In this document: piece by piece, positions 1 through 64,000 of the stretch
How positions within the stretch are numbered: position 1 is the first letter of the stretch
Layout: each line of letters starts with the position of its first letter
DNA from: Ralstonia soli
GTDB lineage: Bacteria; Pseudomonadota; Gammaproteobacteria; Burkholderiales; Burkholderiaceae
Length of the DNA stretch: 64,000 nt
Reading direction: 5' to 3'
Assembly (NCBI RefSeq): GCF_023955655.1
Contig: NZ_JAMXHT010000001.1
Location: forward strand, 620,001-684,000
Translations under genes and position numbers: made by a program
The notes under the pieces: generated by a model
Seen by the model: only the letters and a program-made list of their open reading frames with translations
Told to the model about the DNA's origin: nothing
Databases searched by the model: none

Positions 1-456
1 TATGAGATCGAACTCGTGGTCGCCATCGGCACGGGCGGGCGCGACATCGCCGTGGAAACGGCGGCCAAGCATATCTACGGCTACGCCATCGGCCTGGACA
101 TGACGCGCCGCGACCTGCAGAACGCTGCCAAGAAGGGCGGCCGCCCGTGGGAAACCGGCAAGGCGTTCGATGGCTCGGCCCCCATCGGCCCGATCGTTCC
201 CGTGAAGGATGTCGGCCACCCGAGCGAGGGCGCGATCACGCTGTCGGTCAATGGCAAGGAACATCAGCGCGGGGACTTGTCGGACCTGATCTGGTCAGTG
301 CCGGAAACCATTGCGTACCTCTCGCGCCTGTTCGAGCTGCGCCCCGGCGATCTGATCTACACCGGCACGCCCGAGGGCGTCGGCCCGGTCGTCGTTGGCG
401 ACCTGATGGTCGGCAAGATCGACGGCGTGGGCGAACTGCACGTGAAGGTCATCTGA
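1..456 (+). CDS. Fumarylacetoacetate hydrolase family protein (3' part)
   Basis: The open frame runs from the first base of the window, so the true start lies upstream and only the C-terminal 151 residues are visible. They match the FAH fold, including the family-typical [10 protein letters not shown] segment near the end and an N-proximal segment with [17 protein letters not shown] enzymes hydrolyse a C-C bond in beta-diketo acids such as fumarylacetoacetate or fumarylpyruvate, using a divalent metal in the cytoplasm. A zeta-class GST isomerase starts 9 bases downstream, so the two probably act in sequence on a ring-cleavage product (maleyl to fumaryl isomer, then hydrolysis). Whether the pathway is homogentisate or gentisate cannot be told from the window. 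Confidence 0.88.
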
Positions 457-465
457 GGCAGAACC

Positions 466-1116
466 ATGTCGATCAAGCTGTACAACTACTTCCGCAGTTC
501 GGCGTCGTTCCGTGTGCGCATCGCGCTGGAGATCAAGGGCCTGCCGTATGAGTACGCGCCGGTCCACCTGCTCAAGGGCGAGCAAATGGCGCCCGACTTC
601 GTCAAGCTCAACCCCGATGCGCTGGTGCCCGTGCTGTGCGATGGCACCGACGTGTTGAACCAGTCGCTGGCGATTGTCGAATACCTGGAAGAGACGCACC
701 CCGAGCCCACGCTGCTGCCGGGCTCGCCCAGCCACCGTGCGCACATTCGCGCGATTGCACTGGCGATTGCGTGCGAGATCCATCCGCTCAACAACCCGCG
801 CGTGCTGAAGTACCTCAAGCACACGTTCAACGTGGAAGAGGAAGCGCGCAACGACTGGTATCGCCACTGGGTGAAGCTGGGGTTTGCGGCGCTGGAGACG
901 CGGCTGTCGGCGTCGCCGCTCACGGGTGCCTACTGCGTGGGTGACACACCGACCCTGGCGGATGTGTGCCTCGTGCCGCAGGTGTTCAACGGCAAGCGGT
1001 TTGATGTGGCGGTGGAGGATTACCCGACGCTGGCGCGCATCTTTGAACACTGCATGGCGCAGGAGGCGTTTCAGCGGGCGGCGCCTGGGGTGCAGCCGGA
1101 TGCGGCTTCTGCGTAA
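466..1116 (+). CDS. maiA: Maleylacetoacetate / maleylpyruvate isomerase (zeta-class GST)
   Basis: The 216-residue protein has a thioredoxin-like N-terminal half with the zeta-GST signature RSSASFRVRIAL at about residues 10-21, where the SSAS loop binds glutathione. The C-terminal half is helical. Length is normal for the family. The enzyme performs glutathione-dependent cis-trans isomerisation of maleylacetoacetate (tyrosine/homogentisate pathway) or maleylpyruvate (gentisate pathway). It lies 9 bases after an FAH hydrolase gene, which fits either pathway. The ATG at 466 is preceded by a weak GAGGC site. The symbol maiA is the usual label; the maleylpyruvate alternative (nagL-type) is not excluded. 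Confidence 0.85.
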   Translation: MSIKLYNYFRSSASFRVRIALEIKGLPYEYAPVHLLKGEQMAPDFVKLNPDALVPVLCDGTDVLNQSLAIVEYLEETHPEPTLLPGSPSHRAHIRAIALAIACEIHPLNNPRVLKYLKHTFNVEEEARNDWYRHWVKLGFAALETRLSASPLTGAYCVGDTPTLADVCLVPQVFNGKRFDVAVEDYPTLARIFEHCMAQEAFQRAAPGVQPDAASA

Positions 1117-1142
1117 TCGGTAGCATTCCTGCACAAAACAAA

Positions 1143-1169
1143 ACGCCCTGACTGGATCAGGGCGTTTTT
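1143..1169 (+). terminator. Intrinsic terminator, probably bidirectional
   Basis: A 9-bp perfect stem (ACGCCCTGA / TCAGGGCGT, loop CTGGA) is followed by five T on the plus strand and has an A-rich tract on its 5' side. It can therefore end both maiA transcription and convergent ftsY transcription. Confidence 0.85.
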
Positions 1170-1199
1170 ACGTGGAACCGTTGCGCGTGAGGGGCGTTT

Positions 1200-2576
1200 T
1201 CAGCCCAACAACGCATCCGCAAATTCGCGCGCCGAGAACGGCTGCAAATCCTCCACCTGCTCCCCCACGCCAATGAAGTACACCGGCACTGGCCGCTGCC
1301 GCGCAATTGCAGCCAGGATGCCGCCCTTGGCGGTGCCGTCCAGCTTGGTGACGATCAGGCCCGTGAGGCCGAGCGTATCGTCAAAGGCCTTCACTTGCGC
1401 CAGGGCGTTCTGCCCCGTGTTGGCATCGATCACCAGCAGCGTTTCGTGCGGTGCGGTGGCCATCGCCTTGCCGATCACGCGGCGCACCTTCTTCAGCTCT
1501 TCCATCAGGTGCAGCTGCGTCGGCAGGCGGCCTGCGGTGTCGGCCATGACGATGTCGATGCCGCGTGCGCGCGCTGCGTTCACGGCATCGAAAATCACGG
1601 CGGCCGGGTCGCCGGATTCCTGCGCGACCACGGTCACGTTGTTGCGCTGTCCCCAAATCACGAGTTGCTCGCGCGCAGCGGCGCGGAAGGTGTCGCCCGC
1701 GGCCAGCAGCACCGATTGGCCATAGGTCTGGAAGTGCTTGCACAGCTTTCCGATGCTGGTCGTCTTGCCGGCCCCGTTGACGCCCGCAATCATGATCACC
1801 ATCGGCTGCTCGCGGCCGAGCACCATGGTTTTCTCCAGCGGGTGCAGCAGTTCGACCAGCAGGTCGCGCAGGGCGGTCTTCACGCCTTCGGCGGTGTCGA
1901 TGCGCTCGGCCTTGATGCGGCGGCGCAGTTCGCCCAGCAGGTATTCGGTGGCGTCGACGCCGGCGTCGGCCATCAGCAGCGCGGTTTCGAGTTCTTCGAA
2001 CAGCGCTTCGTCCACCTTCACGCCAACGAAGAGCGTCGTGAGGTTCTTGCTCGTTTTCGACAGGCCTGAGCGCAGGCGCGACATCCAGCCCTTGCGGGCC
2101 TGTTCGATGACGGCGGGCGTCGGCACCGTTTCGAACTCGTCGGCCTGCATGTCGAGCGAGGCGGTTTCGGCAGGCGCGTCCGGTACAGCCACTGACTTGG
2201 GCGGTGCAATGGTGGGTGCGGGTGCCGCAACCGGCGCCTCGGGCACCACCGGCGCGCTCGGGGCTGGTTCGGGCTTGGGTTCTGGGGCGGGGCTTGGCGC
2301 TGGCGCCTGCGGGGCGGCGGCCGGTTCGGGTGCCGTGCCTGCGCCAAAGCCCAGGCGCGACAGCCAGCCAGGGCGGGCTTCTTCCGCGATGGGCGGCGTG
2401 GCAGGTGTGGCGCTGCCGTCTGGCGCATCGGTTGTGCCTGGTGCGCCTAAAGTCGCCGCAGGCGAGGGGGCAGCCGAGGCAGGCACCGGTGCCTGGACGG
2501 CTTCGGGTGCGGCTTCGGGCGTGGGTTCAACGGCCAGCTGCGGCTCGGCTTTGCGCTTCTTCCAGAAACTAAACAT
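1200..2576 (-). CDS. ftsY: Signal recognition particle receptor FtsY
   Basis: This 458-residue protein is the SRP receptor GTPase that docks SRP-ribosome complexes at the inner membrane. The N-terminal 130 or so residues form a Pro/Ala/Glu-rich acidic A domain, followed by the helical N domain. The G domain shows GVNGAGKTT (P-loop), DTFRAAA, DTAGR and TKLDGTAKGG, all typical of SRP GTPases. I chose the ATG at 2576 (MFSFWKKRK) because an upstream in-frame start at 2609 would add an unlikely leader. The gene diverges from the M16 protease pair, whose first start is about 60 bases away, as is common in Burkholderiales. Confidence 0.96.
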   Translation of the reverse strand: MFSFWKKRKAEPQLAVEPTPEAAPEAVQAPVPASAAPSPAATLGAPGTTDAPDGSATPATPPIAEEARPGWLSRLGFGAGTAPEPAAAPQAPAPSPAPEPKPEPAPSAPVVPEAPVAAPAPTIAPPKSVAVPDAPAETASLDMQADEFETVPTPAVIEQARKGWMSRLRSGLSKTSKNLTTLFVGVKVDEALFEELETALLMADAGVDATEYLLGELRRRIKAERIDTAEGVKTALRDLLVELLHPLEKTMVLGREQPMVIMIAGVNGAGKTTSIGKLCKHFQTYGQSVLLAAGDTFRAAAREQLVIWGQRNNVTVVAQESGDPAAVIFDAVNAARARGIDIVMADTAGRLPTQLHLMEELKKVRRVIGKAMATAPHETLLVIDANTGQNALAQVKAFDDTLGLTGLIVTKLDGTAKGGILAAIARQRPVPVYFIGVGEQVEDLQPFSAREFADALLG

Positions 2577-2635
2577 CGTAGGGGCGGGTCTATTCGCCGT
2601 TAGAATCAAGCGTCGAATTTTATCAGACGGCCCCT

Positions 2636-4132
2636 ATGCGCTCTTCCATGCGAATCGTTTCAAACCGGGCCCGGCTGGGCACCTGGCAATTGGCTGCGAC
2701 GGCCCTGGCGGCGGCACTGCTGGCCGGCCCCCTTGGTGCACAGGAGCTGGCTTCTGCGCCGGCACGTGCAGGCGCTACCGCAGCCGAGGCCAAGGTGGGC
2801 GCCAGCCAGTCCGACACGCACGAATACAAACTCCCCAACGGCCTGCGCCTGATCGTCAAGGAAGACCACCGCGCGCCCACCGTGGCCCACATGGTCTGGT
2901 ACCGCGCTGGCAGTATCGACGAGCACAACGGCACCACCGGTGTCGCCCATATGCTCGAGCACATGATGTTCAAGGGCACCAAGGCGGTCGGCCCGGGCGA
3001 GTTCTCGCGCCGCGTGGCGGCCCTGGGCGGCCGTGAGAACGCCATGACCACGCGCGATTTCACGATGTACTTCCAGCAGATCGAGAAGTCGCATCTGGCC
3101 GATGTGATGGGCCTTGAAGCCGATCGCATGGCCAATCTCCAGCTCACCGACAAGGAGTTCAAGCCGGAGATGAACGTGGTGAAGGAAGAGCGCCGCATGC
3201 GCATCGACGACTCCGCCCGTTCGACCGTCTACGAGCAGATGCTTGCCACGCTGTTCAACGCCGCGCCGTATCGCAACCCGACTATCGGCTGGCCGGGGGA
3301 TCTGGACACGATGACGGTGCAGGACGCGCAAAACTGGTACCACGCCTGGTACACGCCCAACAACGTCACCGTGATTGTGGCGGGCGATGTGAAGCCGGAC
3401 GAGGTGTTCCGCCTCGCGCAGCGCACCTACGGCAAGCTCAAGCCGCACGCACTGCCGCGCCGCTATGCGCAGGAAGAGCCCAAGCAGATCGGCGTGAAGC
3501 GCATCTGGGTGAAGGCGCCGGCCGAGAACCCCTATGTCGTGCTGGCCTACAAGGCACCGCCGCTCAAGGACGTGGAGAAGGATGTCGATCCGTACGCGCT
3601 CGAAGTCCTGTCCGCGGTGCTCGATGGTTATGACAATGCCCGCTTGCCGAACCTGCTCGTCAAGGGCGAGAAGCGCATTGCGGATGACGTCAACGCCGGC
3701 TACGACGGCCTGAACCGCGGTCCGTCGATCTTCCTGATGGACGGCACGCCCGCTGACGGCCACACCACCGCCGAGATCGAACAGGCGCTGCGCGCGCAGA
3801 TCGAGCGCATCGCCAAGGAGGGCGTGACCGATGCGGAGTTGAAGCGCGTCAAGGCGCAGGTCGTGGCCGGGCAGATCTACAAGCGCGACTCGGTGTTCGG
3901 TCAGGGCATGGAGATCGGCATGAACGAGATGACCGGCCTGTCGTGGCGCACGCTCGACCGCCAGCTCGAGAAGATCAAGGCCGTCACGTCGGCGCAGATC
4001 CAGCACGTTGCACAGACGTATTTCAGCGAAGACAACCTCGTCGTGGCCACGCTGCTGCCGCAACCGATCGACCCCAACAAACCGGCGCGCAAGCCTGTTC
4101 CCGGCATGCGCGATGAAGGAGGGCTGCGTTGA
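2636..4132 (+). CDS. M16 family zinc protease, catalytic subunit
   Basis: A 498-residue insulinase/pitrilysin-family protein. It carries the inverted zinc motif HMLEH (HxxEH) near residue 105 and a downstream glutamate context (VVKEERRM) that completes the zinc site. A hydrophobic Ala/Leu-rich segment near residues 15-33 ending in GAQ looks like a Sec signal peptide, so the enzyme is probably periplasmic. The next gene overlaps by one base (TGATG) and encodes a related protein without the zinc motif. The two likely form a heterodimer like mitochondrial processing peptidase. The start may be 2636 or the ATG at 2648. Confidence 0.9.
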   Translation: MRSSMRIVSNRARLGTWQLAATALAAALLAGPLGAQELASAPARAGATAAEAKVGASQSDTHEYKLPNGLRLIVKEDHRAPTVAHMVWYRAGSIDEHNGTTGVAHMLEHMMFKGTKAVGPGEFSRRVAALGGRENAMTTRDFTMYFQQIEKSHLADVMGLEADRMANLQLTDKEFKPEMNVVKEERRMRIDDSARSTVYEQMLATLFNAAPYRNPTIGWPGDLDTMTVQDAQNWYHAWYTPNNVTVIVAGDVKPDEVFRLAQRTYGKLKPHALPRRYAQEEPKQIGVKRIWVKAPAENPYVVLAYKAPPLKDVEKDVDPYALEVLSAVLDGYDNARLPNLLVKGEKRIADDVNAGYDGLNRGPSIFLMDGTPADGHTTAEIEQALRAQIERIAKEGVTDAELKRVKAQVVAGQIYKRDSVFGQGMEIGMNEMTGLSWRTLDRQLEKIKAVTSAQIQHVAQTYFSEDNLVVATLLPQPIDPNKPARKPVPGMRDEGGLR

Positions 4133-5484
4133 TGCGCGCCATGTCTATCACTCTGAAGACGGCGCTGGTCGCCATCGTTGCAGCGGCGACGCAGAGCGCG
4201 CTGGCCGCGCTGCCCATTGAACACTGGACGGCCCCGACCGGCGCGCGCGTGTACTTCGTTCCGAGCCCGTCGATCCCGATGCTCGACATCAACCTCGACG
4301 TGGATGCGGGCTCCCGTTATGAGCCGGCGGCCAAGGTGGGCCTGGCATCGCTCACGGCTGGCATGCTCGACAAGGGCGTCGCAGCGCAGGGCAATGCTCC
4401 GGCGCGTGATGAAGCAGCGATTGCTGATGCGTTTGCCGATGTGGGCGCGAGCTTTGGCGGTGGCGCCGGCGGTGATCGCACCAGCCTGCGCCTGCGCACG
4501 CTCTCGGACCCGACCGAACGCGGCCCGGCCATCGCGCTGATGACGCAGATTGTCTCGGCGCCGACCTTTCCCGATGCCGTGCTCGCGCGCGACAAGCAGC
4601 GCCTGGTGGCGGCCATCCGTGAATCGCTGACCAAGCCGGGTGTGCTGGCCGAGCGCGCGTTCGGCCAGGCCATCTACGGCACGCATCCGTATGGCCAGAC
4701 GGCGTCGCCCGAAACGGTGGAGAGCATCACGCGCGATGACATCGTGCGCTACTACCAGGCCAACTACACGGCCAAGCGCGCGGTGGTGACGCTCATTGGC
4801 GCGATCAGCCGCCAGGAAGCCGAGACGATCGCTGAGCAGATCACGCGCGGCCTGCCCGCCGACGGCGCAACGCCTCCGCCATTGCCCGACGTGAAGATGC
4901 CGCTGGCGAAGGCCCAGACAATCCGCATTCCGCATCCGGCGCAGCAGGCCAGCATCATCATCGGCCAGCCCGGTATCACCCGCAGCGATAAGGATTACTT
5001 TGCGCTGCTGGTCGGCAACTACGTGCTGGGTGGTGGCGGCTTCAGCGCACGCCTGACCAACGAGGTGCGCGAGAAGCGCGGCCTTACCTACAGCATTGGC
5101 AGCTACTTCGCGCCGGCAGCGCAGCCCGGCCCGTTCGAGCTGGCATTGCAGACGCGCAAGGACCAGACCGAGGCTGCGCTGACCGTGGTGCGTGACACCG
5201 TTGCCAAGTTTGTCGCCGAGGGGCCTACCGACGTGGAATTGAAGGCGGCCAAGGACAATCTCGTCAACGGTTTCCCGCTGCGGCTGGACAGCAACCGCAA
5301 GCTGCTGGACAACGTCGCCAACATCGGCTGGTACAACCTGCCGCTGGATTATTTGGATACGTGGACGCAGCGCATCGCGGCCGTGACGCGCGACCAGGTG
5401 CGCGCGGCGTTCCAGCGCGTGCTGCAGCCGCAGACCATGGCGACGATCGTGGTGGGTGGTCCGGAGAAGCAAGCCGCGAACTGA
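4132..5484 (+). CDS. M16 family protein, non-catalytic subunit
   Basis: A 450-residue M16-family protein whose ATG overlaps the stop of the preceding protease by one base; a strong GAAGGAGGG site lies just upstream. The N terminus is a clear signal peptide (ALVAIVAAATQSALA). At the position of the HxxEH zinc motif the sequence reads SLTAGM, so zinc binding and catalysis are not expected. The C-terminal substrate-gripping region, with EVREKRGLTYS, is well preserved. By analogy with other split M16B pairs it should assemble with the catalytic partner. The natural substrate is unknown. Confidence 0.9.
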   Translation: MRAMSITLKTALVAIVAAATQSALAALPIEHWTAPTGARVYFVPSPSIPMLDINLDVDAGSRYEPAAKVGLASLTAGMLDKGVAAQGNAPARDEAAIADAFADVGASFGGGAGGDRTSLRLRTLSDPTERGPAIALMTQIVSAPTFPDAVLARDKQRLVAAIRESLTKPGVLAERAFGQAIYGTHPYGQTASPETVESITRDDIVRYYQANYTAKRAVVTLIGAISRQEAETIAEQITRGLPADGATPPPLPDVKMPLAKAQTIRIPHPAQQASIIIGQPGITRSDKDYFALLVGNYVLGGGGFSARLTNEVREKRGLTYSIGSYFAPAAQPGPFELALQTRKDQTEAALTVVRDTVAKFVAEGPTDVELKAAKDNLVNGFPLRLDSNRKLLDNVANIGWYNLPLDYLDTWTQRIAAVTRDQVRAAFQRVLQPQTMATIVVGGPEKQAAN

Positions 5485-5502
5485 CGTAGGCGCCTTCATC
5501 CG

Positions 5503-5532
5503 AAAAAACCGGCGGCATTCCCGCCGGTTTTT
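5503..5532 (+). terminator. Intrinsic terminator after the M16 pair
   Basis: A run of six A leads into CCGGCGG, loop CATTC, CCGCCGG and then five T. It lies 19 bases after the stop of the second M16 gene and just before rsmD. Confidence 0.88.
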
Positions 5533-5557
5533 GTTTGGGCCACTTACAATCGCGCGC

Positions 5558-6214
5558 ATGGCACCTCGTACCCCCAGCTCCAAAGGCCCCAAGGCCAAGA
5601 CCGCGACCTCGCACGCACGCGCGCCACAGCAGGTGCGCATCATCGGCGGGCAATACAAGCGCACGCCGCTGCCGGTGGTCGACGCCGATGGCCTGCGCCC
5701 CACCAGCGACCGCGTTCGCGAAACCGTCTTCAACTGGCTCGGGCAGGATCTGACGGGCTGGCGCTGCGCGGACCTCTTTGCCGGCACCGGTGCGCTCGGT
5801 TTTGAAGCCGCCTCACGCGGCGCTACCCAGGTGACGCTCATCGAGAACCACGCCCCCGCCGTGCGCGCGTTGCAGGCTGTGCGCGACAAGCTGGGCGCCA
5901 GCATGGTCCACATCGTCTCGGGCGACGCCTTTGCCTGGCTGGCCCGACAGCCTGACGCGGCGCTCGATGCGGTGTTCATCGACCCGCCGTTTGCGCAGGA
6001 CTGGACGTTGCGCGCATTGGAAGCCGCCACGCGCGTGGTCAAACCGGGCGGCGTGATCTACCTTGAAGCCGCGCAGCCGCTCCTTGATGTGAGCGCTGAT
6101 TCGCATGGAGATGACGTGGCCGCGGGTATCGCGCTGCCCACCGATTTGGTGCTGCACCGACATCTGCGCGCCGGTGCGGTGCACGCCCATTTGCTGCTCC
6201 GCAAAAACGGTTAA
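5558..6214 (+). CDS. rsmD: 16S rRNA (guanine966-N2)-methyltransferase
   Basis: A 218-residue class I SAM-dependent methyltransferase. The RsmD pattern is clear: RIIGGQYKRTPL and RPTSDRVRETVFNWL in the N-terminal part, the SAM-binding loop DLFAGTGALGFEA, and the catalytic DPPF motif (IDPPFAQ). It methylates G966 of 16S rRNA during small-subunit assembly. I chose the ATG at 5558 because it follows the terminator; the open frame extends upstream into the preceding gene. It is followed by coaD, a very common pairing. The N-terminal 20 residues are basic and low in complexity. Confidence 0.93.
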   Translation: MAPRTPSSKGPKAKTATSHARAPQQVRIIGGQYKRTPLPVVDADGLRPTSDRVRETVFNWLGQDLTGWRCADLFAGTGALGFEAASRGATQVTLIENHAPAVRALQAVRDKLGASMVHIVSGDAFAWLARQPDAALDAVFIDPPFAQDWTLRALEAATRVVKPGGVIYLEAAQPLLDVSADSHGDDVAAGIALPTDLVLHRHLRAGAVHAHLLLRKNG

Positions 6215-6344
6215 ACTACGCCGCTCGCAACCGGTGCATGGGCACCGGGCGGCACCTGCATCGGGCGCGTTCCGGTTCTGGGGCTTGCCCGGCCAGTCTC
6301 GGAAGCGTGCAGGCGGCAGGCTCGGGATCTGCCGCGCTCGATAA

Positions 6345-6932
<588 letters not shown>

Positions 6933-6937
6933 AATGA

Positions 6938-7243
<306 letters not shown>

Positions 7244-7252
7244 GCATACAAG

Positions 7253-7278
7253 AAGAGACGGCCCAGGCCGTCTCTTTT
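7253..7278 (+). terminator. Intrinsic terminator after the ferredoxin gene
   Basis: Stem GAGACGGC / GCCGTCTC with loop CCAG, followed by TTTT. It starts 9 bases after the ferredoxin stop codon. Confidence 0.85.
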
Positions 7279-7299
7279 CATTGGTGCCTGCCGAACGGC

Positions 7300-7944
7300 T
7301 TACTGGATCGGCAGCAGATCTTCCGGGCCTTCATACGCATAGCCCGGCTCGCAGACGATGCGGTAGTGCGGGTAATGCGGACGCGGTGGGCGCGGCGCGA
7401 TCGGTGTGGGTGCCGCAGGAGCTTGCGCGAACGGCTTGGGGCCATTGCCGGGCTGACGCAGTGCACCGGCAGGGGGCGTCGGCATGGTAGTGGGCGGGTG
7501 GATCCCCGGCATCGGTGTCGGATAAGGCTGCGGGTAGGGCGTTGGCCCCACGTAGACGCGGTGACAGTAGCGAACGCCTTCCTGCGCAACCACCACCTTT
7601 CGCTGCTGCTCGCGACGCGCCTGTTCGGCGGCCTGCGCGGTGATCTGGGCCTGGCGCGCGTCTTCTGCAGCCTGGGTCTTGCGCCGCGTAGTTTCCATCT
7701 CGCGCACCTGGGCGGCTTCTGCGCTGGCGCGTTCGCGGGCGGCTTTCTGATCGGCGGCGGTTGGGGTGTTGTCGATCAGCGGCACGGCCACGGAGCGCGA
7801 GCCGCACGGATGATCCGAATACACCGTCTGCCCGCCTTCCGTGCACCGGTACACCTCTGCGTATGCCGACAGGCCGCCGGCAAGCCCGAGCACCAGAACT
7901 GCCAGCGCAGCGGCGCGTGAAGTGAATCTGGCGAGCGGCGTCAT
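7300..7944 (-). CDS. DUF4124 domain-containing periplasmic protein
   Basis: A 214-residue protein of unknown function. Residues 1-29 form a signal peptide (LAVLVLGLAGGLSAYA). The DUF4124 core follows, recognisable from EVYRCTEGGQTVYSDHPCG with its two cysteines. A long Ala/Glu/Arg-rich stretch (about residues 65-118) is likely a coiled coil, and the tail is rich in proline. Two further cysteines occur in RYCH and IVCEPGY. The gene starts 24 bases after the stop of pth and is probably cotranscribed with it. DUF4124 proteins are common in Burkholderiales, but no biochemical role can be assigned from sequence. Confidence 0.8.
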   Translation of the reverse strand: MTPLARFTSRAAALAVLVLGLAGGLSAYAEVYRCTEGGQTVYSDHPCGSRSVAVPLIDNTPTAADQKAARERASAEAAQVREMETTRRKTQAAEDARQAQITAQAAEQARREQQRKVVVAQEGVRYCHRVYVGPTPYPQPYPTPMPGIHPPTTMPTPPAGALRQPGNGPKPFAQAPAAPTPIAPRPPRPHYPHYRIVCEPGYAYEGPEDLLPIQ

Positions 7945-7968
7945 GGCGGTGTCCCGGGTGTTGGCGAA

Positions 7969-8571
7969 TCAGCGTGCGGTGTGCAGGCGCATCATGGCCT
8001 TCTCAGCGTTGCCGGCGATCAGCTCGGGCAACGCATCGAGGCTCTGGTCGATGGCGCGGTCGATGAGGTCTTGCTCTTCCCTACGCGGCGCCTTCAACAC
8101 GAAGTTGGCGACGTCGTGCTGGCCGGATGGGGCTGTGCCCGGCGGCAGCAGATTGCGCGGATGGCCGATGCCCAGCCGCAGGCGCCAGAACTGCTGGGTG
8201 GTTAGATGCGCAGCTATGTCCTTCAGGCCGTTGTGGCCGCCCGAGCCGCCGCCGAGCTTGAGCTTGACTGCACCAGGCGGCAGGTCCAGTTCGTCATGGA
8301 CGACCAGGATTTCGTCCGGCATCACCTTATAGAAGCGCGCCAGCGCTACGGTGGCCAGGCCGGAGCGGTTCATGAAGGTCTGCGGCTGCAGCAGCCACAC
8401 TTCATGGCCCCACAGGTTGGCACGCGCGGCATAGCCGTGAAAGCGCGTCTCGTTGCGCAGCGTCACGTTGCCAATGCGCGCGAGCTGGTCGACCAGCCAG
8501 AAGCCGGCGTTGTGCCGCGTCGCTGCATATTCGGCGCCCGGATTGCCGAGCCCGACGATGAGTTTGATCAT
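7969..8571 (-). CDS. pth: Peptidyl-tRNA hydrolase
   Basis: The 200-residue enzyme recycles peptidyl-tRNA released from stalled ribosomes. Family motifs are present: [13 protein letters not shown] at the N terminus, the catalytic histidine in TRHNAGF (about residue 20), [15 protein letters not shown] and [11 protein letters not shown]. Length is normal for the family. It lies downstream of rplY, with a strong terminator between the two, so it probably has its own promoter in the 8572-8670 interval. Confidence 0.97.
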
Positions 8572-8674
8572 GCGATTCGTATCAGGTTGAGGTGCAGGAA
8601 GCGCCCCGTGATCGTAGAAGCATAGCTGCTTTCCGGCAGCCTGGAGGCAGGTAGGCTCGGGCCGCGCGGGCAGA

Positions 8675-8711
8675 AAAAAAGCCCGGCGAGACAGGCTCAG
8701 CGGGCTTTTTT
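8675..8711 (-). terminator. Intrinsic terminator after rplY
   Basis: An 11-bp stem (AAAAAAGCCCG / CGGGCTTTTTT) around a 15-base loop, giving a U-tract when transcribed on the minus strand. It sits 43 bases past the rplY stop. Confidence 0.85.
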
Positions 8712-8754
8712 GACTCGCGCCGGAGCGCGAGGTGCGGCAGCTCAGTTTAACAAC

Positions 8755-9381
8755 TTAGGCAGCCGGCTTGTCTTCGCCTTCAGCAGCGGCGCCTTCAGCG
8801 GCAGCGGCGGACACTTCGCCAGCCGGCACGGTGATGTTGGCGACGGCCGGGTTCTCATCGCCACCGTGGGTGAGGATGGTCACGCCCTTCGGCAGCTTCA
8901 GGTCGGCGATGTGCAGGGTCTGGCCGATTTCCAGCGCGCCCAGGTCCACTTCGATGAACTCCGGCAGGTCGGCCGGCAGGCACGACACTTCAACGTCGTT
9001 CAGGATGTGGTTCACGATGCCGTGGCCCAGCTTCACGCCCGGTGCGGTTTCCTGGTTCAGGAAGTGCAGCGGCACCTTGACGTGGATCTTTTCCTTGGCC
9101 GACACGCGTTGGAAGTCGACGTGCAGAACCAGTTGCTTGAACGGGTGCAGTTGGAAGTCGCGCAGCAGCGCCTTTTCCACCTTGCCGGCCACTTCGATGT
9201 CGAGGATCGACGAGTGGAAGGCTTCCTTCTTCAGCGCGTGGTACAGCGCGTTGTGATCGAGTTCGATCATCTTCGGATCGGCTTCACCGCCGTAGATGAT
9301 GCCTGGGGTCTTACCGGCGTTGCGCAGGCGGCGGCTCGCACCAGTGCCCTGAACGCTACGCTCGAAAGCGACGACTTTCAT
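8755..9381 (-). CDS. rplY: 50S ribosomal protein L25 / general stress protein Ctc
   Basis: A 208-residue long form of L25. The N-terminal 5S-rRNA-binding domain begins MKVVAFERS and contains [21 protein letters not shown]-terminal TL5-like beta domain follows, ending in an Ala/Glu-rich acidic tail. The long form is the rule in beta-proteobacteria, whereas the short E. coli protein lacks the second domain. It follows prs by 164 bases on the same strand. Products of prs and rplY are often encoded together with pth. Confidence 0.95.
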
Positions 9382-9545
9382 GATTGCTCCAAACGAAAAA
9401 GACGACTCGCGACCAAGCCGTCCGGTGAACGGGGCGCCATATTGCGCCCCGCAGACACCGCAGAAATGCCGTTTAGTCGACGTTTTCTGCAGTAAAGCCT
9501 TGAATTATAACAGTAAGTCGACGAACTGCCGAACTGCGTGCTGAA

Positions 9546-10496
9546 TTATTCAGCAAACAGCGACATGATCGAATCACCACGCACGATGCGGGTGAAGGTC
9601 TCGGCCAGCAGCGGGGCGGTCGAGAGCTGACGGATCTTGCTGCATTTGGCAGCGTCGTCGCGCAGCGGGATGGTGTCGGTCACAACCACTTCATCCAGCG
9701 CCGAGTCGGCAATGCGGGCGGCCGCGCCACCCGACAGCACCGGGTGCGTGCAGTACGAGAACACTTGCTTGGCACCGCGCTCTTTGAGCACCTGGGCGGC
9801 CTTGCACAGCGTGCCGCCGGTGTCGATCATATCGTCCATGATCACGCAGTTGCGGCCGTCGACTTCACCGATGATGTTCATCACCTCGGCCACGTTGGCC
9901 TTGGGACGGCGCTTGTCGATGATGGCGAGGTCGGTGTTGAGCTGTTTGGCGAGCGCACGGGCACGCACCACGCCGCCGACGTCCGGCGACACGACCAGCA
10001 GGTCGCTGTAGTTCTTCTTGCGCAGGTCTTCGAGCAGCACCGGCGACGCGTAGATGTTGTCGACCGGAATGTCGAAGAAGCCCTGAATCTGGTCAGCGTG
10101 GAGGTCCATCGTCAGCACGCGCTCGACGCCGGCGACTTCCAGCATGTTGGCCACGACCTTGGCCGTGATAGCCACACGCGCCGAACGCGGGCGGCGATCC
10201 TGGCGGGCATAGCCGAAGTAGGGGATGGCCGCCGTGATGCGGCGGGCAGACGCGCGCTTGAGCGCATCGACCATCACCATCAGTTCCATCAGGTTGTCGT
10301 TGGTCGGGGCGCAGGTGGATTGCAGGATGATCACGTGCTTGCCGCGCACGTTTTCCTGGATCTCGACCTGAACTTCACCATCGGAGAATCGGCCGACGAG
10401 GGCCTTGCCGAGCGGGATGCCTAGGTGCTTGACGACAGCTTCGGCGAGTTTCGGGTTGGCGTTGCCGGTAAAAACCATCAAGCCTTCGCTGCTCAT
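9546..10496 (-). CDS. prs: Ribose-phosphate pyrophosphokinase (PRPP synthetase)
   Basis: The 316-residue enzyme makes PRPP from ribose 5-phosphate and ATP for nucleotide, histidine, tryptophan and NAD synthesis. Diagnostic features are the N-terminal [12 protein letters not shown], the ATP loop segment [30 protein letters not shown], and the PRPP-binding loop [14 protein letters not shown] chose the ATG at 10496, which gives the canonical length. An in-frame extension reaches 10880 but passes through the tRNA gene. The tRNA-Gln lies 82 bases upstream on the same strand, so both may be on one transcript. Confidence 0.97.
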
Positions 10497-10578
10497 CGGG
10501 GCACCTGTTTTTTCGACTTCAGACGCGCCGGCTGGTGAAGCACCAACCGGGCTATTGCTGGGAACATAAGGAAGAAAA

Positions 10579-10655
10579 TGGCAGGGGCGGAAGGATTCGA
10601 ACCTACGCATGCCGGAATCAAAATCCGGTGCCTTAACCAGCTTGGCGACGCCCCT
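10579..10655 (-). tRNA. tRNA-Gln (TTG anticodon)
   Basis: The minus strand folds as a complete tRNA with encoded CCA. The acceptor stem is AGGGGCG / CGCCCCT with discriminator G. The anticodon stem is CCGGA / TCCGG with loop TTTTGAT, placing TTG at positions 34-36. The T arm contains GGTTCGAATCC. The gene sits between ispE and prs in the same direction, an arrangement common in beta-proteobacteria, and is probably processed from the longer transcript. Confidence 0.96.
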
Positions 10656-10705
10656 ACACAACCGATCGGTTACTGCTTCCATTGCAGAAGCAATAACTGC
10701 AAACC

Positions 10706-11575
10706 TTACACAGCAAATCTTGCGAGCGGGTGATGCGCCAGACCTGCCGCACACCGACCTTCCCATTCGGAAGGCACCTGATCCGCTACCGCTTGCGCAT
10801 GCTCGACGTTGTCGAACGGAGCAAACACGCAGGCGCCGGATCCGGTCATTCTTGCCAGTGAACTGAATTGACGCAGCCACACAAGAGCTCGGGCGATTTC
10901 GCCGTATTTCCTTTCCGCCACCGCTTGCAGATCGTTGCGACCGTAAGCGAAAACAATTTGTTGGTCAGGAAAGTCCGTAATTATGGTGCGCGGCGTATCA
11001 CGTGTCAACCCTTCATCGGAAAAAATTGCGGGGGTGGGTACATGCACGCGTGGATGGATCACCACGAACGCGGCCGGGGGCAGCGTGACGGGGGTGAGTT
11101 CTTCGCCGATGCCCTCGGCGAAGGCGTTCTGGCCGAACACGAAGAAGGGTACGTCGGCGCCGAGTTTGAGGCCGAGCGCCATCAACGTCGTGCGGGGCAG
11201 GTCGAGGCCCCACAGGCGGTTGAGCGCGAGCAGCGTGGTGGCCGCGTCGGACGAGCCGCCGCCGATGCCGCCGCCCATCGGCAGGCGTTTCTCGATGGCG
11301 ATGTCGGCGCCGTAGGTGCAGCCTGTCTCGGCTTGCAGCAGGCGCGCGGCACGAATGGCGAGATCGTCGTCCGCCGGCACACCGGGGATGTCGGTGGTGC
11401 GCACGAGGCGGCCGTCGGTGCGGCGCGCGAAGTGCAGCGTGTCGCTCCAGTCGATCAACTGGAAGACCGTTTGCAGCAGGTGGTAGCCGTCGGGCCGGCG
11501 GCCGACCACGTGCAGAAAGAGATTGAGCTTGGCGGGCGCGGGGCAGTCGCGCAGCTCGACGGGCGAGGAAGACAT
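10706..11575 (-). CDS. ispE: 4-diphosphocytidyl-2-C-methyl-D-erythritol kinase
   Basis: A 289-residue GHMP kinase of the MEP isoprenoid pathway that phosphorylates CDP-ME at the 2-hydroxyl. Motif 1 is [12 protein letters not shown]. The glycine-rich ATP loop is [14 protein letters not shown], and the C-terminal motif is [11 protein letters not shown]. The ATG at 11575 is preferred; a GTG directly in front (11578) is possible. It is followed by tRNA-Gln and prs and preceded by lolB with a 15-base gap, indicating one operon. Confidence 0.96.
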
Positions 11576-11590
11576 CACGAAGCGATGGTG

Positions 11591-12226
11591 TTACTGGTCG
11601 AGCACGAGCCGCACAGAAAGCGGGCCGTTGGCGCCGTGCTGGCGGTCGAGGTCGAGCCGGCGGATGCGTGCCTTGGCGGCGTCACCGTTGTTGCTGTCAT
11701 CGCTCCAGGCGACGTAGCGCACGGTCCAGCCGTTCTGCTCGATGGTTTCGGGGCGTGATTGCGCGTCGCGTGCTACGCGGGCCGGTGTGCCTTGCGCGGG
11801 GCGGGCGCGCAGCCAGTCGCGCAGGCCTGACACCGGCAGCGAGAAGCCGAGCGCGTCCTGCATCAGCGTGTCGACTTCGGGCGCGCGCCGCGGTGGCTGG
11901 TTCGGTAGTTCGAGCGTGGCGCCCCGGTTGCTTTGACTGACGATGGCCAGCGTCTGCCCCAGCGGCGACATCAGTTCGAGTTGCACGTCGGGTCCGCGCT
12001 CGCGCCAGAGGAAGCTGCCGACGGCGCTTTGCTCGGCGTTGCCTTGCGTGTAGCGGGCCGAGAAACGACCTTGATAGCGCGTGACGGTGGCATCGGCGTC
12101 TTGCGTGCCGGCGAAGAGGTCGTTGGCCGGCCGCAAGCTCGCGCAGCCGGTGAACAGCGCGCAACCGGCGCCCAGCATTAGCACACTGAGCGCGCGCGAA
12201 CCCGCACGAAAGAACGGCATTGCCAT
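11591..12226 (-). CDS. lolB: Outer membrane lipoprotein receptor LolB
   Basis: A 211-residue lipoprotein that accepts lipoproteins from the LolA carrier and inserts them into the outer membrane. A hydrophobic signal ends in a lipobox, LFTGC, with the lipidated cysteine near residue 30. The LolB core appears as [10 protein letters not shown] and then [12 protein letters not shown]. The ATG at 12226 overlaps the stop codon of the upstream TPR gene by one base, supporting this start and translational coupling. The open frame continues upstream without supporting signals. Confidence 0.93.
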
Positions 12227-14163
12227 CAGTTTGCGCTCACGGGCGCGTTGGGAATCGGCTGGCCGAAGCGGCGCAGCGTGTCGCGCAGGGTGGCGTCGTT
12301 CACGTCGAGCTTGGCGGCTTCGGTCCAGATCTGGCGGGCATCGTCCTGCTTGCCCGATTGCCACAGCACTTCGCCCAGGTGGGCGCCGATCTCGGCTTGC
12401 GGGGCAGTGGACCATGCCTTGCGCAGGATGTCGGTGGCAGCGGGCAGATCGCCGCGACGGTATTTGACCCAGCCGAGGCTGTCGGCGATGTACGGATCAT
12501 CCGGCGCCAGCGACACGGCCTTCTCCAGCAACTCCTGCGCTTCCTGCAGGCGCACGTTGCGATCGGCCAGCGAGTAGCCGAGTGCGTTGTAGCCGATGGC
12601 CTGGCCGGGACGCAGGTCGATCACCTTGCGCAGCAGCGTTTCCATGTTGTCGTAGTGGCCGTCGTGCTCTTCGAGCATGGACAGCTGATACGTGTACTCG
12701 ACGTTGTCCGGGTCGTTCTTCAGCAACTCGTTGACGCGGGCGCGGGCGCGGCCATAGGCCTTGGCGTCCATCAGCATGCCGATCTCGGCCTGCCGGATGC
12801 CATCCATCAGGGCCTGGCGGCGCGGGCCGTCGGGGATGTCTTCGGAATCGGCGACGAGTTCGTCGAAGGTCTGTTGCGCCTCGTCGATGCGGCGCAGCTT
12901 GCCGAGCAACTGGCCGCGCTTGATGCCGGCGGCGAGCGCGGTCTGGCCATCGGCGTCGCCGTTGGCGGAACCGGTGATCTTGTCGACCCAGCCCAGTGCG
13001 CCTGCGTAGTCGTGCTTTTCCTCGGCCAACTGCGCGAGGCCCTGGTAGCCGGGCTCGGGGCTCAGTGTGGGCGACTTGGCGGTGGCCGCTACGTATTCCT
13101 TCAGGTAGCGCTCGGCGTCGTCGTACTGGCGCTGCTGCAGGTTCAGCAGGCCCAGCGCGAGCGTGATGCGCGCATCCTTGGGCGCGATCTTCTTGAGCGT
13201 TTCGAATTCGGCCCGTGCCTTGTCCTGCTGATTGCGCACGAGGTACATGCGGGCGAGCGCCAGGTGGCCATCGATGGACGCCGGCGCGGCTTTCAGGAAC
13301 GTGCGCAGGCCGGCGATGGCGGCATCGGGGTCACCGTCGGCGCGCAGCTCGGCGGCGAGGATGGCGGCATCTTCATAGCCGGGACGCAGCTTGAGCGCGG
13401 TGTCCAGTTCCGACAGCGCGCCGGGCAGATCCTTGGCGGCGACCTTGGCGCGCGCCAGGGCGAGGTGCGTTTCAGGGCGCTGCATGTCGTGCGCGGCGAT
13501 GTGCTGCAGCGCGGTCACGGCACCTTCGGGGTCGTTGCTCTTGGACATCTGTTGCTGCAATTGCAGCAGGGCATCGGCACGCTGACCGGGCGACACCTTG
13601 TTCAACTGCGCCTGCAGCATCGGTTCGACTTCCGACCACTGGCCGGTGGCCACCAGCAAGAGCTGCTGCACCTGACGCGCCGGCATGGAAGTCGGCGACA
13701 GCTCCACCCACAGGCGCGAGGCGGTCAGCGCTTGCGTGGGCGAGCGCGTCAGGAAGGCGATCTCGGTGGCGCGCTGGGCGAAGCGCGGGTCGCGCGTGTC
13801 CTGCGCGAGGCTGAGGTAGGTGCGATAGGCCGGCTCGACGAGTCCGCGCTGCAGCGACACTTCCGAGGCCAGCACGCGATACATGATGTCTGCCGAGAGC
13901 GGCACCGACGGCAAATCTTTGCGCTCCGAATTCAGCAGCCCGGCGCGCGGGCGCGAGCGCTCGATCTGGATGGCTGCGCGGCCTCCGGTGCCGCCCTCTT
14001 GCGCGGCCTGGGCGAGCAGCGTGCCTGCCGCCGCCGAGTGCGCCGCCCACGCCGGCAGACTGGCCAGCCCTCCTGCCACCAGCGCGGCCAACAGGGCCGC
14101 TCGGCTGCGCGGGAATCGCCGCGGGCGCTGCGTCGCAGGCGAACGGGAGAGGGCGTGAGGCAT
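12226..14163 (-). CDS. TPR-repeat secreted protein
   Basis: A 645-residue protein with a Sec signal peptide ([19 protein letters not shown], ending near residue 41). Tandem tetratricopeptide repeats fill most of the rest, for example [38 protein letters not shown] and [12 protein letters not shown]. These periplasmic TPR proteins occur upstream of lolB in many beta-proteobacteria, and the one-base TGATG overlap with lolB argues for coupled expression. By position, a role in outer-membrane assembly is plausible but unproven. It diverges from mutM with about 100 bases between starts. Confidence 0.85.
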
Positions 14164-14263
14164 GGTTTTGAAGCTCCGGAAGGGGTTCGAGGCATTGTAG
14201 CCTGACCGCTACAATCGCCCGCATCGTCAAAAAGATTGGAGCAGCACATGGGATGGAGGTTCG

Positions 14264-15127
14264 ATGCCTGAGTTGCCGGAGGTCGAAGTCACCCGCCTTG
14301 GTTTGCTTCCGCATCTGACGGGGCGACGTATCGTGCGCGCCGTGGTGCGCCACCACGGGCTGCGCTGGCCGATCGATCCGGCGCTGCCCGAGTTGCTCGC
14401 CGGCCTGACCGTCACGCGCCTGCTGCGCCGGGGCAAGTACCTGCTCGTCGAATGCATGCCCGAGGCCAATCATCCCGATGCGGTTGGCGGCTGGCTGCTG
14501 ATCCACCTCGGCATGACGGGCACTTTGCGCGTGCTGGAGACGCCCGTGCTGCCCGGCCCACACGATCACGTCGACATCGAACTGGCCGCCACAACCGGCG
14601 TGCCGATCACACTTCGCTACCGCGATCCGCGCCGTTTTGGCGCTGTGCTCTGGCATCCGGGCGATGAAGCTGGGCTGGCGGAGCACCCGCTGTTGCGCAA
14701 TCTGGGTATCGAACCGTTCGACACGCGTTTTGACGGCGACTGGATGTACACCCGCACGCGCGGGCGCCGCGTTGCCATCAAGTCGGCGCTGCTGGCGGGC
14801 GACATCGTGGTGGGCGTGGGCAATATCTATTGCTCGGAGAGCCTGTTTCGTGCCGGCATCCGGCCGACCACCGCTGCCGGCCGCATCAGCCGGCAGCGCT
14901 ATGCCGCGCTGGCCGAGGCGATTCGCGCCACGTTGGCCGACGCCATTTCCCGGGGCGGAAGTACCCTGCGCGACTTTGTCGGCTCGGACGGGCAGAGCGG
15001 CTACTTCCAGCTCGAGGCGTTCGTGTACGACCGCGCCGGTCTGCCATGCCGCGTGTGCAGCACACCGATCCGCCAGATCGTCCAGGGTCAGCGCTCCACG
15101 TTCTACTGCCCGACCTGCCAGCGCTGA
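14264..15127 (+). CDS. mutM: Formamidopyrimidine-DNA glycosylase
   Basis: The 287-residue base-excision enzyme removes 8-oxoguanine and formamidopyrimidines. The catalytic N terminus PELPEVE (Pro2, Glu3), RRGKYLL with the essential lysine, GVGNIYCSE, and the C-terminal four-cysteine zinc finger (CRVC ... CPTC) are all present. A GGAGGTTCG site precedes the ATG. mutY lies 2.3 kb downstream in the same direction; together they form the GO repair system, separated by a dynamin-like gene. Confidence 0.97.
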
Positions 15128-15406
15128 ACGGCCGGGGCCATCTGAAACCGCGCGCTGGAGCCATTCAGGCGCCATTTCGCAAGGGTTTCGAAGGGGGGTA
15201 TGGGACTGCCGATGGCATCCCGCAACACTTGGCTGCCTGGGCTGGGGCCACCGGCGGAAAGTTCTCCCGGAAGCTAGCGGTTCGCTGTATCGTTCCACCT
15301 AAATTTGTGCATTTCTGTGCCGTAATGGGCGGTAATGGCGATGCCGAGGGGCGCGCGCGCGTTTTTTGGGACGCGTGGTCGGGTCGCGCACACAAAAGAC
15401 AGAACG

Positions 15407-17350
15407 ATGAACAACACGCTGAGCACACAGTTCGAGCAGTACAGCGCCTGGCGCGCTTCGGTATTGCAGTCGGTGGGCGAGTTCCAGGACTGGCTGCAAG
15501 CCCAGGAACTGTACGACGCCCAGGCCGACATGCGCGCGCAGCGCATCCGCGGTGTCCTGCGCAGCGACAAGCTCAAGGTCGCCTTCATTGCCGAGTTCTC
15601 TCGCGGCAAGAGTGAGCTGATCAACGCCATCTTCTTTGCGGACTTTGGCCGCCGCATCCTGCCGTCGTCGGCGGGCCGGACCACGATGTGTCCGACCGAG
15701 CTGATGTACGACGAAAGCTACCCGCCGTCGATCCGCCTGCTGCCGATCGAGACGCGTCTGCACGATGCGTCGACCGCCGACTTCCGCGATGCCGGCAGCC
15801 ATTGGCTTTCGGTGCCGCTCGACCCGTCGTCGCCCGAGGGCATGCTCGATGCATTCCGCCACGTGGTGGAAACCGTGCGTGTGCCGAAGGAAGAGGCGGA
15901 GCAGCTCGGCCTGTACAACGACGCCGATCCGGACGCCTCCTTCTCGGTGGACGCCGCCGGCACGGTCGAAGTGTCGAAGTGGCGTCACGCGATCATCAAT
16001 TTCCCGCACCCCATGCTCCAGCAGGGGTTGGTGATCCTGGATACGCCGGGCCTGAACGCCATCGGTACCGAGCCGGAACTGACGCTGCGCTTGATTCCGG
16101 ATGCGCACGTCGTCGTGTTCGTGCTGGCCGCCGATGCCGGTGTGACCAAGAGCGACCTGGAACTGTGGCGCTCGCACGTGGGGGGCGGCCAGCGCAAGGG
16201 CTGCATCGCCGTGCTCAACAAGGTTGATGGCCTGTGGGATCCACTCAAGACCGAGCAGGAAATCGAGAACGAAGTCAGCCGCCAGATCATGACCACCGCG
16301 CAGGTGCTCGATATCGATGTCGAGCGCGTGTATCCGGTGTCGGCCCAGAAGGGGCTGCTGGCCAAGGTCAGCCACGACCGTGAACTGCTGGCCAAGAGCC
16401 GCCTGCTGGAACTGGAGTCGGTGCTGTCGGATCAGCTGATTCCGCAGCGCCGTGAAATCGTCACCGAGCAGGTGCAGCTGGCAGTGAAGGACATGGCCGC
16501 CGGCGCGCAGCAACTGCTGCAGATGCGCCGCCGCGACATCGTCGAGCAGTTGTTCGAGCTGCGCGGCCTGCGCGGCAAGAACCACACGATGGTCAAGCAC
16601 ATGCTGATGCGCGTGCAGGGCGAGAAGGACGAGTTCGAGCAGAGCATTGCCAAGTTCCAGGCGCTGCGCACGGTGTTCGGCCGCCACAGCGCGGAGATCA
16701 TCAAGAGCGTGCAGCTCAAGCAGATCCGCTCGACCATGCGCGAAGCGCGCGAGAAGATGAAGGAGCGCGTGTTCTCGCGCGGCCTGCGCGACGACATGGA
16801 CAAGCTCTTCGCCCATCTGACGGGTCTGGTGCGCGACGCCGCCGGCCGCATCGACCAGCTGCACCAGATGGTCGACGGCATGTACAAGAAGTTCAACACA
16901 GAGCACGGTTTCACGCTGTCGCCGCCGCTGCGCTTCCTGGGCACGCGCTACGACGCCGATCTGAAAGAGACGCTGCTGCTCGCGCACAACCATTTTGGCG
17001 CGTTCAGCTTCCTGACCCGCCCGAAGCCGCAGCTCGTGCACGGTGCGTTCTCGACGGTGGCCAGCCGCGTGCTGGATACCTTCCAGGACATGAACCGCGA
17101 TATCGAGATCTGGCTGAAGTCGGTCATGACGCCGCTCGAAGCGCAGGTGCGCGATCACCAGAAGCAACTGCGCAAGCGTGTCGACTCGATCGAACGCATC
17201 CACGAAGCCACCGATACGCTGGAAGCGCGCATTACCGAGCTCGAAGCGCTGCTCAATACGTTGGATGAGCGAAGCGGCACGATCGCCCAGTACACCGACC
17301 GCATCCTCGCGGCGGGGACGATCCTGGAGCGGGAGTCGTACGCGGCCTGA
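15407..17350 (+). CDS. Dynamin-like GTPase
   Basis: A 647-residue bacterial dynamin-family protein. The G1 motif is AEFSRGKSELIN near residue 67, with alanine where the P-loop usually starts with glycine. A threonine/TT switch segment (AGRTTMCPTEL), G3 DTPG (VILDTPGLNAIG) and G4 NKVD (AVLNKVDGLWD) follow. The C-terminal half is helical with probable coiled coils (QVRDHQKQLRKRVDSIERI), as in the stalk of dynamins. I chose the ATG at 15407 (MNNTLSTQ); an in-frame ATG at 15335 lacks a clear site. Bacterial dynamins remodel membranes, often as pairs, but no partner is present in this window. Confidence 0.85.
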   Translation: MNNTLSTQFEQYSAWRASVLQSVGEFQDWLQAQELYDAQADMRAQRIRGVLRSDKLKVAFIAEFSRGKSELINAIFFADFGRRILPSSAGRTTMCPTELMYDESYPPSIRLLPIETRLHDASTADFRDAGSHWLSVPLDPSSPEGMLDAFRHVVETVRVPKEEAEQLGLYNDADPDASFSVDAAGTVEVSKWRHAIINFPHPMLQQGLVILDTPGLNAIGTEPELTLRLIPDAHVVVFVLAADAGVTKSDLELWRSHVGGGQRKGCIAVLNKVDGLWDPLKTEQEIENEVSRQIMTTAQVLDIDVERVYPVSAQKGLLAKVSHDRELLAKSRLLELESVLSDQLIPQRREIVTEQVQLAVKDMAAGAQQLLQMRRRDIVEQLFELRGLRGKNHTMVKHMLMRVQGEKDEFEQSIAKFQALRTVFGRHSAEIIKSVQLKQIRSTMREAREKMKERVFSRGLRDDMDKLFAHLTGLVRDAAGRIDQLHQMVDGMYKKFNTEHGFTLSPPLRFLGTRYDADLKETLLLAHNHFGAFSFLTRPKPQLVHGAFSTVASRVLDTFQDMNRDIEIWLKSVMTPLEAQVRDHQKQLRKRVDSIERIHEATDTLEARITELEALLNTLDERSGTIAQYTDRILAAGTILERESYAA

Positions 17351-17367
17351 CACGCCCGCATGTTCGT

Positions 17368-17396
17368 GAAAAAGGCGCCTGGGGGCGCTTTTTTCG
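17368..17396 (+). terminator. Intrinsic terminator after the dynamin-like gene
   Basis: Stem AAAAAGGCGCC with GGCGC and six T on the other side (one G-T wobble), 17 bases past the stop codon. Confidence 0.75.
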
Positions 17397-17453
17397 TTCT
17401 GGTAGGATCGCCGCCGGCGCGCATCTTCCGTGCGCCGCTTCTTCATCACACGC

Positions 17454-18602
17454 ATGACCGCCACCCTACGCCGCACGCGCCGCGCCGCAACGCCTGCTCC
17501 TGCATTACCTGTGCTTCCCGACGATTTCGCCGTGCGCGTGATCGCATGGCAGCAGCGTCACGGCCGTCACCACCTGCCGTGGCAGAACACGGGCGACGCG
17601 TACCGCACGTGGCTCTCCGAGATCATGCTGCAGCAGACGCAGGTGAGTGCGGTGCTCGGTTACTACGCGCGCTTCATCGAGCGTTTCCCGACCGTGCAGG
17701 CCCTGGCTGCCGCACCGGCTGACGACGTGATGGCCGCATGGGCCGGCCTCGGCTACTACACGCGTGCGCGCAACTTGCATCGCTGCGCACAGATTGTCGT
17801 GGCCGAGCATGGCGGTATCTTCCCGCGTGATCCGGAAGTGTTGGCCTCGCTGCCCGGCATCGGCCGCTCGACCGCTGCGGCCATCGCCGCGTTTTCGTAT
17901 GGCGTGCGGGCGGCGATCCTCGACGGCAACGTCAAGCGTGTGTTTGCACGCGCATTCGGTATTGACGGCTTTCCCGGCGACAAGCGGGTGGAAGACGCCA
18001 TGTGGCGCATCGCCGAAGCCGTGTTGCCGCCGGCCGAGGGTATCCAGCCGTACACACAGGGCTTGATGGACCTTGGCGCCACCGTCTGTACGCGTGGCAA
18101 GCCCGCATGCCTGACGGGCGAGCGTGCTTGCCCGCTGGAATCGCTGTGCGAGGCGCGCAGTTCAGAGCGCGTGATGCAGTTGCCGGTGCCCCGCCCGCGC
18201 AAGGCGACGCCCGAGCGCGCAGCCACGCTCATCATCGCGCTGCATGGCGACGCGGTGCTGCTGCAACGGCGTCCGCAACGCGGCATCTGGGGCGGGTTGT
18301 GGTCGCTGCCGCTGGTGGGCGAGATGGACGACGCCCTCGACGCGCATCCGCTGGATGCGGCGACCGTGCGCCGTGCCGCGCAGGCCTATGGCGCCGTTTC
18401 GACCGTGGACATGGCCGGGGCGCTCACGCACACCTTCACGCATTTCCGCCTGCATATGCATCTGCTGCGCGCAGAGATCACCGCGCCTGCCGCGCTTGAT
18501 GACGACTGGCGCTGGATACCGCTCGCGCAGCTCAATTCAGTGGGATTGCCCGCGCCGGTGAAATTGGCGCTGGAGACGCTGGTGCAGCCGAGCCTGATTT
18601 AA
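17454..18602 (+). CDS. mutY: A/G-specific adenine glycosylase
   Basis: A 382-residue enzyme that removes adenine mispaired with 8-oxoguanine. The N-terminal helix-hairpin-helix domain shows LPWQNTGDAYRTWLSEIMLQQTQV, LPGIGRSTAAAI and the catalytic aspartate region ILDGNVKRV. The C-terminal half is the NUDIX-like 8-oxoG recognition domain. The iron-sulfur ligands are spaced C212-x6-C219-x6-C226-x5-C232, whereas the usual spacing is x6-x2-x5, so there is a 4-residue insertion. I prefer the ATG at 17454; a GTG at 17430 is in frame. The gene converges on the LON-domain gene. Confidence 0.95.
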   Translation: MTATLRRTRRAATPAPALPVLPDDFAVRVIAWQQRHGRHHLPWQNTGDAYRTWLSEIMLQQTQVSAVLGYYARFIERFPTVQALAAAPADDVMAAWAGLGYYTRARNLHRCAQIVVAEHGGIFPRDPEVLASLPGIGRSTAAAIAAFSYGVRAAILDGNVKRVFARAFGIDGFPGDKRVEDAMWRIAEAVLPPAEGIQPYTQGLMDLGATVCTRGKPACLTGERACPLESLCEARSSERVMQLPVPRPRKATPERAATLIIALHGDAVLLQRRPQRGIWGGLWSLPLVGEMDDALDAHPLDAATVRRAAQAYGAVSTVDMAGALTHTFTHFRLHMHLLRAEITAPAALDDDWRWIPLAQLNSVGLPAPVKLALETLVQPSLI

Positions 18603-18621
18603 CGCCAGCTCCGTCGACACT

Positions 18622-18640
18622 GCATCACAGGATGTGATGC
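18622..18640. other. Perfect hairpin at a convergent gene end
   Basis: An 8-bp perfect inverted repeat (GCATCACA / TGTGATGC, loop GGA) spans the last codons of the LON-domain gene, 20 bases past the mutY stop. No T-tract follows on either strand, so a role in termination is uncertain. Confidence 0.35.
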
Positions 18641-19278
18641 TGCTTCATGTAACGGTGGACGATCTCGATGCGCATGCCCGCGTCCATCAGTTCCATGAGT
18701 TTTTGCTTGGCCTTGAGCGGCACCGGCAGCAGTTCACACAGCCGGTTCGCGACCCAGCTCGGGCTCGTCCACTCGTAAGGTTCCGCGATCAGCAGGTTGC
18801 CGTCTTCGCGCGTGCCAAGCGTGGTGATGATGCGGCGCAGGGCACTTACGCAGTCGTCGAAGAGCTCGCCCTTGCAGTCTTGCACGTCGGCACCGATGGG
18901 CTCCACCGTGCCGCGCATCAGGCCGTTGGGCGCGCTCTCGAACGACAGCACCTTGAAGCGCTGCGTGCCGCGCACCTTGATCATCAGCAGGCCAAGCTGC
19001 TCCATGTCGCATTCGGTGATGTGCGCGATGCAGCCGACATCCACCGGCACGGTGGTGCTGTCCGTGGTGGCGACTTCGTTGCCGCGCTCGATCAGACATA
19101 CGCCAAACGGCGTCTGGTCGCGCAGGCAGGTGCGTACCATGTCCATGTAGCGGGCTTCAAAAATGCGCAGGGGGAGCAGGCCGCCGGGAAACAGCACCGT
19201 GTGCAGGGGAAACAGCGGCAGCTCGGTCGGCAGCGGCGGCAGCGGCGAGAACGGCGAGAGAGCGATGTCTTCTTGCAT
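18625..19278 (-). CDS. LON N-terminal (substrate-binding) domain protein
   Basis: A 217-residue stand-alone LON substrate-binding domain without the ATPase or protease parts. It begins ELPLFPLHTVLFPGGLLPLRIFEARY, the classic LON-domain opening, followed by GVCLI and RGTQRFKVLS. The C-terminal part is helical. The ATG at 19278 is preferred over a TTG at 19305. Such proteins are widespread in proteobacteria, and their function is not established. It is encoded about 100 bases downstream of rapZ on the same strand. Confidence 0.85.
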   Translation of the reverse strand: MQEDIALSPFSPLPPLPTELPLFPLHTVLFPGGLLPLRIFEARYMDMVRTCLRDQTPFGVCLIERGNEVATTDSTTVPVDVGCIAHITECDMEQLGLLMIKVRGTQRFKVLSFESAPNGLMRGTVEPIGADVQDCKGELFDDCVSALRRIITTLGTREDGNLLIAEPYEWTSPSWVANRLCELLPVPLKAKQKLMELMDAGMRIEIVHRYMKQHHIL

Positions 19279-19379
19279 GGACGGGCTTTGGGCAGGCGGC
19301 GGCAAGACTTTCGCGTGGCGCCGCGCAAGCCGTATCCAAGCAGAGTTGTCCGGCGCGTCGGTTGTGTCCGGCGCCCGGT

Positions 19380-20273
19380 TCAGCCGTCTACGGCCAATTC
19401 GCGGTGGCGGACTAACACATTACCATGCGCGCGGAAGTACGTGGCAAGCCGTTCGGCGATGTACACGGAGCGATGCTGACCACCCGTACAGCCGATTGCC
19501 ACGGTCAGGTAGCTGCGGTTGTCGGCAATGAAACTCGGCAGCCACTTTTCGACGTAGGCGCGGATGTCTTCGGCCATCGCCAGCACCATGGGCTGGCTTT
19601 GCAGGAAGTCGATGACGGGCTGGTCGCGGCCGGTGAGCGGGCGCAGTTGCGTGTCGTAGTACGGGTTGGGCAGCGAGCGCACGTCGAAGACGAGGTCGGC
19701 ATCCGTGGGCACACCGTGCTTGAAGCCGAAAGATTCGAACATCAACGTGATGTCGTGCGGCTCGTCGCTGATGAATTCCTTGATGTAGGCGCGCAGGGCG
19801 TTGGTGCGCAGCGTGCTCGTGTCGATGCGGTGCGCGGGGTCGGCCAGCGGGCTGAGCAGTTCGCGCTCCATCTCGATGGCCTCGACGAGCGAGGTGTCGA
19901 GGCCCTGGGCGGCGGCTTGAACGTTGGCGGTGGCATCGGGGCGGCCGTTGCGGATCGACAGCGGATGGCGCCGGCGCGTCTCGGAATAGCGCTGCACTAG
20001 GGCGTTCGTGCTGGCGGTCAGGAACAGCATGCGCACGTCGTGTTCCTTGCGCAGGACGGTGATCGTCTCGGGCACCTTGCGCAGCGACTCGCGGCTGCGG
20101 ATATCGGTGGCCACGCCCAGATGCGTGTACCCCTGATCCGCCAGATAGCGCGCCAGTTCGGGGATGAACTGCGCAGGCAGGTTGTCGACGCAGTAGTAGC
20201 CTGCGTCTTCGAGCACGTTCAGGGCGACCGATTTCCCTGAACCCGACATGCCAGTGATGAGAATGATCCGCAT
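19380..20273 (-). CDS. rapZ: RNase adapter protein / nucleotide-binding protein RapZ
   Basis: A 297-residue P-loop protein of the RapZ (YvcJ) family. The Walker A motif is [11 protein letters not shown] at residues 8-18, followed by YYCVDNLP. The C-terminal domain includes [18 protein letters not shown] and [12 protein letters not shown], all diagnostic. In E. coli RapZ guides RNase E to the glmZ sRNA and responds to glucosamine-6-phosphate; whether that holds in beta-proteobacteria is not known. It belongs to the rpoN-hpf-ptsN-hprK neighbourhood, with a small psiF gene inserted between hprK and rapZ. Confidence 0.95.
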
Positions 20274-20317
20274 CCCGCGAGGATAGCATTCCTCTGTGGC
20301 AAACCAGCGACCCTACA

Positions 20318-20343
20318 AAAAGGCGACCGCTCGGGTCGCCTTT
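20318..20343 (-). terminator. Intrinsic terminator after the psiF-like gene
   Basis: Stem AAAGGCGACC / GGTCGCCTTT with loop GCTCG. On the minus strand it ends in a U-rich tract, 24 bases past the psiF-like stop. Confidence 0.8.
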
Positions 20344-20366
20344 CGGGTGGTGCGCTAAGCGGAAGC

Positions 20367-20711
20367 TCAGTTCTTGAGGCAGTCGCTCTGGGCCTTCTTG
20401 TACTCGGCGCCCTTCTTGCCCTTGTTGGCCTTGGAGCAGGCGGCCATCTTTTCCTGCTGGGTCATCGGTGCGGCGGCCGGCGCGGCATCGGTCTTGCCCG
20501 ACAGGCAGTCGCTCTGGGCCTTCTTGTACTCGGCGCCTTTCTTGCCTTTGTTGGCCTTGGAGCAGGCGGCCATCTTGTCTTGCTGCGAATTCTTGGCTGC
20601 CGGTGCAGCGGCGGGGGCAGCTGGCATGGCTGCCGGTGCGCTGGCTTGGGCGAACGCCTGGCCGGCCAGGAACGGGAGCGCCAGGGCGCAAGCGGCAATC
20701 AGTTGTTTCAT
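20367..20711 (-). CDS. psiF: PsiF-repeat secreted protein
   Basis: A 114-residue protein with a Sec signal peptide (MKQLIAACALALPFLAGQAFA) and an Ala/Pro linker. Two nearly identical copies of the PsiF repeat follow, each reading MAACSKANKGKKGAEYKKAQ and ending SDCL, with two cysteines per copy. In E. coli psiF is phosphate-starvation inducible, but the protein's function is unknown. The ATG at 20711 was chosen because it begins the signal peptide and has an AGGAGAA site. It stands between hprK and rapZ and is likely transcribed separately. Confidence 0.85.
   Translation of the reverse strand: MKQLIAACALALPFLAGQAFAQASAPAAMPAAPAAAPAAKNSQQDKMAACSKANKGKKGAEYKKAQSDCLSGKTDAAPAAAPMTQQEKMAACSKANKGKKGAEYKKAQSDCLKN
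20377..20585. repeat. 83-bp tandem duplication inside the psiF-like gene
   Basis: Bases 20377-20459 and 20503-20585 are near-identical direct copies with only a few mismatches, encoding the two PsiF repeats. The low divergence points to a recent duplication or gene conversion. Confidence 0.85.
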
Positions 20712-20898
20712 CGTCGTGTTCTCCTTGGGTACCGTCAGAAGAGCGGGCAGAAGTATGCCGCCGCGCTCGCGATGAACGCCGCCGCGTGCGTGCTCGGCGC
20801 ATTCCCTCCCACAACGGAGAGGGCGCATGTCGGGTTGACGTTTCGCAACGAAAACTAGGGTAAAACCCGTCCGATTGCGAAATTTTGTGGCGGCTTTG

Positions 20899-21873
20899 TT
20901 AAAGCAGACGGCCCTGAGGCGAATGCGAGGCCGCTTCGGCTTGCATGGCGGCGCGCTGGCGGTCCATGAAATCGCGCAGCGTGTCGATGCCGCGCAGGCG
21001 CAGGATGGTGTTGCGCACGGCGGCCTCAACCAGCACGGCCAAGTTGCGGCCGGCCGCCACCTGGATCTTCACCATATGGATCGGCAGGCCCAGCACATCG
21101 AGGTACTGCGAATCGAGCGGCAGGCGCTCGAACTCGCCGTCGTTGCGGCGCACGAGCTGGACGATCAGCTTGATCTTCATCTTCCGGCGCACCGCCGTCT
21201 CACCGAAGATCGTCTTGATGTCGAGCAGGCCCAGGCCGCGCACTTCCAGCAGGTTCTGCAGCAGCGGCGGGCAGCGGCCTTCAATGAAGTCCGGCCCCAG
21301 GCGCACGAAATCGACCGCATCGTCGGCAACCAGGCCGTGGCCGCGCGAGATCAGTTCCAGGCCCAGTTCGCTCTTGCCCAGGCCCGAGTCGCCCATGATC
21401 AGCACGCCCATGCCCAGGATGTCGAGAAACACCCCGTGCATCGTCACACGTGGCGCAGAGATGCGCGACAGGTACAGCCGCAGGTGGTCAATGACGGCAG
21501 CCGACGAAATCGGCGAGGTGAACAGCGGCGTGGACGAACGCGTGCAGCGCAGTTCCAGGTCCGGAGGCGGGTCCACGCCATCGGCCACCACCAGGAAGGG
21601 CGGCTCGAGCAGGATCAGCTCGCCCATCTGGCGCTTGCGGTTTTCTTCCGACAGACGCTGGTAGTACGTGATCTCGGGCTTGCCGAGCACCTGGATGCGG
21701 TTCGGGTGGATGAGGTTCAAGTGCCCGACCAGGTCAGCCGCGGACGTCGCTTCCTTGGCGAAATCCACGTCGAACGCGCGGTCCGCGCCCTCCAGGCCGG
21801 CGACCCACGACAGCTTCAGGTCCGCTGCGTTGTCGTCGAAGATCGATTGGGCGGTGACGCCGGTCAGTTCCAT
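20899..21873 (-). CDS. hprK: HPr kinase/phosphorylase
   Basis: A 324-residue bifunctional enzyme that phosphorylates, or removes phosphate from, the regulatory serine of HPr. The N-terminal domain ends before TMHGVFLDI, which contains the catalytic histidine. The P-loop is [19 protein letters not shown], and the C-terminal signature is VRGLGLLDI. In beta-proteobacteria HprK works within an incomplete PTS together with the nitrogen PTS rather than classical catabolite repression. It follows ptsN by about 80 bases in the conserved rpoN cluster. Confidence 0.96.
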
Positions 21874-21955
21874 AGCAGGGCACAGTGGCGCCGATTGGGG
21901 CTCAACGCATTCGCAATCGGTTGCTGGCCAGGCCTGCGCACCGATTGCACTGCGA

Positions 21956-22411
21956 TCAGGGCCGCCAGTCGGTCAGTAGCTGGTGAATCGCCTCGGGCGA
22001 CGGCAGGGTGGCGAGGCCTTCGCGCATGTCACGGTCGGACAGCAGCTGGGCGATTTCAGACAGGATTTCCAGATGCTGCTGAGTGGCCTGTTCCGGCACC
22101 AGCAGGAAGATCAGCAGCGAGACCGGCTTGCCGTCGGGCGACTCGAACGGCACCGCTTCGGACAGGCGCATGAACGCCGCCAGCGGTTGCTTGAGCCCTT
22201 TGATGCGGCCGTGCGGGATGGCTACGCCGGCGCCCAGGCCCGTGGAGCCAAGCGACTCGCGCGCGAACAGGTTGTCGGTCACGACAGCGCGCGCCACACC
22301 GTGATTGTTCTCGAACAGCAGCCCGGCCTGTTCAAATACCCGCTTTTTGCTGGTTACGCTGACGTCGAGGGCAATGTTCCCGGGCGGCAGCAGTTTGGCC
22401 AAGCGATTCAT
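21956..22411 (-). CDS. ptsN: Nitrogen PTS EIIA component
   Basis: A 151-residue IIA(Ntr) domain. The phosphorylatable histidine lies in GVAIPHGR near residue 67, and the family segments [13 protein letters not shown] and [19 protein letters not shown] follow. It receives phosphate from NPr and regulates potassium transport and nitrogen metabolism in other bacteria. I chose the ATG at 22411 ([10 protein letters not shown]); the frame stays open upstream with no homology. It lies between hpf and hprK, separated from hpf by a terminator and about 300 bases. Confidence 0.95.
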
Positions 22412-22758
22412 GTGCAATGCGTGAAATGAGCGGCGTCCTTCTGCACCAAGATGGCGCGCGGACAATAGGGTCATTATAGACCACGTGTCGCGCGGCATTG
22501 TGCGGCGCACCAGCGGCGTGCCGCGCAGGACAGAGAGGCGAATCCCCCAAGGCTGCGATCGGCCGTTGCCGGCAAAGCGCGCCCGGCATCGACCCTGTTT
22601 TTGCCAGCATCGCGCCAAAAGCCACGCCACGCCAAGCATTCATACTTTCGTCAGATTTTAGCCCGACTTAAATCGGTTGCAATCGGATTCGTCGGGAATG
22701 CACCACGGCATAAAAAAACCGCGCCAACTCGGGGCGCGGTTTTTGCGGTGCAGCCTTC
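22412..22758. other. Intergenic region between hpf and ptsN
   Basis: These 347 bases hold the hpf terminator near 22713-22744 and, presumably, the ptsN promoter. I see no convincing gene, RNA or strong promoter motif in the rest. Confidence 0.5.
22713..22744 (-). terminator. Intrinsic terminator after hpf
   Basis: A 12-bp stem AAAAACCGCGCC / GGCGCGGTTTTT with a short loop, giving a U-tract on the minus strand 14 bases past the hpf stop. Confidence 0.88.
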
Positions 22759-23112
22759 CTATTGCTGCATCTGCACGGCCTGGAAGGCTTGGTGCTTCAT
22801 GCTGTCACGGTCGTGCCCTTGCACACGGTCCTTGTACTTGATCACTTGCCTGTCCAGCTTGTCGACTAGCAGGTCGATCGCCGCATAAAGATCTTCATGG
22901 TGTGATTCAACGAAGACGTCCTTACCCTTGAGGTGCAGGTTGATTTCCGCGTACTGGCGACGATCCTTCTCCTTGTGGTTATCGACCGATAGCAACACGC
23001 TGACGCCAATCACCTGATCGAAGTGCCTGATCACACGCTCCAGTTTCGTTTCCACGTACTCACGCAACGGGGGCGTGATGTCCAGGTGGTGTCCACTGAG
23101 TTTGAAGTTCAT
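22759..23112 (-). CDS. hpf: Ribosome hibernation-promoting factor
   Basis: A 117-residue short-form HPF/RaiA-family protein. It starts [24 protein letters not shown] and contains [17 protein letters not shown] and [16 protein letters not shown], typical of factors that bind the 30S subunit and promote dormant ribosome dimers. A strong GAGAAGGAGAACC site sets the ATG at 23112. It follows rpoN by 50 bases, the usual arrangement, and is probably cotranscribed with it. Confidence 0.94.
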
Positions 23113-23162
23113 AGCGGTTCTCCTTCTCAAGATGGGCCGCATCGGAACTGCCCGCGATGCGG

Positions 23163-24662
23163 CTATAAAGACTTACGCAGATTCACTGCAGGGATCTTGA
23201 GGGCTTCGCGGTATTTGGCCACCGTCCGACGGGCCACCACGAATCCTTGTTCGCCTAACAGCTCGGCAATTCTGCTATCGGACAGAGGATTCTTCGGGTC
23301 TTCGGCTCCTACAAGTTGCTTGATGAGCGCGCGTATCGCGGTGGATGACGCGGCCCCGCCGGTTTCCGTCGATACATGGCTGCCGAAGAAGTACTTCAGC
23401 TCAAACGTCCCCATCGGGGTTGCCATGTACTTGTTGGTCGTCACACGGGAGATCGTGGACTCGTGTAGACCCAGTGTATCGGCTATTTCCCGCAAAACCA
23501 AGGGGCGCATGGCGATTTCGCCGTGCGTGAAAAAGCTCTTTTGACGCTCGACAATGGCTTGCGAGACTCGCAGGATCGTGTCGAAGCGCTGCTGGATGTT
23601 CTTGATCAGCCAGCGCGCTTCCTGCAGCTTTTGCTGCAGATTGGCGGCACCCGCTTCGCCGCGACTGCTGCGCAGAATCTGCGCGTACATGTCGTTGATG
23701 CGCAGGCGCGGCATGACGTCGGGGTTCAGTTGCGCCGTCCAGCCCGCGCTGGTCTTGCGCACGACCACGTCAGGCACCACGAAGTCCGCTTCCGCCCGAC
23801 CAAACGCATGGCCGGGGAACGGTGCCAGCGAGCGAATCAGTTCATGCGCGGCCTTGAGTGCCGGCTCGTCGACGCACAGTGCCTTCTTCAGGCGCGTGTA
23901 GTCGCGCGCGGCCAGCAATTCGAGATGCTGATTGACGATGGTCAGTGCCAGCGCCTTCGCGGGCGAATCGAGCCGATGCAATTGCAGCGACAGGCATTCG
24001 GCGGCCGAGCGCGCACCGATGCCCGGCGGATCGAAGCTCTGCAGCATGCGCAGCGCGGCTTGCAATTCGTCGAGTTCGACTTCGAGTTCGGCGGGCAGGT
24101 CGGCGAGGATCTCGTCGAGCGTGGCCGAGAGATAGCCTTCGTCGTCGAGCGATTCGATCAGGAAGATGACGAGGCCCTTGTCGCGCATCGACAGCTTGAG
24201 CGGCGCGAGCTGTTCCATGAGGAATTCGCGCAGGCTTTGTTCGGCTTCACGCAGTTGCAGCGGAGCGCGGTCGTCCTCATCAGATTGCGGCTTGCGGGCG
24301 AAGTCGTCGAGACTCCAGTCGGAGCGGTCGGAGCCGTAGTCGCTGTCGAAATCGGCGCCGTTCTCGTAACTGTTGTCGGGCGTGTCGTTGCTGTCCGCGC
24401 CGTTGGGGGCGGGCGGCGGCGATTCCGTCGGCAGGGGCGTTGCGCTGTTGCTTTGCAGCGCGTTGACGGAGCCGTCCGCGCCGATGCGGGCAGACGTGTC
24501 GAGCCATTCGTTTTCCCGCTCCAGCAGTGGGTTCTCGGTCAGGGCCTGCTCGACTTCCTGCTGCAATTCGATGGTCGACAGCTGCAGCAACCGGATCGAT
24601 TGCTGCAGCTGCGGTGTAAGCGCGAGATGTTGAGAGAGACGGAGCTGGAGCGACTGTTTCAT
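23163..24662 (-). CDS. rpoN: RNA polymerase sigma-54 factor
   Basis: A 499-residue sigma-54. Region I is the glutamine-rich activator-responsive N terminus ([21 protein letters not shown]). Region II is an acidic linker with Asp/Ser/Asn-rich sequence at about residues 60-130. Region III includes the core-binding domain and [13 protein letters not shown]. The C-terminal RpoN box reads [10 protein letters not shown], which contacts the -24 promoter element. The gene follows lptB in the conserved LPS-transport/sigma-54 cluster, with about 108 bases between them. Confidence 0.97.
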
Positions 24663-24770
24663 GCGGGCTATTCTATGCCCAACAGTCAGCCGATGGAACG
24701 GAATTTGCTTTAAGGTGCGCCCTTACCACGCCCCTTCGCACGTCCTAACGACGTAGGTGTGCAACGCGGA

Positions 24771-25559
24771 TTACATCCGGAAGTTGTCGCCCAGATACAC
24801 CTTGCGCACATCCTCGTTTTCGATGATCTGCGCGGGGCTGCCGGCTGCCAGCACGGTGCCTTCGCTGATGATGTAGGCGTGATCGCAGATGCCCAGCGTT
24901 TCGCGCACGTTGTGATCGGTGATCAGCACGCCGATGTTGCGTTCCTTGAGGAAACTGACGATACGCTGGATTTCGCCCACGGCGATCGGGTCCACGCCCG
25001 CAAACGGTTCGTCGAGCAGGATGAAGCGCGGCGACGAAGCCAGCGCGCGGGCGATCTCCACGCGGCGGCGCTCGCCGCCCGAGAGCGACAGTGCCGGGTT
25101 GTCGCGCAGGTGGGCAATCTGCAGGTCGTCGAGGAGGGCGTCCAGGCGGCGGTTGACCTCGTCTTGCGACAGCTTCTTGCCGTCCTGCTCCTGCAGTTCC
25201 AGCACCGCGCGGATGTTCTCCTGGACGTTGAGCTTTCGGAACACCGAGGCTTCCTGCGGCAGGTACGACAACCCCATGCGCGCGCGCTGGTGGATCGGCA
25301 GGCGACTGATGTGCTCGCCGTCGAGCACGATGTCGCCGGCGTCCAGCGCCACCAGGCCGACGATCATGTAGAACGAGGTCGTCTTGCCCGCGCCGTTGGG
25401 GCCGAGCAGGCCGACCACTTCGCCGCTCTTCACGTCGAGCGATACGTCTTTGACCACCGTGCGCGTGCCGTAGCGCTTCTTCAGATGGCGGACGACCAGC
25501 GTGCTGGAGGTCGTGGCCTGCGGCGCAGCGGTTTTGGGGGCGAGGGTGGTGGTGGACAT
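24771..25559 (-). CDS. lptB: LPS export ABC transporter ATP-binding protein
   Basis: The 262-residue ATPase powers extraction of lipopolysaccharide from the inner membrane together with LptF, LptG and LptC. Walker A is [11 protein letters not shown], the ABC signature is [10 protein letters not shown], and Walker B is [13 protein letters not shown], followed by the H-loop [10 protein letters not shown] low-complexity extension of about 20 residues precedes the core ([12 protein letters not shown]). It sits 32 bases after lptA. lptF and lptG are not in this window. Confidence 0.96.
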
Positions 25560-25591
25560 AAGCGAAACAGAAAGACTGGCGTGCGTGCGGA

Positions 25592-26158
25592 TCAGGGTTT
25601 GGCGGCAGGGGTGCTCGTGCGCGGTGCTAGCACGGCGCGCACGCGGCCCGACGGGTTGGCGGCGGTGGTGTTCTCTGCGCCGCCGGAGGCCGTGTAGAAC
25701 TCCTTCTGGCCGTCGTACGTGATGACCGCGCCGCGGATCTCGTCGAGCTGGGTGGCGCCCTGCAGGCGTTCCATGCGTGCGCGGCTGATCAGCTTCGAAA
25801 TCTCCTGCTTGCCGTCGTATTCGATGCGCTCGGCCCAGCCTTGGATATATTCGTCGACGTTGTCGCGCTTCTGGCGGATGAAGGCCAGGTTGCCGGGCTT
25901 GGACGTGGCGATGGCGTAGTTGTAGCCCTCCGGGTCGGTGCGCAGATCGGCCTCGTCGGAGCGCAGCACCATGGTGCCCTTGGTCAGGACCACGTTGCCG
26001 GTCAGGTGGTAGACCTGCTTCAGATCGTCGTAGCTGGCGTTGTCGGCTTCGAGCACGAGCGGCTTGTCGCGGTCGGCGCGCTCGGCATGCGCGGTCAGGG
26101 CCGGGAGCAGCAGGGCAACGGCGATGGCAAGGCCGGCGGCGCGGAGGGAGTGGGTCAT
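25592..26158 (-). CDS. lptA: LPS transport periplasmic protein LptA
   Basis: A 188-residue OstA-fold protein with a signal peptide ([18 protein letters not shown]). Beta-jellyroll segments typical of LptA follow, including [21 protein letters not shown] and [17 protein letters not shown]. LptA polymerises to bridge the periplasm between LptC and LptD. The ATG at 26158 is preferred to a TTG at 26167. The final 30 residues are low in complexity. It lies between lptC and lptB. Confidence 0.94.
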
Positions 26159-26216
26159 GGAGGTCAAGTCAGAGAAGAGCGCGGTCGATGGGCGTTTTCA
26201 GCTGCGGGGGTGAAGT

Positions 26217-26849
26217 CTACTGCTTCGGCGCCCCCAGCCCTTCGATTCGGCCGCGCACATTGCCCAGCAATTGTACTTGGCGCGTCACGTTATTGAAGGT
26301 GAGCCCGTTGGCGTTCATGATCGACGGGCCGCGGTGCAGCTCGACCGGCTTGTCGGTGCGCACGACGTCGTCGTTGAGCAGCACCTGGAAATAGGTCGAG
26401 TCGGCGGTCATCAGCGGGTCCTGGCGGGCGTCGGGCCCTTGCGCGCGGATGACCTTGGCGTTGTTGTACAGATCGATGATGGTGCCATCGCCGTTCATCT
26501 TGCCCAGGTCTGCGCGGGCCGTGACCTGCGGGCGGTCGGGCGCATACACGCGCAGCGCCGGGTACGTGACGTCGTAGGTCAGATCGTCCTCATAGTGGTT
26601 CATGTGGACGCCGGTGAAGCGGTATTTGGTCGTGCCGGTCTCATCCAGCGCGGTGGCCGAGACACCGTCCATGGTGTAGTCGGCGACGTGGCGCTTGGGC
26701 TGGTTGGCGGTTTCGTCAGCTTGCGGCGTGTTGACCTGCACGAGCAGGAAGGTGACGCCGCAGACGATCGCCATCAGCAGGATCGGCAGCCCGCGCAGCA
26801 TCAACTGCATCACGGTGGAGACTAGGCGTTCGGAGCGTTCGCTGGCCAT
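26217..26849 (-). CDS. lptC: LPS export protein LptC
   Basis: A 210-residue bitopic protein with one N-terminal membrane helix (LPILLMAIVCGVTFLLVQV, about residues 20-38) and a periplasmic LptC domain. That domain contains YTMDGVSATALDETG and the C-terminal ANGLTFNNVTRQVQLLG segment. It passes LPS from the LptBFG complex to LptA. The ATG at 26849 leaves only 4 bases after the kdsC stop, consistent with coupled translation. Confidence 0.92.
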   Translation of the reverse strand: MASERSERLVSTVMQLMLRGLPILLMAIVCGVTFLLVQVNTPQADETANQPKRHVADYTMDGVSATALDETGTTKYRFTGVHMNHYEDDLTYDVTYPALRVYAPDRPQVTARADLGKMNGDGTIIDLYNNAKVIRAQGPDARQDPLMTADSTYFQVLLNDDVVRTDKPVELHRGPSIMNANGLTFNNVTRQVQLLGNVRGRIEGLGAPKQ

Positions 26850-26853
26850 GTGG

Positions 26854-27450
26854 TCAGAAAGTTTGCGAGGCCTGCAGCACTTGCACGAGCAGGGCATCGT
26901 AGGCGCCTTGCGCCTTCAGGATCAGGTCGGCCACTTCGCGCACGGCGCCGCGTCCGCCCGTCGCCTGGGCGACGTAGTGGGCGCGGCTGCGCAGTTCGGC
27001 GTGAGCCTGGGCGGGGCAGGCGGCAAAGCCGACCATCGTCATCACCGGCAGGTCGGGCCAGTCGTCGCCCATGTAGCCGGCGTCGGCGGCCTGCAGTTCG
27101 GTGGCGGCCAGCAGATGGGCAAACGCCTCGCGCTTGTCGGCCACCCCTTGGTACAGATGTTCGATGCCGAGTTCCCCGGCGCGCCAGGCGACGATTTCGG
27201 ATTGCCGCCCGGTGATGATGGCCGAGGGGATGCCGGCCTGCGCGAGCAGCTTGATGCCGTGGCCGTCCAGCGTGTCGAAGGCCTTGCTGATCTCACCCTC
27301 GGGTCCGACCAGCAGGCGGCCGTCGGTGAGCACGCCGTCCACGTCGAACACCATCAGGCGCACGCGGGCCGCGCGCTCCATCGCCTGCGGAAAGCGTGCG
27401 TCGATGTTGCTGTGGACGGTGTCGGTGGAGGACGGGGCTGGGTGCGTCAT
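26854..27450 (-). CDS. kdsC: 3-deoxy-D-manno-octulosonate-8-phosphate phosphatase
   Basis: A 198-residue HAD-superfamily phosphatase that releases Kdo from Kdo-8-phosphate for lipid A-core synthesis. The nucleophile motif is VFDVDGVLTDGRL, motif II is AIITGRQSE, and the metal-binding segment is YMGDDWPDLPVM. The short tetrameric form without a cap domain is typical. It lies 10 bases after kdsD and just before lptC, linking Kdo synthesis to LPS export. Confidence 0.96.
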   Translation of the reverse strand: MTHPAPSSTDTVHSNIDARFPQAMERAARVRLMVFDVDGVLTDGRLLVGPEGEISKAFDTLDGHGIKLLAQAGIPSAIITGRQSEIVAWRAGELGIEHLYQGVADKREAFAHLLAATELQAADAGYMGDDWPDLPVMTMVGFAACPAQAHAELRSRAHYVAQATGGRGAVREVADLILKAQGAYDALLVQVLQASQTF

Positions 27451-27460
27451 CAGCGGTTTG

Positions 27461-28444
27461 TCAGATGACCTTGGCGCGCGTCAGGTCGTGAATGTGCAGC
27501 GCGCCCACCAGCAGGCCGGCGGCATCAACCACCAGGAGTTGGTTGATGCGATGCGTTTCCATCACTTCGACGGCTTCCACGGCGAGCTGGTCGGGGCCGA
27601 TCGAGCGCGGGTTGCGGTGCATGACCTCGTGGATCGGTACGGCGCGCCAGTCGCGCGGGGTTTCGAGCAGGCGGCGCAGGTCACCGTCGGTGAAGACGCC
27701 CACGGCGCGGCCGTCGGCATCGACCACGGCCGTCATCGCCATGCCCTTGCGGGTGATTTCCATCAGCGCCTGCGACAGCGGCGTGTCTTCGTTGACGCGC
27801 GGGATGGCCTCGCCGGCGCGCATGACGTCGCGCACGTGCGTCAGCAGCTTGCGGCCGAGCGAGCCGCCCGGATGCGAGCGCGCGAAATCGTCTGCGCCGA
27901 AGCCGCGCGCGTCGAGCACGGCCACGGCCAGCGCATCGCCCAGCGCGATCTGCGCAGTGGTGCTGGCGGTAGGGGCGAGGTTCAGCGGGCAGGCTTCCAC
28001 GTCGACGTGCGAGTTGAGCACCACATCCGCATGTTTGCCGAGCGAGGACTCCGGGTTGCCCGTCACGGCGATCAGCTTGGCGCCCAGCCGCTTGACGAGC
28101 GGCAGGATGGCGTTCAGCTCGGAAACCTCGCCGGAATTGGAAAAGCCGATGAAGACGTCGTCGCGCGTGACCATGCCGAGATCGCCATGGCTCGCTTCAG
28201 CCGGGTGCACGAAGAAGGCCGGGGTGCCGGTCGAGGCCAGCGTGGCCGCGATCTTGCGCGCCACATGGCCCGATTTGCCCATGCCGGACACGACCACCCG
28301 GCCGGTGCAGCCGAGCACCATCTCGACCGCGCGCGCAAAGTCGGCGGACACCTGGGATTTGAGGCCGAGCACGGCTTGCGCTTCGATGTCGAAGGTCTGC
28401 TGGGCCAGCGCCAGCGCTCGATCCGGATTGAAATTCGCTATCAT
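27461..28444 (-). CDS. kdsD: D-arabinose 5-phosphate isomerase (KdsD/KpsF family)
   Basis: A 327-residue enzyme that interconverts ribulose 5-phosphate and arabinose 5-phosphate, the first committed step to Kdo. The N-terminal SIS domain has VVVSGMGKSGHVARKIAATLAS, HPAEASHGDLGMV and SNSGEVSEL. Two CBS domains follow (from about residue 205, for example MTAVVDADGRAVGVFTDGDL). I chose the ATG at 28444 (MIANFNP); the frame stays open far upstream without homology. It is the first gene of the kdsD-kdsC-lptC-lptA-lptB cluster. Confidence 0.96.
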   Translation of the reverse strand: MIANFNPDRALALAQQTFDIEAQAVLGLKSQVSADFARAVEMVLGCTGRVVVSGMGKSGHVARKIAATLASTGTPAFFVHPAEASHGDLGMVTRDDVFIGFSNSGEVSELNAILPLVKRLGAKLIAVTGNPESSLGKHADVVLNSHVDVEACPLNLAPTASTTAQIALGDALAVAVLDARGFGADDFARSHPGGSLGRKLLTHVRDVMRAGEAIPRVNEDTPLSQALMEITRKGMAMTAVVDADGRAVGVFTDGDLRRLLETPRDWRAVPIHEVMHRNPRSIGPDQLAVEAVEVMETHRINQLLVVDAAGLLVGALHIHDLTRAKVI

Positions 28445-28779
28445 GGCGGCGAAGTATAACAACGATTGACACTGGCCCCCGGCCGCTTGCAGCGCGGTTT
28501 CGCATGCATCAGGGGCCGGGCTGCGGGGGAGTTTGCGGAGCGTACGGGCGCTTCGTTTGCTGCGCCGCGGCATTCGGCTTTCCAACCCCTTTTCTTCCCG
28601 TCGCCACGCCGTCATTTTTTGCTCTGCGGCGTCTCGCGTGTCACGCTCTTCGTATATACCCTGGCATCGGTCTTGCAGTGCGCCGCGTGCTGCGTGCGGC
28701 ATGTTTGTCGCATGCACCGCCTTGGTGCGCGGGTGCCACCTGTCCTGTCCAACCTCTTTCGCCCGGTTTTTCGCGTCGC
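28445..28779. other. Divergent promoter region between kdsD and the Kef-type antiporter
   Basis: These 335 bases separate two divergent starts. I found no recognisable gene, tRNA or terminator. The region must hold both promoters, but I could not place clear -35/-10 boxes. Confidence 0.45.
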
Positions 28780-30759
28780 ATGCATTCGCCGCTGGAACTC
28801 ACCCTCGTGTTGTTGGCCGCCGCCGTGATTGGCGTGGTGCTGTTCCGCATGCTGCAACTGCCGCCGATGCTGGCCTACCTCGTGGTGGGCGTGCTGATCG
28901 GCCCGAAGGCGACGGGGCTGGAGTCTGATTCCGCCCAGACGCGCTACCTGGCCGAGTTCGGGGTGGTGTTCCTGATGTTCTCGATCGGGCTGGAGTTCAA
29001 CCTCTCCAAGCTGCGGTCGATGCGGCGGCTGGTGCTGGGGCTGGGCGCGTCGCAGGTGGTGCTGACCATGCTGCTGACGATTCCGGTGTCGCTGCTGCTC
29101 TCACACTGGTATCCGCTGTCGTGGCAGGCGGGGCTCGCGCTGGGCGGCGCGCTGGCGATGTCGTCCACCGCCATCGTCTCGAAGATGCTGGCCGAGCGCC
29201 TGCAGCTGGAGACCGAGCACGGCCGCAACATCATCAGCGTGCTGCTGTTCCAGGACTTGGCGGTGGTGCTGCTGCTGATCGTGATTCCGTCGCTGGGCAA
29301 GAACCCGACGGACCTGGTGCTGGCGCTTTCCGTTGCCGCCCTGAAGATCACCGTGGCGCTGGTGCTGATCCTGTTCCTGGGGCAGAAGCTGCTGTCGCGC
29401 TGGTTCCATCTGGTGGCGGCGCGCCGCTCGCAGGAGCTGTTCATGCTGAACCTGCTGCTGGTGACGCTGGGCATGGCAGCGCTGACCGAGCGGCTGGGTT
29501 TGTCGATGGCGCTGGGTGCGTTTTTGGCCGGCATGCTGGTGTCGGAAACGCCGTACAAGCTGCAGGTGGAAGAAGACATCAAGCCGTTCCGCGACGTGCT
29601 GCTCGGCCTGTTCTTCGTGACGGTAGGCATGCTGCTGGACCCGCGCGTGGTGGTCGAGCACTGGGCGCTGGTGCTGGGGCTGGTGGCCGGGCCGGTGCTG
29701 TTCAAGTTCGTGCTGATCGCGTTGCTGGCGCGCGCCTTCGGCTCGGGCGGCGGCGCGGCGATTCGTACGGCACTGGGGCTGGCGCAGGCCGGTGAATTCG
29801 GCTTCGTGCTGCTCAACCAGATCGATGGCATGAAACTGATCGACCCGCTGCTCGGCCAGGCGATCCTGGCGGCGATGCTGCTGTCGATGCTGCTGGCACC
29901 GTTCCTCATTCAATACAGCGACGTGATCGCCATGCGGCTGTCGCGCACGGACTGGCTGATGCAATCGCTGGCGATGACGAAGATCGCCGCGCAGAGCATT
30001 GCCACCGAGCGCCACGTCATCATCTGCGGCTATGGGCGCAGCGGCCAGAACCTGGCGCACATGGTGGAGCAGGAGGGCATCGGCTACGTGGCGCTAGACC
30101 TCGACCCCGACCGCGTGCGCGATGCTGCGGCCGCCGGCGAACACGTGGTCTATGGCGATGCGGCGCGGCGCGAGTCGCTGGTGGCGGCTGGTATCCACCG
30201 CGCGGCGGCGGTTGCCATTACCTATGCCGATACGGCCTCAGCGCTGAAGGTGCTGCACCACGTGCAGGCGCTGGAGCCGACCCTGCCCGTGATCGTGCGC
30301 ACGATCGACGATGCCGATCTGGACCGTCTGCAGCAGGCCGGCGCGACCGAGGTCGTCCCCGAGATCATCGAAGGGAGCCTGATGCTGGCCTCGCACGCGT
30401 TGGTGCTGCTGGGCGTGCCGCTGCGCCGCGTGGTGCGGCGTGCGCAGGAAATGCGTGATGCGCGTTACAGCCTGCTGCGCGGCTACTTCCACGGCCAGGA
30501 TGACGAAGAAGACATGCTTGAGCGCGATGCCGTTCGGCTGCACTCGGTGCCGCTGGCCCAAGGCTCGCCGGCCATCGGGCGCAAGCTCGGCACGATGGGG
30601 CTGGAGACGTTCAAGACGTCAGTCACGGCGATCCGGCGCCAGGGGATACGCGCATTGGACCCTGATCCGGATACGGTGCTGGAGCAGGGCGATATTGTCG
30701 TGCTGCGCGGCACGCCCGAGGGCTTGCAGATGGCGGAAGAGCGGCTCTCGCCGCGCTGA
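28780..30759 (+). CDS. Kef-type monovalent cation:proton antiporter (CPA2) with TrkA domains
   Basis: A 659-residue membrane transporter. About twelve hydrophobic segments fill residues 1-390, including the CPA2-typical stretches GVVFLMFSIGLEFNLSKL and LALGGALAMSSTAIVSKML. A TrkA-N (RCK) domain follows, with the Rossmann motif VIICGYGRSGQNLA, then DLDPDRV and VYGDAARRESL. A C-terminal TrkA-C domain (RLHSVPLAQGSPAIGRKLG) ends the protein. Members export potassium or sodium in exchange for protons and are gated by nucleotides. The ATG at 28780 begins right at the first membrane helix; upstream in-frame sequence has no homology. Confidence 0.92.
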   Translation: MHSPLELTLVLLAAAVIGVVLFRMLQLPPMLAYLVVGVLIGPKATGLESDSAQTRYLAEFGVVFLMFSIGLEFNLSKLRSMRRLVLGLGASQVVLTMLLTIPVSLLLSHWYPLSWQAGLALGGALAMSSTAIVSKMLAERLQLETEHGRNIISVLLFQDLAVVLLLIVIPSLGKNPTDLVLALSVAALKITVALVLILFLGQKLLSRWFHLVAARRSQELFMLNLLLVTLGMAALTERLGLSMALGAFLAGMLVSETPYKLQVEEDIKPFRDVLLGLFFVTVGMLLDPRVVVEHWALVLGLVAGPVLFKFVLIALLARAFGSGGGAAIRTALGLAQAGEFGFVLLNQIDGMKLIDPLLGQAILAAMLLSMLLAPFLIQYSDVIAMRLSRTDWLMQSLAMTKIAAQSIATERHVIICGYGRSGQNLAHMVEQEGIGYVALDLDPDRVRDAAAAGEHVVYGDAARRESLVAAGIHRAAAVAITYADTASALKVLHHVQALEPTLPVIVRTIDDADLDRLQQAGATEVVPEIIEGSLMLASHALVLLGVPLRRVVRRAQEMRDARYSLLRGYFHGQDDEEDMLERDAVRLHSVPLAQGSPAIGRKLGTMGLETFKTSVTAIRRQGIRALDPDPDTVLEQGDIVVLRGTPEGLQMAEERLSPR

Positions 30760-30774
30760 CGCCGATATGGGCGC

Positions 30775-31179
30775 CTATTTGATCAGCGCTTCCAGCAGCG
30801 GCCCACGCGAACGGCGCGGCGGCGGGACATCCGCCAGGTTGGGCGGCAAGCCTTCAAGCACCGCCGCTGCATCCAGCGAGCCGATCGATACCCGCGTGTC
30901 GGCGGGAATGCGCCCGTCCTGCTGCAGCATCAGGTAGCGCAGGCAGCACACCCGCAGGAACGAGGCGAAGTTCGCCACCTCGCCGCGCCGCTCGAACAGC
31001 TCGTCATAGAGCTTGCTGATGAGCTGGTTGACCGTCAGACCGTCGCGCTGGCCGATCTCTTCGAGCACCTCCCAGAACAGGCACTCCAGCCGCACGCTGG
31101 TCGCCACGCCGTGCAGGCGTAGCGAGCGCGCGAGGCTGTCGTACGAGTGGGGATTGGCGCGGATGAAGATTTCGCACAT
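30775..31179 (-). CDS. Ribbon-helix-helix domain protein
   Basis: A 134-residue protein with the RHH_4-type pattern RSLRLHGVATSVRLECLFWEVL near residues 18-39, followed by EEIGQRDGLTVNQLISKLYDE. In RHH regulators the strand binds DNA bases and the helices dimerise. A conserved cysteine pair (VCCLRYL) follows. Such proteins are usually annotated as predicted DNA-binding proteins with no known target. The ATG at 31179 (MCEIFIRAN) matches the family start. The gene is convergent with the antiporter, 15 bases apart, and lies about 50 bases downstream of the DJ-1/PfpI gene. Confidence 0.75.
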   Translation of the reverse strand: MCEIFIRANPHSYDSLARSLRLHGVATSVRLECLFWEVLEEIGQRDGLTVNQLISKLYDELFERRGEVANFASFLRVCCLRYLMLQQDGRIPADTRVSIGSLDAAAVLEGLPPNLADVPPPRRSRGPLLEALIK

Positions 31180-31230
31180 GACCGGGGCTCCTGAAGTGCC
31201 CGGTGGACGGGGCACCGGCGGGCAACCGGA

Positions 31231-31809
31231 TCAGTGTAGAACCCGCGTGCCCAGGACTTCAAGAAACTGTGCCAGCCACGCCGGGTGGGCCGGCCACGCG
31301 GGCGCGGTGACCAGCTTGCCGTCGGTGTGGGCCTGATCGACGGGGATGTCCTTGAAAGTGCCGCCCGCTGCCGTGACTTCCGGGCCACACGCCGGATACG
31401 CCGAGCACGCCTTGCCTTCCAGCACGCCCGCCGCCGACAGCAATTGCGCACCGTGGCAGATGGCCGCGATGGGTTTGTCTGCCTGGGCGAAATGCTGAAC
31501 GATCTCAAGCACGCGGGCGTTCAGGCGCAGGTACTCCGGCGCGCGGCCGCCGGGCACGACAAGTGCGTCATAGGCTGCCGGATCGACGTCGGCAAAGCTG
31601 GTGTTGAGGGTAAAGCGGTGGCCGGGCTTTTCGGAGTACGTCTGCGCGCCCTCGAAATCGTGGACGGCGGTGGCCACTGTTTCTCCGGCATGCTTGTCGG
31701 GGCACACGGCGTGCACCGTGTGGCCGACCATCTGCAGCGCCTGGAAAGGGACCATGACTTCGTAGTCTTCAACGTAGTCGCCGACCAGCATCAGAATCTT
31801 CTTCGCCAT
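31231..31809 (-). CDS. DJ-1/PfpI family protein
   Basis: A 192-residue member of the class I glutamine amidotransferase-like superfamily. The N terminus is [23 protein letters not shown], with the conserved acidic residue. The nucleophile elbow is [10 protein letters not shown], whose cysteine (about residue 117) is the likely catalytic or oxidation-sensitive residue. It resembles PfpI/YhbO-type proteins linked to stress protection and deglycase-like activity, but the precise activity is unsettled for the family. The ATG at 31809 was chosen because MAKKIL begins the fold and a GGAGACACGG site precedes it. It diverges from apt. Confidence 0.88.
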
Positions 31810-31934
31810 CACCGTGTCTCCTGTATGGTTGCAATCCGAGGTAACAACCGGCCCATTGTGGTTCGGTGCCCCTCGGCCCGGGTGGTAGCCCATTACCGCA
31901 GACCACGTTTTCCCTGCTTTTTTCGTTTGTTGCC

Positions 31935-32543
31935 ATGAGCCAAGTCCCGCACCATCAGGCCGCGTTGCTGACGCCGTCGTCTATTCCCGCCTCGACCGAA
32001 CTGGGTGACGTGTCGCGCTACCTGCGTGACCGCATCCGCACGGTGCCGGACTGGCCGCAAGCCGGCGTGATGTTCCGCGACATCACGCCGCTGTTGCAGG
32101 ACCCGAAGAGCCTGCGCGTGCTGGTGGACGTGTTCGTGCATCGCTACATGGGGCAGGGGCTGAATCTGGTGGCGGGCATCGATGCGCGCGGGTTCATCCT
32201 CGGCTCGATCGTGGCGTATGAACTGAACCTGGGTTTCGTGCCGATCCGCAAGAAGGGCAAGCTGCCGTTCAACACGGTGGCCGAGGAGTACATGCTCGAA
32301 TACGGCAGCGCGACAGTGGAGATCCACGCCGACGCCTGCAAGCCCGGCGACCGCGTCCTGCTGATCGACGACCTGATCGCCACGGGCGGCACCATGATGG
32401 CCGGCAAACGCCTGCTCGAACGCCTGGGCGCAACCGTGGTGGAGGGTGCGGCGATTGTCGACCTGCCCGAACTGGGCGGCTCGCGACTGCTGATCGAGGG
32501 CGGGCTGCCGTTGTTCACCGTCTGTCGCTTCGACGGCCACTGA
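31935..32543 (+). CDS. apt: Adenine phosphoribosyltransferase
   Basis: A 202-residue salvage enzyme that converts adenine and PRPP to AMP. After a 25-residue N-terminal extension the fold begins at [26 protein letters not shown], an Apt signature. [12 protein letters not shown] and the PRPP-binding motif [14 protein letters not shown] follow. I chose the ATG at 31935; the frame is open upstream to 31866. It diverges from the DJ-1/PfpI gene, with about 125 bases between starts. Confidence 0.96.
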
Positions 32544-32668
32544 GCGGCCATTCGGCCCGCGGAGCGATGCCTGCACTGCATACGCTCATGTGACAAAAAT
32601 ATGACGCTCTGCTGCCGCGCGCAGTAGGATGATCCTTTTCTTTTTTTGCGTTGACCAGGGAGGCGCCG

Positions 32669-33286
32669 ATGCCACATGTGCTCTTGTTCCTGCTGACTTC
32701 GATCGCCATCACGGTGATGCCGGGGCCGGACAATCTGCAGGTGATCGCGCGCGGCGCGAGCCAGGGGCGCAGGGCGGGCCTGTCGGCGGCGGCAGGATTT
32801 GCATCGGGTTGCCTGTTCCACACGACGCTCGCCGCGCTGGGGCTGGCGGCGGTACTGCAATCGTCGCCGGTGGCGTTTCAGGCGATCCGCTGGCTGGGCG
32901 CGGCTTACCTGCTCTGGCTTGGCGTGCAGGCACTGCGCAGCAAGGGCAGTGGCCTGAAGAATGCTGGACCGCAGGCGGCGCCCGATCTGTGGCAGGTGTA
33001 CCGTCAGAGCGTCTTCGCCAATCTGCTCAACCCGAAGGTGACGCTGTTCTTCGTGGTGTTCCTGCCGCAGTTCGTCGATTCGCAGGCGGGTCATGCCGCG
33101 CTGCAGATGCTGCTGCTGGGCGGCGTGTTCATGGCGCAGACCATCGTCGTGTTCAGCGTGTACGGCTGGTGCGCGGCGGCACTGGGCGGCTGGATGCGCC
33201 GCACGCCGCGCGCGTCGCTGTGGCTCGATCGGGTGAGCGGCTGCATCTTCATCGGGCTGGGCTTGCGCGTGGCGCTGACCAAATAA
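32669..33286 (+). CDS. LysE/RhtB family amino-acid exporter
   Basis: A 205-residue integral membrane protein with about six hydrophobic helices. The N-terminal signature is VMPGPDNLQVIARGASQGRRAGL, followed by GAAYLLWLGVQALRS and NPKVTLFFVVFLPQFV, all typical of LysE/RhtB exporters of amino acids or homoserine lactones. The ATG at 32669 follows a GGGAGGC site. The substrate is not predictable from sequence. It is followed by the Na/Pi-type transporter gene 37 bases downstream, which may be cotranscribed. Confidence 0.9.
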   Translation: MPHVLLFLLTSIAITVMPGPDNLQVIARGASQGRRAGLSAAAGFASGCLFHTTLAALGLAAVLQSSPVAFQAIRWLGAAYLLWLGVQALRSKGSGLKNAGPQAAPDLWQVYRQSVFANLLNPKVTLFFVVFLPQFVDSQAGHAALQMLLLGGVFMAQTIVVFSVYGWCAAALGGWMRRTPRASLWLDRVSGCIFIGLGLRVALTK

Positions 33287-33323
33287 CGCATCAACCAATC
33301 AACCCATAGACGCAACGCAATCG

Positions 33324-35006
33324 ATGTACACGCTGCTCAAACTGCTCTCTGGCGTGGCCCTGCTGGTGTGGGGCACGCAGACCGTCAAGGTCGGCATGCT
33401 GCGCCTGTACGGCGCGGACTTGCGCCGCCTGCTGTCGCGCAGCGTGTCAAACCGGTTTTCTGCGCTGCTGGCCGGCATCGGCGTGACGTGCCTGGTGCAG
33501 AGCAGTAACGCCACAGCCACCATCGTCGGGGCGTTTGTTGCGCAGGGGCTGATGGGCGTGTCGTCGGCGCTGGCAATTTTGCTGGGCGCCAACGTCGGCA
33601 CGGCCATCATGGCGCAGGTGTTTGCGCTGGACTTGTCATGGCTGTCGCCACTGCTGATCTTCTTTGGCGTGATCCTGCACCTGTCGCGCAAGGGCAGCGC
33701 GGTGGGGCACTTCGGGCGCGTGCTGATCGGCCTGGGGCTGATCATGATGGCGCTGGAGCTGATCTCAGTGGCGTCGAGCCCGATGGTGGAGGCCAACGCG
33801 CTGCGCGTGCTGCTGAGCTCCTTCTCGTCGGATACCGGGCTGAACATGCTGATCGGCGCGGTCCTCACGCTGCTGTGCTACTCGAGCCTGGCTGTGGTGC
33901 TGTTCTGCGCGACGCTGGCGACGTCCGCCGCAGTGTCGGTCAAGGTGGCGTTTGCCATCGTGCTGGGCGCCAACATCGGCAGTGCAGTGGCCGCGCTGGC
34001 GACCACGCCGTCTTCGAGCCAGGCCGCGCGCCGTGCAACGCTCGGCAATTTGCTCTCGCGCATGCTGGGCGCGGCGCTGGTGCTGCCCTTCCTGGACAAG
34101 CTGGCCGAACTCGCGCCGCATGCGGGCGTGGCGCTGCAGCACGTGGTGGTGGCGTTCCATGTGGTGTTCAACGTGGCGCTGGCGGTGCTGCTGATCGGCC
34201 TGACCGACCAGATGGCGCGGCTCTGCGCACGCATCCTGCCGGGCGGCGCACATATCGATGACCTGGTGGCGCCGCGCTATCTCGACCCCTCGGCGCTGGC
34301 CACGCCAACGTTGGCGCTGGGCAATGCCGCACGCGAGGTGCTGCGCATCGGTGATCGTGTCGAACACATGCTCGACAACACCCTGCGCGTGCTCAAGACC
34401 AACGACGTCCGCCTGCTGCAGACCACGCGTGCCATCGATGACGAGGTCGATGCGCTCTATACCGCCATCAAGCTCTATCTCACGCAGTTGAGCCACGAGG
34501 CGCTGGATGCGCGCGAAGGCAAGCGCTGGGCCGACATCATCTCGCTCACCATCAACCTGGAACACGCCGGCGACATTCTCGACCGCCTGCTGCAGGACGT
34601 GCGTGAGAAGAAGATCGCGCACAAGCTGGCGTTTTCCGAGGCTGGCATGGAAGAGCTGGAAGACATGCACGCGCGGCTCGTCATCAACCTCAAGCTCGCA
34701 CTGTCGGTGTTCCTGACGGGCGACCTGCGCAGCGCGCAGAAGCTGATGCTGGAGAAAGCGCACTTCCGCGATCTGGAGAAACGGTACTCGCGCAGCCACC
34801 TCACACGCGTGTCGGCGCAGACGGCCGAGAGCATCGAGACCAGCTCGCTGCACCTGGACATCATCAGCGACTTCAAGCGGCTGAACTCGCTGTTCTGCGC
34901 GGCGGCGTACCCGGTGCTGGATGAGGCCGGGGCGCTGAACCGCAGCCGCATGAAGGACGCCGACGAAGTGCAGTCCGACGCCGAAACGGCTCCGATCAGC
35001 CAATAA
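33324..35006 (+). CDS. Na/Pi-cotransporter family protein with PhoU-like domain
   Basis: A 560-residue protein. The N-terminal half has about eight membrane segments in two inverted repeats. The first carries LVQSSNATATIVGAF and LLGANVGTA; the second carries VLGANIGSA, but reads CYSSLAVVL where a second QSS motif is expected. The C-terminal 220 residues are helical and PhoU-like (IDDEVDALYTAIKLYL, LTINLEHAGDILDRLL). The family includes NptA and YjbB, associated with sodium-dependent phosphate uptake or phosphate export. The altered second motif makes the transported ion uncertain. Confidence 0.85.
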   Translation: MYTLLKLLSGVALLVWGTQTVKVGMLRLYGADLRRLLSRSVSNRFSALLAGIGVTCLVQSSNATATIVGAFVAQGLMGVSSALAILLGANVGTAIMAQVFALDLSWLSPLLIFFGVILHLSRKGSAVGHFGRVLIGLGLIMMALELISVASSPMVEANALRVLLSSFSSDTGLNMLIGAVLTLLCYSSLAVVLFCATLATSAAVSVKVAFAIVLGANIGSAVAALATTPSSSQAARRATLGNLLSRMLGAALVLPFLDKLAELAPHAGVALQHVVVAFHVVFNVALAVLLIGLTDQMARLCARILPGGAHIDDLVAPRYLDPSALATPTLALGNAAREVLRIGDRVEHMLDNTLRVLKTNDVRLLQTTRAIDDEVDALYTAIKLYLTQLSHEALDAREGKRWADIISLTINLEHAGDILDRLLQDVREKKIAHKLAFSEAGMEELEDMHARLVINLKLALSVFLTGDLRSAQKLMLEKAHFRDLEKRYSRSHLTRVSAQTAESIETSSLHLDIISDFKRLNSLFCAAAYPVLDEAGALNRSRMKDADEVQSDAETAPISQ

Positions 35007-35034
35007 AAAAGCGCAGCCGAAGCTGCGCTTTGTC
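35006..35034. terminator. Bidirectional intrinsic terminator
   Basis: Stem AAAGCGCAGC / GCTGCGCTTT with loop CGAA, flanked by an A-tract on the left and a short T-tract on the right. It lies between the convergent Na/Pi-type gene and uvrA. Confidence 0.82.
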
Positions 35035-35052
35035 GTGACGCGATCGCCGCGC

Positions 35053-37917
35053 TTAATTCCGCTTGAGCAGTGGCGCGAGGTACTTCCCGGTAAAACTCGC
35101 CTTGTTCTTCGCCACATCCTCCGGCGTGCCCTTGGCGATGATCTGCCCGCCGCCCGCACCGCCTTCCGGCCCCAGATCCAGCAGCCAGTCCGCCGTTTTG
35201 ATCACATCAAGGTTGTGCTCGATGATGACGATCGTATTGCCGTGGTCGCGCAGCTTGTAGATGACCTTGAGCAGCAGCTCGATGTCGTGGAAGTGCAGAC
35301 CGGTGGTCGGCTCATCCAGGATGTAGAGCGTGCGGCCGGTGTCGCGCTTCGATAGCTCCAACGACAACTTCACCCGCTGCGCTTCACCGCCCGAGAGCGT
35401 CGTCGCCGATTGCCCCAGGCGGATGTAGCCGAGGCCCACGTCGAGCAGCGTCTGCAGCTTGCGGCGCACCACCGGCACCGGCGCAAAAAATTCGTGCGCC
35501 TGCTCGACCGTCATCTCCAGCACTTCGGTGATGTTCTTGCCCTTGTAGAGCACCTCGAGCGTTTCGCGGTTGTAGCGCTTGCCGTGGCACACGTCGCAGG
35601 GCACGTACACGTCGGGCAGGAAGTGCATCTCAACCTTCAGCACGCCGTCACCCTGGCAGGCCTCGCAGCGACCGCCCTTGACGTTGAACGAGAAGCGGCC
35701 TGGGTCGTACCCGCGCTCCTTGGCCGACGGCACGCCGGCAAACAACTCGCGGATCGGCGTGAACAGCCCCGTGTAGGTCGCCGGGTTCGAGCGCGGCGTA
35801 CGCCCGATCGGGGATTGATCGACGTTGATGACCTTGTCGAAATGCTCCAACCCGTCGATACGATCGTGCGCCGCCGGCTCGGGCGTGGAGCCGTACAGAT
35901 GCCGCGCCACCGCGTGATACAGCGTGTCGTTGATCAGCGTCGACTTGCCCGAGCCCGACACACCCGTAATGCAGGTCAGCAGCCCGATGGGGATCTCCGC
36001 CGACACATTCTTCAGGTTGTTGCCCGTGGCGTTGATGATGCGCAGCCAGCGTTCGTCATCCGGCGCGGTGCGCTGCTTGGGCACCTCGATGCGGCGCTTG
36101 CCCGACAGGTAGTCGCCCGTGAGCGACGCGGGCGATTGCTCGATCTGCTTCGGTGTGCCCTCCGCAATGATCTGTCCGCCGTGCACGCCGGCGCCGGGGC
36201 CGATGTCGACCACGTAGTCCGACGCGCGGATCATGTCTTCATCGTGCTCGACCACCAGCACCGAGTTGCCGAGGTCCCGCAGGTGCTTGAGCGTGCCGAT
36301 CAGGCGATCGTTGTCGCGCTGGTGCAGGCCGATGGAGGGCTCGTCCAGCACGTACATCACGCCGGTCAGCCCCGAGCCGATTTGCGACGCCAAGCGAATA
36401 CGCTGCGCCTCGCCGCCCGAGAGCGTATCGGCGCTGCGCTCCAGCGACAGGTAATCCAGCCCGACGTTGTTCAGGAAGTTCAGGCGCGCGCTGATCTCCT
36501 TGACGATCTTGTCGGCGATCTCGCGCTTGGCGCCGTGCATGTTCAGCGTCAGGAAATACGTGAGCGCGTCGCGCAGCGGCCACCCGTTGATCTCGTAGAT
36601 GCCGCGCGCCTGGTCGGCCTCGCCGATCTTGACGAAGCGCGCCTCACGGCGCAGGCGGGTGCCGTGGCATTCCGGGCAGGGCTGGTTGTTCTGGTACTTG
36701 GCCAGCTCTTCGCGCACGGCGATGGAGTCGGTCTCTTTGTAGCGCCGCTCCAGGTTGGGGATGATCCCCTCGAACGCGTGCTCGCGCACCGTGGTCTTGC
36801 CGCGCTCGTTGATGTACGTGAACGGAATCTGCTGCTTGCCCGAGCCGTGCAGCACGATCTGCTGGATTTCGGCCGGCAGGTCTTCAAACGCGACATCGAT
36901 GTCGACGTCATAGAAGGCCGCCAGGCTCTGCAGCATTTGGAAGTAGAACTGGTTGCGGCGGTCCCACCCCTTGATGGCGCCCGAGGCCAGCGATAGATTC
37001 GGGAAGGCCACCACGCGCTTCGGATCGAAGAAGGTGATCTGGCCCAGGCCGTCGCAATGCGGGCACGCGCCCATCGGGTTGTTGAACGAGAAGAGGCGCG
37101 GCTCCAGCTCCTGCAGCGAATACGAGCAGATCGGGCAGGCGAACTTGGAGCTGAAACCGTGCTCCTTGCCGGTGTCCATTTCCAGCGCGATGGCGCGGCC
37201 GTCGGCCAGGCGCAGCGCGGTTTCGAACGATTCGGCCAGGCGTTGCTTGAGTTCCGGATTGACCTTCACGCGGTCGACCACGACCTCGATCGAATGCTTG
37301 TCGTTCTTCTTCAGCGTGGGCAGGTTGTCGACCTCGTAGACCTTCGCTTCCGCCTCGTGTGCGGTGCCGCCGCCCGAGCGGATGCGAAAGCGCACGAAAC
37401 CCTGCGCCTGCATCGCTTCAAACAGGTCGACGTGCTCTCCCTTGCGGTTGGCCACCACGGGCGCCAGGATCATCAGCTTGGTGTCGGCCGGCAGCGCCAG
37501 CACGGCATCGACCATCTGCGACACGCTCTGCGCTTCCAGCGGCTGGCCGTGGTCGGGACAGTAGGGCGTGCCGGCGCGGGCGTACAACAGACGCAGGTAG
37601 TCGTGGATCTCGGTAACCGTGCCCACCGTCGAGCGCGGGTTGTGGCTCGTGGCCTTCTGCTCGATGGAAATGGCAGGCGACAACCCTTCGATCAGGTCCA
37701 CGTCGGGCTTTTCCATCAGCTGCAGGAACTGCCGGGCATACGCCGAGAGCGACTCCACGTAGCGCCGCTGCCCCTCCGCATACAGCGTGTCGAACGCGAG
37801 CGACGACTTGCCCGACCCCGAAAGCCCGGTGATCACGATCAGCTGATTGCGCGGCAGATCGAGGTTGATGTTCTTCAGGTTGTGGGTACGGGCCCCACGA
37901 ATCTTGATTTCGTCCAT
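35053..37917 (-). CDS. uvrA: Excinuclease ABC subunit A
   Basis: A 954-residue damage-recognition ATPase of nucleotide excision repair. It has two ABC modules: Walker A motifs [20 protein letters not shown] (N-terminal) and [12 protein letters not shown] (C-terminal), and signature segments [19 protein letters not shown] and [12 protein letters not shown]. The zinc-binding motifs are CPICSYS with CPHCDG, and CEACQGDG with CDVCHGKR. The ATG at 37917 ([14 protein letters not shown]) is the conserved start. No SOS-type CTGT-N8-ACAG box was seen upstream. It diverges from the MFS gene. Confidence 0.98.
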
Positions 37918-38077
37918 GTGCGGCTGAATGCGGCTCAATGCAGCGTCGGAGCGCGGACCGCCTGCGGCAATCGGCGGGAGGGGTGAAAAAGGGTAAGCCT
38001 GCTAATATACCGAACTTCGGTTTTGCGGGTATCCGCCCCCAGATGGGGCAATCTGCAAATCGGTTCAAGTGTCCTTG

Positions 38078-38100
38078 CCGCCGCTTTTTTGCGGCGGTTT
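38078..38100 (+). other. Strong hairpin just upstream of the MFS gene start
   Basis: CCGCCGC, six T, GCGGCGG, then TTT, ending 8 bases before the ATG at 38108. It resembles a terminator in shape and would overlap the ribosome-binding region, so it may lower expression or mark a short leader. Confidence 0.55.
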
Positions 38101-38107
38101 CCGCACC

Positions 38108-39313
38108 ATGTCTTCCGCCTCCCCATCCATGACTTCCGCTTCCGGCCGCATGACCGGCCTTGAGCTGCGCGCCGCCGCTTCGCTGGCCGGCATCTTCGCG
38201 CTGCGCATGTTGGGTCTGTTCATGATCATGCCGGTCTTCGCGGTGTTCGCGAAAACGCTGCCGGACGGCAACAACACCCAGCTCGTCGCTTTTGCCATCG
38301 GCGTGTACGGCCTGACGCAGGCCGTGCTCTATATCCCGTACGGCTGGCTGTCGGACCGCTTCGGGCGCAAGCCCGTCATCGTGACGGGCCTGGTGATCTT
38401 TGCGGTGGGCAGCCTGGTGGCGGCGTTTTCGCACAGCGTGGCGGGCATCGCCGTCGGGCGGGCCATCCAGGGCGCCGGAGCAATTTCGTCAGCGGTCATC
38501 GCCTTCGTGGCGGATCTGACGCGAGAAGAACATCGCACCAAGGCCATGGCCATGATTGGCGGCAGCATTGGCCTGTCGTTTGCCGTGGCCATCGTGAGCG
38601 CGCCGGTCATCTTCCGCTGGGTCGGCATGCCGGGCATGTTCACGGCGATCGGCGTGCTGGCCATCGTCGCCATCGGCGTGGTGCTGTGGGTGGTACCGAA
38701 CCCGCCGCGCCCGCCCGAGCATGTGAAAGCCCCGTTCCGTGAAGTGCTGCGCAACCCCGAGTTGCTGCGCCTGAATTTTGGCGTGTTCGCCTTGCATGCC
38801 ACGCAGACCGCGCTGTTCGTCGTGCTGCCGCACATGCTGGAAGCCGCCGGTCTACCGGTCGATTCGCACTGGAAGGTGTACCTGCCGGTGATGGGCGTGT
38901 CGTTCGTGCTGATGGTGCCGGCCATCATCGCCGCGGAAAAGCGCGGCAAGATGAAGATCGTGCTGCTGTCGGCCGTGGCGCTGGTGATGGTGGCCCAACT
39001 GGCGCTGGGCGAGGTGCATCCGACGCTCACCGCGCTGGCGCTTGCGCTACTGGTGTATTTCCTGGGCTTCAACGTGCTGGAGGCCTCGCAGCCGTCGCTG
39101 GTGTCGAAGTACGCGCCGGGTGTGCGCAAGGGCGCGGCCATGGGCGTGTACAACACGACGCAGGCGCTGGGGCTGTTTGCAGGCGGTGCGGGCGGCGGCT
39201 GGATTTTGCTGCACGCAGGGCAGAGCGCGGTGTTCTTCACATGCGCCGGGCTGGCCTTGGCTTGGCTTATAATCGCGAGCCCCATGCAGATGCCGACGTT
39301 GCGTCGACACTAA
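38108..39313 (+). CDS. MFS transporter (YajR-like drug/sugar efflux type)
   Basis: A 401-residue major facilitator with about twelve membrane helices. The N-terminal half shows [17 protein letters not shown], the conserved loop motif [18 protein letters not shown] between helices 2 and 3, and [21 protein letters not shown]. The C-terminal part ends after [18 protein letters not shown]. It resembles YajR-type transporters but lacks a long C-terminal extension. The ATG at 38108 follows a hairpin with no clear ribosome-binding site. ssb lies 46 bases downstream in the same direction. Confidence 0.88.
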
Positions 39314-39359
39314 ACCGGGCCTACGGCGGCATCACTCAACCTACCTTCGGAAACTCATC

Positions 39360-39911
39360 ATGGCGTCCGTCAACAAAGTCATCATCGTCGGCAATCTCGG
39401 CGCCGATCCTGAAACGCGTTACATGCCCAGCGGCGACGCCGTCACCAACATCCGCGTGGCGACCACCGACCGCTACAAGGACAAGGCCAGCGGCGAAATG
39501 AAGGAAGCCACCGAGTGGCACCGCATTGCCTTCTTCGGCCGCCTGGCTGAAATCGCCGGCGAATACCTGAAGAAGGGTTCGTCGGTCTACATCGAGGGCC
39601 GCCTCAAGACCCGTCAATGGGAAAAGGACGGCCAGAAGCAATACAGCACCGAAATCGTCGCAGACCAAATGCAGATGCTCGGCGGCCGCGGTGGTGAGGG
39701 CGGCGGTGGCCAAGGTGGCGGTGGTGGCTACTCGCGCGGCGGCGAAGGCGGTGGCGGTGGTGGTTACGGCGGTGGCCGCAGCCAAGGCCAGGGCGGTGGC
39801 GGTGGCTACTCGCGCGGCGGCGAAGGCGGTGGTGGTCAGGGCGGCGGTGCGCGCCGTCAACCGGCGCCGTCAAATGGCTTCGAGGATATGGACGACGATA
39901 TTCCGTTCTGA
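39360..39911 (+). CDS. ssb: Single-stranded DNA-binding protein
   Basis: A 183-residue SSB. The N-terminal OB fold begins [21 protein letters not shown] and contains [19 protein letters not shown] and [12 protein letters not shown], ending near residue 108. A long glycine-rich linker built from repeated [11 protein letters not shown] units follows. The acidic tip MDDDIPF docks partner proteins of replication and repair. The uvrA-MFS-ssb order is common in Burkholderiales. A strong terminator follows. Confidence 0.97.
39723..39832. repeat. 32-bp perfect direct repeats in the ssb linker
   Basis: Bases 39723-39754 and 39801-39832 are identical and encode the [10 protein letters not shown]-type units of the glycine-rich linker. 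Slippage here would change linker length without shifting frame only if whole codons are gained or lost. Confidence 0.9.
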
Positions 39912-39930
39912 GTCCGTCTCACCAGACAAC

Positions 39931-39970
39931 AAAAAACCCGGCAGTCCGCCAAGGACGCCGGGTTTTTTGT
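39931..39970. terminator. Bidirectional intrinsic terminator
   Basis: A 12-bp stem AAAAAACCCGGC / GCCGGGTTTTTT with an inner GTCC / GGAC pairing, T-tract on the plus strand and A-tract on the other side. It ends ssb and probably also the convergent biosynthetic operon. Confidence 0.88.
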
Positions 39971-40004
39971 TTGGGTGCCGCCGTGCCGCGGTGTTCTGAG
40001 CCGG

Positions 40005-40319
40005 TCAGTTGTTCGAGCAGGGCTTGTTGAATACATGCTTGACGCCGCACTTGGTGGCGTGCGCAGCGTCCCGGAAGCCGTGGCCGACGGTGCGGGCGCC
40101 GTTGGCGGTGGCATGGCCGACGGCCTTCGCTCCATCCCGCGTGGCGTGGCCCACCGCTTTCGTGCCGTCACGCGCGGCGTGGCCAGTTTTCTTTGCGGCG
40201 TCCTTGGTACCTTGCTTGATGTCCTGCTTCATTTCCGTCAGGTCGGCGTGTGCAACAGGGCTCAGGAGTGCCAGCATCAGCGTGGCGGACAGGAACAGGC
40301 GGCTTTTCACGGCAGACAT
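40005..40319 (-). CDS. Small secreted protein with 11-residue repeats
   Basis: A 104-residue protein of no known family. Residues 1-25 are a signal peptide (LFLSATLMLALLSPVAHA). Residues 46-89 consist of four 11-residue repeats: GHAARDGTKAV, GHATRDGAKAV, GHATANGARTV and the weaker GHGFRDAAHAT. A tail with two cysteines (Cys91, Cys101) follows. The 11-residue period resembles LEA-type or synuclein-type amphipathic helices that bind membranes or protect during drying. It begins 14 bases after the stop of the ApeP-like dehydratase gene and may be the last gene of that operon. A GAAAGG site lies directly against the ATG. Confidence 0.72.
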   Translation of the reverse strand: MSAVKSRLFLSATLMLALLSPVAHADLTEMKQDIKQGTKDAAKKTGHAARDGTKAVGHATRDGAKAVGHATANGARTVGHGFRDAAHATKCGVKHVFNKPCSNN

Positions 40320-40333
40320 CCTTTCAATCGGGT

Positions 40334-40795
40334 TCAGACGGCAGAGGCATCGAGCACCACGGCGGCGCGGCCCGTCAACAGGATGCGCGCACCGTCGCGC
40401 ACGGTAAAGCAATACAACATGTTGTTACCGTCGCCGCCGATGCGTTCGGCTTCGACGTCCAGCAGCGCATCGACCGTATCGAGCCGGGCGACATGGGCCT
40501 CAACGCCACGCACGCTGGCGAGAAACCCGGCGCGCGGGCGCTGCTGCGTGGCGTCGCACAGGGCGCCGTGCACGGCCATTGCCTGCGCGGCGTATTCGAT
40601 GCCGCAGACGGCTGCCAGTTGGTCGTGCGAGCGCAGCGGGTTGGCCGGATCGCGGTGGCTCGTGGCGGTGCAGTGGATGTGCGTGTTGCTCCAGGAGACG
40701 ACCGCATCCAGCAGGCACATGGCGCCGCTGTGCGGAATGCGTGCGGCGATCCAGTCGCGATCTAGCGGCGGCGATGGCTGGGCTTGCAGGTTCAT
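40334..40795 (-). CDS. ApeP-like 3-hydroxyacyl-ACP dehydratase (hotdog fold)
   Basis: A 153-residue protein with the ApeP-type motif IPHSGAMCLLD near residue 20, whose histidine is the likely catalytic residue. CGIEYAAQAMAVHGAL follows. In aryl polyene pathways ApeP removes water from 3-hydroxyacyl-ACP intermediates to build the conjugated chain. The ATG at 40795 overlaps the stop of the chain-length-factor-like gene by 4 bases (ATGA). This is the second dehydratase domain of the cluster; the other is fused to the AMP ligase. Confidence 0.8.
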   Translation of the reverse strand: MNLQAQPSPPLDRDWIAARIPHSGAMCLLDAVVSWSNTHIHCTATSHRDPANPLRSHDQLAAVCGIEYAAQAMAVHGALCDATQQRPRAGFLASVRGVEAHVARLDTVDALLDVEAERIGGDGNNMLYCFTVRDGARILLTGRAAVVLDASAV

Positions 40796-41628
40796 GGCGT
40801 GCCGACGGGCTCGCTGAATTGGCCCGACGCATCCGGCAGGGCGATGTCCACCTGCACTCGCGTGTCCGGCAGATAGTCGAGCGCGACGCGGGTGGCGCGC
40901 GGCGCGGCCAGCGCCTCCAGCAGCGGCAGCACGCGGGCGGCGGCGTTGCCGCGCCACAGCGTTTGCAGTTCGGCGTGTGCCGGTGCGGTGGCGGGCGCCT
41001 CGGTGAGCACGACATCGATGCGCGCGAGTGTGCGCACGCTGGGCTCGGGCGTGAGCACCAGCGCCACCGCAAACGCATCGGGCACCGGGCGCACGGCATG
41101 CAGCGGCTCGGGATATTCGCCGTCGTACGCAACCAGCAGGACCGGTGTCGCGTCGATCGTGACCTGGCAGAGGCCATCCAGCAGGCCCGCGGCGAAACTG
41201 CCATCGTGCGCGCACAGCACGTTCGACGGTGCCATCGCTTGCGTGGCGATGCTCCAGTAGCCGGCCGGCGCGTTGTGCACGGAGTTGTGGAAGCGCGTGG
41301 GCGAGAGCTTGCGATCGTCGCTCGCCAGGGTTTCGCAGATCGCGTGGCAGTTCTGCCCATCCCCGCCCGAGGAGGTGAACACGGCGGCCAGGGTGGCGGC
41401 ATCGCGCCCGCTGCCGGCCACGGCTTCGTGGCCGACCGCCAGCGCCAGCTTGACGACCGGCCCTGTTCTACGGCGCTCGACTGAGGGCAGACCGGCGGGC
41501 GGCGGCAGCTCGGTCGGCGCATGCGCATAGGGCGTGCGGTCAGCAAGCACATCGGCGGTGCGCGGCCAATTCGGCAGGCCCGGTCCGAGCACGCCGATGC
41601 TTTCGATGAAGGCGCTCAGTCGAGTCAT
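40792..41628 (-). CDS. Beta-ketoacyl synthase-like chain-length factor
   Basis: A 278-residue protein that matches the short ketosynthase-like N-terminal domain family found next to aryl polyene ketosynthases. FTSSGGDGQNCHAICETLA and FHNSVHNAPAGYWSIAT are recognisable. No active-site cysteine context like that of true ketosynthases is present, so it should not condense by itself. In aryl polyene systems such a protein (ApeC) pairs with a ketosynthase and sets chain length. Overlaps of 4 bases with both neighbours support tight coupling. Confidence 0.75.
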   Translation of the reverse strand: MTRLSAFIESIGVLGPGLPNWPRTADVLADRTPYAHAPTELPPPAGLPSVERRRTGPVVKLALAVGHEAVAGSGRDAATLAAVFTSSGGDGQNCHAICETLASDDRKLSPTRFHNSVHNAPAGYWSIATQAMAPSNVLCAHDGSFAAGLLDGLCQVTIDATPVLLVAYDGEYPEPLHAVRPVPDAFAVALVLTPEPSVRTLARIDVVLTEAPATAPAHAELQTLWRGNAAARVLPLLEALAAPRATRVALDYLPDTRVQVDIALPDASGQFSEPVGTP

Positions 41629-42863
41629 GACGACAGGCCCAGGGTGTCCAGTTGATCGGCACGGCCGAAGACCAGGCTGCAGTTTGTGCCGCCAAAACCG
41701 AAGGCGTTGCTCAGCGCGGTGCGCACGCGTGCGTCGCGGCTGGTGGTCAGGTAGTTGACGCCCAGCGCCAGGTCGGGTTGTGTGGTGTTGATGCCGGCGG
41801 GCAGCAATTGATGCCGCAGCGCCAGCATAGTGATGACTGCTTCCAATGCCCCGGCTGCGCCCAGCGTATGGCCGGTCGCGCCCTTGGTCGAACTGCTTGG
41901 AGGGGCAGATGCGGTACCGTCGAACAGCGCGTGAATGGCGCGGGCCTCCGCCGCGTCGTTGCTGGGCGTGCCGGTGCCGTGCAGGTTGATGTAGTCGATG
42001 TCCGAAGCGGCAAGGCCGCTGCTGGCCAGCGCTTGCGCCATCGCCGCGCGTGCGCCCAGCCCATCCGGATGCGGCGACGACATGTGATGCGCGTCGCTCG
42101 ATTCACCGATGCCCAGCAGCAGGATTGCGTTGTCGTCCAGCGCGCCGTCAGCTTCGGGTGCGCGCTCCAGCAGCGCAAAGGCTGCCGCCTCGCCGATCGA
42201 GATGCCGTCGCGCGCCACGTCGTACGGACGGCATGGTTGCCGCGACAGCAACTCCAGCGAGTTGAACCCGTACAGCGCAGTCAGGCACAGCGAATCGACA
42301 CCGCCCACCACCGCCGCATCGATCAGCCCCGCAGCCAGCATGCGCCGCGCCGATGCAAACACCTTGGCCCCGGACGAACACGCCGACGAGATCGCCATGG
42401 CCGGCCCGCCGAGCCCGAAATACGCCCGCACGAACGCGGCGGGCGAGTAGATGTTGTGCGTTTGCGCGTACCGGAAATCGCCCGGCAGCGCGCCCGTCTG
42501 TGGATCGCGGTGCTGGTAGGCGTGTTCCGTTTCGAGAATGCCCGACGTGCTGGTGCCCACGAACACGCCGATGCGCTTGGCACCGTAGCGCGCCTTGGCG
42601 GCCTCGACGCGTTCGGCAAAGCCGTCCTGCGCCAGGCCGATCTGGGCGAGGCGGTGGTTGCGGCAATCGAACGCCGCCAGGTCTGCGCGCATCGGCTCGG
42701 CGTCGACGCCGTCGACCGCACCGATCCACGTGTCGAGATCAGCCCGCGGGAAGTCGCATGGCGCAAGGCCGCCTCGTTGCCCGCGCAACGCATCCAGCGT
42801 GGCGTCGAGGCCACGTCCGAGACAACTGGTGGCGGTGAAATGCGTGAGCAGTAAGGGCTTCAC
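41625..42863 (-). CDS. Beta-ketoacyl-ACP synthase (ApeO/FabF-like)
   Basis: A 412-residue condensing enzyme with an intact Cys-His-His set: AISSACSSGAKV (nucleophile, about residue 165), LHGTGTPSND, and KGATGHTLGAAG. The C-terminal FGFGGTNCSLVF is also canonical. It starts with GTG at 42863 and overlaps the chain-length-factor-like gene by 4 bases. It is probably the partner ketosynthase of that protein in elongating an ACP-bound acyl or polyene chain. A gap of 71 bases separates it from the deacetylase gene. Confidence 0.9.
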   Translation of the reverse strand: MKPLLLTHFTATSCLGRGLDATLDALRGQRGGLAPCDFPRADLDTWIGAVDGVDAEPMRADLAAFDCRNHRLAQIGLAQDGFAERVEAAKARYGAKRIGVFVGTSTSGILETEHAYQHRDPQTGALPGDFRYAQTHNIYSPAAFVRAYFGLGGPAMAISSACSSGAKVFASARRMLAAGLIDAAVVGGVDSLCLTALYGFNSLELLSRQPCRPYDVARDGISIGEAAAFALLERAPEADGALDDNAILLLGIGESSDAHHMSSPHPDGLGARAAMAQALASSGLAASDIDYINLHGTGTPSNDAAEARAIHALFDGTASAPPSSSTKGATGHTLGAAGALEAVITMLALRHQLLPAGINTTQPDLALGVNYLTTSRDARVRTALSNAFGFGGTNCSLVFGRADQLDTLGLSS

Positions 42864-42934
42864 GGGGGCGGCGTCGAGATGATGAAGGCGCAGGGTGGGC
42901 TCGGCAGATGGGTGCCGCTAATGAACAAATTTTA

Positions 42935-43798
42935 TCAAACGGCCATTTTGGCGCTCGCTACTCGCGTGGCATCGAGTGCGAGTGCCGCGCGCAGTGTCGT
43001 GCAGCGCAATTGGGCTTGTGCAGCGGCTTCGAGCAGTTGCGGCAGGGCGGCCAGAAGCACCGGCTCACCACGTGCATCGCGCGCCGCATGGCCGTCGTGA
43101 AGCAGCAGGATGTCTTGCGGCGCCAGGCCGCGTAGAAGCCGCTGCGTAATGGCGTCGGCGCTGCGCGAGCGGGTGTCGAAGCCGCGCCGGGTCCAACTGG
43201 CCAGTTGCAGGCCCAGCTGGCACAGCACCGGTTCAAGAAACGGATTGCGCAATCCCGCCGGCGCGCGGAAGAACAGCGGGCGCGTACCGGTGATCTGCGC
43301 GAGCGTGTCTTGCGCGGTTTCGATTTCACGCCGCAGCGCGCCCGGCCCCTGCAGCGAGAACGTATGTCGATGGCGCTGGCTGTGGTTTTCCACCGCGTGC
43401 CCGCGCGCGACGATGTCTTCTACGCAGCGCGGGTGCCGTTGCGCCAGCTCGCCGATGCAGAAGAAGGTGGCGCGGGCACCGTAGCGGTCGAGCACATCCA
43501 GCACGCGCGGCGTGACCTCGGGGTCGGGGCCGTCGTCGATGGTCAGGGCGATCTGCTGGCCGGCGGCGGCGGGCAGGCGGGTCCAGTTCGGGCCGAGCCA
43601 TGCACTGCGCGGCCACAGTCCGCCGGCCATCAACACCAGATGCGAGGCGATCACGCTGCCGCCAGCCCATGGCCACGTCGATGGCGCTGCTGCCACGGCA
43701 ACCGCTGCGCCGGCATGCAGTGCCAGCGCGCCGCTGATCAGCGGGGTCGGCTTCCAGCGGCGTGCGGTGTTGGGTGGCGGGGTGAGCGGTGCGTTCAT
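42935..43798 (-). CDS. NodB-type polysaccharide deacetylase
   Basis: A 287-residue protein. Residues 20-70 contain two hydrophobic segments that may be membrane helices. The NodB domain shows ALTIDDGPDPEVT (catalytic base and metal-binding aspartate), ENHSQRHRH (metal histidines), FFRAPAGLRNP and DILLLHDGH. These enzymes remove N-acetyl groups from sugars such as GlcNAc. It overlaps the MMPL gene by 4 bases. A deacetylase is unusual in aryl polyene clusters and suggests that the product carries, or is attached to, an amino sugar. Substrate unknown. Confidence 0.85.
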   Translation of the reverse strand: MNAPLTPPPNTARRWKPTPLISGALALHAGAAVAVAAAPSTWPWAGGSVIASHLVLMAGGLWPRSAWLGPNWTRLPAAAGQQIALTIDDGPDPEVTPRVLDVLDRYGARATFFCIGELAQRHPRCVEDIVARGHAVENHSQRHRHTFSLQGPGALRREIETAQDTLAQITGTRPLFFRAPAGLRNPFLEPVLCQLGLQLASWTRRGFDTRSRSADAITQRLLRGLAPQDILLLHDGHAARDARGEPVLLAALPQLLEAAAQAQLRCTTLRAALALDATRVASAKMAV

Positions 43799-46236
43799 GC
43801 GGCAGCGGGGTGAGCGTGATCGGGCGGCGGCGCCAGGATGGCGGCAAACACCAGCGCGAGCATGGCGCCGGGGCCAACGGTCAGCCCGAACGTTTCCAGC
43901 ATCGGCACATGCGAGAAGGCGAGCAGGCCGAAGCCGGCGACCGTCGCGAGGTTGGCCACCAGCAATGACACCAGCGTCTGCGGCGCGATACGCTGTTCCG
44001 CCGCGCCCACGCGCTGGTTGAAGAACAGCGCGTAGTTCGACCCCACCGCCACGATGAGCAGCATGCCAACCAGATGCAGGATGGTGAGCTGCACGCGGGC
44101 CAGCGCAAAGCCGGCCGTCACCACCAGCACCGCAGCCACCAGCGGGGCCAGCGCACGCAACGTCCGCTGCAGCGAGCGCAGCGCGACGAGCAGCAGCAAC
44201 GCAATCACCACGAACCCGGCCAGCGACAGGTGGAGGTCTTCGCGCACGTAGTCCACGTACAAGCGGTCCGCTTCGGCTTTCAGATCGACGAAGAGCGCGC
44301 CGGGCACGTTCGCATGCTCGACGGCGGCGCGAATCGGCCCGGCATCCAGGCTGGGCTGGTTGGCTGCGGTGGTTGCGCTGGCCGGTGCGCGCAGCGGCAA
44401 CATGGCGCTCCACTGGCCGGCGCGTTCGGTCAGCAGCGCATCGACGGCCAGCGCCATCGACGTGCCTTTCAGATCGGCGCGTTGCAGCAGCGGCTGCGAT
44501 CGCGCGGCATTCACATCGGCGATGAACGGTGCGAAGAGATCGGGCTTCACGCGGATCGGCTGGTCTTCAACGGCGCTGCGCATGCGTGCTGCGAGCGTGC
44601 CGGCGTCGGGCAGGCTGGCGAGGCGTGCGCGCTGCGTGGCATTGCTGGGCAGATAGCGGGCGGGATTTTCGAAGCCGGCGAGCACGCCGCTGTCGACCAG
44701 CGGTTGCAGCTGCGCGGCGATCTTTTCGGCGGCTTCAAGCGCGGCCTGTTCTGTCGCACCCGGGATCACGACGAGGTAGCGCACGTCGGGTGCCCCCACG
44801 TCAGCGCGCAGGCTGGCATCGAGCGCCTGGCTCTTCGCGGGCACGGGGCTCAGTGCGGCGAGTTCGCGGCTCCACAGGCCATTGCGATGCAGTGCAAGCG
44901 CAGCACACGCGCCCACCAGTACAAGCACCAACAGCCAGCGCAGGCGCGGGGCTACCCGTGTCGCCCGGGCCAGCCATGCACCGAGCCGCGATACGTCGCG
45001 AATCGCCACCTGCGTGCCCCGCAGATGCGGTAACACGTAACGCGTGACGAGCGCCGCCGTCACCAGCCCGACAATCGAATACAGCCCCAGCTGCACGAGC
45101 CCCGGAAAGCCCGAGAACAGCATCGACGCAAAGCCGCACACCGAGGTCAGCACGCCCAGGCGGATGGTCGGCCAGTACGCTGCAATCCACGCGCGCAGGC
45201 TTTCGCTGGGATTGGCATTGCGTGCGCGGGCGGTCTGCGCGGATTGCACGAACAGGTAGATCGAGTAGTCCACCGCCTCGCCGATGAGCGTGGTGCCGAA
45301 GCCGAGCGTGAGCCCGTGCACCGCGCCGAACGCCAGGCTGACCGCCGCCACCCCGGCCGCCACGCCTGAGAGCACCGGCAGCAGCCCCAGCGCCACCGTG
45401 CGCGGCGAGCGATACACCGTCAGCAGCAGCGCCACCACCAGCACGAGGCTCAGGGTGGAAAGCCGCTCCACGTCGTGCTTGATGGTGTCGCGCGCATCGA
45501 CGGAGAAGACACCCGGGCCGGTCATGACGATGCGCGTGGATGCTGCGTTCGGCACCGTGCGTGCAGCGGCATCGAAAGCGCGGCGCACCGTGCCGATGGC
45601 GCGTGCCTGGGCGTCGGTGTCGGAACCGGCGGCGGCTGTCTGCACGACCAACACGGCGCGCTGGCCATCGCGCGAGGCCCACACGCCCTGCACCGACGAC
45701 GGCAGCGCGGCGCTGTCGAGTTGACTGACCAGCGCCGCCACCTCACCGGTCGGGTCGCGCGGCAGCAACTGCTTGGCGAACAGCCCGGCGGATGAGCTCA
45801 GCAGGTCGAGGCTCTCGCCCAATGCGGCGTGCAGCCCTTCGGCGGAAAAGCGCTGCGGTGTGACGGTAGGGCTGAGTACGTAGCGATGGTCGAAGATGAA
45901 CTGCCGGTCGCGCGCTTCGCTCACGGGCTCGCCGTTGTTGACGGCGCTGAACTGCGCATTCGCACGCAGCGTGGCGGCGAGCTGCTTCGACAGTGCCGCC
46001 CGCGTGGTCGCATCGCCGCCCTCGATGCCGACGAGGATGAGCCGCGACACCAGCCCCTCGCGCAGCTGATCGACCAGCACGCGTTGCTCGGCACTCGGCG
46101 AGTGCGGCAGAAACGCCGACAGGTCGGCCGTGAAGCTGGTGCGCCCGATCACCAACGCGCAGAGCAGCAGCCCGATCAGCCACACCAGCACTGCAGGCCG
46201 GCGCAGGGCATGAAGGCGTTCCGCGTGCCCGCTCAC
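43795..46236 (-). CDS. MMPL/RND-family exporter
   Basis: An 813-residue inner-membrane protein with the duplicated RND layout. Each half has one helix, a large periplasmic domain, and then five hydrophobic segments (for example LVLVVALLLTVYRSPRTVALGLLPVL and LVGMLLIVAVGSNYALFF). GEAVDYSIYLF and GSNYALFFNQR lie in the helix-4 regions that usually carry proton-relay acids. It starts with GTG at 46236, overlapping the LolA-like gene by 4 bases. In aryl polyene clusters the equivalent exporter (ApeM-type) moves the lipid product towards the outer membrane. Confidence 0.88.
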   Translation of the reverse strand: MSGHAERLHALRRPAVLVWLIGLLLCALVIGRTSFTADLSAFLPHSPSAEQRVLVDQLREGLVSRLILVGIEGGDATTRAALSKQLAATLRANAQFSAVNNGEPVSEARDRQFIFDHRYVLSPTVTPQRFSAEGLHAALGESLDLLSSSAGLFAKQLLPRDPTGEVAALVSQLDSAALPSSVQGVWASRDGQRAVLVVQTAAAGSDTDAQARAIGTVRRAFDAAARTVPNAASTRIVMTGPGVFSVDARDTIKHDVERLSTLSLVLVVALLLTVYRSPRTVALGLLPVLSGVAAGVAAVSLAFGAVHGLTLGFGTTLIGEAVDYSIYLFVQSAQTARARNANPSESLRAWIAAYWPTIRLGVLTSVCGFASMLFSGFPGLVQLGLYSIVGLVTAALVTRYVLPHLRGTQVAIRDVSRLGAWLARATRVAPRLRWLLVLVLVGACAALALHRNGLWSRELAALSPVPAKSQALDASLRADVGAPDVRYLVVIPGATEQAALEAAEKIAAQLQPLVDSGVLAGFENPARYLPSNATQRARLASLPDAGTLAARMRSAVEDQPIRVKPDLFAPFIADVNAARSQPLLQRADLKGTSMALAVDALLTERAGQWSAMLPLRAPASATTAANQPSLDAGPIRAAVEHANVPGALFVDLKAEADRLYVDYVREDLHLSLAGFVVIALLLLVALRSLQRTLRALAPLVAAVLVVTAGFALARVQLTILHLVGMLLIVAVGSNYALFFNQRVGAAEQRIAPQTLVSLLVANLATVAGFGLLAFSHVPMLETFGLTVGPGAMLALVFAAILAPPPDHAHPAAA

Positions 46237-46844
46237 TGGCTGCCCTTGGCGGTGTCGGGTATGCGCTGTAGGCGCATCACCGAATGATCGCCGTCGGCCT
46301 GGCGGATCGCCACGCTGCGCAGCACGTCACGCGTGCCATCGAGCGTGATCGTGCTCACCACCTTCTGCATGCGTGCGTCGATCGGAGTGAGGGTGAGCGT
46401 CCAGTCATCGCCGCGGCCCGTGATGGCGACGGTGTAGATCGCCTCTAGTGCGTAACGGTTGCCGGCCAGCGTGGCGCGGATGCTCTCGATGAACGCGGCC
46501 AGCTCCGGATACTGCCCGAGCGGCATCGTGAACTTGCGCTGGTTGCGCTCCACGGTGAGCTTGTCGCCATCGATCACCATGTGTTCGGGCTTCGGGCGCA
46601 GTGTGTGCTTTTCCAGATGATCGGGCGCAATGAACACCAGCTCGCCGGACGACACCACAGGCTCCGCCGCAATCGACAGCGTCTTGGTTTCCGTGAACGT
46701 GGCGCGACCCGATTTGTTGTGCGCGAGGGTGGACATCAGGCGGTCGAGCGTCCAGGCGGTGTCTGCTGCGTGGGCGGCAGCGGCCAGCAGGGTCGCTGCG
46801 AGCACGGCCTGAACGGCGCGGAGGAGCGGGCGCGTTGCAATCAT
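46233..46844 (-). CDS. LolA-like outer membrane lipoprotein carrier homologue
   Basis: A 203-residue protein with a signal peptide (RAVQAVLAATLLAAAAHA). The LolA-like fold is recognised from ATFTETKTLSIAAEPVVSSGEL and IAPDHLEKHTL. It is distinct from the housekeeping LolA, which is not in this window. In aryl polyene clusters such a protein (ApeL-type) is thought to carry the hydrophobic product through the periplasm. It overlaps the acyltransferase gene by 4 bases and the exporter gene by 4 bases. Confidence 0.82.
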   Translation of the reverse strand: MIATRPLLRAVQAVLAATLLAAAAHAADTAWTLDRLMSTLAHNKSGRATFTETKTLSIAAEPVVSSGELVFIAPDHLEKHTLRPKPEHMVIDGDKLTVERNQRKFTMPLGQYPELAAFIESIRATLAGNRYALEAIYTVAITGRGDDWTLTLTPIDARMQKVVSTITLDGTRDVLRSVAIRQADGDHSVMRLQRIPDTAKGSQ

Positions 46845-47803
46845 GGCGTTGGGGTGGTCGGGTGCGTGGCCGGGGGGCGTTGCCGTGCGCTGGCCGCGTC
46901 GGCATCCTGCCAGAAGTCGAAGAAATTGAACCAGTTGTATGGCGCGATGCGGCAGTCGTGCTCGATGCGCTGCACGTAGCGGGCCAGCGCGGTTTGAACC
47001 GCGGCGGCACGGTTTTCGCGGCGGACATCGGTGAAGTCGGCCAACTGATCGAAATGCACGGCGTAGCGGTTGCCGCCCAGGTGCAGCCCCGTCATAAACA
47101 GCACGGGCCGCTTGAGCATGGCCGCCATGTGCAGCGGTCCGAGCGGAAACGCCGCCGGGCTGCCCAGAAACATCATGCGCTGCACCGACGGGCCCGCTTC
47201 GCGCAGCAATGTACGGTCGGCCAGCATGCCGACGAGGCGGTTGTCGTCGAGCGCCTCGCGCACTTGCAGCATGGCGTCTACGCGCCCGAGCGGAATGACT
47301 TCGGGCGCGGCCTTCGGGTTGATGGCGGCGACGGCGGCGTTGATGTTGCGGGCGTTGTCCTCGTACATGGCGACGGCCACGTGCAGGTCCGGCACCGTGC
47401 GGCCGAGCGCGCGCACCACCTCGAAGCTGCCCATGTGTGCGCCCAGCAGGAACGCACCACGCCCTTGCGCGAGCACGGCATGCACGTGCTCCTGCCCCTG
47501 CAACTCAATGTCGAACAGATCGAACCGTCCGCTGATCAGGTAGATGCGGTCATGGATGGTGGTGGCAAAGGTGAACATGTGGCGGAACACGTCGCGCAGG
47601 CGCACCGGCCGGCCCAGCGTACGGCGCAGGTAATCGCGCGAAGCACGACGCGCCGCCGGCGAGAACGCCACGAAGTACACCGCAACGAGCCGCAGCAGGA
47701 CGCGTCCGAACGGCCGCCCCAGGCGTAGCGAGAGCCACGTCATCACGCGCAGCAGCGCGAGGTTGCTGCGCTCCGGACGCTCGGCCCATTCCGTGCGCTT
47801 CAT
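46841..47803 (-). CDS. LpxL/HtrB-type acyltransferase
   Basis: A 320-residue lysophospholipid acyltransferase-like protein. It has one N-terminal hydrophobic segment (VLLRLVAVYFVAF) and the HX4E-type motif GAHMGSFEVV near residue 125, the catalytic site of LpxL-family acyltransferases. GRVDAMLQVREAL and FLGSPAAFPLGPLHMA follow. It presumably moves the acyl or polyene chain from ACP to a glycolipid acceptor. The ATG at 47803 overlaps the AMP-ligase stop by 4 bases. Confidence 0.85.
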   Translation of the reverse strand: MKRTEWAERPERSNLALLRVMTWLSLRLGRPFGRVLLRLVAVYFVAFSPAARRASRDYLRRTLGRPVRLRDVFRHMFTFATTIHDRIYLISGRFDLFDIELQGQEHVHAVLAQGRGAFLLGAHMGSFEVVRALGRTVPDLHVAVAMYEDNARNINAAVAAINPKAAPEVIPLGRVDAMLQVREALDDNRLVGMLADRTLLREAGPSVQRMMFLGSPAAFPLGPLHMAAMLKRPVLFMTGLHLGGNRYAVHFDQLADFTDVRRENRAAAVQTALARYVQRIEHDCRIAPYNWFNFFDFWQDADAASARQRPPATHPTTPTP

Positions 47804-49503
47804 GCCGGTACGCCCTCCGTGGGTGCCGACAGCACGCCGCTGGCCACTTCCCGTTCGCCTGCGCGGATCGAGAAGCGGATGGCGCCGCTGGCCGTCGTCT
47901 CGAACGTGAGATCGAGCGGCTGGCCGGGTGCCGCCGGGCTGAGGAACTTGGCCGAGCTGATCCGGCACGCGTCGAGCGATTGGCCCAGCGCGGTGCCGAT
48001 GGCGTGCAGCGCATGATCGAGCAGCACCACGCCCGGCACGATCGGGTGGCCGGGAAAGTGGCCCGGCAATGCCGGATGATCGGCGGGAATGGTGAAGCGC
48101 ATGGCAGGCTTGTTGGAAGTGCGCGCGTTGCGCGGCCAATGTTGTGCGACCAGCGCGGTCAGGACGTCGCGCGCGAGCTTGCCCGTTTCGTTACGCGGCA
48201 GCGCGTCAACCATGAGCAGCGGGCGCGGCAGGAACGCGGCATCGATGCGCTCGTGCAGGGCGCGCAGCACATCCGCTGCGCTGAGCCCCGGCGCCGCCAC
48301 CAACGCCACCAGACGCGTGACCGCCGCCACGCCGTACGCATGCGGAGCGGTGGGCGCGTCGTCGGGCATGAAGAACACGCCGTCGACCACGCCGGGAATC
48401 GCGTTGAGCTGGTGGTTCAGATACGCCAGCGACGTCCGCTTGCCGGCAATATTGATCAGGTCCGCCTTGCGGCCGTGCAGCAGGAAATGCGTGTCGTCGA
48501 TCCGTTCGATGGCGTCGCCCATCGGCACCGGGGTGTCGACGTGTCCGCCGCAGACCCAGACGGTGGGGTCGTCGTCTTCGGCGGTGCCGGGGCGCAATTC
48601 CATGCGCACGCCCGGGTACAGGTGCCACGCTGTTTCCTGCGCCGTGCGGCGGGTGGCGATCTGGCCGGTTTCGGTGCTGCCGTAGATCTCAAGCAGCGGC
48701 GCGGCCAGGCGGGATTCAGCCTCGCGCGCAAGCGCCTCGGACAGCGGCGCGGTGGCCGACAGCACGAGCGATGCACTGGGCAACGTCGGCTCCGACGCCA
48801 GCAGCGCGCGCAGATGCACCGGCGAGGTCACCAGCACGCGCGGTTGCGGCACGGCCTCCATCGCCTCGCGGATGTCGGCCGGATAGAACGGCAGCCGGTT
48901 GCTGAACGCCAGACCACCCTGCAGCGCAAGCAGCACCGTTACCTCGAAGCCGTACATGTGTTGCGCGGGCACCGTGCCGACCAGCGTGAACGCGCGGCCA
49001 TCATCCAGTCCCAGCCGCGCCACTGCGGTGCGCATGCATTGCACGAGCGCGCCCCAGGTCTTGCGATGCGGTACCGGCGTGCCTGTCGAGCCGGATGTGA
49101 AGAGCACGGCCATGACCTGCGCGGCGTCGATCTGCGGCACGTCTGCGGGGGCTTCGCTTGGCGGCAAACCGTCGGGGTAACGGAAGCCCGGCAGATCCAC
49201 CGGGCAGGCATCCGTGTCGTACAGGCAGAACACATCGGGCGCGAACGCTGCGAGCTGGCGCACCATCTGCGGCGTCTGCATGGGCGGCAGCAAGCTGATC
49301 TTGCCGGCCACCAGCGTCGCGCACAGGCCGACGGCAAAGCGATAGCGGTCCGCGCAGGCGTTGAACACATGGCCGCCCGGCGGCAGCATCGCGGCCAGCG
49401 TCATCACATCGCCGAGGAATGCGCGCGCGGAGACGGGCGCACCGTCGCGCCAGGCAAGCGTGTCATCCAGCGATGGGTGGGAGACCAGCGGGTGAGTCGG
49501 CAT
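47800..49503 (-). CDS. AMP-dependent ligase fused to a FabZ-like dehydratase domain
   Basis: A 567-residue two-domain protein. Residues 1-450 form an acyl-activating enzyme with the P-loop FTSGSTGTPVPHRK, EIYGSTETG, GRKADLINIAGKR and the late lysine motif LPRNETGKLARD. Residues 460-567 form a hotdog domain with the FabA/FabZ signature PGHFPGHPIVPG. The pair corresponds to separate ApeH (ligase) and ApeI (dehydratase) proteins in aryl polyene systems. It would activate a free acid starter for loading on ACP and dehydrate intermediates. The ATG at 49503 is chosen over a TTG directly in front. Confidence 0.88.
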   Translation of the reverse strand: MPTHPLVSHPSLDDTLAWRDGAPVSARAFLGDVMTLAAMLPPGGHVFNACADRYRFAVGLCATLVAGKISLLPPMQTPQMVRQLAAFAPDVFCLYDTDACPVDLPGFRYPDGLPPSEAPADVPQIDAAQVMAVLFTSGSTGTPVPHRKTWGALVQCMRTAVARLGLDDGRAFTLVGTVPAQHMYGFEVTVLLALQGGLAFSNRLPFYPADIREAMEAVPQPRVLVTSPVHLRALLASEPTLPSASLVLSATAPLSEALAREAESRLAAPLLEIYGSTETGQIATRRTAQETAWHLYPGVRMELRPGTAEDDDPTVWVCGGHVDTPVPMGDAIERIDDTHFLLHGRKADLINIAGKRTSLAYLNHQLNAIPGVVDGVFFMPDDAPTAPHAYGVAAVTRLVALVAAPGLSAADVLRALHERIDAAFLPRPLLMVDALPRNETGKLARDVLTALVAQHWPRNARTSNKPAMRFTIPADHPALPGHFPGHPIVPGVVLLDHALHAIGTALGQSLDACRISSAKFLSPAAPGQPLDLTFETTASGAIRFSIRAGEREVASGVLSAPTEGVPA

Positions 49504-49531
49504 CAAGCGAATCTCGGGTGAGTCGGGGAGG

Positions 49532-50272
49532 TCAGCGGGGGCGGTCCGTGGCGGCTGGCGTGGAGTGCCCCGATTGACGATAGGCGCGCACTGCGTCGAA
49601 CAGGCTTGAGCTCGGCTCGCCGCGCAGCACGACGCGCCGGCACAGGTATTCCACCACGAACATCACGCCCACCAGCGGCAGCGACAGGGTGTTCGCGAAC
49701 GTCGACCATGTGACGATCGACGCCGTGGCAAACAACAGCGTGGAGATGGCGGCCGTGGCCAGGAAGAACAACGTCCACGCCAGCGTGACCTGCCGCGAAT
49801 AGCGTGCAATGCGCGGCGTCAGCGTGCCGTGCACGATGCGTGCGAAGTGCGTACACAGCGGCTCGCGCCCCGCCATGAGCGTGCGGCCGAATACGTAGGC
49901 CATCATCACGTTGAAGCTGGCGTGCTCAAGATACAGGCCCCAGCCAAACTGGCGCGCGAGCGGCTCGCGTGCCATCCAGAGCGTCGCGCAGACGAGCGTC
50001 CAGACCGGCACCAGCCACGCGCGTCGGCCCGAGCGGATTGCGGCCACCAGGGCGATCGCCAGCGGCGGCACCAGCGCCATCGCCAGCCCCAGGCCGTGCG
50101 CACCCGGCGTGGCCGCCGCGTAGTGCGCACCCGCCTGATATGCTACGACCGCACCGACGCCGCCCGCGCCGCGCGCGAAGCTCGTCAGTCGGCCCATGGC
50201 GGAACGGGGTGGGAGAAACGGCGCTGCATCGGTGTCATCAGGTTGGCCGGGCATTTTTTTCATCATACGCAT
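49532..50272 (-). CDS. COG4648-type membrane protein (ApeG-like)
   Basis: A 246-residue integral membrane protein with about six hydrophobic segments (for example LAMALVPPLAIALVAAI, LVPVWTLVCATLWMA, LAWTLFFLATAAISTLLFA, LSLPLVGVMFVVEYL). The pair VEYLCRRVVL and the preceding YSRQVTLAWTLFF fit the COG4648 family found in aryl polyene and xanthomonadin clusters. Its function is unknown. Several ATG codons lie between 50254 and 50284; I chose 50272. It is the first gene of the minus-strand operon, 28 bases before the AMP-ligase gene. Confidence 0.75.
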   Translation of the reverse strand: MRMMKKMPGQPDDTDAAPFLPPRSAMGRLTSFARGAGGVGAVVAYQAGAHYAAATPGAHGLGLAMALVPPLAIALVAAIRSGRRAWLVPVWTLVCATLWMAREPLARQFGWGLYLEHASFNVMMAYVFGRTLMAGREPLCTHFARIVHGTLTPRIARYSRQVTLAWTLFFLATAAISTLLFATASIVTWSTFANTLSLPLVGVMFVVEYLCRRVVLRGEPSSSLFDAVRAYRQSGHSTPAATDRPR

Positions 50273-50641
50273 GCCTTCGGCCATGGGCAGGGCACGCGTT
50301 CGGGCGCCACATTCTAGGGCCCGGCACGTGCCTCGCCGGGCGTGAGGCCGATAGGTTTGTAACCGGATGTACAACGTGCCGCCGGCGCATTGGCTGCGGG
50401 CTTGCCGATTTTCGGCACCGTGCAAGCGGTTGAATCGTTTGCGTCACTTCGTGTAAACGCGCCGATATGCGGTCTTTGTCACGGTTTCTCGCTATACGAG
50501 GTGTGACCCTTCGACTAGAATCCGCCTAGCTTAAACGACCCCCGTTCACAGGCGGGGCAGGGCAAGGCAGGGCTTCAGGCGAGGAAAACGTCGTCGTTTC
50601 TGGCCGCGTCCCGCAGTGCGCTGCCTGTGCATGCAAGACCG
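50273..50641. promoter_or_regulatory. Divergent control region of the polyene-like cluster
   Basis: These 369 bases lie between the membrane protein and ACP genes. Candidate operators are TTGTA-N8-TACAA (50357-50374) and a nested pair of inverted repeats: GTCAC/GTGAC at 50478-50507, enclosing CTCG-CTATA-CGAG (50488-50500). I could not place convincing -35/-10 boxes, and no regulator gene is adjacent. Confidence 0.45.
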
Positions 50642-50902
50642 ATGAACGATCTGGAAAAAGAGCTCGCCGCGCTGATGATCGGCGAACTGAATCTCGAAGA
50701 CATTCAACTCGACGCCCTGACCGCCGATACGCCGCTGTATGGCGAAGGGTTCGGGCTCGACTCCATCGATATCCTCGAAATTGCGCTGCTGATCTCCAAG
50801 AAGTACGGCTTCGAGCTGCGTTCGGGCGATCCGGACAACCAGAAGATCTTCGCCTCGCTGGGCGCACTGGCCGCCTACGTGGCCGTACATCGCACGCGCT
50901 AG
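50642..50902 (+). CDS. Acyl carrier protein
   Basis: An 86-residue ACP with the phosphopantetheine attachment serine in FGLDSIDILEIAL, near residue 41. Flanking helices (LEKELAALMIGELNLEDI; ISKKYGFEL) fit the four-helix fold. It is distinct from housekeeping AcpP, which reads GADSLDTVE. It diverges from the biosynthetic operon and is the only carrier in the cluster; related aryl polyene systems usually have two. A GATGAACG context sets the ATG at 50642, preceded by a GCAAGACC stretch with no strong ribosome site. Confidence 0.88.
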   Translation: MNDLEKELAALMIGELNLEDIQLDALTADTPLYGEGFGLDSIDILEIALLISKKYGFELRSGDPDNQKIFASLGALAAYVAVHRTR

Positions 50903-50962
50903 GCAGGCGCCACTGCCCGACATTCCCAGCGCTGTTTCCCCAAGTCTTGCCGGACCGACGCC

Positions 50963-51733
50963 ATGCCGATGACCGGCGCATCTTCCACGCACCTCGTCCT
51001 GATCCCCAGCTACAACCCTGGCCCCAAGGTTGACGACACCGTGCGCAGTGCGCGCGCGCAATGGAACCCGGTGTGGGTGGTGGTGGACGGCAGCACCGAC
51101 GGCAGCACCGAGCGCCTGCAGGCCCTGGCTGCGCAAGACCCCGGGTTGCGCGTGATCGTGCTGCCGCGCAATCGCGGCAAGGGCGTGGCCGTGCTGGCCG
51201 GATTGGAAGCCGCCACCGCGCAGGGCTTTACCCACGTGCTGACCATGGACGCCGACGGCCAGCACCCGGCACACCTCATTCCGGAGTTCATGGCTGCTTC
51301 GGCGGCTGCACTCGATGCGATGATCCTCGGGCAGCCGGTGTTCGACGCCAGCGCGCCGTGGCCTCGCGTGCAGGGCCGGCGCCTGTCCAACGGGTGTGCA
51401 GACCTTGAAACGCTGTGGGCCGGCATCGGCGATACGCTGTTCGGCTTCCGCGTGTACCCGATCGCGCCGCTGGCTGCGATCATGCGGCGGCACGCGTCCA
51501 TGCGCGGTTTCGATTTCGACCCGGAAGCGGCGGTACGCCTGTGCTGGGCCGGCGTGCGCCCGATCCGGCGGGATGCCCCGGTGCGCTACTTCCGCGCGCA
51601 TGAGGGCGGTGTATCGCACTTCCAGTATCTGCGCGACAACGTCCTGCTGGTCGGCATGCACCTGCGCCTGCTGGCCGGGGGCGCATTACGGCTGCCGTCG
51701 ATGATTGCGCGGCGCGTGCAGCGCGGCTGGTAG
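50963..51733 (+). CDS. Family 2 glycosyltransferase
   Basis: A 256-residue GT-A enzyme without membrane helices. It opens LVLIPSYNPGPKVDDTVRS and has VDGSTDGSTERL, PRNRGKGVAVLAG and the metal-binding DxD motif in TMDADGQHP. The C-terminal part includes FGFRVYPI and MRGFDFDPEAAVRL, as in glycosyltransferases of aryl polyene and xanthomonadin clusters. There the glycosyltransferase is often fused to an acyltransferase; here the acyltransferase is encoded separately on the other strand. It follows the ACP gene by 60 bases. Confidence 0.87.
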   Translation: MPMTGASSTHLVLIPSYNPGPKVDDTVRSARAQWNPVWVVVDGSTDGSTERLQALAAQDPGLRVIVLPRNRGKGVAVLAGLEAATAQGFTHVLTMDADGQHPAHLIPEFMAASAAALDAMILGQPVFDASAPWPRVQGRRLSNGCADLETLWAGIGDTLFGFRVYPIAPLAAIMRRHASMRGFDFDPEAAVRLCWAGVRPIRRDAPVRYFRAHEGGVSHFQYLRDNVLLVGMHLRLLAGGALRLPSMIARRVQRGW

Positions 51734-51734
51734 C

Positions 51735-51759
51735 CGGCCACTCAGGCCGTCTCCTTTTT
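51735..51759 (+). terminator. Probable intrinsic terminator after the glycosyltransferase gene
   Basis: Short stem CGGCC / GGCCG with loop ACTCA, then TCTCC and five T. The stem is only 5 bp, so strength is uncertain. Confidence 0.5.
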
Positions 51760-51793
51760 CCTGGCGACGGCATGGTCTCCTGGCGCGGAGGAC

Positions 51794-52603
51794 CTAGCGC
51801 GCGTCTTTCGGGCGACCGCCCTTGGGCCAGTCGTTCGCGCGTGCCGCAAAGTCCGGGCGCGGCTGCTGGGTGAAGAACGCGGCGACATCCACGGCTTCCT
51901 GCGCGGTGAGCGTATTGCCCTGGCCGAGCGGCATGTTGTGCTTCACGAACGCAGCGGCGGTGAACATACGCGCCATGCCTGCCCCCACATTGAACGAATC
52001 CTTGCCCCACAGCGGCGGCATGGCGTAACCGCCTTGCCCGTTGGGCACGCCCTGGCCTTCCGCGCCATGGCATGCGGCGCAGCGTTGCGCGTAGATGGCC
52101 TTGCCGTTTTCGCTGTTCGGGGTGAGCGCGGTGTCGATCTTCTCAAAGCCGCGCCCGGCCACGTTGGTGCCCACGGGCACGCCGCTCGACAGCCATTTCA
52201 TGTAGGCGAGGATGGCGTTCATGTCGTCGCCGTCGAAGGCGATCGGCTTGCCGTTCATCGAGCGCTGGAAGCAATCATTCACGCGTTCCTGCAGCGAGAT
52301 CACCTTGCCGCTGCGCGAGCGGTATTCTGGAAACGCGCCCGTCAGCCCCACCCACGGCGAGGCGTAGGCGGTCGTGCCGCCGTTCAGGTGGCAGTTCGTG
52401 CAGTTCAGGCCGTTGCCCACGTTGTGCGGCAGCTGGCGCTTGGTGTCGGTCAGGATCACCTTGCCGCGCCGGATGGCATCGCCCACCGGGCCGGCGGGGA
52501 TCGTGGCGTCATCCGGCACGGGCATCGTGACCGGTGCGGTTTGCGCGAACGCGGATGTGCTGATGGCAAGCGCCAGTACGGCGCTCAGCTTGCGCAGCGT
52601 CAT
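51794..52603 (-). CDS. TsdA-like di-heme cytochrome c (thiosulfate dehydrogenase family)
   Basis: A 269-residue periplasmic protein with a signal peptide ending AFA-Q. There are two c-heme sites, C68TNCH and C175AACH. Between them lies RVNDCFQRSMNGK with Cys111, the context of the cysteine that ligates the active-site heme in TsdA. SPWVGLTGAFPEYRSRSGK is also TsdA-like. TsdA oxidises two thiosulfate molecules to tetrathionate, or runs in reverse. Two YeeE/YedE-type genes directly upstream on the same strand support a sulfur-compound role. The 49-base gap to the upstream gene suggests one operon. Confidence 0.8.
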   Translation of the reverse strand: MTLRKLSAVLALAISTSAFAQTAPVTMPVPDDATIPAGPVGDAIRRGKVILTDTKRQLPHNVGNGLNCTNCHLNGGTTAYASPWVGLTGAFPEYRSRSGKVISLQERVNDCFQRSMNGKPIAFDGDDMNAILAYMKWLSSGVPVGTNVAGRGFEKIDTALTPNSENGKAIYAQRCAACHGAEGQGVPNGQGGYAMPPLWGKDSFNVGAGMARMFTAAAFVKHNMPLGQGNTLTAQEAVDVAAFFTQQPRPDFAARANDWPKGGRPKDAR

Positions 52604-52652
52604 GTTGTCTCCTGTGGGTTATTGATTGGTGTGGAGGCGCGATGCGGTTTGG

Positions 52653-53066
52653 CTAGCGATTGCGTTCCAGCCAGCCGAAGACGGCCATGCCCGCCAGCAT
52701 GGCCGCGACAAAGCCGATGGCCTTGGGCACGCCCGCGCCCAGCGCCACCAGTGCGGGCCCCGGGCAGAATCCCGCCAGCCCCCAGCCGATGCCGAAGACC
52801 GCGCTGCCGAGCACCAGCCGCTTGGTGATGCCCATCGCGGCCGGCCATTGAATCCACGATCCGAGCAACGAGCGGCCGCGCCGCCGGGCCATGAAGAAGG
52901 CCACCGTGCCGACGGCAATGGCCCCGGCCATCACGAACGCGAGCGACGGGTCCCAATGGCCGAACAGATCCAGAAAGCCGAGCACCTTGGCCGGATTAGC
53001 CATGCCCGACACGATGAGCCCCGCGCCAAACAGCAGGCCCGCGATGAGCGCAATCACGATCCCCAT
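52653..53066 (-). CDS. YeeE/YedE-family membrane protein, second half-transporter
   Basis: A 137-residue membrane protein with about four helices. Motifs are FGAGLIVSGMANPAKVLGFLD at the N terminus and the conserved cysteine loop GLAGFCPGPALVALGAG. Such half-size proteins (DUF6691 type) pair with another YeeE/YedE half to form a full transporter of thiosulfate or related sulfur species. The ATG at 53066 is 1 base after the stop of the first half, so the two are translationally coupled. Confidence 0.85.
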   Translation of the reverse strand: MGIVIALIAGLLFGAGLIVSGMANPAKVLGFLDLFGHWDPSLAFVMAGAIAVGTVAFFMARRRGRSLLGSWIQWPAAMGITKRLVLGSAVFGIGWGLAGFCPGPALVALGAGVPKAIGFVAAMLAGMAVFGWLERNR

Positions 53067-53067
53067 G

Positions 53068-53502
53068 TCAGCCCCCCACCACGTGACGAACCACGAACAC
53101 CGTGACGATGCCCGCAGCCATGAACGTGAGCGTCGCCACCAGCGAACGCGCCGAGCCGCGCGACAGCCCGCACACACCATGGCCGCTCGTGCAGCCGCCT
53201 GCGTAGCGTGTGCCGAGGCCGACCAGGAACCCCGCCGCCAGCACTTCGCCCCACCCGGCCGCGATGTCCGGCACGACGGGGTGCCCGAGGAGCCCGGCAA
53301 TGACCGGCGCGCCGATCAGCCCGATCAGGAAGGCAATGCGCCAATCCATATCGCCGCGCGGGCGCTGCAGCAGCCCGCCCACGATGCCGCTGATGCCGGC
53401 GATGCGGCCATTGCCCAGCACCAGCACTGCGGCCGCCAGCCCGATGATCAGGCCGCCGGCGAGGGCGGCGCCCGGCGTGAAATGTGCAAAGTCGATCGAC
53501 AT
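53068..53502 (-). CDS. YeeE/YedE-family membrane protein, first half-transporter
   Basis: A 144-residue membrane protein with about four helices. It has [20 protein letters not shown] and the signature loop [19 protein letters not shown], whose cysteines line the substrate path in this family. In YeeE (TsuA) related cysteines relay thiosulfate. It is the first gene of the three-gene operon with the second half-transporter and the TsdA-like cytochrome. An AT-rich palindrome lies 29 bases upstream of its start. Confidence 0.87.
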
Positions 53503-53530
53503 GAGGAGGGGGAAGCGTCAATTAAGCTTC

Positions 53531-53543
53531 TTATAATATATAA
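53531..53543. promoter_or_regulatory. AT-rich inverted repeat upstream of the sulfur operon
   Basis: TTATA-ATA-TATAA (13 bases) lies in a markedly AT-rich stretch (about 53520-53556) in otherwise GC-rich DNA, 29 bases before the YeeE/YedE start. It could be an operator for an ArsR-type sulfur sensor such as BigR or overlap the promoter -10 region. No regulator gene is adjacent. Confidence 0.45.
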
Positions 53544-53658
53544 ATTTGTAGATTGTTTGTCAGCCCCCTAGACAGCCCTTGGCTTAAACAGGGTCCGAAC
53601 CGATTGTCTGGGCAGCGCATCCTCGCTAGGCTGGTGTTTTGCTGTGGAGGGTCGCGCG

Positions 53659-54618
53659 ATGAGCTGGCAGAACTGGGTCGTCTCGTGGATGGTGCGAAAC
53701 CAGGTCAAGAAGCCGACCGAGCGGGAGCCCTTCGACCCCGTCGCCACGCGCCTGCATGCCGAAAAGCGCAAGATGCCCTCGCCGGTGGAGCTGCCGGCGG
53801 ACTGGCGCATCGTGGCTGCAAACCATGGCCTGACCGGTGAGTGGATCGAACCCGCCGATCCCGACTTGCACGACGATGCGCCCGTGGTGCTCTACCTGCA
53901 CGGCGGTGGCTACTTCTTCTGCAGCCCGCGCACGCATCGCCCCATCACCATCGGCCTGGCCACGCATGCGCGGGCGCGCGTGTGCGTGCCGGATTACCGC
54001 CTCGCGCCCGAGCACCCGTTTCCGGCACCGGTGGAAGATGCGCTCTTCACGTATCGCACGTTGGTGGCGCGGGGCGTGGCGCCGTCGCGCATTGTGGTGG
54101 CAGGGGATTCTGCCGGCGGCGGCCTGGCGCTGGCGCTGCTCGTGGCCCTGCGCGATGCGGGCGACCCCCTGCCGGCCGGCGCGATTCTCTATTCGCCATG
54201 GACGGACCTGGCCGCCACCGGCCAGAGCCTGATTGACAACGACGAATCGGATGTGATGTTCCGCGGTGCCTGGATGGCCCACGGCGCGGCGCTGTACCTC
54301 GGCGACTCCGGTGCGCCGACCGACCATCCGCTCGCCTCGCCGCTGTATGCCGATTTCACGGGCCTGCCCTCGCTGCACTGCTATGTGAGCACGAGCGAGG
54401 TGCTGCGCGACGACACCCTCCGAATGGCCGAGCGCGCGCGGGCCGCCGGGGTATCCGTTTCGGTAGAAATGGGCCGCCGGCTTCCGCACGTGTGGCCGAT
54501 CTTCTATCCTTTCCTTCCGGAGGCGCGCTTTGCGCTCAGGCAATCGGGCGCGCAGATCCGCGCGCTGGTTGCCGCCCAACACGAGAAACGAGAACCGGCG
54601 GAACTGACACCGGCATGA
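53659..54618 (+). CDS. Alpha/beta hydrolase, hormone-sensitive lipase family
   Basis: A 319-residue esterase. The oxyanion-hole motif is LHGGGYFF (about residue 77) and the nucleophile elbow is GDSAGGG (about residue 150). The acidic residue is likely in STSEVLRDD and the histidine in RRLPHVWP, completing the triad. DYRLAPEHPFPAPVEDA is typical of the family. No signal peptide is visible, so it is probably cytoplasmic. Members hydrolyse short or medium acyl esters. The ATG at 53659 follows a GGAGGG site. The gene diverges from the sulfur operon. Confidence 0.88.
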   Translation: MSWQNWVVSWMVRNQVKKPTEREPFDPVATRLHAEKRKMPSPVELPADWRIVAANHGLTGEWIEPADPDLHDDAPVVLYLHGGGYFFCSPRTHRPITIGLATHARARVCVPDYRLAPEHPFPAPVEDALFTYRTLVARGVAPSRIVVAGDSAGGGLALALLVALRDAGDPLPAGAILYSPWTDLAATGQSLIDNDESDVMFRGAWMAHGAALYLGDSGAPTDHPLASPLYADFTGLPSLHCYVSTSEVLRDDTLRMAERARAAGVSVSVEMGRRLPHVWPIFYPFLPEARFALRQSGAQIRALVAAQHEKREPAELTPA

Positions 54619-54681
54619 CCCCACCGGCGCCTATCGCAAGACCTGGCAGGCCGGCAGGGAGGCGAGAACGGGGAGCCCAGC

Positions 54682-55485
54682 ATGCGTCGGGTGGTGGTCT
54701 TGGGATTGATGCTGGTGGCTGTGGCGGGCGCGGGCGTGTGGACCCGGCACCATCGCGCATGGTTGGCCAAGGTGCGGTTCGAACCTGTCGAGCCCGTTGC
54801 CGCGGCAACCGGCCCGGGCGCCGTGGGCGTGCCGGTCAGCATGCCGGGCCCCAAGGCGTACTGGCTCAAGGTCTGCGACGAGAAGCTGGGCCCCATGCAG
54901 GTGACCGTGCATGCCAGCGAAACACCGCTGCGCTTTTCCAACGACCGCACGGTCGACCAGTTGACCGCCGAGGCGCCGCCCTATGACCGGGCCGCGCGGG
55001 TCCTGGGCAAGACCTACGCCACGCTTGTCGCGCAGTTTGGCGTCAGTACGCGCTACCTGGCCTTGCCCACGCAACCGCCCACGACCTGCCTGCGGCCGTC
55101 GGTCGAGGTGGAGCTGATCGTGAACGATTTTCGTGTGGCGGTGGCGCGCGAGTTTGTCCCTGGCTCCTGCGCGTACAACGCCATCCGCGAACACGAGCTG
55201 CGGCACGTGGCCGTCAATCGCGCAGTGCTGCCGCACGCCGCTGAAATGATCCGCAGGGAAATCCAACGCGCGTATGGCGGCCGGCTTTATTTTGGCGACC
55301 CGGATCGCATTGCCGACGATCTGCAGACGGCGCTGACGCGGCATTGGTTGCCGCGCGTGCAATCGTTGATCGAACTGGGGTTGCAGGCGCACGAGCAGAT
55401 CGATACGCAGCAGGAGCAGGAGCGCATGAGCCGCGTCTGCAATGGTGACGTGCAAGCCGTGCTGCAGCAGCTCATGCGCAGTTAG
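54682..55485 (+). CDS. Unknown exported protein with an HELRH motif
   Basis: I do not recognise a named family for this 267-residue protein. An N-terminal hydrophobic segment (VVVLGLMLVAVAGAGVW) is a signal peptide or membrane anchor. H171-E-L-R-H175 is an HExxH motif preceded by SCAYNAIRE and followed by a long helix, the setting of zinc metalloproteases. Possible cysteine pairs are Cys65 and the ones in TTCLRP and GSCAYN. The layout recalls DUF922-type predicted proteases but this is a weak resemblance. The neighbours (esterase, gluconokinase) do not clarify its role. Confidence 0.7.
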   Translation: MRRVVVLGLMLVAVAGAGVWTRHHRAWLAKVRFEPVEPVAAATGPGAVGVPVSMPGPKAYWLKVCDEKLGPMQVTVHASETPLRFSNDRTVDQLTAEAPPYDRAARVLGKTYATLVAQFGVSTRYLALPTQPPTTCLRPSVEVELIVNDFRVAVAREFVPGSCAYNAIREHELRHVAVNRAVLPHAAEMIRREIQRAYGGRLYFGDPDRIADDLQTALTRHWLPRVQSLIELGLQAHEQIDTQQEQERMSRVCNGDVQAVLQQLMRS

Positions 55486-55508
55486 CGCACGGGTTGCGTG
55501 CCGGGACG

Positions 55509-56018
55509 TCAGGCTGCCGGGCGGTGCGCGGCGCGTGCCTGCAGTTGCGCCACAGCCTGGTCGACGATGGCCTCGGGCGCCAGCGCAATGCTGACGACGA
55601 TGGCATCGGTCGGTTCTTCCAGCGCATCGAACTGGCTGCGCAGCAGATTGGGGTTGAAGAAGTGGTCCTTGCGGGCCGACAGGCGGCTTTGCAGCAATTC
55701 GAAATCGCCCTTCAGATAGACGAACTCGGTGTTGGCCGCGGTGCCACGCAGCACGTCGCGGTAGCGCTGCTTGAGTGCGGAGCACGCGACCACCAGCGAG
55801 CGGCCGCCGCTCGTCATCTCGTCCATGTAGGCGCGGATGGATTCGAGCCAGGGTTTGCGGTCGTCATCGCCCAGCGGAATGCCGGCATGCATCTTGGCGC
55901 GGTTGGCATCGCTGTGGAATTCGTCGCCATCACGGAAAGCGCAGCCGAGCCGCTCGGCGATCTTCTGGCCCACCGTGGATTTGCCGCAACCCGAGACACC
56001 CATCACTACTACGATCAT
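55509..56018 (-). CDS. gntK: Gluconokinase
   Basis: A 169-residue P-loop kinase that phosphorylates gluconate to 6-phosphogluconate. Walker A is GVSGCGKSTVGQ at residues 8-19. DGDEFHSDANRAKMHAGIPLGDDDRKPWL is the gluconate-binding region, and SALKQRYRDVLRG is also diagnostic. I chose the ATG at 56018 because the AGGA site lies 6 bases before it; an ATG at 56024 touches the site. No gluconate transporter or regulator is adjacent. Confidence 0.93.
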   Translation of the reverse strand: MIVVVMGVSGCGKSTVGQKIAERLGCAFRDGDEFHSDANRAKMHAGIPLGDDDRKPWLESIRAYMDEMTSGGRSLVVACSALKQRYRDVLRGTAANTEFVYLKGDFELLQSRLSARKDHFFNPNLLRSQFDALEEPTDAIVVSIALAPEAIVDQAVAQLQARAAHRPAA

Positions 56019-56261
56019 CGTCATTCCTACGTGCAGAAAAGCGCGCACCCACGCGCAGAACGTCAGGCCGGCATGTTAGCGCGTTGGCGGCGGCGGACGC
56101 CGACTTTTGCTGCTGCGGCGCAGCATTTGTTCCGCATCATTGTTCGTCTGGGAGCGGATTGCCAAAAGCGTCAAGCTGCGTCAAATTGCGGGCAAAGCAG
56201 TGGTTACAAATCGTTCAAAACAAGGCCTCAAAAGGGCCAACGTTGATTGGAGGAGACATCC

Positions 56262-57977
<1,716 letters not shown>

Positions 57978-58666
57978 GCCTGCAGTTTCGCGGCTGAAAT
58001 GCGAACCCGTTGCGCGCGGCATGTCGTTGCCATGACGATGCTTGCCGCGCGCAATGTTTGTATCTGCGCTTGGCGATGTCACGGGCTGCGCATCAAGACG
58101 CGGTTCCCGCACGTGTCTTGCCGATAGGGAGCACTCGCGAGCCACCGGCGGCCCGCTCCACGTGGGCGCGGTCACCGGCCGGCGCGCGGTGACGTGCTCA
58201 CGCACCAAGTGCATCACGGGATGCACGCTGTCAGGAATCGGCCGCTCGCGCAATGTGAGTCGGAAGGCGCCGATGTATCCATGGTGAAACCTCTCGCGAA
58301 CGGGCGTCCGCAAACACCAGCGTGATGGCGATCGGCGGGCGGCGTCTGCATCTTCGGCCGATGGTGGAACGCCGGTGGGTGCATTCGGCCCGGAACGGGT
58401 GTTACAGCACTGCAACCGAATGCCGTCAATCGCTCGGCCGAAATGACGAGGTCCTGACACGATTGTCCGCGACCTATCGCGCGGCGATTTTTTGATTCCT
58501 TGCGTTTTCAATTGCTTAGCCACGCGACGCGTGTGTGCGTGGCCGGATGGCATTGAATATGCAAACGACGCGCCCCGGGGGTGGGTGATGTTTTTCCCAC
58601 TGGCAGAGCGAGCCGGCCGTATCGGTCGCGCTTCCAACCGCCCCTCTCACCTTTATGGAGTGCGTT
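57978..58666. other. Long intergenic region upstream of the glycine-rich protein gene
   Basis: These 689 bases carry no gene I can support; short frames on both strands lack homology. It contains a strong inverted repeat at 58010-58054 and a smaller one, GTGCAT/ATGCAC, at 58209-58226. The bases just before 58667 must include the promoter of the secreted-protein cluster. A GGAG site lies 7 bases before that ATG. Confidence 0.55.
58010..58059 (+). terminator. Long GC-rich inverted repeat, probable terminator of the acyl-CoA ligase gene
   Basis: Perfect 12-bp arms TTGCGCGCGGCA (58010-58021) and TGCCGCGCGCAA (58043-58054), with an inner TCGT/ACGA pairing, followed by TGTTT. It lies 32 bases past the stop. 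The T-tract is short, so a regulatory or protein-binding role is also possible. Confidence 0.55.
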
Positions 58667-59950
58667 ATGAAGAAGACCTTACTGGCCACCGCGATCGCCA
58701 TGGGATTGGGGGTCTCTGGCGTTGCACTGGCCGATATCGGGAACGTTGCGTCTGGCCCGGGTAACAAAACCCAGACCAACACAGCGACCATTACCAACAC
58801 CAGTACCGACACAGACACCACCACCACGAATACCAATAACTCCAACCAGCACAACAACCAAAGCCAGGGAAATAACCGCGACAACGCTGGATGGGCGAAT
58901 GCCGCGGGTTATGGCACCGCTGCTGCCAATAATGGCGGCGTTTCCACTGCGACATTCAGCAATGCCTTCAACACCAGCAAGGCGATTGCCATCTCCAGGC
59001 TGGAAGGCACGGTTACCAACCTCAGTGTCTCGGGCATCGGCAATGTCGCCACCAATAACGGCGGCACGGCCAATGGCGGCAGTGGTGGACGCGGCGGTAC
59101 GGGTTATGGCGGCGTTGGCATGGGTGGCAACGGCGGCAATGGCGGCGCGGGCGGCGCGGGCGGCAGCGGCGGCTCGGGCGGCAGCTCCGGCAATGTCACG
59201 CACGGTAGCGCGACCAACGGCGGCGCCACGGCAGGCGATGGCGCCAATGGCGGCAACGCCACGGGCAACGCCGGCAATGGCGGCGCCGGCGGCAGCTCCG
59301 GCACGCTGTCGGCCAGCCTCGGGGCAGGCCTTGGCGGTTCGGCTGGCAGCGCCAGCGCTGCGGCCGGCGGCCATGGCGGCAGCGGCGGCGGAGCTGGCGC
59401 CAGCGGTGGCGATGCCAATCGCCACAGTGGCAGCGGGTCGGCAACCGGCGGCACGGGCGCAGCAGCAGGCGGCAACGGTGCGGCTGGAGGCGCCGGTACG
59501 GCTGGCACTTCGACGGCTTCCGGCGGCGCAGGCACCGGCACGAGCGCGGCAACCGGCACCAGCACGGGCGGTGCAGGCGCGGCGGGCGGTGCTGCCACCA
59601 ACGTGGCCGGCAACGGCGGTGCTGGCGGCGCAGCCGCCAACGGCAGCGCAACCAATGGCTCAGCCTCGTCAACCGCCGGCAACGGTGCGGTGGGCGCGAT
59701 GGGCGCCATGGGCGCGGCGGGTGGTGCAGGCGGCACGGGCAACGGCGGTGTCGGCAACGGTGCTGTTGGCGGTGCAGGCGGTGCAGGCGGCGCAGTGATG
59801 GTGGATGCGGGCACGTTCAACATGTCCAATGCCATGACCAGCGTCGGCCAGTCGGCTGCCGGGATCATGATTGCGAACCAGAACAGTGGCTTCGCTTCGC
59901 TGATCCAGCAAAGTGTCAACGTGCAAGCCAACCTGAACGTCGGCCACTGA
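58667..59950 (+). CDS. Secreted Gly/Ala/Ser/Asn-rich low-complexity protein
   Basis: A 427-residue protein of extreme composition. Residues 1-22 form a signal peptide ending VALA. Residues 30-75 are rich in Asn, Thr and Gln. Residues 130-375 are mainly Gly, Ala, Ser and Asn in GGNGG- and GGAGG-type runs. The last 50 residues are less biased and end SLIQQSVNVQANLNV. There is no known enzyme or adhesin domain. As the first gene before a C39 peptidase and near a Fap-like outer-membrane channel, it is a good candidate for the main secreted, possibly fibre-forming, substrate. A GGAG site precedes the ATG at 58667. Confidence 0.78.
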   Translation: MKKTLLATAIAMGLGVSGVALADIGNVASGPGNKTQTNTATITNTSTDTDTTTTNTNNSNQHNNQSQGNNRDNAGWANAAGYGTAAANNGGVSTATFSNAFNTSKAIAISRLEGTVTNLSVSGIGNVATNNGGTANGGSGGRGGTGYGGVGMGGNGGNGGAGGAGGSGGSGGSSGNVTHGSATNGGATAGDGANGGNATGNAGNGGAGGSSGTLSASLGAGLGGSAGSASAAAGGHGGSGGGAGASGGDANRHSGSGSATGGTGAAAGGNGAAGGAGTAGTSTASGGAGTGTSAATGTSTGGAGAAGGAATNVAGNGGAGGAAANGSATNGSASSTAGNGAVGAMGAMGAAGGAGGTGNGGVGNGAVGGAGGAGGAVMVDAGTFNMSNAMTSVGQSAAGIMIANQNSGFASLIQQSVNVQANLNVGH

Positions 59951-60077
59951 GCGGGCATCGGGCTTGAGCGGGGAAGCGTCGCTGCCGGTGCCATGTCGTT
60001 GTGGCATGCAGGCAGCGGTTGACCGGCCGGGCTGCGTTGGCGGCTCGGCCCCAGTTGGAGCGTAGAGGAGACATTCG

Positions 60078-60536
60078 ATGCGATCCGACAGAAGAACCAC
60101 AGCAGGACGGATGGCATGGCCGGTGGCGTCACTGCTGGCGTGCGGTCTGGCAGTGTGGCCGGCGGCAGCAGCGATGGCGGCGGACGACGCGCCGATCGCA
60201 GACAGTGCGCAGACAACCCACACGGAAGCGGTGCGTCCCCCGGTCGCCGCAGCCGTGTCGGTGCCTGCGTTTGTCCCCAGGCTGGGTCATGCGGTGGGTG
60301 CAGACACGCTCGAGCGCTATCGCGGCGGCACGCAGGATCTCTACCAGACCGTCAACGATGCGCGCCTGTCGGGCACCGTGAGCGACAACGCCGCCGTGAA
60401 TGTGGCGACGGGGTCGAACATCGTGCGCGACGGCTCGCTCACCAATGCCGCCGGGATCCCCACGGTCATCCAGAACACGGGTGCAAACGTGCTGATCCAG
60501 AACGCGACCATCGTCAACGTGCAGTTCCGGCCCTGA
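60078..60536 (+). CDS. Small exported protein with a double-glycine motif (first)
   Basis: A 152-residue protein with no named family that I recognise. A Sec signal peptide is likely (VASLLACGLAVWPAAAAMA). A Pro/Ala/Val linker leads to V73-G-A-D-T-L-E-R-Y-R-G83-G84, a motif like a bacteriocin double-glycine leader end. The remaining 68 residues are rich in Asn, Val and Thr and end VIQNTGANVLIQN then VNVQF. The C39 peptidase encoded 20 bases downstream is the obvious candidate to cut after Gly84. An AGAGGAGAC site precedes the ATG. Confidence 0.72.
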   Translation: MRSDRRTTAGRMAWPVASLLACGLAVWPAAAAMAADDAPIADSAQTTHTEAVRPPVAAAVSVPAFVPRLGHAVGADTLERYRGGTQDLYQTVNDARLSGTVSDNAAVNVATGSNIVRDGSLTNAAGIPTVIQNTGANVLIQNATIVNVQFRP

Positions 60537-60555
60537 GTGCATGAAGGATGCGTTG

Positions 60556-61236
60556 ATGCGCAAGACGTGCGGTGCATTGCTGATGGCACTGGTGTGCGGG
60601 CCTGTGCTGGCGGGCGAGATCGACATGCTCGGGTCGGGCGGCGGCACATATGCCGTGCCCGTGACGAGCATGAAGGCGGCCCGCTACCTGCGCACCGTGC
60701 ATCAGCGGTTTGACTTCAGTTGCGGGTCGGCCGCCGTAGCGACGCTGCTCACTTACCAGTACGGCTATGCGGTGAGCGAGCAGGTGGTGTTCCAGGCCAT
60801 GTACACGCATGGCAACCAGGAGAAGATCCGGCGAGAGGGTTTTTCGCTGCTCGACATCAAACGCTACCTGGAGTCGCAGGGCTTTGCCGCCGACGGTTTC
60901 GAGCAGCCGCTGGATGCATTGAAGGACGCCCATCTGCCGGCCATCGTGCTGTTGAGCGAGAACGGCTATCACCACTTCGTGGTGGTCAAGGGCGTGCAGG
61001 AAGGGCGTGTGCTGGTGGGCGATCCGGCCATGGGCACACGCGCCATCCCGCGTGCGAGTTTCGAGAGCATGTGGGACAACCATTTGCTGTTCGTCGTCCA
61101 CAACCACGAGGCGGGGGCGACGTTCAACGCGGCATCGGATTGGCGCGTTGCGCCGCGCGCGCCGCTGGAGGAAGGGATGGATCGCAGCGGGCTGGGGAAC
61201 ATCGTCGTCCCCAAGCATGGCCCGAGCGATTTTTGA
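60556..61236 (+). CDS. Sec-exported C39 family peptidase (FapD-like)
   Basis: A 226-residue protein made of a signal peptide (CGALLMALVCGPVLA) and a stand-alone C39 papain-like domain. Catalytic candidates are Cys56 in DFSCGSAAVATLL, His139 or His140 in YHHFVVV, and Asp156 in VGDPAMG. C39 peptidases cut after double-glycine motifs. Usually they are fused to ABC exporters, but here the signal peptide puts the enzyme in the periplasm, as for FapD of the Pseudomonas Fap system. I chose the ATG at 60556 because AGGA lies 7 bases upstream; an ATG at 60541 is in frame. Confidence 0.85.
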   Translation: MRKTCGALLMALVCGPVLAGEIDMLGSGGGTYAVPVTSMKAARYLRTVHQRFDFSCGSAAVATLLTYQYGYAVSEQVVFQAMYTHGNQEKIRREGFSLLDIKRYLESQGFAADGFEQPLDALKDAHLPAIVLLSENGYHHFVVVKGVQEGRVLVGDPAMGTRAIPRASFESMWDNHLLFVVHNHEAGATFNAASDWRVAPRAPLEEGMDRSGLGNIVVPKHGPSDF

Positions 61237-61266
61237 ACGCAGTCCGGTGGCATGCAGGAGGGCATC

Positions 61267-61794
61267 ATGAGGCGGTTTGGCAAGGCTGCGTGGGCCATCG
61301 GTTGGCTCGCGCTGACGGCGGCCGGGCACGCGTGCGGCGCCGGCATGGATGGCAACCCCGTCCACGCATGGCAGGCCGTGTCCGAAGATAAGCTCGACGA
61401 TATGCGTGGCGGGTTTGATGTGCCGTCCGCCGCGGGGCTGCGTATCTCGTTCGGCATCGATCGCGCGGTGTATATCAACGGCGATCTGGTGGCGAGCGCG
61501 TCGGTCAATGTTCCCGATGTGGCGCGCATGACGGCCGCGCAGGCGCAGCAACTCTCCAACGTCGTGAACACGGTCAACCTGGTGCAGAACGGGCCGAACA
61601 ATGCCGCGCCGCCGGACATTGCGGCGGGCACCGCTGCGGCGGCCACCATCATTCAGAACACCCTGAACAATCAGACGCTGCAGGCCGTGACGACCATCAA
61701 CGCGGCCGTCAACAGCCTGCCGCAGTTCCGCCAGATGAATCTTGCCAACGTGCTCCAGGGAGCGCTTGCCAACGTCGCCACCGTGCTGCACTGA
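61267..61794 (+). CDS. Small exported protein with a double-glycine motif (second)
   Basis: A 175-residue protein of no named family. A signal peptide (AAWAIGWLALTAAGHACGA) precedes V38-S-E-D-K-L-D-D-M-R-G48-G49, nearly the same motif as in the other small protein of the cluster. The part after the double glycine starts FDVPSAAGLRISFGID. It then becomes Ala/Asn/Gln-rich with NTVNLVQNG and IIQNTLNNQTLQ, suggesting a repetitive beta or amyloid-prone region. A strong CAGGAGGGC site sets the ATG at 61267, 30 bases after the peptidase stop. Confidence 0.72.
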   Translation: MRRFGKAAWAIGWLALTAAGHACGAGMDGNPVHAWQAVSEDKLDDMRGGFDVPSAAGLRISFGIDRAVYINGDLVASASVNVPDVARMTAAQAQQLSNVVNTVNLVQNGPNNAAPPDIAAGTAAAATIIQNTLNNQTLQAVTTINAAVNSLPQFRQMNLANVLQGALANVATVLH

Positions 61795-61816
61795 AGGTGC
61801 CGACGCGGCTTCGCAC

Positions 61817-63139
61817 TCAGAACTGGATCGGCACGCGCAGCGTCACCGTCAGGTCGGGCGTGTCGCGCGTGAGGCCGGCGCCCACCGACAGGTTCATCGT
61901 CATTCTGGGTGAGAACCGGTACGAATAGCCGACCAGCAGCGTGCCCAGGATGGTGCGCACCGAGCCCGGCACGCGCTGGCCGTTCTGCTTGGTCGGCCCG
62001 ATGATGCTCTGGTCGTAGCCGATCGAGAACGATGCCTTCTCGTTCAGTGCCAGCCCCATGCCGAAGTTCAGGCCGATGATGTCGCCGGCCTTCACGTTGC
62101 CCAGAAACTGCTTCGAGCCATCGACCAGGTTCAGGCTCACGTCCTTGCGCTCGAAGTTGTGCAGATAACTGACGCTGCCGAAGAACACCGCCGGGTCGGT
62201 CGGGAACAGCCACGTCAGGCCCGGCTGCACGGCGAAGAAGCCTGAGCCCGTGGGTTGCTGCAATGGCAGGCCGGTGCCGGTGGTGTTGCTTACACAGCGC
62301 GTTACGCAGTCGGTGGTGACTTCGAACGGATCTTTGCCCGTGCGTGTCTTGAAGCGCATCCAGCCGATGTAGAACGGCTTGTCGACGCCGCCCGCGTTGA
62401 GCTGGTAGCGCGCCGTCAGTTCCACGTCGCCGATGCCGTGGCCGTGCGAGCTGAAGGCGTTGTCCGTCGCGGTGCCCGTGAAGATCTCGCGGCTGACGGT
62501 GTCGCTGGTGCTGTAGACGTACGGCACGCGCGCTTCCAGTTCCCAGCGCTTGGCCAGGCCGTAGCGCACGGCCAGCGTGCTGGTGAGCGTGGTGGTCTTC
62601 ACCTGCCGTACGTCGATCAGCCCGATCAGCAGCGCGGGGATGATGGTGTAGCCCACCAGCGCCACGCGGTCGGACGACGAATACGCCATCTGCAACGACG
62701 GCTCGACGACGAACTTGCCGGGCGGCGTGAGCGCGCTGGGCTCATCAAAGATCTGCGCGATGCGCGGCGGCTGGTCGGGCGGCTCCGGCGGCTTGCCGAC
62801 GGGCGTGTTGCCCGGCTGCTCGTTCTGCGCGAGCTGCGGCACGTCGGCGCCTGCGCCCGGCGCACCCGCACCGCGCACGGTATCGAGCTGGCGCTCGCTC
62901 ATGCCGAGCGCGCGCCGCATGCTGCGCAAATGGGCTTCCTGCTGCTGGATCGAGCGCTTGAGTTCCTGCAGGCGCGCCTGCGCTTCGGCAAGCTGCCGCT
63001 GGATGGCTTCCAGGCTGGGTGGTTTGTCGTCCACCGGCTCGTTGGTCTGCGCGAAGACCGGCCCGCTGCACAGCAGCAGGCATGCGCACGCAACCGCATG
63101 CATTGATCCGCACTGCGGCCACCATGGCAAAGGCGTCAT
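61817..63139 (-). CDS. Outer-membrane beta-barrel with N-terminal coiled coil (FapF-like)
   Basis: A 440-residue protein. Residues 1-30 form a signal peptide ending VFA. Residues 42-88 form a strong coiled coil (LEAIQRQLAEAQARLQELKR and on). A Pro-rich linker follows. Residues 135-440 alternate in beta strands and end in a C-terminal aromatic residue (VPIQF), as in outer-membrane barrels. This order (coil, linker, barrel) matches FapF, the trimeric channel of the Pseudomonas Fap amyloid system. The gene is convergent with the small double-glycine protein gene, 22 bases apart, unlike the single Fap operon. A CGGGGGA site precedes the ATG. Confidence 0.78.
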   Translation of the reverse strand: MTPLPWWPQCGSMHAVACACLLLCSGPVFAQTNEPVDDKPPSLEAIQRQLAEAQARLQELKRSIQQQEAHLRSMRRALGMSERQLDTVRGAGAPGAGADVPQLAQNEQPGNTPVGKPPEPPDQPPRIAQIFDEPSALTPPGKFVVEPSLQMAYSSSDRVALVGYTIIPALLIGLIDVRQVKTTTLTSTLAVRYGLAKRWELEARVPYVYSTSDTVSREIFTGTATDNAFSSHGHGIGDVELTARYQLNAGGVDKPFYIGWMRFKTRTGKDPFEVTTDCVTRCVSNTTGTGLPLQQPTGSGFFAVQPGLTWLFPTDPAVFFGSVSYLHNFERKDVSLNLVDGSKQFLGNVKAGDIIGLNFGMGLALNEKASFSIGYDQSIIGPTKQNGQRVPGSVRTILGTLLVGYSYRFSPRMTMNLSVGAGLTRDTPDLTVTLRVPIQF

Positions 63140-63314
63140 GGCACTGTCCCCCGTCGAGAGCGTCCTGCCCGCACACAGCGGACGGACCCTTCACGATTCC
63201 CCCGGGTGGCTTACTGCGGATATCACTATAGGCGAGCGCGCGTGAAACGACAGGGCGTTGGCGTCCACAAAAAGGACGAGGCGCACACGCCCGTTTGGTC
63301 GATCGTCAGGGCAA

Positions 63315-63338
63315 GAAAAAAGCGCCCGAAGGCGCTTG
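63315..63338 (-). terminator. Intrinsic terminator after queF
   Basis: Stem AAGCGCC / GGCGCTT with loop CGAA; on the minus strand it is followed by a U-tract. It lies just after the queF stop codon. Confidence 0.8.
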
Positions 63339-63340
63339 GC

Positions 63341-64000
63341 TTACTGGCGGGCGTTCCTGGTGTTGTCGGGCCACGGCGTGTTGTAGTTCGTGCGGAAGGG
63401 GTTGATGTCCAGCCCGCCGCGCCGCGTGTAGCGCGCATACACGGCCAGCTTGACCGGCCGGCACTGGCGCAGGATATCGGTAAAGATGCGCTCGACGCAC
63501 TGCTCGTGAAACTCGTTGTGCTCGCGGAACGAGATCAGATACTTGAGCAACGCTTCCTGGTTGATCGGCGCGCCCACGTAGCGGATCTGCACGCTACCCC
63601 AGTCCGGCTGGCCCGTCACCAGGCAGTTGGACTTGAGCAGGTGCGACACCAGCGTTTCTTCCACCGGGCTTTCTTCCTCGTCCGTGTGCAGCAGTTCGGG
63701 CGTGGGCTGGTAGACGTCGGTTTCGATATCCAGGCGGTCGAGCAGCATGCCGTCGAGTTCGCCCATTTTCTGCCGCGCAAATTCTTCCTGCGGCACGATG
63801 CGCACCTGCACCGGTGCACCGCACGCTTCCGACAGATCGTGGTGGATCAGCTGCTGCAGCGCTTCGTGCGACGCCACCTTGGTCTGGTTGAACGAGTTCA
63901 GGTACAGCTTGAACGACTTCGATTCGACAATGTTGGGCGAATCCGCTGGCACGATCACGGTACCCACCGCCACCTGTGGCTTGCCGCGCAGGTTCAGCCA
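63341..64000 (-). CDS. queF: NADPH-dependent 7-cyano-7-deazaguanine reductase (3' part)
   Basis: The frame runs off the window edge, so only the last 219 residues are seen. They show the bimodular QueF pattern: [15 protein letters not shown] (the family's signature in the N-terminal module), then the catalytic cysteine in [14 protein letters not shown] with the following aspartate, and [16 protein letters not shown]. The C terminus has [16 protein letters not shown]. The enzyme reduces preQ0 to preQ1 in queuosine synthesis for tRNA. The gene stands apart from the Fap-like cluster. Confidence 0.95.

Follow-up and report, generated by a model that had tools for sequence, protein, structure and literature searches.

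Organization of the locus

The window, that is the whole stretch of 64,000 nucleotides of Ralstonia soli DNA analysed here, holds between positions 58667 and 63139 five open reading frames that form a conserved module (table 1), all found where a preliminary description of this DNA had placed them. The five products have signal-peptide-like starts, as called by eye. Not recognized in that description were the FapE-like nature of the fourth gene, the leaders, the conserved P0001 tail and the local character of the convergent gene order, all discussed below. The cluster contains no sixth gene that could be a FapA candidate, and a promoter scan of the cluster found none. Terminator-like sites number 7 (3.8 expected), and a search of plasmid DNA returned a single, partial Cupriavidus match only.

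Table 1. Genes and sequence features of the cluster, in window coordinates.
Feature	Position	Strand	Remarks
P0001, exported low-complexity (Gly/Ala/Ser/Asn/Thr) protein, candidate major secreted subunit	58667..59950	+	427 aa; 22-row alignment
P0001, conserved N-terminal segment AFNTSKAIAISRLEGTVTNLSVSGIGNVATN	58964..59056	+	
P0001, conserved C-terminal tail (QN-x-G ... SLIQQ-VNVQAN)	59801..59947	+	
P0002, small exported protein, candidate minor subunit, possibly FapB-like	60078..60536	+	152 aa
P0002, double-glycine leader VGADTLERYRGG	60294..60329	+	residues 73-84
P0002, C-terminal motif IPTVIQNTGANVLIQNATIVNVQF	60456..60527	+	
P0003, exported C39 cysteine peptidase, FapD-type	60541-61236 (ORF)	+	likelier start 60556
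P0004, small exported FapE-like protein	61252-61794 (ORF)	+	180 aa; likelier start 61267
P0004, double-glycine leader VSEDKLDDMRGG	61378..61413	+	residues 43-54
P0005, FapF-type outer-membrane pore with N-terminal coiled coil	61817..63139	-	440 aa; convergent
P0005, leader-like site MSERQLDTVRGA where the FapF coiled coil ends	62867..62902	-	residues 80-91

The low-complexity subunit and the nature of the product

The candidate fibre protein, P0001, had been described as Gly-rich, which holds for P0001 itself (29% Gly overall) and not for all of its wider relatives, among which the C-terminal tail is more widely kept than glycine. Its structure prediction was uninformative (pLDDT 34), so that no fold is claimed and the Gly-rich protein was discarded as a self-standing clue. 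Profiles were compared with hhalign, using column shuffles as the control (36-40 per comparison). The P0001 tail was found to match the C-terminus of P0002 (E 2.4e-5; none of 40 shuffles as good), with no match to the FapE-like core (E 0.18; 8/36 shuffles as good). The core of P0002, in turn, matches FapB weakly (E 9.4e-4, probability 22; 0/40 shuffles as good), too weakly to call it a plain FapB, and single Fap repeats also weakly (E 1.2e-3; one shuffle in 40 as good).

The secreted material may not be an amyloid at all, the glycine-rich domain forming instead a sheath, a gel or a polyglycine lattice exported by FapF-type pores. This alternative, which concerns the final step alone and is compatible with the leader mechanism set out below, draws on the 42% Gly content of P0001 residues 131-378, on the variability of the middle domain across taxa, on the N-terminal part of P0001, which matches canonical FapC in the signal peptide only, and on the weak match of the tail to Fap repeats (E 6.4e-3; 3/40 shuffles as good), and it is opposed by the very conservation of the tail, with its Q/N spacing and its counterpart at the C-terminus of P0002. 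We regard it as possible, although on the doubtful side.

The C39 peptidase and the double-glycine leaders

The FapD architecture previously attributed to P0003 is borne out by its matches to PF03412 (E 1.5e-23), the only one in the genome from which the window derives, and to the FapD profile (E 1.5e-39), the score of the latter, 135.6 bits, being far below the NCBI equivalog cut-off of 330. The Cys-His-Asp triad is intact (Cys61, His145 and Asp161, with Gln55, in P0003 numbering), and in rows aligned without any pattern the four residues are kept in all 103 of the present branch and in all 28 canonical ones. The two FapD groups differ at many columns, but linking any of these to the P1 pocket would take a complex, and a definition of the FapD specificity pocket was given up.

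P0002 and P0004 share the order signal peptide, variable linker, double-glycine leader and core. Their leaders, with a consensus of a hydrophobic residue at −12, Leu at −7 and mostly an RGG end, agree with the C39 substrate consensus (hydrophobic −12, Leu −7, Gly-Gly/Ala/Ser at −2/−1); in the part of PMC6363468 available, C39 leaders are given as Leu-12, Glu-8 and Leu-7 followed by GG, GA or GS. All 114 FapE-like proteins carry GG (107 located by the pattern and seven placed by reading, after removal of L108, L146 and L153, truncated at contig ends, from 117), as do 110 of the 116 P0002-type proteins, the others having GA (two), G-R (L198, L202 and L205) or, in L207, which was left out of the conservation profile, no clear leader. 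The 116 and 117 rows include some genomes twice (e.g. L052 and L075) and correspond to 81 and 67 distinct 12-mers and to 60 and 54 clusters at 75%.

The leaders were located with a pattern that fixes −7 as L/M/V/I, −2 as G and −1 as G/A/S. Part of their conservation, with mean pairwise identities in both families of 0.93-0.96 at −7 and 0.97-1.0 at −2/−1 as compared with 0.10-0.19 in the linker columns, was therefore selected. Positions outside the selection also stand out (−12, 0.41 in both families; −3, 0.59 and 1.0), and −4 is hydrophobic in 60/81 and 58/67 distinct leaders of the two families. In alignments made without the pattern, L and R-G-G of the FapE-like proteins, and L and the first G of the P0002 family, are among the 14 most conserved columns. 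The background rate of the motif is 13 in 163 other signal-peptide-like ORFs, these being mechanical ORFs that come in part from overlapping loci.

The leader and first strand of P0004 match canonical FapE (hhalign E 3.3e-7, probability 93; 0/39 shuffles as good), and the mature part beyond the first strand does not (E 0.015, probability 3), so that homology past this point was rejected and P0004 is, as judged from its leader and first strand, FapE-like at the N-terminus. With a GG leader seen in both the FapE-like protein and a second subunit of the sister branch, a corresponding site in canonical FapE becomes visible: the leader register is the same, with Gly-Lys/Arg replacing Gly-Gly, in 26 of 26 sequences, by using the pattern additionally filtered for K/R/H at −1 (four of the 26, L187, L189, L193 and L196, were first spotted via the motif; none comes from L043 or L051, nor were L208-L210 among the loci used for canonical FapE). 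We know of no C39 cut with Lys or Arg at P1.

Leaders of this type could also serve for docking rather than cleavage, the C39 protein being a non-cutting chaperone and the leaders bringing the minor subunits to the pore, as with transporters that contain C39-like domains. Such domains exist and have been considered for FapD, in the parts of PMC6173800 and PMC5135000 available, and docking would likewise conserve −12 and −7. However, the triad residues are invariant in the present branch, and Gly-Gly at −2/−1 is conserved like Leu −7, at positions that are partly pattern-selected and that emerge in the pattern-free alignments as well. Moreover, canonical Fap needs the Cys, the FapD C38A substitution abolishing FapC secretion according to the accessible portion of PMC5557850, where the N-terminus of FapE is also described as absent in mass spectrometry. 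A purely non-catalytic role is thus judged unlikely. Export of a bacteriocin- or microcin-like peptide, with P0002 as a small secreted peptide of which approximately 68 residues would remain behind the GG leader, is very improbable, given a P0002 start resembling that of a Sec substrate, a peptidase that is stand-alone and exported in a cluster lacking an ABC transporter, and the association of P0002 with a low-complexity protein with which it has a C-terminal motif in common.

The pore, its branch and its distribution

For P0005 the earlier proposal of a FapF-like architecture, comprising a barrel and a coiled coil, finds support at several levels. The FapF profile is matched over residues 41-440 (E 2e-47; 161.9 bits, far below the NCBI equivalog cut-off of 700), FapF chains, with E 1.5e-34 to 2.3e-33, are the closest among solved structures, the predicted structure is helical over residues 43-89, with 15 strand segments from residue 143 onward, and its comparison with the PDB returned FapF chains at ranks 1-18. 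That P0005 takes up hydrophobic compounds as a COG4313-type channel and is a mere neighbour, as the Pfam Phenol_MetA_deg match (E 9.9e-7) and the next fold match, the COG4313 channel 4rl8, might suggest, is hardly credible in the face of the FapF profile and fold matches and of the co-occurrence of its gene with the other cluster genes.

A leader-like site is also present in the pore, with L85 and R89 nearly invariant in a 24-row alignment and often Lys at −4, and a looser version is found in many pores, where the coiled coil stops. The pattern is absent from 18/110 window-type pores, and at least five of the 60 distinct pore sites listed resemble chance matches within the coiled coil; it is matched in only 5/12 wider relatives and 9/28 canonical pores, in several cases plainly elsewhere in the protein.

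In an 84-row FapF tree, the present branch (54 rows, 99/97) and canonical FapF (28 rows, 100/97) are separated, in agreement with the distinct branch of Fap-type secretion postulated beforehand. As read from this tree, the present system is a deep FapF branch, sister to and apart from canonical Fap; P0005 lies outside the canonical FapF clade in the tree, and the profile scores lie below the NCBIfam equivalog cut-offs. The window-type FapF occurs in 37 of the 150 sampled genomes of the family. The P0002-type gene and the P0001 tail are found in the same 35 of the 150, all within these 37, confirming the expected co-occurrence of tail, first small gene and barrel gene, and in none of the 113 genomes without window-type FapF; canonical FapF is the sole kind in 31 of these 113. 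Both kinds of FapF are present together in seven of 14 sampled Ralstonia genomes.

Among named loci with room for the neighbouring genes, the P0002-type gene is present in 58/58, the C39 gene in 57/58, the FapE-like gene in 57/58 and a tail-bearing gene in 58/58 (39 by pattern, 19 more by other searches). The convergent orientation of the pore gene, correctly noted for this locus, is a local variant: of 57 loci, 42 have FapF and the FapE-like gene on one strand and 15 have them on opposite strands. This sister Fap-type system is carried by Ralstonia and by many of its relatives from soil and water. The laboratory strain Cupriavidus metallidurans CH34 also has the module, on NC_007974.2 (locus L072). 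The earlier interpretation is partly supported, as far as the FapF and FapD types and the separate branch are concerned.

Proposed mechanism

The presence of cut-site-like leaders in the two small proteins, and perhaps in the pore, makes these candidate targets of the system's own protease. We consider it probable, with moderate confidence, that the cluster encodes a branch of Fap-type secretion in which minor subunits, and perhaps the pore, would be matured by periplasmic double-glycine cleavage. Sec would carry all products into the periplasm, where the peptidase would bind the leader via −12, −7 and the mostly hydrophobic −4 and cut after Gly-Gly, so that P0002 and the FapE-like protein would yield mature cores of approximately 68 and approximately 126 residues. 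These cores would then traverse the pore and, at the cell surface, start or cap assembly of the low-complexity subunit, and a cut of the pore between the coiled coil and the plug region may alter its gating. Cleavage would thus be a licence step coupling secretion with assembly; its counterpart in canonical Fap may take place on FapE at the Gly-Lys/Arg site.

In the sources as far as available, FapD activity is required for Pseudomonas amyloid secretion, its target is described as unclear or still to be determined (PMC5557850, PMC6173800), FapE and FapF being no more than ‘thought’ to be targets in PMC12822426, and Fap proteins are described as being without canonical C39 sites. The new point is the leader, by which the sister branch offers a candidate for the FapD target that can be read from sequence. 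A broader generalization, on which we are evenly divided, is that FapD-family proteins may be periplasmic double-glycine-leader peptidases, with one code (hydrophobic −12, Leu −7, Gly −2) that marks the first small subunit and the FapE-like protein, as well as the pore in this branch, and that has Lys/Arg at −1 in canonical Fap. Such a code would name FapE, and here up to three proteins, as FapD targets, and would define a broad Sec-plus-C39 class in which a conserved tail is kept while the bulk substrate can be exchanged. The data also suggest that FapF-type pores export low-complexity proteins beyond FapC, in Burkholderiales and Lysobacterales.

Comparison with known systems

The curli system (CsgA-G) follows a similar general plan, with Sec export, a dedicated outer-membrane pore and major and minor subunits with Q/N motifs; to our knowledge it has no C39 peptidase, and its pore is unrelated. 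With the bacteriocin and quorum-peptide exporters (ComA, PCAT1, LahT) the cluster shares the C39 domain and triad, and leaders with hydrophobic −12, Leu −7 and a GG/GA end, the peptidase being encoded near double-glycine leader genes in 57/58 loci. However, here the peptidase is stand-alone and exported instead of fused to an ABC transporter, the substrates have Sec-type starts, and the products resemble subunits of surface systems. In the Acinetobacter Fil cluster (FilA, the C39 protein FilB, FilC), a C39 peptidase and a FapF-like protein are likewise adjacent (FilB profile, E 2.1e-35; FilC profile, E 3.6e-16), and FilA has a leader in a similar register, ending GQ, whereas the substrates are different and there are extra genes, FilE and FilF; the comparison is with a single locus in which the C39 match is split over two ORFs. 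Literature searches on Fil and on clusters combining C39 with glycine-rich proteins gave nothing relevant among the matches listed.

The closest parallels are with Fap (fapABCDEF) in the FapF-type coiled-coil pore, the exported C39 peptidase, the FapE-like small protein with its in-register leader and the exported low-complexity subunit. The present cluster differs in its separate deep FapF branch, the lack of clear FapC repeats and of a further gene that might be FapA, the Gly-rich subunit, the convergent pore gene in Ralstonia, the replacement of canonical FapB by P0002, and a leader that ends in GG here and in G-K/R in canonical Fap.

Identity of the gene cluster and its relation to canonical Fap

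The five ORFs of the preliminary description were all found where it had placed them (table), and its assignment of the C39 peptidase gene to the FapD type and of the convergent pore gene to the FapF type was confirmed. The peptidase matched Peptidase_C39 (E 1.5e-23) and the NCBIfam FapD profile (E 1.5e-39), and the pore the NCBIfam FapF profile over residues 41-440 (E 2e-47), FapF being also its best solved relative (E 1.5e-34). Both remain far from the equivalog cut-offs (135.6 versus 330 bits for FapD, 161.9 versus 700 bits for FapF). The exported low-complexity protein P0001 and the small exported proteins P0002 and P0004 (the latter FapE-like) gave no family above cut-off in domain and NCBIfam profile searches. 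Across the genome (5.73 Mb, 31 contigs), C39 and FapF (E <= 1e-10) were each matched once; P0002, P0004 and the conserved C-terminal tail of P0001 are likewise present in one clear copy, beyond which matches have E >= 0.03.

The AlphaFold model of the pore (mean pLDDT 67.6, pTM 0.60) has a helix at residues 43-89 and 15 strand segments from residue 143 on, thus reproducing the coiled coil and barrel earlier ascribed to this product. FapF chains were the best 18 matches in a PDB fold search (TM by target, 0.75-0.79), followed by a COG4313 channel. In an 84-row FapF tree, which carries a tool warning for several long branches, the canonical (Pseudomonas-type) proteins (28 rows, support 100/97) and those of the window's kind (54 rows, 99/97) form two deep groups, bearing out the earlier suggestion of a distinct branch. 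By cut-offs and tree, the cluster is a Fap-type variant that lies outside canonical Fap. No description of this branch appeared among the papers listed by searches of an open-access library. Relatives had already been glimpsed, given that FapD and FapF are described as part of larger families (1594 and 217 profile matches, 70 and 68 of them correct; Dueholm 2013, PMC3792158) and their genes' homologues as adjoining in further phyla (PMC6173800). A third, very distant pair of C39 and FapF-like genes, in L209 and L210, falls outside both main branches.

Coordinates of the gene cluster and of related loci
Locus	Coordinates	Feature
Window	58667-63139	Five-gene cluster
Window	61817-63139	FapF-type pore gene
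L202	1588-5768	Two units of low-complexity subunit and P0002-type genes, surrounding the C39 and FapE-like genes; P0002 leader ends S-G-R
L208	G437:C1:2004899-2018867	Second FapF of the window's branch, without FapD match nearby; same genome also holds a complete module
L214 (Acinetobacter baumannii CP040048.1)	5500-8726	FilA gene, adjoining a C39 match split over two ORFs and a FapF-like gene

Conservation of the module

FapF of some kind occurs in 68 of 150 sampled family genomes (48 canonical-like, 37 window-like, 17 with both, the canonical-like match being a fragment in one of the latter, G037). Among the 14 genomes listed for the window's genus, all carry the window's kind and seven carry both. 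Pores 81-91% identical to that of the window were found in 11 named loci (nine Ralstonia, two labelled Burkholderiaceae only), and the window is accordingly taken as Ralstonia. P0002-type genes and the P0001 tail were detected in an identical set of 35/150 genomes, all within the 37 with window-type FapF; in the two exceptions, G131 and G069, FapF lies less than 900 bases from a contig end.

Eighty named loci were kept of 447 relatives, from Burkholderiaceae, Oxalobacteraceae, one unplaced betaproteobacterium and several Lysobacterales genera. In the 58 where FapF is flanked by over 6.4 kb of sequence in each direction, the P0002-type gene is present in 58, the C39 gene in 57 and the FapE-like gene in 57, and the low-complexity gene was recognized by a strict tail pattern in 39 and by a looser pattern and reading of upstream ORFs in the other 19. 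In the exception, L107 (Undibacterium), as in L142 (a betaproteobacterial MAG), the Gly-rich/P0002 pair lies several kb from the pore gene and no C39 match occurs within the stretch covered. The convergent pore gene is a feature of the window but not a general rule, FapF being opposite to the FapE-like gene in 15/57 loci and on the same strand in 42/57.

The low-complexity protein

Between its conserved N-terminal segment and the conserved tail, P0001 is Gly-rich; structure prediction yielded no fold. The proposed Gly-rich substrate holds for the window (42% Gly in the middle segment) but not in general, since in the wider relatives L198, L202 and L205 the protein encoded beside the C39 gene can instead be rich in Asn, Asp and Ser, at 6-9% Gly. 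Loci L197, L198, L199, L201 and L211 have a clear tail of the same kind; in L202 and L205 it is looser, L200 and L204 have a different one, and the ORFs listed for L203, L206 and L207 include no corresponding gene. The tail is thus more widely retained than the glycine, though not universally. The Gly-rich gene occurs in two tandem copies in L036, L037, L038 and L087 (Paraburkholderia sp. C35), like a major/minor subunit pair.

By hhalign, the P0001 tail matches the P0002 C-terminus (E 2.4e-5, 0/40 shuffles as good), and P0002 matches the C-terminus of FapE-like proteins (E 7.9e-5, 0/36). Weak resemblances link the P0002 core to canonical FapB (E 9.4e-4, 0/40), and P0002 and the P0001 tail to Fap repeats (E 1.2e-3, 1/40, and E 6.4e-3, 3/40, respectively); between the tail and the FapE-like core there was no match (E 0.18).

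A double-glycine leader in the two small proteins

No recognized domain common to P0002-type and FapE-like proteins was found. Both begin with an apparent signal peptide and, beyond a linker that varies, contain a 12-residue leader with a hydrophobic residue at −12, Leu at −7, often a hydrophobic residue at −4, usually Arg at −3 and Gly-Gly at −2/−1, where −1 precedes the putative C39 cut. Gly-Gly is present in 114/114 FapE-like leaders (107 by pattern, seven placed by reading) and in 110 of 116 P0002-type proteins, two others having GA. The P0002-type leaders of L198, L202 and L205 keep the register and end R-G-R or S-G-R, and the L207 protein is without a clear leader. The G-R endings coincide with bulk subunits that are not Gly-rich. 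FapE-like proteins of L032-L035, L068, L069, L072 and L073 have long Ala/Ser/Gly-rich insertions ahead of the C-terminal motif, and some a very long stretch ahead of the leader.

Averaged over sequence pairs, identity per column lies at 0.10-0.19 for the linker, against 0.93-0.96 at −7 and 0.97-1.0 at −2/−1; position −12 reaches 0.41 in each family, but −4 only 0.14-0.20. Because the locating pattern itself selected −7, −2 and −1, the families were realigned without any pattern; the 14 most conserved columns then included L, R, G and G of FapE-like proteins and L and the first G of P0002-type proteins. The motif occurs in 13/163 other signal-peptide-like ORFs of the same loci. The register equals that of the C39 leader consensus as given in PMC6363468 (Leu−12, Glu−8, Leu−7 plus GG/GA/GS), but Glu−8 is missing in most of the small-protein leaders.

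A leader-like site in the pore and a proposed pathway

The pore carries the least certain of the three putative leader sites. A like motif lies at the end of the coiled coil of window-type FapF (L/M/I at −7 and R-G at −3/−2 in 92/110). Of 63 distinct sites, 51 have G or A in position −1 and 27 have Lys in position −4; among 60 sites listed, at least five look like chance matches within the coiled coil. The pattern is found in only 5/12 wider relatives and 9/28 canonical pores, several plainly elsewhere in the protein. A 24-row alignment built for another purpose shows hardly any variation at L85 and R89, and the modelled helix stops at residue 89, to be followed by a low-confidence linker. GG/GA in FapF had been noted before (PMC5557850 and PMC5135000).

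Gln, Cys, His and Asp are kept in 103/103 distinct peptidases of the window's branch and 28/28 canonical ones. In the pathway that these sequences suggest, signal peptidase and then a C39 cut after GG would mature the two minor subunits in the periplasm, the pore may be cut as well, export would take place through the pore and P0001 would assemble outside the cell.

Comparison with canonical FapE and Fil

What this branch chiefly offers is a putative leader code by which the target of FapD becomes testable. The same register (−7 L/M, −2 G, −1 K/R/H) is present in 26 canonical FapE proteins, of which 11 come from the 13 loci of the family and 15 from more distant loci that matched a FapE profile. 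This count alone proves little, as residue −1 was itself among the filter criteria and the motif had first drawn attention to four of the more distant proteins. Unselected features, among 21 distinct sequences, are Asp at −10 (19/21), Glu at −8 (15/21), Arg at −3 (16/21) and the location of the site directly before the first strand. In L196 FapE the correct site is the second match, LADDELSDMHGKF, not the first. Canonical FapE and the FapE-like proteins match over leader plus first strand (E 3.3e-7, 0/39 column shuffles as good) but not over the rest of the mature part (E 0.015, probability 3).

According to PMC5557850, the N-terminus of canonical FapE is absent from mass spectrometry data. 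This gap is compatible with a leader site, yet reaches further, since in family f15, taken as Pseudomonas, where FapF is mostly above the equivalog cut-off, several FapE ORFs have the end of the site at about residue 40-50. In the Fil system of A. baumannii, the signal peptide of FilA is followed by SMDDAALSAATGQ, a similar leader register ending GQ.
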